From a virus, in IMG/VR virus record IMGVR_UViG_3300025133_000605, positions 1 through 23,478 of that record: 23,478 nt of DNA; one strand, given 5' to 3'. Position numbers and translations under genes: made by a program. Below are positions 1 through 23,478 of the stretch, in pieces (positions within the stretch are counted from its first letter, which is position 1; each line of letters begins with the position of its first letter). Below the pieces are notes generated by a model that was not told where the DNA came from, did not search any database, and saw nothing but the letters and a program-made list of their open reading frames with translations.

Positions 1-238
1 CGCCAGCGGCGTTGTGCGCGTACAGCAGCACGGGGTTCGCCCGGTAGGGGTCCAGCAGGAGGCTGGCCTGGTCAACGATGTCGCCGTACCGGTCCACCTG
101 GCTGGTGGTGGCCACCACCAGGCTGCGCTCCTCGACCATGACGCCCCCCTCGGGGTCCATCGGGTCGGGGCGCTCCACCTCCTCCACCAGGGTGCGGGTG
201 GTGAAGCTCATGCGCGTCAGGTCGCGTCGAAGGTCCAT
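1..238 (-). CDS. HK97-family prohead protease, N-terminal part (runs off the left edge)
   Basis: The first 79 codons of a minus-strand gene starting at the ATG at 236-238, three bases after the portal stop codon. The translation contains TTSQVDRYGDIVD followed by L-x2-Y-x2-NPVLLYAHN. These are the two opening motifs of HK97-type prohead proteases (peptidase family S78), in which the scaffold or capsid delta-domain is cleaved during head maturation. The catalytic His and Ser would normally lie further downstream and are outside the window, so catalysis cannot be checked. Position directly after terminase and portal fits the usual order terminase - portal - protease - capsid. The start is well defined by the upstream stop. 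Confidence 0.85.
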   Translation of the reverse strand, partial: MDLRRDLTRMSFTTRTLVEEVERPDPMDPEGGVMVEERSLVVATTSQVDRYGDIVDQASLLLDPYRANPVLLYAHNAAG

Positions 239-241
239 GGG

Positions 242-2311
242 TCAGTCCTCCACCACCGGCTGGATGGTGCATCGGCAGTTGATGTCCAGGGCTGGCACAC
301 CGAAGCCGCCAGGCCGCAGCGCCTGGGCCCCAGCGTACTCGCCGGTGGGGACCACGAAGGCCTGGCCAGGCACCACGGGGTCCGCGTCCTCCAGGGCCAC
401 GTGGGCGTCGCGTACGTGGTCGTCGCGGCTGCTCAACCAGTGCAGCCGCACCTTCACGCCCTGCTGCACCGCCTGCTCATAGGCGTGGTGCGCGCCCTGC
501 TGAACCGCACCGGTGGCCATGGTGGTGGCTGCGGTACGTGCACGCCCAGGCCCGAAGGCGGGGCTGTCGCGCAGGTGCTTCACCAGGGCCTCGCCGTCCA
601 GCCCCTCGTCCAGCCCCTGGGCCAGCGCGGTGCGCACCGCCTCCCGGCTGGTGGCTGCCATGTGCGTGGCGCTGCCACTCGCCAGGTCGCTCACGGCGTC
701 GGTGGCGTTCCAGGTCAGGTCGAGGTCCAGCAGCCGGGCCCCGTACCGGTGGCCCTCCTTCGCGGACAGCGCCACCGGCGAGCCCAGGGCGGCCAGCACG
801 TGCTGCGCCTCGTCGGCATCGTCGAGCACCGCTTCCAGAAGCTCGTCCAGCACACCGCGAGCCAGGCCGTCCGGTGCTGCGCGGCGACCGTGGTGCTCCA
901 GGGCCTCCACCAGGCGCAGGGTGTACCTGGAGCGCTGGGCCCGCAGGGCGCGCAGCGTCGCCAGCCCCAGCCGGCGCTCGGCGCGGTCGTGCACCTGCTC
1001 GATGTAGCCCTTCCACAGGGTGGCCCGGCCAGCCTCGTCACCAGGCCAGCCCAGGGGTGCGCGCGTCACCAGGGCCAGGGCCAGGGCGCGCGTCTCCTCG
1101 TCCTCGTCCTCGTCCTCGTCCACCAGGGGCTCGTCCGCCGGTGCCTCCTGCTCCTGTACGGGGGCGTCGTCGAAGCCCTCGTAGGCGTAGGCGTCCGGCA
1201 CGCTCATGCCGTTGGCGATGTGGGTGCCCACCCGGGCCAGGCGGTCGGTGCGGCTCTCCTGGAGCGCCTCCACCCCGCCCAGGTCGTGGCTCACGCTCAG
1301 CGCCGGGTCGTACTCCCGGGCCAGGCCCGTCAGGGCGGCATCCAGCAGCCGGCAGTCGGACGCCAGCTTCTCCCAGTACACGCGCTTCTGCTGGAGGCTG
1401 GTGGCGTAGTTCGCTGTCGGGAGCCCCACCTTCACCGGGGGGGTGCCCACCACCGCCATGGCCGTCTCGCGGTTGTAGGCGAGCAGCTTGCCGAACTCCA
1501 TGTCGCGCAGGGTGGGGTTGATGCTGTCCACCTTGGCCCGGCCGCTCGTCACCAGGGCCCCACCCTCCTGGCTCACGGCCTCGTACCGCTCACGCACCGC
1601 CTTGCGCATGGCGTCGTCCCAGAACTGCGTGGGCTCCTCGGGGCTGATCACCACGTCCGGCACACCCAGCTTCGTCATGCGGGCCGCCAGGCGCTGGGCC
1701 CGGTAGTCGGACGTCAGCGACAGGTGGAGGGGCTCCACCCCGCCCACCCCGTACACGCTGGCCTTGCCCTTCGCGTAGCTGGGCAGCCGGACGTGCAGCA
1801 CATCCTCGGGGGCCAGCTGTAGCTGCTGGCCGTCCAGGTCCAGGTCGTAGCGCAGGGGCTGGCCCAGGTGGCCGGCCACCACGCTCACGCACTCGGGGTG
1901 CAGCCGCACCAGGCTGGCGGGGGGGCGGCCCGGTGCAGGGCGCAGGAGCCACACGTAAGCGTTGCCAGCCAGCAGCAGGTCCACCCACAGCTGGCGGCGA
2001 AGCCCCTCGCCCGTCTCCCAGCTGGAGGGCTGGGCCAGCAGGTCCAGAAGCTCGTGCTGGTCCACCGGCTTGGCGTCAGCCCCTGCACCATGGGTCAGGT
2101 TCAGGGGGAGGCCCGCCAGGTCCTCGGCCACCCTGCTCACGCTGGCCACCAGCCAGGGGAACCTGGAGAAGGCAGACATGGCAGCGGCCGGGTCGTAGCC
2201 GGGTCGCTGGGGGGTCGAACTGGTGGCACCCTGGAGCCTGGGGGGCACCGGGTCAGGGGTGCTCGGGGCCAGGCGAAGGGCCTGGAGAAGTCGCGTCCAG
2301 AGGCTGGCCAT
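242..2311 (-). CDS. Portal protein fused to a MuF-like head morphogenesis domain
   Basis: A 689-residue protein. Residues about 1-385 look like an HK97-family portal: motifs such as GNAYVWLLRP, the hinge region GVGGVEPL, and a C-terminal part with VGTPPVKVG and YWEKLASDC. The dodecameric portal forms the DNA entry channel at the head vertex. An acidic linker (about residues 390-408, a run of alternating D and E encoded by a TCCTCG repeat at about 1094-1120) leads to a second domain. This domain ends with WLSSRDDHVRDAHVAL (from residue 625) and LDINCRCT near the C terminus, the signature of Mu gpF / SPP1 gp7-type minor head proteins. Portals of this class are normally 400-480 residues and MuF is usually a separate gene, so this is a real fusion. 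No toxin or other effector domain follows MuF. Start: ATG at 2309-2311, with only a weak G-rich Shine-Dalgarno sequence. Confidence 0.88.
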   Translation of the reverse strand: MASLWTRLLQALRLAPSTPDPVPPRLQGATSSTPQRPGYDPAAAMSAFSRFPWLVASVSRVAEDLAGLPLNLTHGAGADAKPVDQHELLDLLAQPSSWETGEGLRRQLWVDLLLAGNAYVWLLRPAPGRPPASLVRLHPECVSVVAGHLGQPLRYDLDLDGQQLQLAPEDVLHVRLPSYAKGKASVYGVGGVEPLHLSLTSDYRAQRLAARMTKLGVPDVVISPEEPTQFWDDAMRKAVRERYEAVSQEGGALVTSGRAKVDSINPTLRDMEFGKLLAYNRETAMAVVGTPPVKVGLPTANYATSLQQKRVYWEKLASDCRLLDAALTGLAREYDPALSVSHDLGGVEALQESRTDRLARVGTHIANGMSVPDAYAYEGFDDAPVQEQEAPADEPLVDEDEDEDEETRALALALVTRAPLGWPGDEAGRATLWKGYIEQVHDRAERRLGLATLRALRAQRSRYTLRLVEALEHHGRRAAPDGLARGVLDELLEAVLDDADEAQHVLAALGSPVALSAKEGHRYGARLLDLDLTWNATDAVSDLASGSATHMAATSREAVRTALAQGLDEGLDGEALVKHLRDSPAFGPGRARTAATTMATGAVQQGAHHAYEQAVQQGVKVRLHWLSSRDDHVRDAHVALEDADPVVPGQAFVVPTGEYAGAQALRPGGFGVPALDINCRCTIQPVVED

Positions 2312-2326
2312 GGCCCCATGACTATC

Positions 2327-2345
2327 ACAGGCCAGCCGGGCCTGT
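2327..2345. repeat. Small perfect hairpin upstream of the portal gene
   Basis: ACAGGCC (2327-2333) and GGCCTGT (2339-2345) form a 7-bp stem with a 5-base loop, 15 bases upstream of the portal start. It resembles the hairpin-before-start arrangement seen at several early genes and may act on translation or transcript processing. Confidence 0.4.
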
Positions 2346-2369
2346 CACCAGGCATCCCTCAGGTGGATT

Positions 2370-2564
2370 CTACCCCCAGGGTGGCCAGGGCAAGGCCCCG
2401 AACCAGGGTGGCCCGTTGCGGGCGATGTCGCACCGTGCGCAACTTCTGCACACCCCGACAGCGCCACGAGGATGCCCCCTGTCGCGTTTAGAGGGGGGGA
2501 GGTGCGCCAGCACACCGGTAGCTCGCCAATCTGCCAGCGTCGCAGAATAGGGCTCGTCAGCCAC
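2370..2564 (-). CDS. Micro-ORF with a CxxC motif, copy 1 of a duplicated block (doubtful gene)
   Basis: A possible 64-residue protein starting at a GTG (2562-2564). It begins VADEPYSAT, carries GVLAHLP, DRGHPRG and a CRSCARC cysteine pair, and ends in a Trp/Pro-rich tail. A near-identical reading frame lies at 21522-21782 on the plus strand. The shared stretches are identical even at synonymous positions, while the stretches between them differ in sequence. That pattern fits conserved DNA elements better than a conserved protein. There is no clear Shine-Dalgarno sequence; the 23-bp repeat sits exactly over the start codon. It could be a small zinc-binding protein or simply an open frame through a regulatory block. 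Confidence 0.3.
   Translation of the reverse strand: MADEPYSATLADWRATGVLAHLPPSKRDRGHPRGAVGVCRSCARCDIARNGPPWFGALPWPPWG
2463..2485 (+). repeat. 23-bp dispersed motif, copy A
   Basis: A G followed by CCACGAGGATGCCCCCTGTC and then GC. Identical to the copy at 2560-2582 on the same strand, with start points 97 bases apart, and to the reverse complement of 21601-21623. Related copies are at 12204 and 21436. Confidence 0.7.
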
Positions 2565-2582
2565 GAGGATGCCCCCTGTCGC
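2560..2582 (+). repeat. 23-bp dispersed motif, copy B
   Basis: The same 23 bases as copy A at 2463-2485. It overlaps the GTG of the micro-ORF 2370-2564. From here to about 2676 there is no supported gene; the stretch contains only the palindrome GGGGGCCCCC (2584-2593) and G+C-rich sequence with several CGACAG/TGCGACAG words. Confidence 0.7.
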
Positions 2583-2676
2583 CGGGGGCCCCCAGGGCCT
2601 GGCTCGTGTGCGCCAGCGTGCAACGGTGCGACAGACGGGCCGACAGCGGGCCTGTGTTAGGGTGGTCTGGGGCCAC

Positions 2677-2752
2677 GGACAGCTAGCTCAAGCCAGTAGA
2701 GCACCAGCTTCTTCAGCCGGGAGATCCTGGGTCAGACCAGGGCTGTCCACCA
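2677..2752 (+). tRNA. tRNA-like element, anticodon CTT (Lys) if functional; degenerate
   Basis: A 76-base cloverleaf with a perfect 7-bp acceptor stem (GGACAGC 2677-2683 with GCTGTCC 2742-2748), discriminator A and an encoded CCA (2750-2752). The D stem GCTC/GAGC is perfect. The anticodon stem CCAGC/GCCGG has one A-C mismatch, with a 7-base loop TTCTTCA giving anticodon CTT. The T stem CCTGG/CCAGG is perfect. Defects: the D loop lacks the G18-G19 pair, the T loop has six bases without the TTC motif, and position 37 would be C. It lies on the strand opposite to its neighbours. It is either a decayed phage tRNA or a tRNA-like structure with another role. Confidence 0.5.
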
Positions 2753-2765
2753 CCCCCCGGGGGAG

Positions 2766-4235
2766 CTACGACACCCCGGGGCGACGCCCCAGCGAGAGCA
2801 CTAGGTAGCGCAGCGCGTCGCACCCGTGGTCGTCTCGCTTGAGGGGTGCGTCAGGGGCGTCCGCCTTGCCCCCGCTGGTACGCCAGATGTACCCCTCCAG
2901 TTCGCGTATCAGCTGCTGGCAGCTGGAGTGCACCAGCAGGTGGGGCCGGCCCTCCACGTCCAGGCGCAGGCGCTCGGCCACGGCGTTGATGCCTGGCCGC
3001 ACCGCCTTCAGACCAGCCACGCTGTGGATGCCGTGCTCGCGTGCCAGGGTGAGCCTCGCGCTGGCGTCCTCCGGGTCGCACACGGTCAGCGCCACCTGCT
3101 CGGGGTGGCCGTTCAGCACCTGGGCGTGCTGCGCGATGGTGCGCTCGCGCTGGTAGTACTCCCGGAACACGTGCAGCACGTCGTCCTTCGGGTCGTGGGC
3201 CACCCACAGGCACGCGAAGGGGTTGCGCACCCCGAAGTCGATGGTGCGGTACACCGGCCAGGCGGGGGGCGGCTGGAAGGGTTCCACCACGTGGGTGGCC
3301 CGCATGAAGGTGGGCCAGACGCGGCCCTCCAGGGTGGCGAACTGTCCGTGCGCACGGGCTGCCAGTTCGTGCTCGCCGAAGCCCCGCAGCACGTCCGCGG
3401 CCTCGCCCTGGGGCAGGTACGGGTTGTCGAAGATGCTGAGCCAGGCGCTGCGGTGTAGCTCGTCGGGCTCCCCCACGAACCGGTCGTACACCCACGTCAG
3501 CCCCTTGAGCGGCGTCATGGTGAACACGGCCCGGCCCCTGCGGTCCAGCAGCCGCATGCGCGCCTCGTCCCACACCTGTCGCCGGTGCTCCTCGTCCAGC
3601 CACAGCCAGTCCCAGCTGGAGCCCTGGAAGCCCTCCCGGCCCATGGCGTCGGTCTTGAACAGCACGGTGCTGCCGTTGGGCAGCGTGGCCCGGCACTCCC
3701 CCCCGCCGAAGCGGTTGCGCCAGCGTGTGCCCTCGGGCAGGTACTGCTCCAGCATGGGGCGCTGAACCTCGATGCTGTCACCGCTGTCCAGGGCGCTGCA
3801 CGCGATGGCAGCTGGGGCCTCGGGGAACGCCAAGGGCGACACCCCGTTGCGCTGGCACCAGTCCAGCACGGCCGGGTGGTCACGGCCGTGGGCAGCGCAG
3901 GCCGTCAGCATGGCCCCCAGGAGGGTCTTGCCCGACCGGTTGCCCCCGAAGAGGGCGAAGTACCTGGGCACCTCGCCGTTGAGCATCTGGGCAGCCAGGC
4001 GCTGGCTGGTGCGCGCCTCGGGGGCCTGGCAGCCCCTGGGGCAGCTGTGCGCCTGGCCCAGGTGGTGCAGGGGGGCCTGGCAGCTGCGGCACACCGGTCG
4101 CCACGCCTCGGCCCCGTACAGGGGGAAGCGCTTCACCAGGGCCTGGTATGCCTCCAGGGCATCCACGACCTCCACCAGGCGTCGGTGCTCCAGCTGCTCC
4201 AGCTGCTGGGGGTCCAGGGCCAGGTGGCTTGACAC
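2766..4235 (-). CDS. terL: Terminase large subunit (DNA packaging ATPase/nuclease)
   Basis: A 489-residue protein. The N-terminal ATPase has Walker A GGNRSGKT (97-104), Walker B WLWLDEE (210-216) and the coupling motif FTMTP (about 238-242). The C-terminal RNase H-like nuclease has TIDFG (D333), VCDPED (D387) and HGCDALRY (D473), so all three acidic metal ligands are present. An extra zinc-binding insert, CRSC and CPRGC (C49, C52, C65, C69), sits before the ATPase. The enzyme docks on the portal, pumps DNA into the prohead and cuts the concatemer. It starts at a GTG immediately after the TAG of the preceding gene. Small terminase and portal lie on either side, as expected. Confidence 0.96.
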   Translation of the reverse strand: MSSHLALDPQQLEQLEHRRLVEVVDALEAYQALVKRFPLYGAEAWRPVCRSCQAPLHHLGQAHSCPRGCQAPEARTSQRLAAQMLNGEVPRYFALFGGNRSGKTLLGAMLTACAAHGRDHPAVLDWCQRNGVSPLAFPEAPAAIACSALDSGDSIEVQRPMLEQYLPEGTRWRNRFGGGECRATLPNGSTVLFKTDAMGREGFQGSSWDWLWLDEEHRRQVWDEARMRLLDRRGRAVFTMTPLKGLTWVYDRFVGEPDELHRSAWLSIFDNPYLPQGEAADVLRGFGEHELAARAHGQFATLEGRVWPTFMRATHVVEPFQPPPAWPVYRTIDFGVRNPFACLWVAHDPKDDVLHVFREYYQRERTIAQHAQVLNGHPEQVALTVCDPEDASARLTLAREHGIHSVAGLKAVRPGINAVAERLRLDVEGRPHLLVHSSCQQLIRELEGYIWRTSGGKADAPDAPLKRDDHGCDALRYLVLSLGRRPGVS

Positions 4236-4601
4236 CTACTGGCCCCCCGATGTAGGTGTGGGAGTACCTGGGGGGGTAGGGGGGGCCGCGGACTGCAAGG
4301 CCGCAACACCGGGGAGGGGTGGTGGGTGTGGGAGGAGGGGTGGGGGCTGCACGGGCTGCAACACCACCCGAACGCGCCCCTCGCCCAGCACGTCCATCAG
4401 GCTTCCCTCGGGGTAGTCCCTGGTCGCCACGGCCTGGTGCTGCCCAGGCGGCCAGCCCAGGGCCTCGGCAGCCTCCACCAGGAGGTCGGCCAGGTCTGGC
4501 TCCTGGGCCATCACCTCGGCATCGACCTCCATCCAGAAGCCGCCGGGGTGGAGCAACAGCACCACGCCCAGGCCGGTGTCGCACCGCCAGCGCTCGGCCA
4601 T
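4236..4601 (-). CDS. Unknown protein between the terminase subunits, proline-rich tail
   Basis: A 121-residue protein starting at the ATG 4599-4601, two bases after the small terminase stop and ending directly against the large terminase start, so it is surely co-translated with them. The first 80 residues look folded: alternating hydrophobic strands with GVVLLLHPGGFWMEVD and a helical DLADLLVEAAEAL. The rest is a low-complexity Pro/Thr-rich tail. I recognise no family. Its position suggests a role in packaging or head assembly, but that is inference from context only. Confidence 0.7.
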   Translation of the reverse strand: MAERWRCDTGLGVVLLLHPGGFWMEVDAEVMAQEPDLADLLVEAAEALGWPPGQHQAVATRDYPEGSLMDVLGEGRVRVVLQPVQPPPLLPHPPPLPGVAALQSAAPPTPPGTPTPTSGGQ

Positions 4602-4603
4602 GC

Positions 4604-5170
4604 TCACTTGTTCACCAGGGTGCCGTCGGGCAGCGCCACGGGGTGCTCCCATAGCTGCTCGGCCACGCTCGGGGGCAGCACCCCCAGGGCGGCCCTGGCC
4701 CGGTCCACCAGGGCGCTCGTGTCCACGCTGTGCGTGTGGTCGTGGCTCACCTTCACCTCCAGGGGGGCCTGGGCCCCCAGCATGCGGCTCTTCATCCCCA
4801 TCAGGCTCGTCACGGCCTTCCAGCCCGCGCTGTGCTTCCGCGTGTCGGTGCTCCTGGTGTCCTGGTACGCCTGGGCCAGCAGCCGGTCCAGCTGGAGCGC
4901 GAAGCCCTGGCGCTGGGCGCGCAGGTCCTGCTCGTCGTGGGCCTTGGCCCAGGCCGTGAGAACGTGCTTCCGGTCCATGTAGACCTGCTCCAGGCTCAGC
5001 CCGTGCCGGTCGGCGAACCGCATCAGCACGTCCCGGGTGGTGGGCGCACTGATCATCAGCTGCTCCAGCTGGGCCCGCCTGGCGGCCACCTCCGCGTTGG
5101 TCGAGCGCTTCGGGTTGCCCTTGGTGTGTCCGCTCGGCACGGTGCCCTCCAGGTGTTGCATGCCATGCAT
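4604..5170 (-). CDS. terS: Probable terminase small subunit
   Basis: A 188-residue protein. Basic N-terminus (TKGNPKRST) followed by a helix-turn-helix-like segment (about 35-68, with TTRDVLMRFADRHGLSLEQV), a helical middle that could oligomerise (RAQRQGFALQLDRLLAQAYQ) and a C-terminal region ending VALPDGTLVNK. This layout and its place two genes upstream of the large terminase fit a small terminase that recognises the packaging site. The family is too divergent to name by eye. Start could be the ATG at 5170 or a second ATG nine bases downstream; a palindrome resembling the regulator operator overlaps this start. Confidence 0.6.
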   Translation of the reverse strand: MHGMQHLEGTVPSGHTKGNPKRSTNAEVAARRAQLEQLMISAPTTRDVLMRFADRHGLSLEQVYMDRKHVLTAWAKAHDEQDLRAQRQGFALQLDRLLAQAYQDTRSTDTRKHSAGWKAVTSLMGMKSRMLGAQAPLEVKVSHDHTHSVDTSALVDRARAALGVLPPSVAEQLWEHPVALPDGTLVNK

Positions 5171-5171
5171 C
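5152..5171. promoter_or_regulatory. Operator-like palindrome over the small terminase start
   Basis: GGTGTTGCATGCCATGCATC matches the reverse complement of the operator-like site at 20987-21006 at 18 of 20 bases. It overlaps the first codons of the small terminase gene. If the regulator at 21166-21432 binds GTTGCA-N5-TGCAAC, it could also touch the head operon here. Confidence 0.4.
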
Positions 5172-5215
5172 CCCGGTGTGTAGCCTACTCGCTCGCGGGG
5201 CCCGCGTCACCCGGC

Positions 5216-8200
5216 TCAGGCATCGTCCACCCCAGGCTCCTGGTCGGCCAGGCTGTCCGCCGGCACCCACCCCAGGCTCTCCTCGGGCTTGCCTGGGCCC
5301 TTCCACAGCACCACCACCTCCTGGTGGCCCCGGGCCAGCTTCCGGGCCTTCTTGAAGGCGTTGGCGGCCCGGAGGGGCATGCTCCCAGCGGGGGTCACGA
5401 GCACCGCTGTGTTGTACAGCTGGAAGCCCACGTCCTGGGCCTTGCCCATGAGCCAGCCGGGGAACCCCGACAGCTGCCCATCGCGCAGCCGGTAGTCGCC
5501 CACCACCCACACCGCGAAGGAGCCCGGCCGCAGCACGCGGTAGCTCGCCGCCAGCACGTGGTGGATGGCCAGCCGGAAGCCCTGGCGGTCCATGGTGCTC
5601 AGGTCCTGCTCCAGGTCGGAGTACCTCTCCAGCGGGCCGTACGGGGGGCACGTCAGCAGCCCGTCGAAGCTCTCGGGGGCGCAGCCCTCCAGCACCCCAG
5701 CGGCATCGCCGCACAACCACGTCGGGTCGGCCACCGGCACCGGCCCCACCTCGTTGCGGTGCCCCACCAGCCACACGCAGTCTCCAGGCTGGACGAAGGG
5801 CAGCACCTTCGCCTCGTAGTGCGGGTCCAGGGGCACCCCACCGATGGAGGCATCGACATGGGTGTCGTAGGCGGCCTCGGCATCCACCAGCGTCACCATG
5901 TCTCGCCAGTCGTCGGGGGCGTAGCGGTCCAGCCGCTTGGTGGGGCTGGCTCCCACGACGACGCCGACGACGGGCATGTCTCGCCCAGCGTCGCGCAGCC
6001 CGTGCAGCACCCCCGCCAGCGTCATGCCGCTGCCCACCACCACCACCAGGCGCTGGGCCTCCTGGGGGAGGTTCGCCACCTGGCCTCGCGTCTGCTCGAC
6101 GGCTGCCTGGCACTGCATCCCGAAGGGCACCTCTTGCCAGCCCAGGCGCTTGGCGTCCTCCCGGGCCTTCGCCGCCAGGTTGCTCGCCCTGGGGAACTGC
6201 GCCACACGGACGGCCCCCGCCCACAGGGCCTCGCGCACCTGGGGGCCTGGCGGGCCTCCCGGGGTGTGCACCCTGCACGGGATGCCCAGGTGCTGGGCGA
6301 TGCGCGCGACCAGGGCCACCTGGGGGCTGTCGGCGCTGCCTCCCGTCACCACGCCCACCCCGCGCTCGGCTGCTGCCTGGCACAGGGCGAAGCAGGTGCG
6401 GGCCTTGCCACCGCGCACCCCGGCGACGGTGTACAGGTCATCGCGCTTGAGCCAAACGCCCAGCCCACCCTTGTGGACCGAATCCCCCTCGTGCGGGTAG
6501 TGCTCCACCGGCGTCACCTCGGGCTGGCTGGTGTCCCCCACCAGGCCGGGCCGGCTCAGGCCAGCTGCGCGCCACGCCTCACAGTTCGCATCCACCTGCA
6601 CCGCTCGGAGGTCGATCCCGGTGTAGTGGTAGCCCAGGTGGGCAGCTACAGCCCCGCGCACCGTGGCCCCGGCGAAGGGGTCGAGCACCTGGCCGCCCTC
6701 GGGCATGAACCAGCGCAGCATCAGTTCGCACAGGGTGCCGTCGAAGCTGCTGCCTCCGTGCTCCTGCTTCAGCCCCGCGCTGCGGTCCAGGTCGGGGCTG
6801 CTGCTGGTGCTCCCCAGGAAGTCCTTCCCCAGGCTCGGCCGCACCCCCGGCTGGTCGCGCCACCACCGCTTCCGCGCTTGCCAGTAGCCCTGGCGGCTGT
6901 CCAGCACGCTGAACGGGGGCGCGCCGAAGCGCTCGGCCAGCGTCTCTTTCACCGGGTCCGCGTACCTGCTGCCCTGCTGCACCTCGTCCAGCCAGGCCGC
7001 TGCCTCCCCCTCGGTGAAGCCCAGGCCGTCCAGGCCGCTGCCAGCATCCATGCACTCGCGCAGGATGGCCTCCAGGGCCTCGTCCTCCCAGGAGGCTAGC
7101 TCAGCGGTGCGGTTCAGCGCGACCGACAGGCGCTTCCGCGCGTGGTCATCTACGTCCACCTCCACCACGTCAGCATGGGTCCAGCCCAGGTGCGCCATGG
7201 CCAGGTGGGTGCCGTTGCCAGCCACGATGACCCCGGTGCCCTTCTGCACCACCAGGGGTGACACCTGGCCGTGGGTGCGCAGGCTGGCGGCGATGGCTTC
7301 GATGTTCCTGGCGCTGTGGGCCCGCGGGTTCGTCGGGTCCTGCTTCATCTCGTGCAGGGCCATGCTCATCACGGCCAGCCCGTGGGTGGGGGCCGCGCTG
7401 GGCGGGGCCTGCTTCGGCGTCGGCGTCGGTGCGGCCATGGGGGCCTCCTTCGGGTTCAGCCCAGCCCACACGGCCGGGTCGATGTTCACGTCGCCCAGCC
7501 GGTAGACGGGCACCTCGGTGGCCCCCCGCAGGCTGGCCTTGAAGCTGGCGAGCCCGCGGCCCGCACTGGCGGGGGTGCCCCCGATGCTCACCTGGGCGTC
7601 CAGCCCGTGGCGCTCGGCGATGCGGCGCATGTCTACGAGGTGCAGGATGCGCGCAGCCTCCCCCCCCAGGTGCTCCCGGCTGGCCTGGTAGTCCACCGGG
7701 CCCGCGGCCACGTAGACCTGGCCTGGCCCCTGCGCCTGGTGGATGCTCGCGGCCACCAGGGTGTCCCCCGCCCACAGGCCGAAGTGATCGCTACTCCCGG
7801 CCAGGGGGGGCACCTGGCCCTTGGAGTGATCGCGGCCCTGCTCGACCCAGCGGTCCACCAGGGCGTCCAGCTGGTCGGCCGTCACCGGCCCCACGGTGCA
7901 GTCCCCCCGGGCCAGCAGCCGGGCCCGCTTGTGCCTCCAGGTTCGCCAGGCTGGCCCCTCCAGGCCCACCCACTCACGGGGCGAGAACACCACCTCTCGC
8001 ACCAGGGGGTCCCCTCCCACCACCTGGCCCAGGCGCTGGGCATCGAAGGGCGACAGCTGGGCACTCAGCCCCGCCTCGCGCAGCTGCGCCAGCACGCCCT
8101 GCTCCAGGTCGGCATCACCGGACAGCGACATGGGGGGAGCCACCACCTCGGCCACGTACGTCTGGAACACCTTCGACCGGCGCACCACCACCAGGCAGCC

Positions 8201-8362
8201 GGCCACCAGGCCGGTGTAGTACCCCCTGCTCGTGGCGAGCCACACGCTGGCCAGGTGCGCCAGGGGCGGGCCCCCGGCTGCTGCCCTGGCGGCCAGGTAG
8301 GGGGCCCACAGCACCGCGGTGTCGCTGGCGTGGACCTTGCGGAAGCCAGCCAGGGGGTTCAT
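5216..8362 (-). CDS. Giant DNA-modification fusion: FemAB/GNAT-like + ParB-like + DNA methyltransferase interrupted by a PLP enzyme
   Basis: A 1048-residue protein from the ATG at 8360-8362, overlapping the stop of the SLOG-like gene (ATGA). Residues 1-290: FemAB/GNAT-like acyltransferase (a GLxVAGxLVVV-type strand pair, and GRGLASFKASLRG near the end, as in FemAB folds). Residues 330-465: ParB-like, with NPRAHS and GNGTHLAMAHLGW. Residues 484-610: first half of a phage DNA methyltransferase (SVLDSRQGYWQARKRWW, then SAM motif I DPFAGA at 561-566 and TGIDL). Residues about 616-868: fold-type II PLP enzyme of the ACC deaminase/D-cysteine desulfhydrase type (LKRDDL, GGK with K653 as the expected PLP lysine, GSGMT at 778-781). 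Residues 875-1025: catalytic half (TCPPYGPLERYSD at 904-916, FAVWVVGDYR, HQEVVVLWKG). Likely role, by inference: base modification of phage DNA against host restriction, with chemistry beyond plain methylation. Confidence 0.85.
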   Translation of the reverse strand: MNPLAGFRKVHASDTAVLWAPYLAARAAAGGPPLAHLASVWLATSRGYYTGLVAGCLVVVRRSKVFQTYVAEVVAPPMSLSGDADLEQGVLAQLREAGLSAQLSPFDAQRLGQVVGGDPLVREVVFSPREWVGLEGPAWRTWRHKRARLLARGDCTVGPVTADQLDALVDRWVEQGRDHSKGQVPPLAGSSDHFGLWAGDTLVAASIHQAQGPGQVYVAAGPVDYQASREHLGGEAARILHLVDMRRIAERHGLDAQVSIGGTPASAGRGLASFKASLRGATEVPVYRLGDVNIDPAVWAGLNPKEAPMAAPTPTPKQAPPSAAPTHGLAVMSMALHEMKQDPTNPRAHSARNIEAIAASLRTHGQVSPLVVQKGTGVIVAGNGTHLAMAHLGWTHADVVEVDVDDHARKRLSVALNRTAELASWEDEALEAILRECMDAGSGLDGLGFTEGEAAAWLDEVQQGSRYADPVKETLAERFGAPPFSVLDSRQGYWQARKRWWRDQPGVRPSLGKDFLGSTSSSPDLDRSAGLKQEHGGSSFDGTLCELMLRWFMPEGGQVLDPFAGATVRGAVAAHLGYHYTGIDLRAVQVDANCEAWRAAGLSRPGLVGDTSQPEVTPVEHYPHEGDSVHKGGLGVWLKRDDLYTVAGVRGGKARTCFALCQAAAERGVGVVTGGSADSPQVALVARIAQHLGIPCRVHTPGGPPGPQVREALWAGAVRVAQFPRASNLAAKAREDAKRLGWQEVPFGMQCQAAVEQTRGQVANLPQEAQRLVVVVGSGMTLAGVLHGLRDAGRDMPVVGVVVGASPTKRLDRYAPDDWRDMVTLVDAEAAYDTHVDASIGGVPLDPHYEAKVLPFVQPGDCVWLVGHRNEVGPVPVADPTWLCGDAAGVLEGCAPESFDGLLTCPPYGPLERYSDLEQDLSTMDRQGFRLAIHHVLAASYRVLRPGSFAVWVVGDYRLRDGQLSGFPGWLMGKAQDVGFQLYNTAVLVTPAGSMPLRAANAFKKARKLARGHQEVVVLWKGPGKPEESLGWVPADSLADQEPGVDDA
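5759..6517 (-). other. PLP-enzyme domain inserted inside the methyltransferase
   Basis: This is the part of the fusion protein encoding residues about 616-868. It aligns by eye to ACC deaminase/D-cysteine desulfhydrase-like enzymes: LKRDDL, then GGK-x-R for the Schiff-base lysine, GGSADSPQVALVARIAQHLG in place of the usual GG-x2-SNH-x3-TA segment, and the phosphate-binding GSGMTLAGVL. The usual SNH is DSP here, so substrate preference may differ from ACC or D-cysteine. Flanking sequence on both sides belongs to one methyltransferase. Confidence 0.75.
7436..7452 (-). promoter_or_regulatory. Internal ribosome binding site and ATG inside the fusion gene
   Basis: On the minus strand AAGGAGG (7444-7450) stands five bases before an in-frame ATG (7436-7438, codon 309). 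The surrounding bases equal those at the real start of the ERF gene. Initiation here would yield a 740-residue ParB-methyltransferase-PLP protein without the acyltransferase domain. Confidence 0.6.
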
Positions 8363-8766
8363 GCGTGCTCCGCCAGCATGCGCTGGAGGTCGAGGGCTAT
8401 CTGGTTGCTGTCGGCCACGCTGGAGAGGAGCCCCAGCAGCTGCCCACCCTCGTGGGCCTGGACGATGGCTGGCTCCAGGGTGGTGTCGCCCCGCTGCCAG
8501 AAGGCCACCAGGGCGGGGGCCAGGCGCAGCATCGACGCCGCGTGGTCGGCATGCGACTCCCCAGGCCTGCGGTGCACGAAGGCCACCGGCCGCCCCTGGG
8601 CCCGGCACCAGGCACCCACGGCCAGGGCCTCCAGGTGGCCGGCCACGACCACCGGGGTGTCCAGTGCCACACCCTCCAGGAAGCTGGCCCACAGGTGCTG
8701 GTCGGTCCAGCCCGGGCTCACGGCGACGGCAAGGGCCCGCAGGCCCCTGGTGGGGGTGTTGCTCAT
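8359..8766 (-). CDS. SLOG/DUF2493-like nucleotide-binding protein
   Basis: A 135-residue protein from the ATG at 8764-8766, preceded by GGAGG at good spacing. The sequence fits a small Rossmann-like SLOG domain (YspA/DUF2493 type): strand ALAVAVSPGWTD, then VVVAGHLEALAVGAWCRAQGRPVAFVHR, a helix, APALVAFWQRGDTT, and a final helix with EPAIVQAHEGG. These correspond to the strand-glycine-rich loop, the GxD-type helix and the viaFwdG-sGT segment of that family, though the GT motif reads GDTT. SLOG proteins bind nucleotides or nucleotide-derived ligands. Its stop overlaps the start of the modification fusion, so the two are translated together. Function in phages is unknown. Confidence 0.55.
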   Translation of the reverse strand: MSNTPTRGLRALAVAVSPGWTDQHLWASFLEGVALDTPVVVAGHLEALAVGAWCRAQGRPVAFVHRRPGESHADHAASMLRLAPALVAFWQRGDTTLEPAIVQAHEGGQLLGLLSSVADSNQIALDLQRMLAEHA

Positions 8767-8788
8767 GGGTGCCTCCACCCCCACCCTA

Positions 8789-8995
8789 TCACCCACCGCC
8801 CAGGCGCTCGCACTGGTAGGCGGTGCAGGGCTGGCCGTCCGCGGGGTGCCCGCTGGGGCATGCCTCCTCGTCCGGCACCTGCTGGCCCACCCGGCCAGGA
8901 GGCAGCCCCGTGCCAGCGCACCTCGTGCACGGCACCAGGCACAGTCCATCCGGGGTGACCGTGTGGCCGGTCCCTTCACAGTCCTGACAGGTCAT
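8789..8995 (-). CDS. Small protein with DnaJ-type zinc motifs
   Basis: A 68-residue protein starting at an ATG that overlaps the helicase stop (ATGA). It has two CxxCxGxG repeats, CQDCEGTG (3-10) and CTRCAGTG, the zinc-binding repeat of DnaJ cysteine-rich domains, without a J domain. A further C-x-S-G-H and two more Cys follow in the second half. Such free-standing DnaJ-type zinc modules are common among phage small proteins, and their partners are generally unknown. Too short for more to be said. Confidence 0.75.
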   Translation of the reverse strand: MTCQDCEGTGHTVTPDGLCLVPCTRCAGTGLPPGRVGQQVPDEEACPSGHPADGQPCTAYQCERLGGG

Positions 8996-10350
8996 GCCAG
9001 GTCCCGTCGGTTGGCGTTCCAGGTGCCGGGGGTGGCCTCCTGGGGGGTGAAGGACGGGCCGGTGGCACTGGTGAACTTCTGCCTGTGCGGCTGCCAGCGC
9101 AGGTGCGCCACCCCGGTGCGCCCGTTCCTGGCCTTCGCCACGTCCGCCTCGGCGGCCTCGGGGTCCGCGTCGTCGGGGTGGTAGTAGGCGTGTCGGTACA
9201 GGAAGCACACGGTGTCGGCGTCCTGCTCGATGGCACCGCTGTCGCGCAGGTCCGCCATCATGGGCCGCTTGTCCTGGCGGGCCTCCACCCCGCGGTTCAG
9301 CTGGCTCAGCACCAGCACCGGCACCTTCAACTCCATCGCCAGGAGCTTCAGGGCCCGGCTGTTGGTGCTGACGCGCTCCTCCTTCGACAGGGCCTTGCCG
9401 GTCATCAGCTGGAGGTAGTCCACCACCACCAGGCCCAGGGGCTGCTTGGCCGCCAGCCGGCGCACCTTCGCGCACAGCTGGGGGGCCGTGGCGACCCCGG
9501 TGTCCTCCACCCACAGGGGCAGCCGGTAGAGGTCCTCGCTGCCACCCACCAGCTGGTCGAAGTCGCTGGGGGCCAGGTTCCCCGTGCGCAGCTTCCAGGC
9601 ATCCACCCCGCTGGCCGTCACCACCAGCCGGTCCATCAGCTGCTCACGGCTCATCTCCAGGCTGGCGAAGGCGACGCCCAGGCCGGCCTGGGCCACGGAC
9701 AGCGCCAGGTTCAGGGCCAGCGCCGTCTTGCCCATGCTGGGCCGGGCCGCCAGCACCACCATGTCGGTGGCTTGGATGCCGCCCAGGAGGTCGTCCAGGG
9801 CCTCCAGCCCGGTGCCCAGGCCGCACACCTCCCCACGGGCATGGGCCTCGGCCCGGCGCTCATAGTCGGCCATCCGGGCCGTCAGCAGGGTGTCGGGGCT
9901 GCTCCAGGTGGCACTGCTTCCCCGCTGGGCCAGGGCCCGCAGGGCCTGCTCGGCAGCCTCCACCACGTCGTCGAGTTCGCGGCTGGTGTCCTGCGCCGTC
10001 GCCGCCAGCGCCTGGCCAGCCTCCACGGCGCACCGGCGCATCGCCGCTCGCGTCACCTGGCCAGCGTGCCAGGCCAGGTCCATGCCGCTGGCGTGGTCGC
10101 CCAGCCCGGCCAGGTACATCGCCCCGCCCAGGCGCTCGGCCACCTCGGGGTGACCCTCCAGGCGGTCGAACAAGGCCACGGTGTCCATGGGCCGGCCCAG
10201 CCGGTACTGCTCGCGCAGCAGCTGGTAGAGCACCCGGTGGCGCTCCCGGCCGAAGTCCTCGGGCTGCACCACGTCCGCGATCTCGCGCATGCCATCCGGG
10301 CCCACCAGGAGGCTGCCCAGCAGGGCGCGCTCGGCACCGGCGGCGGTCAC
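8992..10350 (-). CDS. dnaB: Replicative DNA helicase, DnaB family
   Basis: A 452-residue protein. The N-terminal DnaB domain (E-x2-LLGSLLVGPDG through about residue 140) and a RecA-type ATPase: Walker A ARPSMGKT (202-209), FASLEMSREQLMDRL, Walker B VVVDYLQL (308-315), LSQLNRGVEAR and RDSGAIEQDAD. It is a hexameric 5'-3' helicase that unwinds the phage replication fork. The preferred start is the GTG at 10348-10350, which overlaps the stop of the upstream zinc protein (GTGA) and removes about 29 non-conserved residues. The initiator/loader gene lies two genes upstream. No DNA polymerase or primase is visible in the window, so these must be elsewhere or host-supplied. Confidence 0.96.
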   Translation of the reverse strand: MTAAGAERALLGSLLVGPDGMREIADVVQPEDFGRERHRVLYQLLREQYRLGRPMDTVALFDRLEGHPEVAERLGGAMYLAGLGDHASGMDLAWHAGQVTRAAMRRCAVEAGQALAATAQDTSRELDDVVEAAEQALRALAQRGSSATWSSPDTLLTARMADYERRAEAHARGEVCGLGTGLEALDDLLGGIQATDMVVLAARPSMGKTALALNLALSVAQAGLGVAFASLEMSREQLMDRLVVTASGVDAWKLRTGNLAPSDFDQLVGGSEDLYRLPLWVEDTGVATAPQLCAKVRRLAAKQPLGLVVVDYLQLMTGKALSKEERVSTNSRALKLLAMELKVPVLVLSQLNRGVEARQDKRPMMADLRDSGAIEQDADTVCFLYRHAYYHPDDADPEAAEADVAKARNGRTGVAHLRWQPHRQKFTSATGPSFTPQEATPGTWNANRRDLA

Positions 10351-10664
10351 GATGCCGCCAGGCAGGGCACCAGGCCCTGGCGCGAGGGCTTCTGGTCGCT
10401 GCCGGTGCGCTGGCTGGGCAAGCAGCCCTCCTGACACCGGAGGCAGACGAACCGCTTGCGCACCTCGTCCACCAGCACCACCAGCCGGCTGGTGCCCTTG
10501 CTACGGAAGGTCTTCGCGCCACAGCAGCAGCACGTCGCGCGGTATCGCCAGGTCGGGTCACCCTTGTGCCGTGCACGTGTGCCCCTGGCCCGACAGCTGA
10601 TGGTGTCCCGGCACAGCTGGCCGGGGGCGGCCCCGCAGGTGGGGCAGGTGTCGTCGAGGTTCAC
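10347..10664 (-). CDS. Small zinc-binding phage protein (CPxCGAxPGxxC type)
   Basis: A 105-residue protein starting at a GTG (10662-10664) overlapping the upstream stop. It opens with CPTCGAAPGQLCRD, the short zinc motif frequent in actinophage proteins, followed by ATCCCCGAKTF and FVCLRCQEGC, giving a second likely zinc site (CCCC with CLRC). The basic character (RARGTRARHKGD) suggests nucleic-acid contact. It is coupled by overlaps to the proteins before and after it and so is produced with the DnaB helicase. Confidence 0.75.
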   Translation of the reverse strand: MNLDDTCPTCGAAPGQLCRDTISCRARGTRARHKGDPTWRYRATCCCCGAKTFRSKGTSRLVVLVDEVRKRFVCLRCQEGCLPSQRTGSDQKPSRQGLVPCLAAS

Positions 10665-10993
10665 GCTGCACCCCCGGCGCTACGGCACTCCCGGCACCAG
10701 GACTGCACCCGGCGCACACGCACCCGCTGGCCGCCCCGCAGGTGGGTGGTGGTGCGGTAGCCGAACCCCTCCTCCTCGGGGTGGTCCTGGCCGCACCTGG
10801 GGCACCGGCGCAGGGGGTCCTCCCCCAGGGCCCGCAGGCGGGCCTCGCAGTCCGACAGCACGCTCGTGCGCACCTCCTGCTCCAGCACCTGGCGCAGCAC
10901 GCCTCGGCTGGTCACCTGGCGCAGGGCGTACCTGGCCTCCAGTGCACGCTGCGCCACGATGAGACGCGCCTTCCGTTCGTTCCTGACAGTCAC
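10661..10993 (-). CDS. Unknown protein with zinc-ribbon-like cysteines
   Basis: A 110-residue protein. The GTG start (10991-10993) overlaps the initiator stop (GTGA) and is preceded by the phage's start-associated leader, located inside the end of the upstream gene. The N-terminal half is helical (RNERKARLIVAQRALEARYALRQV and onward). The C-terminal half has CPRCGQD and WCREC, two cysteine pairs forming a probable zinc ribbon with a basic stretch between (RVRVRRVQ). Possibly a DNA-binding accessory factor for replication; no family recognised. Confidence 0.7.
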   Translation of the reverse strand: MTVRNERKARLIVAQRALEARYALRQVTSRGVLRQVLEQEVRTSVLSDCEARLRALGEDPLRRCPRCGQDHPEEEGFGYRTTTHLRGGQRVRVRRVQSWCRECRSAGGAA

Positions 10994-11958
10994 TTCGCTG
11001 CCCTCCTGTGTTGGTTGTTGTGATCGGTCCACAGCTGCTCTACGAGCGCCGCGAACCGCTTGCCCAGCTGTCGTCGCTGGAAGTCGTCGGCCATGCACCA
11101 GGCACGCCACCCGCCCACGTCCGCCAGGGCGGCCATCAGCACGGCGTCCAGGGCTGGCTTCTTCGGGGCCAGCTGCCAGGTGCCACCCGGTGGGTCGCGC
11201 CTCCCTCGCTGGCTGGCCATGCGGCCCAGGTAGTCCGCGGCCCGGCGGCCGAAGTCGGGGTCCTGGGGGGCCTCGGTGGCCTGGGGGGCAGCGGCCTGGC
11301 GCACGGTGTCCGCGCACTGCGTCGGCCTGGTGAACCACCCGGGGGTGGCCAGGCCCTTGGAGCGCAGGAACCTGGCCCTGTCGTGGGGGCTGGTGAGCAG
11401 CCAGGTCCAGCCGGCCAGCACCCCCTCGGCCGTGTGCTCCCCCACCCGCTTCGCCAGGGCGCTCACCTCGCGCTGGAGCAGGTCCGTGGCTGGGTAGCCC
11501 TGGGCCAGGAGCAGGGGCAGCATCTGGTCGGCCCACAGGTCGAAGGCTGCCTTGCGACGCCCCCGCCAGCGCTCCCCCCTGGTGGGGCGGCCCACGGCCG
11601 CCGTTGTGGCCGTGGGCCTGGAGCTATCCACAGGAGGGCACCCGGCTAGCTCCTGCTGCTGAGTATCGCACTCCCCCCCATGGGGGGCAGTGTGGCCCCC
11701 CTTTAGGGGGGGCACACGGGGGGTAAGGGGGGGGTGTGGGGGGGGAAGCTGCCACGGCCCCTCCAGGGCGTTGAACACCTCCATCGTGGTGCGAACGTCT
11801 CGCACCATGGCCCAGCCCCACCGGCGCACCAGCACATCAGCCTGGGCCGGCTCGCCGGTGGCGTGGTGCCAGGCCAGGTCCAGCAGGGCGGCCTGTTCGG
11901 GCCAGGGGCGGGGGAGCGCCTTGGCGATCGGTGGCCAGGCTTCCGGGGGGATGTTCAC
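10990..11958 (-). CDS. Probable replication initiator / helicase loader
   Basis: A 322-residue protein if it starts at the GTG 11956-11958 (GGAG seven bases upstream); a GTG four codons earlier is an alternative. Residues about 10-66 look like a winged helix (LPRPWPEQAALLDLAW, then VLVRRWGWAMVRDVRTTMEVF). A Pro/Ser-rich linker follows. The second half has FDLWADQMLPLLLAQGY and SPHDRARFLRSKGL next to GWFTRP, like the closing W-x-(A/P)-x-FDWLLKPSNF segment of phage replisome-organizer proteins. Position upstream of DnaB, and downstream of a hairpin-rich gap with DnaA-box-like words, supports a role in origin recognition or helicase loading. Reading upstream of 11958 stays open to 12288 but looks non-coding. 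Confidence 0.65.
   Translation of the reverse strand: MNIPPEAWPPIAKALPRPWPEQAALLDLAWHHATGEPAQADVLVRRWGWAMVRDVRTTMEVFNALEGPWQLPPPHPPLTPRVPPLKGGHTAPHGGECDTQQQELAGCPPVDSSRPTATTAAVGRPTRGERWRGRRKAAFDLWADQMLPLLLAQGYPATDLLQREVSALAKRVGEHTAEGVLAGWTWLLTSPHDRARFLRSKGLATPGWFTRPTQCADTVRQAAAPQATEAPQDPDFGRRAADYLGRMASQRGRRDPPGGTWQLAPKKPALDAVLMAALADVGGWRAWCMADDFQRRQLGKRFAALVEQLWTDHNNQHRRAAK
11003..11013 (-). promoter_or_regulatory. Start-associated leader for the 10661-10993 gene
   Basis: CAACACAGGAG on the minus strand, with the AGGAG core serving as Shine-Dalgarno sequence nine to ten bases before the GTG. It lies inside the last codons of the initiator gene, so coding sequence has accommodated the leader. 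Confidence 0.7.
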
Positions 11959-12057
11959 AGGCTTCTCCACAGCGACCGGTTCGCTCGGTTCCCAGCCCCC
12001 CAGGTGGCCGCCTGGGGGTGGCCCGGCTGAACCGGGCCCGCTGTGGAATCGAGGGTG

Positions 12058-12088
12058 CGGCCCCCGCCAACACAGGAAGCGGGGGCCG
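12058..12088. repeat. Perfect 10-bp hairpin presenting a leader-like sequence in its loop
   Basis: CGGCCCCCGC (12058-12067) pairs with GCGGGGGCCG (12079-12088). The 11-base loop is CAACACAGGAA on the plus strand, nearly the start-associated leader CAACACAGGAG, but in the orientation opposite to all early genes and with no gene after it. Confidence 0.65.
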
Positions 12089-12090
12089 CG

Positions 12091-12130
12091 GGCCAGCACG
12101 TGGCGCAGGGGGGTGCGGGGCGTGCTGGCC
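12091..12130. repeat. Perfect 10-bp inverted repeat
   Basis: GGCCAGCACG (12091-12100) and CGTGCTGGCC (12121-12130) with a 20-base loop, directly beside the preceding hairpin in the candidate origin region. Confidence 0.65.
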
Positions 12131-12203
12131 GGCCCACAGCATGCCCCACCAGGGCCGCCCAGGCCAGGCCAGGGTGGGGGCAGTTGTGCACAGGGCCGAC
12201 ACG

Positions 12204-12226
12204 GCCACGAGGTTGCCCCGTGTTGG
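12204..12226 (+). repeat. 23-bp dispersed motif, diverged copy D
   Basis: GCCACGAGGTTGCCCCGTGT followed by TGG. It matches copy A at 19 of 23 positions and matches the copy at 21436 at 18 of the 19 bases from CCACGA through CCCGTGT. It lies 14 bases from the terminator. Confidence 0.55.
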
Positions 12227-12240
12227 CCCCAACGACGAAA

Positions 12241-12280
12241 GGGGGGCCTGGACACCAGGGTGGTGGCGTCCAGGCCCCCC
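12241..12280 (-). terminator. Probable transcription terminator after the recombination operon
   Basis: GGGGGGCCTGGAC (12241-12253) pairs perfectly with GTCCAGGCCCCCC (12268-12280), a 13-bp stem with a 14-base loop. On the minus strand it is followed by TTTCGTCGTT. It sits 11 bases downstream of the RecU-like gene. Confidence 0.75.
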
Positions 12281-12291
12281 AGGGGCATGAC

Positions 12292-12849
12292 TCAGGGCGT
12301 GTCGGTGGCTGGCTGGCCCAGCCTCCCGTGCAGTGCGGCCAGCCACCCCTTGCGGGGGTCCACGGCCAGGCCCAGGTCCTCGCACGCTGCGCGGTCCAGC
12401 GAGGCCCAGCCGCGGGGGGCGCTACCCCCGCTCCAGCGCTGCCAGGCGGGGGCGATGCCGGGGGTGCCGGCCCAGGTGCCCCAGGGCAGCAGGTAGGGCT
12501 TGGTCCCCAGCAGGAGCAGCACCCCGGCCCGCCCCCCCATGCGCTCCCACCAGGCGAAGTGCGTCGCCTGGTGGAGGGGGAGCTTGCTCAGGGGCCAGCG
12601 CTTCGCCGCGCATGCCTTGGCGTCGAAGCACACCGCGAGGCCCACCCCGCCCACCTGCACCAGGCCGGTGTAGTCGGGGGGGGCCGCTGCGGTGTAGCAG
12701 GCCGTGAAGGTGCCAGCCCGAAGGCCGGGCCCCAGCATGCGCAGGGGGGGCGGCGAGCGCACCAGCAGGGCCTGGCCCTGGAGGGCATACAGGTCGTGCC
12801 ATCCATCCAGGGTGCGCTCCCAAGCGGCCCCTCGGTTCGCGTGGCTCAC
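12292..12849 (-). CDS. RecU-like Holliday junction resolvase
   Basis: A 185-residue protein from a GTG (12847-12849) overlapping the upstream stop. It follows the RecU pattern: ANRGAAWERTLD at the N terminus (N-R-G and E11), LLVRSPPPLRML, then APPDYTGLVQVGG (D59), VCFDAKAC (D76, K78), LHQATHFAWWER and a final LLLLGTKPYLLPW strand pair. RecU is a PD-(D/E)xK-fold enzyme that cuts four-way junctions made during recombination or replication. The conserved acidic residues and lysine appear present. Length is close to the usual 170-200. In phages a resolvase of this sort clears branches before packaging. It is the last gene of the unit, followed at once by a terminator. Confidence 0.75.
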   Translation of the reverse strand: MSHANRGAAWERTLDGWHDLYALQGQALLVRSPPPLRMLGPGLRAGTFTACYTAAAPPDYTGLVQVGGVGLAVCFDAKACAAKRWPLSKLPLHQATHFAWWERMGGRAGVLLLLGTKPYLLPWGTWAGTPGIAPAWQRWSGGSAPRGWASLDRAACEDLGLAVDPRKGWLAALHGRLGQPATDTP

Positions 12850-13277
12850 CGGGCCTCCTTCACCCACAGGGCCTCCACCATGCGCTCACCGGCCGGGGTG
12901 GGGTAGAACCGCCCCCGCCAGGTGGCCAGGTGGCCATTGGAACGAGCCCAGGCACCCCACGAGCGCATCACGTTGGAGCCCCGCCCCCGGAGCAGGGGCA
13001 GCCTGCTCGCCTCCTCGACGGTGAGTGCCAGGCGGCCCTGGCTGGCGCACCACACCTGTCGCGACACCTGGCCGTACCAGCCCGGCTCGCTGCCTGGCGT
13101 GTAGCTGTCCGCCAGCACCAGGCGTCGGGGCGTCGCCGGGTACACCAGGGCCAGCCGTCGCAGGCTCCCCACCAGGGCCGCTAGCTGGGGCCGGTGGGGA
13201 AACTCCTCGCCCAGGTCCCCCAGGCTCATCCCGGGCCAGGCCACCACGGCCGTCAGCACCTCCATCGCGGGGGTCAC
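12846..13277 (-). CDS. Winged-helix-like DNA-binding protein, unknown role
   Basis: A 143-residue protein. The GTG start (13275-13277) overlaps the stop of the nuclease gene (GTGA). MEVLTAVVAWPGMSLGDLGEEF with RPQLAALVGSLRRLALVYPA reads as a winged helix-turn-helix, and the C-terminal GHLATWRGRFYPTPAGERMVEAL looks like a second wing and helix of MarR/PadR-like type. Placed between the Cas4-like nuclease and the resolvase, it may recruit them to DNA or act as a local regulator. No specific family recognised. Confidence 0.6.
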   Translation of the reverse strand: MTPAMEVLTAVVAWPGMSLGDLGEEFPHRPQLAALVGSLRRLALVYPATPRRLVLADSYTPGSEPGWYGQVSRQVWCASQGRLALTVEEASRLPLLRGRGSNVMRSWGAWARSNGHLATWRGRFYPTPAGERMVEALWVKEAR

Positions 13278-14470
13278 TCTTCACCTCGCCCGGCCGGGCT
13301 GGTGGTGCAGGGGAGGCACCACCGACCACCGTCGCCGGTGGGGGCCGAACCGGTGTCCACCAGGAGCGCGTCGCACCCGGGCCGCTGGCACCGACCTTGG
13401 ATGAGCACCTGCCTCCAGTCGCTGCGGTACACCGGGGCCTCGGGGTAGTCCTCGGGCAGCAGCAGGGTGGTGCTGGGGCGGCCCCGCCAGTCGCGCTTCA
13501 CCCCCTCGCTGGCGCTGGCCCAGCACGTCCGCCAGAAGGAGCAGTACACGCACTGCCAGGGCAGTTCGTAGCCCTTGCCGCGCTTCCGCTCCTTCGGCAC
13601 CAGGGGCTCGCCGTCCGGCATCACCCTGGGCACGTCGGTGGGGCACCCGCTGTGCACCACCGCCTGAGTGTTCGCCAGGGCCTGGAGGTGTCGCTGTCGG
13701 CTGAACGACTGCCACCAGCCCACCACCACACCGCTGTCGCCGCAGATGCCCAGGACGTACCCGGCGGGGCTGCTGGTGGAGCGCAGGTAGGCGTTCAGCT
13801 GCCACGCATAGCTCTCATCGTCATCCCAGGGCTCCACCCCCCGGGCCAGGGCCTTCTGCACCTTGGTGATGGCGTAGCTGCTCAGGCTCTTGCACTCCAC
13901 GGGGTAGCGCACGTGGTCGGGGCCGCTCAGCAGGGCGTCCAGCGTCACCGGCACCGGTGCGCCAGCGCCCAGCCACAGCTGGCCGGGGGCCCCCGCACCG
14001 GTCCAGCGCCAGCGGGCCACGGCGTCGCACAGCTGGCGCTCGTCGGCCGTGGGGGGGTGCTCGTCGTCCTGGAGCCAGTCCCAGGCCTCGCCGTCCACCC
14101 GGCCAGCGTGGTGCCGGCACAGCAGGATGGCATCGCGCAGCGCGTACAGCAGCAGGGCCTCGGCGGCGTCGCCCAGGGCGAAGCGGGCCTTCGCCTTCGC
14201 GCCCAGCTTCCGACCGTCCGCCGGGGTGTCGTGCCAGCGGTGGGCCTGGGCCCGAACGCACTTGCCCAGGGCGCTGCCCCGGAACGGGCTGCTGTGCTGG
14301 ACGGGGCCGTGGTCAGCGTGCAGCTGGCGCAGCACGTCCCGGCCGATGCTCCCGGCCGCCCAGGGGGGCGGGGTGGTGGGCTGGGGGCGCGCCAGGCGCA
14401 GGCGCACCAGGCGGGCCAGGTCGGGCAGGCCGTCCAGGCGGGGGTTGCGGTCGTGGAGAAGGGTGGCCAC
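13274..14470 (-). CDS. Cas4/RecB-like PD-(D/E)xK nuclease with Fe-S cysteines and an extra zinc knuckle
   Basis: A 398-residue protein from the GTG 14468-14470, preceded by the start-associated leader. Nuclease core: TLDALLSG (D178), YPVECKS (E192, K194) and WQLNAYLRS (Q224). A cysteine at C71 (ALGKCVRAQAHRW) plus C307, C310 and C316 (CVYCSFWRTC) reproduces the four-cysteine Fe-S arrangement of Cas4/AddB-type nucleases. Beyond the usual domain, C361, C366, C385 and C388 form a likely zinc ribbon at the C terminus. In phages such nucleases pair with an annealing protein: the exonuclease makes single-stranded ends and the annealase pairs them. The ERF annealase is the next gene upstream. No cas1 or cas2 is present, so a CRISPR role is not indicated. 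Confidence 0.82.
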   Translation of the reverse strand: MATLLHDRNPRLDGLPDLARLVRLRLARPQPTTPPPWAAGSIGRDVLRQLHADHGPVQHSSPFRGSALGKCVRAQAHRWHDTPADGRKLGAKAKARFALGDAAEALLLYALRDAILLCRHHAGRVDGEAWDWLQDDEHPPTADERQLCDAVARWRWTGAGAPGQLWLGAGAPVPVTLDALLSGPDHVRYPVECKSLSSYAITKVQKALARGVEPWDDDESYAWQLNAYLRSTSSPAGYVLGICGDSGVVVGWWQSFSRQRHLQALANTQAVVHSGCPTDVPRVMPDGEPLVPKERKRGKGYELPWQCVYCSFWRTCWASASEGVKRDWRGRPSTTLLLPEDYPEAPVYRSDWRQVLIQGRCQRPGCDALLVDTGSAPTGDGGRWCLPCTTSPAGRGEE

Positions 14471-14476
14471 GGGGGC

Positions 14477-14487
14477 CTCCTGTGTTG
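14477..14487 (-). promoter_or_regulatory. Start-associated leader of the nuclease gene
   Basis: CAACACAGGAG on the minus strand, six bases before the GTG at 14470. It decides the GTG start, since no ATG lies near. Confidence 0.7.
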
Positions 14488-14517
14488 GTGGTGGTTCCAG
14501 CTGTGGGCTGGCCCGAA

Positions 14518-14574
14518 GCCACCAGGGTGCGTCACGGCCCCACAGGACGGGAGGGCCGGGGGCACCCTGGTGGC
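14518..14574. repeat. Large intergenic stem-loop between ERF and nuclease genes
   Basis: GCCACCAGGGTGC (14518-14530) and GCACCCTGGTGGC (14562-14574) make a perfect 13-bp outer stem; GGCCC (14536-14540) and GGGCC (14553-14557) make an inner stem. No U-run follows on the minus strand, so it may be a processing or attenuation structure rather than a classical terminator. Confidence 0.65.
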
Positions 14575-14587
14575 CAGGGGTCAGGGC

Positions 14588-15232
14588 TCAGCTGTGCTCG
14601 CCAGCGCTGTCGCTGGGCGCGTACAGGTCCGGCTCGTTGCCAGCGGCCAGGGCGTCGATGAACCGGGCCCTGTCGTCGCTGTGCCAGGTGCTGGGCCTGG
14701 TGCCACCCTTGCCCTCCAGGTAGGCGGCTACCTGCTCGTACCGCAGGCCGAACTCGCGCAGCTGCACCATGAAGCGCTTGTGGTCGGCCTCCCAGCTGGG
14801 GTGGTGCTTCGGGCGCTCGGGCTGCTGGGGCTCCTGGCCCTGGCCGCTGGCTGCGTTGCCGTCGTCGTCGTCGTCGGCGGCCAGGCAGCACATCGCGGCC
14901 AGGCTGTACCGGCGCAGGTACGTGATGGCGCTGCCCATCGCCTGGGGGTCGTCCTTCCGTGGGCGCGCGCTCAGCGTGCAGCGCAGGCTGTCGCCGCCCC
15001 ACAGAAGCTCGGTGGTCACCTCCACCCGGTTCGCTTCGGCGTTCCAGCTGGGGGCCTGGAGCACCGCGATGCCGTGCTTCGACAGGATGGGGCGGGTGGC
15101 GTCGATCACGCTCGCCAGGCTGGCGAAGCGGCTGTTGAAGTGCGGGTTGTTCTTGTCGATGGTGGCGTGGCTCATCTCGGCCTGGGCTGCGGCCAGGGCT
15201 GCGGCGATGGAGTCGTGCTTCGGTGCGGCCAT
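14588..15232 (-). CDS. erf: ERF-family single-strand annealing protein
   Basis: A 214-residue protein starting at the ATG 15230-15232, with AGGAGG nearby. Core motifs of the ERF superfamily are clear: DKNNPHFNSRFASLASVIDA (27-45), ILSKHGIAVLQ (49-59), and GSAITYLRRYSLAAMCCLA (100-118), followed by an acidic run DDDDDGN. ERF proteins coat single-stranded DNA and anneal complementary strands in RecA-independent recombination, usually with a partner exonuclease, here the next gene. The C-terminal 80 residues are a variable, charged region. Recognition is strong; the length is normal. Confidence 0.93.
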   Translation of the reverse strand: MAAPKHDSIAAALAAAQAEMSHATIDKNNPHFNSRFASLASVIDATRPILSKHGIAVLQAPSWNAEANRVEVTTELLWGGDSLRCTLSARPRKDDPQAMGSAITYLRRYSLAAMCCLAADDDDDGNAASGQGQEPQQPERPKHHPSWEADHKRFMVQLREFGLRYEQVAAYLEGKGGTRPSTWHSDDRARFIDALAAGNEPDLYAPSDSAGEHS

Positions 15233-15238
15233 GGGGGC

Positions 15239-15249
15239 CTCCTGGTTGG
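15239..15249 (-). promoter_or_regulatory. Variant start-associated leader of the ERF gene
   Basis: CCAACCAGGAG on the minus strand, the early-gene leader lacking the CA step of CAACACAGGAG. The noncoding gap upstream (15250-15317) holds G/C-rich palindromes but no clean long hairpin. Confidence 0.5.
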
Positions 15250-15317
15250 GGGTGGTGGGCCCTGGGGCCCCTCCACGCGGCGAGCCCCCCGGGGGAGGCC
15301 CGCCAGGTGGCGGTGCG

Positions 15318-15443
15318 TCAGGGCAGGATGGTCGGGCCGGGCTCGGCCAGGGCGGCGAGCCACCACAGGCCCACCACCATGGTGGCGAGCAGCAGGGCGG
15401 CCAGCAGGTGGTCGGCCCAGGTGTCGGGGCTACCGTCGCGCAT
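15318..15443 (-). CDS. 41-residue single-pass membrane peptide
   Basis: A short frame starting at an ATG (15441-15443) that overlaps the end of the preceding gene by 14 bases, and ending 85 bases before ERF. It reads MRDGSPDTWADH, then a hydrophobic stretch LLAALLLATMVVGLWWLAAL (13-32), then AEPGPTILP. That is one likely transmembrane helix with a charged N-terminus. No family recognised. A membrane peptide inside the recombination operon is unusual; possible roles include host takeover or superinfection exclusion, but nothing in the sequence decides. Confidence 0.5.
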   Translation of the reverse strand: MRDGSPDTWADHLLAALLLATMVVGLWWLAALAEPGPTILP

Positions 15444-15768
15444 CAGCCGCCCCCACCATCATGCCGTCGAACTTCGCGTAGGCGAGCAGGCCAGCCGGGG
15501 GGCACTGCCAGTCCCAGCACGTCGTCACCACCAGTGCGGGCCAGGTGGCCGTCAGGTGGTCGTGCTCGGCGCTTCGGTGCAGGTCCCAGGTCGGCACCCC
15601 GAAGGCCGAGCGCAGGCGGTGCACAGCGTCCTGCATGCCCTCGTCCATCACGTGCACCCGCAGGGCGTCGTGGCTCTTGCCGAAGCTCACCACCCGGGTG
15701 GCTTCCGGGAGCACCGTGAGCAGGCTCGCCAGCGCGTTGGCAGCGGCCAGGGCGTCGTCGCGTGTCAC
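15430..15768 (-). CDS. Unknown protein
   Basis: A 112-residue protein whose GTG start (15766-15768) overlaps the previous stop (GTGA). A helical N-terminus (DDALAAANALASLLTVL) is followed by strand-like VVSFGKSHDALRVHVMD, a helix, and TWPALVVTTCWDWQCPP. The pattern suggests a small alpha/beta fold. I recognise no family. It is coupled to the winged-helix protein upstream and the membrane peptide downstream. Confidence 0.65.
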   Translation of the reverse strand: MTRDDALAAANALASLLTVLPEATRVVSFGKSHDALRVHVMDEGMQDAVHRLRSAFGVPTWDLHRSAEHDHLTATWPALVVTTCWDWQCPPAGLLAYAKFDGMMVGAADARR

Positions 15769-16274
15769 TTCGCACCTCCCCAGGCCAGGCTGGCCCGCGT
15801 GGCATCGGTCAGCCGGTACTTGAAGGGCCGGTGCCCCAGGCGCTCCAGGTGGCCCTGGCGGTGCAGCTGGCCCAGGGCCGTGGAGGCCAGGCAGGTGCCG
15901 CTCTTGGTGTTGGTGCCCACCAGGCCCAGGTAGCCGGCCACCCGGCTGGCGTTCACGGCGGGGTGCGTCCGCACGCACTCCAGCACGGCCCGGTTGCGGG
16001 TCCCCTCCCGGGGGAGGCGCACCAGGGGCGGGGGCGGGGGCAGGTCCAGTTCGGGGGCCAGGCCCAGGTCCGGCACCGGTGCCCCGTTGACGCCGTGCTT
16101 CTCCAGCGCCTCCGCGGCCTGCTCGGTCGGGCAGGGCCGGGTGGCCAGGCCCTGCTGGTGGCTGTCCACCCACAGCAGCAGCTGCGCGTAGCACAGCAGG
16201 GCCTCGTTGCTCAGCTGGCGGGGGTCCAGGGCCCGGAGCAGGGTGCTCAGCGCCTTCATCTTCTCGTCGTACAT
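15765..16274 (-). CDS. Winged-helix protein with proline-rich linker
   Basis: A 169-residue protein from the ATG 16272-16274, preceded by the start-associated leader. The N-terminal helix bundle (LSTLLRALDPRQLSNEALLCYAQLLLWVD, in part) is joined by a Pro-rich linker (PPPPPLVRLP, about 78-87) to a C-terminal winged helix: AVLECVRTHPAVNASRVAGY, STALGQLHRQGHLERLG, RPFKYRLTDA. That is the classic arrangement of DNA-contact helix, then wing. Likely a DNA-binding regulator or recombination accessory factor. Confidence 0.65.
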   Translation of the reverse strand: MYDEKMKALSTLLRALDPRQLSNEALLCYAQLLLWVDSHQQGLATRPCPTEQAAEALEKHGVNGAPVPDLGLAPELDLPPPPPLVRLPREGTRNRAVLECVRTHPAVNASRVAGYLGLVGTNTKSGTCLASTALGQLHRQGHLERLGHRPFKYRLTDATRASLAWGGAK

Positions 16275-16282
16275 GGCTCGTT

Positions 16283-16293
16283 CTCCTGTGTTG
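16283..16293 (-). promoter_or_regulatory. Start-associated leader of the winged-helix gene
   Basis: CAACACAGGAG on the minus strand, 8 bases before the ATG at 16274, exactly as at 14477, 17830 and 18835. Confidence 0.7.
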
Positions 16294-16322
16294 GGGAGCC
16301 CCGCTGCGGGGTGCAGCGGCTC

Positions 16323-16348
16323 GGGGCCCCCACCATGGCGGGGGCCCC
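16323..16348. repeat. Perfect intergenic hairpin
   Basis: GGGGCCCCC (16323-16331) pairs with GGGGGCCCC (16340-16348), loop ACCATGGC. A second, bulged hairpin (GAGCCCCGCTGC / GCAGCGGCTC) lies between it and the leader. Confidence 0.6.
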
Positions 16349-16363
16349 TGGTCGCTGGGGGGC

Positions 16364-16669
16364 TCAGAAGGGCACGTCGTCCTCGTCATACAGCAGCTGC
16401 ACGGCCACAGGCAGGCCGCTGTCGGCCACGGGGCCCTGGGGCATGCCCTGGCCCGGGGGCGGGCCCAGGCGGGCCACCTGGGCCACCTGGGCCCGCGTGT
16501 CGGCGTCCTGGGCGCAGGTGCACTCCCAGGGCGGGGCCTGGCAGCTATCGCACAGCTTGGCCCGGCCCGGCCCCTCCACCGGCTCGCCCTGGCCACAGGC
16601 CGAACAGGTGGGGGTCCCCAGGGGCGCGCGGTAGCCGCAGCCGGAGCAGGCCCGCATGGTGGGGCTCAC
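16364..16669 (-). CDS. Double zinc-ribbon protein with an SSB-like acidic C-terminal tip
   Basis: A 101-residue protein; the GTG start (16667-16669) overlaps the previous stop, and an in-frame ATG lies four codons later. Four cysteine pairs make two zinc ribbons: C8/C11 with C22/C25 and C40/C43 with C50/C52. A Gly/Pro-rich linker (about 65-86) leads to a C terminus ending DEDDVPF. Bacterial SSB ends DDDIPF, the tip that recruits RecO, RecQ, exonucleases and primase. No OB fold is present, so this is not an ordinary SSB. It may recruit host SSB-binding enzymes or be a divergent single-strand binder; it is made just upstream of the recombination genes. Confidence 0.7.
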   Translation of the reverse strand: MSPTMRACSGCGYRAPLGTPTCSACGQGEPVEGPGRAKLCDSCQAPPWECTCAQDADTRAQVAQVARLGPPPGQGMPQGPVADSGLPVAVQLLYDEDDVPF

Positions 16670-17823
16670 GCCTCCCCCACGGTCAGCCGGCCCTGCTCCT
16701 GGTTGCTCAGCCCCCAGCGCAGCAGCTGGCCACCGGCCCGCTCCAGGCGGTCCTGCTCCAGCAGGTCGTCGGTGCTGATGTGGGCGGCCAGCGTCACGGC
16801 CGCCACCGCGTGGCCCAGGGTGTGGCCCGGCACCTGGGGGGCGCGCTCGTGGTCGCCCAGGCTGCGCTGGGCGGCCTGGACGAAGCCCTGGGTCAGCCCC
16901 ATGCTGCTCAGCCGGCCCTCCAGCAGGGCGTACAGGTCATCCACCTGCACCCCCAGCGCCTGGTCGTACGCCTCCACCAGGCCGCTGGCCCGGGTCCGCA
17001 CCACGTCCAGGCAGTCGCTCAGCCCCTTCACGATGCGGCTGGGGTCGCCGGTGTGTCGCCAGCGCCAGGTCCCCTCGGGGCTCCAGTCGTGCATGCCGTT
17101 GGTGCAGCGCAGCGTGTAGCTCGCCGCGCTGGCCCACACGCTGCGCCGGCCCACACAGCTGTTGCCCACGTCGATCACCGGCACGGGGCGGTTCAGCATC
17201 GCCTCGGGCTCCAGGTGCGGGTCCAGCGCCAGCCGGATGCGCATGTCGGTGCCGTTCACGTCGGCCTGGAGCACGGGCAGCTGGCTCCAGCCCTCGCCAG
17301 CGGCCAGCATCGCCTCCACCACCTGGAGGTCGTCCACTACCCCGTACGTCTGGCTCAGCACGGCCCGGCACGTCAGCTGGCCGTCCACGCGCACCGTCCG
17401 CAGGAGGCTGGGGTCGGTGTGCTCCTGGGCCATGAAGGCCGCCATCGAGAGCTCGGCCAGCTGGCGGCCACGGTCGGCGTCGCGGGCCGTGTCCGCGGCC
17501 TCGGTGGTGCCCACCAGGCGGTCGATGAAGCCCAGGCCGTAGCGGGGGAGCACACGGCTCGCCAGCTGGCTCAGGGCGTTCTTGGTCAGCACCATGGGCT
17601 CGCCCAGCTGGCCGCCCGTCATGGGGTACAGCTGGTGGGTGCCACCCCGGGGGGCCAGGCGCAGGTGGTGCAGCGCGAGCGGCCGGTAGCAGTCCTCGGG
17701 CTCGAGCTTCGCCGTCTGGGCGCGCAGGGCGTCGCGCACCTCTTCCAGGTGCATGGTGTTCGCCGGGTTGGCGAGGTTGGTCTGGTGGCGCAGTGCCACC
17801 GGGAGGGTCGTCGTGCCGTACAT
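16666..17823 (-). CDS. DUF932-like protein
   Basis: A 385-residue protein from the ATG 17821-17823, with the start-associated leader. Recognisable DUF932 traits: CRAVLSQTYGVVDD (152-165), where a strand precedes the YxxxDD segment, and DVGNSCVGRRSVW then YTLRCTNGM (218-244), matching the N-S-x2-G and C-x-NG signature. The C-terminal half is helical. DUF932 proteins are common in phages and plasmids; some are linked by context to recombination or anti-restriction, but no activity is established for this group. Its stop overlaps the start of the zinc-ribbon gene. Confidence 0.75.
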   Translation of the reverse strand: MYGTTTLPVALRHQTNLANPANTMHLEEVRDALRAQTAKLEPEDCYRPLALHHLRLAPRGGTHQLYPMTGGQLGEPMVLTKNALSQLASRVLPRYGLGFIDRLVGTTEAADTARDADRGRQLAELSMAAFMAQEHTDPSLLRTVRVDGQLTCRAVLSQTYGVVDDLQVVEAMLAAGEGWSQLPVLQADVNGTDMRIRLALDPHLEPEAMLNRPVPVIDVGNSCVGRRSVWASAASYTLRCTNGMHDWSPEGTWRWRHTGDPSRIVKGLSDCLDVVRTRASGLVEAYDQALGVQVDDLYALLEGRLSSMGLTQGFVQAAQRSLGDHERAPQVPGHTLGHAVAAVTLAAHISTDDLLEQDRLERAGGQLLRWGLSNQEQGRLTVGEA

Positions 17824-17829
17824 GTTCGG

Positions 17830-17840
17830 CTCCTGTGTTG
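17830..17840 (-). promoter_or_regulatory. Start-associated leader of the DUF932-like gene
   Basis: CAACACAGGAG on the minus strand, six bases before the ATG at 17823. Confidence 0.7.
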
Positions 17841-17865
17841 TTGGGGTACGGGCTGGTCAGCCCCT

Positions 17866-17895
17866 ACGCCCCGGGAGGGTAGCCCCCCGGGGCGT
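17866..17895. repeat. Perfect 10-bp intergenic hairpin
   Basis: ACGCCCCGGG (17866-17875) pairs with CCCGGGGCGT (17886-17895). A smaller GGGCTG/CAGCCC hairpin lies at 17850-17863, between it and the leader. Confidence 0.6.
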
Positions 17896-17919
17896 CGGTG
17901 CCGGTCAGATGCTGTCCGG

Positions 17920-18828
17920 TCAGTTCGCGGCTTCCGCCATCTCGCGCAGTTCGCTGGCGTCCAGGTAGGCGGGGGGCAGCGTGCCGTCGTGCGCCTTGGC
18001 GTACGCCACCCGGAGCACCACGGCCGCCTGGTAGGTGTCCACCACGGCCTTCGCCACGGCCTTCTTGCGGGCCCGGCTGGGGGCCACCCCGCCCAGGCGC
18101 TTCAGTTCGTCGCGAAGCTCCTTCACGGCCATGTCCTGGCGCACCTGGCGCACCCACTCGTCGGCTGCCACGGCTTGCTGCATCGGGAGCAGGGCCCCCG
18201 GCTGCTTGCCGAAGGCCGCCTGGAAGGCCGCCAGGGCGTCCAGGTCGCGCTCGCTGGTCACCAGGGCCGTCAGGGCCGCCACGTCGGCGTCTGCCTGGGC
18301 CTCCCCCACCCGGGGGGCCGTGGTGGCCTGGCCGGCCCGCCTGCGGGCCTTGCGGGCCTTCGTCGGGCTGGGGGTGGCCGCCAGGGTGTCCAGGGCGTCG
18401 CCCACGGCCTGGGCGGCCCCTGCTGCGCCGTCCACGGCCGCCTCGGCTGCGGCTGCGGCCGCCTTGGCCTTGCGGCGAGCGCGGTAGTCCGCGGCCCAGG
18501 CGGCCTCGGCGGCCTGGCCCTTCGCCTCGGCGTCGGCGTCGGCGGTCAGCACCAGCACCATGTCGGCACCGCTGCCCTGCATCTCGGTCAGGTAGCCGGC
18601 CCGGCGCACCGCGCGCACCAGGGGGAACGAGCAGTCGATGTGCCAGCGGCTCTTGCTGCTGTACCGCTTGGGCAGGCCCCAGCGCTCCATCAGGGTGGGG
18701 CGGGGGATGGGGCCGCTGGCCTCGTGGAAGGCCACGATCTCCAGGGCCAGCGGCATCGCTGCACTGGTGGTCAGGCGTCCGGCGGGGTGCTGGGTCGGGG
18801 TGGCGGTCGTCTTCTTCTTCGCGGCCAT
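17920..18828 (-). CDS. Unknown protein with possible winged-helix and SAP-like segments
   Basis: A 302-residue protein from the ATG 18826-18828, with the start-associated leader. Lysine-rich N-terminus (MAAKKKTTATP), then a region that could be a winged helix (FHEASGPIPRPTLMERWGLP, HIDCSFPLVRAVRRAGYL). A long Ala/Lys-rich helical middle (about 98-175) follows. Residues 234-266 (VKELRDELKRLGGVAP then KKAVAKAVV) resemble a SAP DNA-binding motif. A DNA- or RNA-binding role is likely, but I recognise no family. Confidence 0.65.
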   Translation of the reverse strand: MAAKKKTTATPTQHPAGRLTTSAAMPLALEIVAFHEASGPIPRPTLMERWGLPKRYSSKSRWHIDCSFPLVRAVRRAGYLTEMQGSGADMVLVLTADADAEAKGQAAEAAWAADYRARRKAKAAAAAAEAAVDGAAGAAQAVGDALDTLAATPSPTKARKARRRAGQATTAPRVGEAQADADVAALTALVTSERDLDALAAFQAAFGKQPGALLPMQQAVAADEWVRQVRQDMAVKELRDELKRLGGVAPSRARKKAVAKAVVDTYQAAVVLRVAYAKAHDGTLPPAYLDASELREMAEAAN

Positions 18829-18834
18829 GGTGGC

Positions 18835-18845
18835 CTCCTGTGTTG
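18835..18845 (-). promoter_or_regulatory. Start-associated leader of the 17920-18828 gene
   Basis: CAACACAGGAG on the minus strand, six bases before the ATG at 18828. Confidence 0.7.
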
Positions 18846-18869
18846 GGGGTTCGGGCCTGGTCAGCCCCT

Positions 18870-18898
18870 CCAGGCCCTGGCGGGTGGCCAGGGCCTGG
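18870..18898. repeat. Perfect 11-bp intergenic hairpin
   Basis: CCAGGCCCTGG (18870-18880) pairs with CCAGGGCCTGG (18888-18898), 7-base loop. Confidence 0.6.
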
Positions 18899-18917
18899 CG
18901 GTGTCGTCCAGGCGGGT

Positions 18918-19316
18918 TCAGGTGGTGGTGAGCACGTCCCCGGGAGCCAGCATGGCGTCCAGGTGCAGCACGCCCCCCCAAGGGGGGAGCCGTCCGCCAC
19001 CGTGGCGCAGCCGCCAGCGGTAGCCAGCGGCCGTGAAGGCCAGGGGGGCGCGGCCCAGGCCCTGCGCCTTGGTGGCGGTGCCGTCCGCCCGAACCCGGGC
19101 CTCCTCGATGCGGTAGGGGTGCTTCCCCACCTGCACCGTGTACGCGCCTCGGCGGCTGGCCCGACGCACGGTGAAGCGCACCCTGCTCCAGTACCGGCCG
19201 CTCACGATGGTAGCGCCGTACAGCCCGCGGTCGTCGCGCGCCACCAGCAGGTCACGGCCTCGGAGGTAGGCGGCACAGGCGCGGATCACAGCCATGTCGG
19301 TCGTGGGGGGGTACAT
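18918..19316 (-). CDS. Unknown basic protein
   Basis: A 132-residue protein whose ATG (19314-19316) overlaps the previous stop (TGATG). MYPPTTDMAVIRACAAYLRGRD opens with a helix; the rest is strand-rich (VRFTVRRASRRGAYTVQVGKH) and rich in arginine. No family recognised; the basic, beta-rich character would suit nucleic-acid binding. Confidence 0.6.
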   Translation of the reverse strand: MYPPTTDMAVIRACAAYLRGRDLLVARDDRGLYGATIVSGRYWSRVRFTVRRASRRGAYTVQVGKHPYRIEEARVRADGTATKAQGLGRAPLAFTAAGYRWRLRHGGGRLPPWGGVLHLDAMLAPGDVLTTT

Positions 19317-19762
19317 CACTCCCCCCACTCGGCCAGGCAGCCCATGCCAGCGCGCTGCTCGGCCAGGCGGTTCGCCTCGGCCTCGGCCTCGTCGGCGGCC
19401 AGGCTCTCGTCCACCAGCACCTGATACAGGGCCTGGAGCCACACCGCGGGGGCGGTGCGGCCGTTCCAGTCGGCGCGCTTGGCACCGTCCTGTTCGGCCA
19501 GGCGGTTGAACTCGCTCACCACCAGGCAGCCCAGGCGGTTGGTGCCCTGGGGCCGCCAGGGGGTGTCGGCGGCGAAGCTCACTGGCTCCTGGGCCTTGCA
19601 GCGCAGGGCGTTGAACAGGTCCCGAATGCGGTGCGTGTCGGCGTGCCAGCAGGGCACCCCGTCCACCTCGGCCGCCCGCAGGGCGTCGGCCATGGCCGTT
19701 TCGGCGGGGTGCTGGAGCAGCAGGTTGCGGGTCAGGGAGAGGTAGGCGTCGCGGTAGGTCAT
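19316..19762 (-). CDS. Unknown protein
   Basis: A 148-residue protein from the ATG 19760-19762, preceded by CACCCACAGGACGA, the second form of the early-gene leader. Mostly helical: AYLSLTRNLLLQHPAETAMA, then LFNALRCKAQ, LVVSEFNRLAEQDG, and a C-terminal acidic helix VDESLAADEAEAEANRLAEQ. No family recognised. Only 41 bases separate it from the gene upstream, with no room for the hairpin seen at other junctions. Confidence 0.65.
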   Translation of the reverse strand: MTYRDAYLSLTRNLLLQHPAETAMADALRAAEVDGVPCWHADTHRIRDLFNALRCKAQEPVSFAADTPWRPQGTNRLGCLVVSEFNRLAEQDGAKRADWNGRTAPAVWLQALYQVLVDESLAADEAEAEANRLAEQRAGMGCLAEWGE

Positions 19763-19803
19763 GGTGTTCGTCCTGTGGGTGTGGGTGGGGTGGTGGGTGG
19801 TGC

Positions 19804-20175
19804 TCAGCGCTCGCGCTGGGCGTGCTTGATGTGCAGGCGGGCCTCGCGGTTCGCGCGGTAGGTGAGCCGGCGGGCCAGGTCGTTGATGCTGGCCTGGCTG
19901 GCGTGCTCGCCCAGGTAGGTGCTGGCCAGCAGCTTGCCCGTGGCCGTGGTAGCCGCGTCGTACGCCACGAACCGGCCGTTCTGCTCCCAGGTGTCGCGCC
20001 GCTTGTCGTTGCGGCGCGCGGTGCTCTCGCGCTTGCGGGCCCAGCCACGGCCCAGGGCGTTGGTGCGCAGCAGGTGCGTCAGGCCGGGGTAGGCGGCTTC
20101 GGCCTCGGCGCACATGTTGTCGGCCCACTCCGCAAGGGGCGTGCGGGTGCGGGTGGTGCGGGTGGTGCGTGCCAT
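19804..20175 (-). CDS. Unknown basic protein
   Basis: A 123-residue, strongly basic protein from the ATG 20173-20175, with the leader CCAACACAGGAC. The Thr/Arg-rich start (ARTTRTTRTRTP) and later ARKRESTARRNDKRRD suggest nucleic-acid binding. The C-terminal half is helical (SQASINDLARRLTYRANREA). No family recognised. Confidence 0.6.
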   Translation of the reverse strand: MARTTRTTRTRTPLAEWADNMCAEAEAAYPGLTHLLRTNALGRGWARKRESTARRNDKRRDTWEQNGRFVAYDAATTATGKLLASTYLGEHASQASINDLARRLTYRANREARLHIKHAQRER

Positions 20176-20182
20176 GGTGGTG

Positions 20183-20192
20183 TCCTGTGTTG
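20183..20192 (-). promoter_or_regulatory. Start-associated leader of the 19804-20175 gene
   Basis: CAACACAGGA on the minus strand, followed by C instead of G, seven bases before the ATG. Confidence 0.65.
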
Positions 20193-20216
20193 GGGTGGTG
20201 GGCCTGGCTGGCCCTT

Positions 20217-20246
20217 CCAGGGCAGCGGTGTGGGCCGCTGCCCTGG
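20217..20246. repeat. Perfect 12-bp intergenic hairpin
   Basis: CCAGGGCAGCGG (20217-20228) pairs with CCGCTGCCCTGG (20235-20246), 6-base loop; the strongest of the gene-junction hairpins on the early operon. Confidence 0.65.
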
Positions 20247-20273
20247 CCGTGTCGGCCAGGCGGGGGTGGGGGG

Positions 20274-20411
20274 CTACGCGGCTTCGGCCAGGGCCAGGGC
20301 GGCCTGGCGCTCGGTGGCGCTGGCGTCCAGCAGCAGGGCCGCAGCGGCCAGCGTGGTGCCGTACACGGCGGCGATGTTCAGAAGCTCGATGGCGAGATCG
20401 GTGATGGTCAT
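20274..20411 (-). CDS. 45-residue small hydrophobic protein
   Basis: A short gene from the ATG 20409-20411, whose 27-base start region is identical to that of the 20512-20712 gene. MTITDLAIELLNIAAVYGTT and the following LAAAALLL form a long hydrophobic helix, then DASATERQAALALAEAA, an amphipathic helix. It may be membrane-associated or a small helical hairpin. No family recognised; the conserved leader supports it being a real gene. Confidence 0.55.
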   Translation of the reverse strand: MTITDLAIELLNIAAVYGTTLAAAALLLDASATERQAALALAEAA

Positions 20412-20435
20412 GGTGTCGTCCTGTGGGTGGGGGTG
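20409..20435 (-). repeat. 27-bp leader repeat, copy 2
   Basis: Start codon plus leader with CACCCACAGGACGA, identical base for base to 20710-20736 upstream of the neighbouring gene. AGGAC serves as Shine-Dalgarno core. Confidence 0.75.
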
Positions 20436-20440
20436 GGGGT

Positions 20441-20487
20441 GAGCCTGGCGGGCTCGTCCAGCCTCCAGCCGGGGGGCTGGGGGCTGG
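20441..20487. repeat. Two adjacent intergenic hairpins
   Basis: GAGCC/GGCTC (20441-20455), then CCAGCCTCCAGCC (20458-20470) pairing with GGCTGGGGGCTGG (20475-20487), 13 bp with one wobble pair. Confidence 0.55.
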
Positions 20488-20511
20488 CAGTGCGTGCCAG
20501 GGCTGGTGGGC

Positions 20512-20712
20512 TCAGCTGGCCTCCTCGGCGGCCCGGCGAGCCTTGAGCTTCGCCACGGCGTCCAGCATCGCTCGTTGGTGGCTCCCGATGCGCTTCCGAA
20601 CCGGGGTGTAGGCGTTGCACACGCCGCAGCGCCAGTACCCGTGGGCACGGTGGAAGGTCACGCTGTGGATGCCGCAGTCGGCGCAGGTGCCGCGCTTCTT
20701 CATCTTGGCCAT
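20512..20712 (-). CDS. 66-residue zinc-ribbon protein, first gene of the early operon
   Basis: Starts at the ATG 20710-20712. The sequence has CADCGIHSV and WRCGVCNAYTP, two CxxC pairs 15-20 residues apart, forming a zinc ribbon between basic ends (KMKKRG and KLKARRAAEE). It is the first gene transcribed leftward from the divergent control region, so it is likely expressed earliest. A transcription-related or host-takeover role is plausible, but not shown. Confidence 0.7.
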   Translation of the reverse strand: MAKMKKRGTCADCGIHSVTFHRAHGYWRCGVCNAYTPVRKRIGSHQRAMLDAVAKLKARRAAEEAS

Positions 20713-20736
20713 GGTGTCGTCCTGTGGGTGGGGGTG
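20710..20736 (-). repeat. 27-bp leader repeat, copy 1
   Basis: Identical to 20409-20435; contains the CACCCACAGGACGA form of the early-gene leader. Confidence 0.75.
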
Positions 20737-20986
20737 TTCCGCTATGCAGCGGGGTGCGCGCACCCCCCGGCTGTCCAGGGGATGCGCGCCGTCTCGGTGC
20801 ACAGTGTTCAGCAGCCTTTCGCCTTCGCCAGCGGCCGGGTGGGGCACAGTGTCCGTCCCGTCCAGCGCTCTGCGATGGTGCCTCCCTGCGTCCCGGCGTC
20901 TTGCCTCGGGGGGGCTGGCTGCGTTGCGATGTCAGGGAGCGGGGCGGCCAGGGCATCCCCCGTCCGCACTCAGACAATGGCATGGC

Positions 20987-21003
20987 GTTGCATGGCGTGC
21001 AAC
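20987..21003. promoter_or_regulatory. Operator-like palindrome 1 (GTTGCA-N5-TGCAAC)
   Basis: GTTGCA (20987-20992) and TGCAAC (20998-21003) with spacer TGGCG. The same arms and spacing recur at 21118-21134; a near match is at 5155-5171. CATGGCG is also tandemly repeated around it. Confidence 0.6.
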
Positions 21004-21049
21004 ACCTTTCAGATCCCGAACCTGCGCTCGCGCAGTTTTGTGTATTCAT

Positions 21050-21067
21050 CACTACAACGTCGTAGTG
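21050..21067. promoter_or_regulatory. Near-perfect palindrome CACTAC-N6-GTAGTG
   Basis: An 18-base site, symmetric at 16 positions, in the low-G+C patch between the two GTTGCA palindromes. A different operator class, perhaps for a host or second regulator. Confidence 0.5.
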
Positions 21068-21117
21068 CCCTCGCGCGGGGGCAACATCCTTGTAGGTGCG
21101 CGGCCACGCGCGACACC

Positions 21118-21134
21118 GTTGCACACCCTGCAAC
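21118..21134. promoter_or_regulatory. Operator-like palindrome 2 (GTTGCA-N5-TGCAAC)
   Basis: GTTGCA (21118-21123), spacer CACCC, TGCAAC (21129-21134), 31 bases before the regulator start codon, a position suited to autorepression. Confidence 0.6.
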
Positions 21135-21165
21135 GCCTGTGATACCCCTGTGGCCAGGAGGCCCC

Positions 21166-21432
21166 ATGCCCACACCCCCCAGCCACGTCCGCGCGAACGT
21201 GCGAGCCATCCTGGCGCACCTACCCCCCACCCTGGCCACCACCCGCCAGATGGGTCGGCTGCTGGGGTGCGACAGCAGCACCGCCTGGCGCTATGCCAAG
21301 GGCACCGTCACCCCGGGCTGGGGGGTGCTCCAGCAGCTGGCCAGGTGGGTGGGGGTCACCCCCGGGAGCCTGCTCGACACCCCGGTGCCGGTGGCTGCAC
21401 TGTGCGAGCTACGGGCGAACGGGCCGACGTAG
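21166..21432 (+). CDS. Small helix-turn-helix transcriptional regulator (Cro/XRE-like)
   Basis: An 88-residue protein from the ATG at 21166, with AGGAGG five bases upstream. TTRQMGRLLGCDSSTAWRYA with KGTVTPGWGVLQQLARWVGV reads as an XRE/Cro-type helix-turn-helix; the S-S-T-A-W-R-Y segment is the likely recognition helix. It is the only strongly supported plus-strand gene and is divergent from the early operon, the classic position for a phage repressor or Cro. The palindromes at 20987 and 21118 are the obvious candidate binding sites. It lacks a C-terminal protease or dimerisation domain, so it is more Cro-like than CI-like. Confidence 0.78.
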   Translation: MPTPPSHVRANVRAILAHLPPTLATTRQMGRLLGCDSSTAWRYAKGTVTPGWGVLQQLARWVGVTPGSLLDTPVPVAALCELRANGPT

Positions 21433-21435
21433 CAG

Positions 21436-21458
21436 CCCACGACGTTGCCCCGTGTCGC
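21436..21458 (+). repeat. 23-bp dispersed motif, diverged copy E
   Basis: CCCACGACGTTGCCCCGTGT followed by CGC, just after the regulator stop. It matches copy A at 19 of 23 bases and is closest to copy D at 12204. Confidence 0.55.
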
Positions 21459-21503
21459 ACGTTTGCAGCCAGGTGCACGCTTGCCCAGCCGCGAGCCGAC
21501 ACA

Positions 21504-21526
21504 GCGACAGGGGCCAGCGTCATGGC
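21504..21526 (-). repeat. 23-bp dispersed motif, degenerate copy in the duplicated block
   Basis: On the plus strand GCGACAGGGG then CCAGCGTCATGGC. It occupies the same place, over the start codon of the micro-ORF, as copy B does in the block at 2.4-2.6 kb. Confidence 0.45.
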
Positions 21527-21782
21527 CGACGAGCCCTATTCTGCGACACGGCCGACTCGCTGGCTTGCCGGTGTGCTGGCGCACCTCCCCCTCGCCGAAG
21601 GCGACAGGGGGCATCCTCGTGGCCGTGTGGGGGTGTGCAACTTCTGCGCACAGCGCAACATCGCCCAGGCCGGGCTGGTGCCTTCCGCGGTGTTGGCATG
21701 GCAACACCTGGGGCCGAACCAGGCTCAGGCGGCCCGGCGCAGGGCCTCGCGGGGGCGGCCCACCACGGTGAGCGACCGGTAG
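21522..21782 (+). CDS. Micro-ORF with CxxC motif, copy 2 of the duplicated block (doubtful gene)
   Basis: A possible 86-residue protein starting MADEPYSAT, with GVLAHLP, DRGHPRG and VCNFCAQRNIAQ, the counterpart of 2370-2564. After about residue 50 the two copies diverge. The frame runs 58 bases into the convergent endolysin gene and ends in arginine-rich sequence typical of a shadow frame. The identical DNA blocks, including silent positions, suggest the DNA itself is conserved. No good Shine-Dalgarno sequence is seen. Confidence 0.3.
   Translation: MADEPYSATRPTRWLAGVLAHLPLAEGDRGHPRGRVGVCNFCAQRNIAQAGLVPSAVLAWQHLGPNQAQAARRRASRGRPTTVSDR
21601..21623 (-). repeat. 23-bp dispersed motif, copy C
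   Basis: Exact reverse complement of copies A and B at 2463 and 2560, at the equivalent position of the duplicated block. Confidence 0.7.
21689..21708. promoter_or_regulatory. Palindrome GGTGTTG-N6-CAACACC
   Basis: Perfect 7-bp arms around GCATGG, beside the endolysin stop. On the minus strand it could act as a weak terminator hairpin; it also resembles the GTTGCA operator arms with different spacing. Confidence 0.4.
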
Positions 21783-22174
21783 GTCAGCACGCGCACACCG
21801 ACGCAGGCCCGGGGGTCGCCGCCATGGGTTCGCGAGCCCCCGCCACGCGCGCCGATGACGAGGCCAGGGGCCAGCACCACCATCACGTGGCTCACCGGGC
21901 TGCCGTAGAAGGCCAGGTCCCCCAGGCGCTCCTGACCGCTATCCACCGGGTCGCACAGGTTCGCCAGGTCCACCGCTCGGCGGTCGGGGTGGCTGGGGTG
22001 CAGAAGGCCCAGGCGCACCAGGGCACCCTGGGCGAAGCCTGAACAGTCGTAGCCGGGAGCCGGCCAGGGGGTGCTGGGCTCGCCAGCCCCCCACCTGTAG
22101 GGGATGCCCACCGTCGCCAGAAGCTCGCGCACCTGCTGGCACGCCAGGTGCTGGAGGTTCAACAGCGCCACCAT
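21725..22174 (-). CDS. NlpC/P60-type endolysin
   Basis: A 149-residue protein from the ATG 22172-22174, with GGGGGAGG just upstream. The NlpC/P60 core is clear: VGIPYRWGAGEP (22-33), GYDCSGFAQGALVRLG (C44 nucleophile), GDLAFYGSPVSHVMVVLAPG (H96) and VIGARGGG, where the third polar residue would be expected. These cysteine peptidases cut peptide stems of peptidoglycan. There is no cell-wall-binding domain and no signal peptide, so it would depend on a holin to reach the wall. It lies at the end of the small membrane-protein genes, which supports the lysis role. Confidence 0.85.
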   Translation of the reverse strand: MVALLNLQHLACQQVRELLATVGIPYRWGAGEPSTPWPAPGYDCSGFAQGALVRLGLLHPSHPDRRAVDLANLCDPVDSGQERLGDLAFYGSPVSHVMVVLAPGLVIGARGGGSRTHGGDPRACVGVRVLTYRSLTVVGRPREALRRAA

Positions 22175-22266
22175 CGCCTCCCCCGGTGCGCGCCCCAGGC
22201 CAGCCCGAAGGCGACCACGACGAAGCTCCCGGCCGCAGCCAGGGGCCACAGCACCAGTTCACTCAC
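22159..22266 (-). CDS. 35-residue membrane peptide of the lysis cassette
   Basis: A short frame from a GTG (22264-22266) overlapping the end of the preceding gene and the start of the endolysin. It reads VSELVLW, then a hydrophobic segment PLAAAGSFVVVAFGLAWGA, then a basic C terminus HRGRRWWRC: one transmembrane helix with a positively charged end. It fills the otherwise empty gap between two genes. Could be a small holin, antiholin or accessory lysis peptide; no Shine-Dalgarno is obvious, so it would depend on translational coupling. Confidence 0.45.
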   Translation of the reverse strand: MSELVLWPLAAAGSFVVVAFGLAWGAHRGRRWWRC

Positions 22267-22576
22267 CGTCGGGGTCCATGCTGTCGCGGGCCTCCAGCAC
22301 CAGGCGCTGGGCCTTGTGCTCGCGGCCGACGATGCCATCGGGGTTCGCCAGGGCAAGCTCCTGGGCCACGCCCTGCACCAGAGCCAGGAAGGCCGCCTCG
22401 GCCACCTGCTCCCACTCGTCCTGAGTCACGAAGAAGCCCCCGTCGCTGCGGGCCTCCATGCTGTCCGCAAGCTCGTGCAGGGCGTCCAGCATGGCCCCCT
22501 TGAAGCCGCTGCGCACCAGGCGCACGACCTTCACGATGGGGATGCGCAGCAGCAGCTTCGCGAGCTTCACGGCCAT
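22259..22576 (-). CDS. Unknown helical protein in the lysis cassette
   Basis: A 105-residue protein from the ATG 22574-22576, preceded by AGGAGG. The N-terminus is amphipathic and basic (AVKLAKLLLRIPIVKVVRLV), possibly membrane-binding. The remainder is helical and acidic (EWEQVAEAAFLALVQGVAQE). No family recognised. The start chosen is the one with a strong ribosome binding site; the frame is open further upstream but looks non-coding. Confidence 0.65.
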   Translation of the reverse strand: MAVKLAKLLLRIPIVKVVRLVRSGFKGAMLDALHELADSMEARSDGGFFVTQDEWEQVAEAAFLALVQGVAQELALANPDGIVGREHKAQRLVLEARDSMDPDGE

Positions 22577-22605
22577 GGGGTGCCTCCTGGCGAGGCCACA
22601 GGGTA

Positions 22606-22812
22606 TCACCCCGCGGGGCGGGGCTCCAGGGGGTGCAGCTGTCGGCGCACCTTCTCGCGCAGTACCAGGAGGTCGTCGTGGGCCTGGGCCAGGGCCAGGC
22701 GAAGCTCCAGGGGGTCGGCTGCGGCCAGGGCAGCGCAGGCAGCCACCATCCTGGGGGCACGATGACAGGGGGAGCAGGGCTGCGCGCAGCCCTGGCACTG
22801 CGACTTCTTCAT
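22606..22812 (-). CDS. Small cysteine-rich protein
   Basis: A 68-residue protein whose ATG overlaps the previous stop (ATGA). The N-terminus has five Cys and a His in CQGCAQPCSPCH, a compact zinc-binding knuckle, followed by Cys in VAACAAL and a helical region LELRLALAQAHDDLLVLREK. Unknown family; similar short cysteine-rich proteins are found beside lysis genes in several phages. Confidence 0.6.
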   Translation of the reverse strand: MKKSQCQGCAQPCSPCHRAPRMVAACAALAAADPLELRLALAQAHDDLLVLREKVRRQLHPLEPRPAG

Positions 22813-23201
22813 GGGGACACCTCGGTCGGGCTGACGCCTAGCTGGAGCAGCAGCCAGGTGGCCCCGCCCCCAAGCAGCAGCAGCAGGGCCTGTTGGACCC
22901 CAGGGGCCTCCCAGACGCGCACCAACCATTGGTGGCTGCGCTCCTCGCGGGTGGCCAGGGCCAGGGCCTCGCGCTCCTCGCGGGCCGCCTCGCGCTCCTC
23001 GCGGGCCGCCTCTAACTTCGCGATGGCCTCCAGGGCAGCTGTGGCCCGCTCCAGGGGCGGCCCGCGTTCGTCCACCACGCGCTCTACCCTGTCCATGCGC
23101 TGGCCGTTCCCCTGCACCTCGCCGCGAAGCTCCACCAGGCTGGTGGAGATATCTGTGATGGTGCCCACCAGGATCGCCAGGCTGTCGCGGGGGGCCGACA
23201 C
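22809..23201 (-). CDS. Coiled-coil protein with C-terminal membrane segment (holin-associated, XhlA-like)
   Basis: A 130-residue protein from a GTG placed immediately after the previous TAG. Residues about 10-90 form a helical, probably coiled-coil region, including a tandem AAREERE repeat. A C-terminal transmembrane helix follows (ALLLLLGGGATWLLLQLGV, about 104-122). This layout, cytoplasmic coiled coil plus tail anchor, is that of XhlA-type lysis proteins, which act with a holin and endolysin. Family assignment is by architecture only. Confidence 0.6.
   Translation of the reverse strand: MSAPRDSLAILVGTITDISTSLVELRGEVQGNGQRMDRVERVVDERGPPLERATAALEAIAKLEAAREEREAAREEREALALATREERSHQWLVRVWEAPGVQQALLLLLGGGATWLLLQLGVSPTEVSP
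22966..23007. repeat. Tandem 21-bp repeat inside the coiled-coil gene
   Basis: Two perfect copies of a 21-base unit (22966-22986 and 22987-23007) encode AREEREA twice, one full heptad each, so copy number could change coiled-coil length without shifting the frame. Confidence 0.85.
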
Positions 23202-23471
23202 CTACACCTCGCGCCACAGGCTGATGATGAGCCAGGTGGCCGTGGCTGGCACCACGAAGGACAGCCAGCCCAGGAAGCGCGCGCCCCAGGCGACATCTTG
23301 CACCCACGGGGCCAGGGCAGCCGCAGCCACCACCACCCCCAGGCCCGCAGCCGTCGCAGCCGTCGCGCGGTTTCTGGCAGCGGCCGGGAGGCTACGGCCA
23401 GGCTGCGCAGCCAGGCGCAGGAACAGCACGGCCGCATAGAGCAGGAGCAGGGCACCGCCAGTCAGGTTCAC
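23202..23471 (-). CDS. Small three-helix membrane protein, putative holin
   Basis: An 89-residue protein from a GTG (23469-23471) close to the window edge. Three hydrophobic segments: LTGGALLLLYAAVLFLRLA (3-21), AATAAGLGVVVAAAALAPWV (38-57) and FLGWLSFVVPATATWLIISL (66-85), with a basic loop between the first two (RSLPAAARNRATAA). Size and topology match class I holins, which permeabilise the membrane for endolysin release. The coiled-coil membrane protein and the endolysin follow in the same unit. Not assignable to a specific holin family by eye. Confidence 0.6.
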   Translation of the reverse strand: MNLTGGALLLLYAAVLFLRLAAQPGRSLPAAARNRATAATAAGLGVVVAAAALAPWVQDVAWGARFLGWLSFVVPATATWLIISLWREV

Positions 23472-23478
23472 CAGCCAC

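Follow-up and report, generated by a model that had tools for sequence, protein, structure and literature searches.

The window analysed here, a stretch of viral DNA of 23,478 nucleotides, encodes a fusion protein of 1048 residues, which in our judgement has an even chance of being a phage DNA hypermodification enzyme, whose methyltransferase-like (MT) domain would transfer the 3-amino-3-carboxypropyl (acp) arm of S-adenosylmethionine (SAM) to a base, while a PLP enzyme and an acyltransferase would tailor this arm. The preliminary description of this DNA had already proposed an amino-acid-derived, possibly acylated base, and this is still the best reading of the domains and gene associations, from which the chemistry is inferred. 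The idea that the arm most likely comes from SAM itself via the MT-like domain was absent from it. The following features are relevant:

2766..4235, minus strand: large terminase subunit (Terminase_6N/6C in Pfam, phrog_2 in PHROGs)
4604..5170, minus strand: probable small terminase subunit, the next gene downstream of the fusion, named from position and character only; position as in relatives
5216..8362, minus strand: fusion protein, 1048 aa, in the domain order N-terminal acyltransferase-like, ParB, MT first half, PLP, MT second half
5279..5731, minus strand: MT domain, second half, residues 878-1028, matching the start of PF01555
5639..5650, minus strand: catalytic motif IV, CPPY, residues 905-908
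5753..6526, minus strand: residues 613-870, a fold-type-II PLP enzyme inserted within the MT and resembling ACC deaminase / D-cysteine desulfhydrase
6533..6919, minus strand: MT domain, first half, residues 482-610, matching the PF01555 profile at its C-terminal end
6653..6682, minus strand: SAM-binding motif I of the Arg type, DPFAGATVRG, residues 561-570
6968..7378, minus strand: ParB-like N-terminal domain, residues 329-465 (phrog_620, E=1e-31; ParB_N; PDB match to nucleoid occlusion protein)
7433..8362, minus strand: probable MprF/FemAB-like tandem-GNAT (aminoacyltransferase-like) domain, residues 1-310 (homologues L158, L342 and L343; LPG_synthase_C; Foldseek match to MprF; profile comparison)
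8359..8979, minus strand: upstream ORF, function not assigned, its stop overlapping the fusion start (ATGA)

The uninterrupted 1048-residue frame noticed before was confirmed on the minus strand, where 1048 codons run from the ATG at 8362 to the stop codon at 5216-5218. The start codon shares the sequence ATGA with the stop codon of the upstream ORF, for which a Pfam search returned no match, and both genes probably belong to the same operon. The module adjoins the packaging (terminase) genes, a location that is constant in the relatives. The ParB, MT and PLP domains claimed in the preliminary description are firmly established by profile searches in Pfam and PHROGs, while the assignment of the N-terminal domain is weaker. 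An AlphaFold2 core model of the fusion reached a mean pLDDT of 77, with values near 90 or higher across the greater part of the PLP domain; its pTM of 0.47 is too low to fix the relative placing of the active sites.

Pfam ParB_N was matched by residues 333-413 (E=0.0017). The Pfam profile N6_N4_Mtase matched the fusion in two pieces (E=5e-8) and the PHROGs DNA methyltransferase family phrog_498 in two stretches (538-1025, E=3e-88), by which the MT domain is assigned as an N6/N4-type DNA methyltransferase split by the PLP enzyme between motifs I and IV. The fusion has the layout of the phage ParB-methyltransferase family (phrog_498/phrog_620), in which a ParB domain precedes an N6/N4-type MT whose motif I lies ahead of CPPY. 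A comparison with 108 relatives gave 54 columns with a conservation of 90% or higher; the MT domain retains 50 of these and so does not look decayed. A Pro follows CPPY where Asp or Asn is usual, a change unique to the MT of the window that counts against the hypermodification reading.

The inserted domain belongs to the fold-type-II PLP enzymes (PALP) according to its fold, a putative Schiff-base Lys653, the phosphate loop GSG at 777-779 and the Y-E-A/G-K motif, with Tyr849 as a further residue. It was matched by Pfam PALP at residues 617-809 (E=5e-11) and by the PHROGs PLP families phrog_3650 (E=8e-30) and phrog_7093 (E=7e-8). D-cysteine desulfhydrase and ACC deaminase are the closest folds, the former being the best PDB match of the core model (E=8e-12). 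At the equivalog level of these two enzymes the domain scored at most 36 bits against NCBIfam cut-offs of 289-610, and the canonical Asn of the S-N-Q/H motif is replaced by Pro. We know of no fold-type-II PLP enzyme acting on a DNA-linked amino acid, which also weighs against the reading preferred here.

Residues 1-310 are probably an MprF/FemAB-like aminoacyltransferase of the tandem-GNAT kind, an assignment that is weak but consistent. The Pfam family LPG_synthase_C gave E=0.15 and 11.6 bits with the window domain and E=1.8e-4 and 21.1 bits with its homologue L158, both below the family cut-off of 27.5. The best two Foldseek matches were MprF-type domains (E=0.006-0.007), obtained with a low-confidence model (pLDDT 43), and in an hhalign profile comparison the domain agreed best with MprF among the controls, at a probability of only 6%. 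A PDB sequence search gave no meaningful match, and an Acetyltransf_6 search among 39 relatives found none above the cut-off. With the domain alone, a direct scan of viral contigs and tblastn against isolated phages returned zero relatives, which surfaced only via the ORFs of related loci. Profile searches by residue range and structure prediction had been suggested as checks; both bore out the PLP enzyme, whereas the front domain, described as FemAB/GNAT-like, became probable at scores under the family cut-offs. The comparison with Mom drawn at that time probably does not hold, as the likely resemblance is to MprF/FemAB aminoacyltransferases; the N-terminal 311 residues yielded no Mom-annotated match among the models that Pfam and PHROGs contain. 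A tRNA-Lys(CTT) predicted by ARAGORN at 2677-2752, which would suit an MprF-like lysyltransferase, was dropped, since the Rfam tRNA model was empty there even at E=1.

Our literature search found no paper on the architecture of the window protein or on acp/aminopropyl DNA. To that extent the arrangement is uncharacterised, as had been supposed; however, its ParB-MT-PLP core is not a one-off and, judged from sequence comparison, represents a recurrent phage architecture. The PLP insertion occurs at the same point of the MT in the uncharacterised proteins Pam4_70 of Pseudanabaena phage Pam4 and gp1 of Erythrobacter phage R6L, both with ParB, and it recurs in about 27 viral contigs and in certain bacterial genomes. 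Pam4 shares about 44% identity with the fusion protein over the aligned core; the Pam4 and R6L proteins lack the N-terminal MprF/FemAB-like domain, and the linker in their first MT half differs, being 80-110 aa longer. In other phages the MT and PLP families of the window are separate polypeptides encoded by overlapping, terminase-adjacent genes, as in mycobacteriophage Vincenzo (gp1 and gp2, annotated as ParB-like partition protein and carboxylate deaminase) and Microcystis phage Mae-JY30. Of the 130 loci whose PLP gene is separate, 109 show such an overlap with the MT gene. In four Arg-type/PLP systems there is in addition a module made up of a GNAT-like part and an Asp/Asn beta-hydroxylase, either fused or in the operon.

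A result that is new here is that the ParB-MTs fall into two types by motif I, namely the Arg type (DPFAGGSVRG) and the Phe type (DCFAGDxxFG). Among 178 non-redundant ParB-MTs (41 Phe-type and 137 Arg-type), a SAM decarboxylase (AdoMetDC) gene was adjacent or overlapping in 38/41 of the Phe type and in 0/137 of the Arg type, and the PLP partner was found only with the Arg type. A search of whole records found the decarboxylase in none of 37 Arg-type cases and in all five Phe-type controls; three of the 41 Phe-type members (and L408) had none even across the whole record. In a quick tree the Phe type formed one clade, hence the Arg/Phe switch and the decarboxylase represent one evolutionary event that is not replicated. 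Croceibacter phage P2559S and Pseudomonas phage ZRG1 carry operons of the same ParB-MT family, with Phe for Arg in motif I and the SAM decarboxylase for the PLP enzyme. In three related contigs the N-terminal domain of the window is a separate gene upstream of the Phe-type MT-AdoMetDC operon, with a 4-nt overlap. For SpeD homologues of phages, an identity as arginine or ornithine decarboxylase is possible (PMC10407285). The partner genes appear to encode true AdoMetDC, because the residues of the P2559s and other partner decarboxylases agree with AdoMetDC, and the P2559s enzyme, whose gene overlaps the Phe-type MT gene, brought back spermidine in E. coli deleted for speD and is thus a genuine AdoMetDC (PMC9992855). 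In CmoX an Arg reads the donor carboxylate (PMC12783734), and by this analogy the Arg-to-Phe change in the SAM-binding loop fits a donor that has lost its carboxylate.

From the domains, the gene coupling and the correlation of motif and partner we infer donor, product, order of steps and protection as follows. The ParB-like domain would help DNA binding, while the MT-like domain would not, or not only, methylate; it would move the acp arm onto an exocyclic amine, either of adenine or of cytosine, with 5'-methylthioadenosine as the other product. The PLP enzyme inserted in it would next work at the alpha-carbon of the base-linked amino acid by deamination/elimination, racemisation or decarboxylation, and the N-terminal domain would cap a free amine by attaching an acyl or aminoacyl residue. 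The Asp/Asn beta-hydroxylase of some Arg-type/PLP systems could also tailor the arm, and in the Phe-type sister branch SAM would be decarboxylated first and the aminopropyl arm then transferred. With the module adjoining the terminase, the bases would be altered ahead of packaging, and it is plausible that they protect the phage genome from restriction by host nucleases.

It is rather unlikely that the PLP enzyme works ahead of the MT and converts SAM or some other small amino acid into an unusual donor, in the way that CmoA serves CmoX, from which the MT transfers the resulting group to DNA. Cx-SAM synthase plus a methyltransferase homologue in phage S-B43 provide a precedent, the PLP gene is often separate, as expected for a cofactor-making enzyme, and AdoMetDC of the Phe type likewise acts ahead of transfer; but deaminated SAM is chemically unstable, and the insertion within the MT together with the added beta-hydroxylase fits tailoring on the base at least equally well.

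Formation of ordinary N6-methyladenine or N4-methylcytosine, with the PLP enzyme and acyltransferase modifying independently or being passengers, appears similarly improbable. The MT domain resembles many ordinary methyltransferases, and many Arg-type MTs, for which there is no PLP partner, could simply methylate; the repeated PLP fusion or gene overlap would nevertheless be hard to explain if only a methyl group moves, as would the tight link between motif and AdoMetDC in the sister branch. PLP enzymes with such a fold act as lyases and deaminases, and phage SAM lyases are known (PMC12783734), which would suit an anti-defence role in which the protein uses up SAM or an amino acid and leaves DNA unmodified; this is very improbable, since the chain also contains a ParB and an MT whose catalytic motifs are intact, which, like the constant terminase-side location, points to DNA.

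The preferred reading, transfer of the acp arm followed by its tailoring, resembles known systems in principle. Synechococcus phage S-B43 makes 5-carboxymethylcytosine and then a glycine amide with CmoX/CmoA/CmoY (PMC12783734); here also a methyltransferase homologue with an alternative SAM-type donor installs a reactive group that later enzymes extend, but with a C5-cytosine fold, Cx-SAM as donor and an ATP-dependent ligase, and without ParB, PLP or GNAT domains.

For wybutosine in tRNA, TYW2, a methyltransferase homologue, transfers acp from SAM and side-chain hydroxylation follows (TYW5); these enzymes act on tRNA and are unrelated to the fusion, hence they serve as an analogy only. The 5hmdU-derived hypermodification with PLP enzymes (ViI, M6) involves a hydroxymethylase, a DNA kinase and a pyrophosphorylase encoded by the phage. 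The abstract of Iyer et al. 2013 in NAR is said to predict phage base modifications from modified SAM derivatives; to our knowledge, no DNA base with an amino-acid-like arm from SAM has been demonstrated.

With slightly less than even confidence, we propose that a large and largely unannotated phage enzyme family places the amino-acid arm of SAM (acp from SAM in the Arg type, aminopropyl from decarboxylated SAM in the Phe type) on DNA bases. Its tailoring would fall to modules of the PLP, Fe/2-oxoglutarate hydroxylase and aminoacyltransferase kinds, whose fusion in one chain is possible. This would be a new class of base modification, and the window protein would unite the steps, acylation of the arm included, in one chain. 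If true, phage genes that are widespread and at present carry the label ParB-like partition protein would obtain a testable chemistry, with exact new nucleoside masses predicted in culturable phages. Moreover, an amine/amino-acid handle would join the hydroxyl and carboxyl handles of phage DNA hypermodification, and the enzymes might be used for the amine labelling of DNA.

A single minus-strand reading frame, 1048 codons long and open from 8362 to 5216, encodes the fusion, and all its clear neighbours on this 23,478-base virus fragment share this direction:

8992-10437, minus strand: DnaB helicase (Pfam and PHROGs)
upstream of the fusion, minus strand: open reading frame without assigned function, its own stop overlapping the ATG of the fusion
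4604-5170, minus strand: probable small terminase
2766-4235, minus strand: large terminase (Pfam and PHROGs)
242-2311, minus strand: portal/Mu-F fusion (Pfam and PHROGs), in which one 689-aa protein joins portal and Mu-F-like head morphogenesis domains

The usual location of the related methyltransferases is likewise just upstream of the terminase genes. The window also harbours a recombination cluster at 12292-15232 on the minus strand (RecU-like resolvase, Cas4-type exonuclease, ERF annealing protein). A tRNA-Lys(CTT) called by ARAGORN at 2677-2752 on the plus strand, lying between the portal and terminase genes and antisense to the operon, was dismissed for want of Rfam support.

Three of the domains proposed in the preliminary description, namely the ParB domain (residues 329-465), an N6/N4-type DNA methyltransferase and a fold-type-II pyridoxal-phosphate (PLP) enzyme, were confirmed by Pfam and PHROGs. 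The methyltransferase, which retains 50 of 54 highly conserved columns, matches PF01555 as a circular permutation: residues 543-589 with motif I (DPFAGATVRG) correspond to the end of the profile, while the part from about residue 878 with motif IV (CPPY) corresponds to its start, the same as in the relatives. The PLP domain (613-870) is placed exactly at the permutation junction, i.e. the position of the free ends in a non-permuted methyltransferase, which may be why this site tolerates insertions. In an AlphaFold2 core model built from a 23-row alignment (mean pLDDT 77, PLP domain mostly at least 90), the best PDB matches were D-cysteine desulfhydrase, ACC deaminase and serine/threonine dehydratases. 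The fusion has the putative Schiff-base Lys653, the GSG phosphate loop and the Y-E-A-K motif, as do almost all members of a set of 164 PLP relatives. A different residue (Pro in the window) takes the place of the Asn normally found after the substrate-binding Ser, so the substrate probably differs from those of known subfamilies. The fusion is a member of the phage ParB-methyltransferase family and of the fold-type-II PLP enzymes, and it is outside every characterised equivalog of either.

The same PLP insertion occurs in Pseudanabaena phage Pam4, Erythrobacter phage R6L, about 27 IMG/VR contigs and bacterial genomes (L344, L350), and the fused state requires several gains or losses on a quick tree. 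S-2L is a phage with 2-aminoadenine. Pam4 is reported to be a relative of S-2L (PMC9382816). At other loci, for example Vincenzo gp1/gp2 and Microcystis phage Mae-JY30, a separate PLP gene adjoins the methyltransferase gene, with overlap in 109 of 130 cases; the Mae-JY30 enzyme (L012:6756-7466) is annotated as 'DNA modification methylase', likely a misannotation. In Staphylococcus phage Alsa_1, a PLP relative (L020:5890-6618) is separated by one kilobase, containing a CDS of unknown function, from a DNA methyltransferase of a different kind that is not of the ParB type.

The SAM-binding loop splits the ParB-methyltransferases into an Arg-type (DPFAGGSVRG) and a Phe-type (DCFAGDxxFG). After reduction to 178 sequences, a SAM decarboxylase gene was adjacent or overlapping in 38 of 41 Phe-type but 0 of 137 Arg-type cases, whereas a PLP partner was found only with the Arg-type; bacterial genome contigs display the same split. 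A scan without bias toward PLP located a PLP gene close to 10 of 59 non-redundant Arg-type enzymes. Searching whole virus records with PF02675 detected the decarboxylase in 0/37 Arg-type records and 5/5 Phe-type controls, and in 0/8 Phe-type loci without an adjacent gene. The Phe-type forms a single clade nested among Arg-types on a quick tree; therefore, the switch together with the decarboxylase counts as a single event that has persisted across a deep and diverse clade, and not as many independent ones. Decarboxylated SAM is an aminopropyl donor, as for spermidine synthase, and not a methyl donor, and the plainest reading is that Phe-type enzymes use it. The family alignment, together with the match of motif I to 2zie, leads us to infer that the Arg stands where ordinary enzymes have the second Thr of their usual GTGTT loop, and its loss together with the donor carboxylate makes structural sense. 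The same reasoning would have Arg-type enzymes transfer the 3-amino-3-carboxypropyl (acp) arm of intact SAM.

Some phage SpeD homologues are arginine or ornithine decarboxylases (PMC10407285), while the one from Croceibacter phage P2559S enabled an E. coli speD deletion to make spermidine again (PMC9992855). This gene adjoins a Phe-type methyltransferase, and its HTFPE-type centre is kept in other Phe-type partner decarboxylases; the role of the published enzyme may lie in DNA modification and not in making polyamines. Decarboxylase genes overlapping Phe-type ParB-methyltransferase genes (L014:5295-5615 and L104-L183) represent a widespread operon.

The N-terminal 310 residues matched no family above its cut-off. 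PF09924 was the sole Pfam family matching all four alignment members (best 1.8e-4, window 0.15), the top two Foldseek matches, from a poor model, were MprF-type domains, and hhalign scored MprF at 28 versus 13-18 for four unrelated control profiles, with a probability of 6%. MprF/FemAB proteins are aminoacyltransferases with a tandem GNAT fold. Since these three lines agree, the acyltransferase-like domain of the preliminary description is rather likely of this type. In three contigs it is a separate gene upstream of a Phe-type methyltransferase and decarboxylase, with a 4-nt overlap. Four Arg-type/PLP systems (L095, L096, L206, L208) carry a GNAT-like domain and an aspartyl/asparaginyl beta-hydroxylase, fused to the methyltransferase or encoded beside it. 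At L206:4918-8756 the methyltransferase is split across two overlapping frames, either naturally or by a frameshift, the first carrying PLP and the second the GNAT-like domain, hydroxylase and CPPY half. L204 and L205 have a further Cys-rich domain inserted after PLP (about residues 690-889 and 590-792; CxGxCC ... CGNLGPxGCxL ... KPVTCLLYP), for which no significant Pfam match was obtained.

In the most likely sequence of events, DNA binding would be assisted by ParB, the methyltransferase domain would transfer the arm to a base, the PLP domain would tailor it, the N-terminal domain would cap the amine, and the DNA would then be packaged. The PLP enzyme fits such a model because an acp-base bears an alpha-amino acid, a natural substrate of PLP enzymes, and the beta-hydroxylases fit because they act on amino-acid side chains. 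Decarboxylation by the PLP domain would make both branches converge on aminopropyl bases and would be unusual for the fold. Deamination or elimination would suit the fold better and would remove the amine needed by the cap, unless capping takes place beforehand or at a different group. We know of no close precedent for a PLP step on DNA. Iyer et al. in 2013 reportedly predicted bases derived from modified SAM, which may contain part of this idea, and our literature search retrieved no paper on the ParB-methyltransferase-PLP architecture. The fusion resembles CmoX/CmoA/CmoY (PMC12783734) in that a methyltransferase homologue draws on a SAM-type donor to install a handle, but it does not belong to that group, from which it differs in fold class, partners and proposed donor.

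Collectively, the fusion very probably performs DNA modification of some kind, and the chance that it does so by transferring and tailoring the SAM arm is about even. Judged from gene content, both the Arg and the Phe branch would be served by the same acyl/aminoacyl-transferase-like domain, and a primary amine is the common feature of their proposed products.
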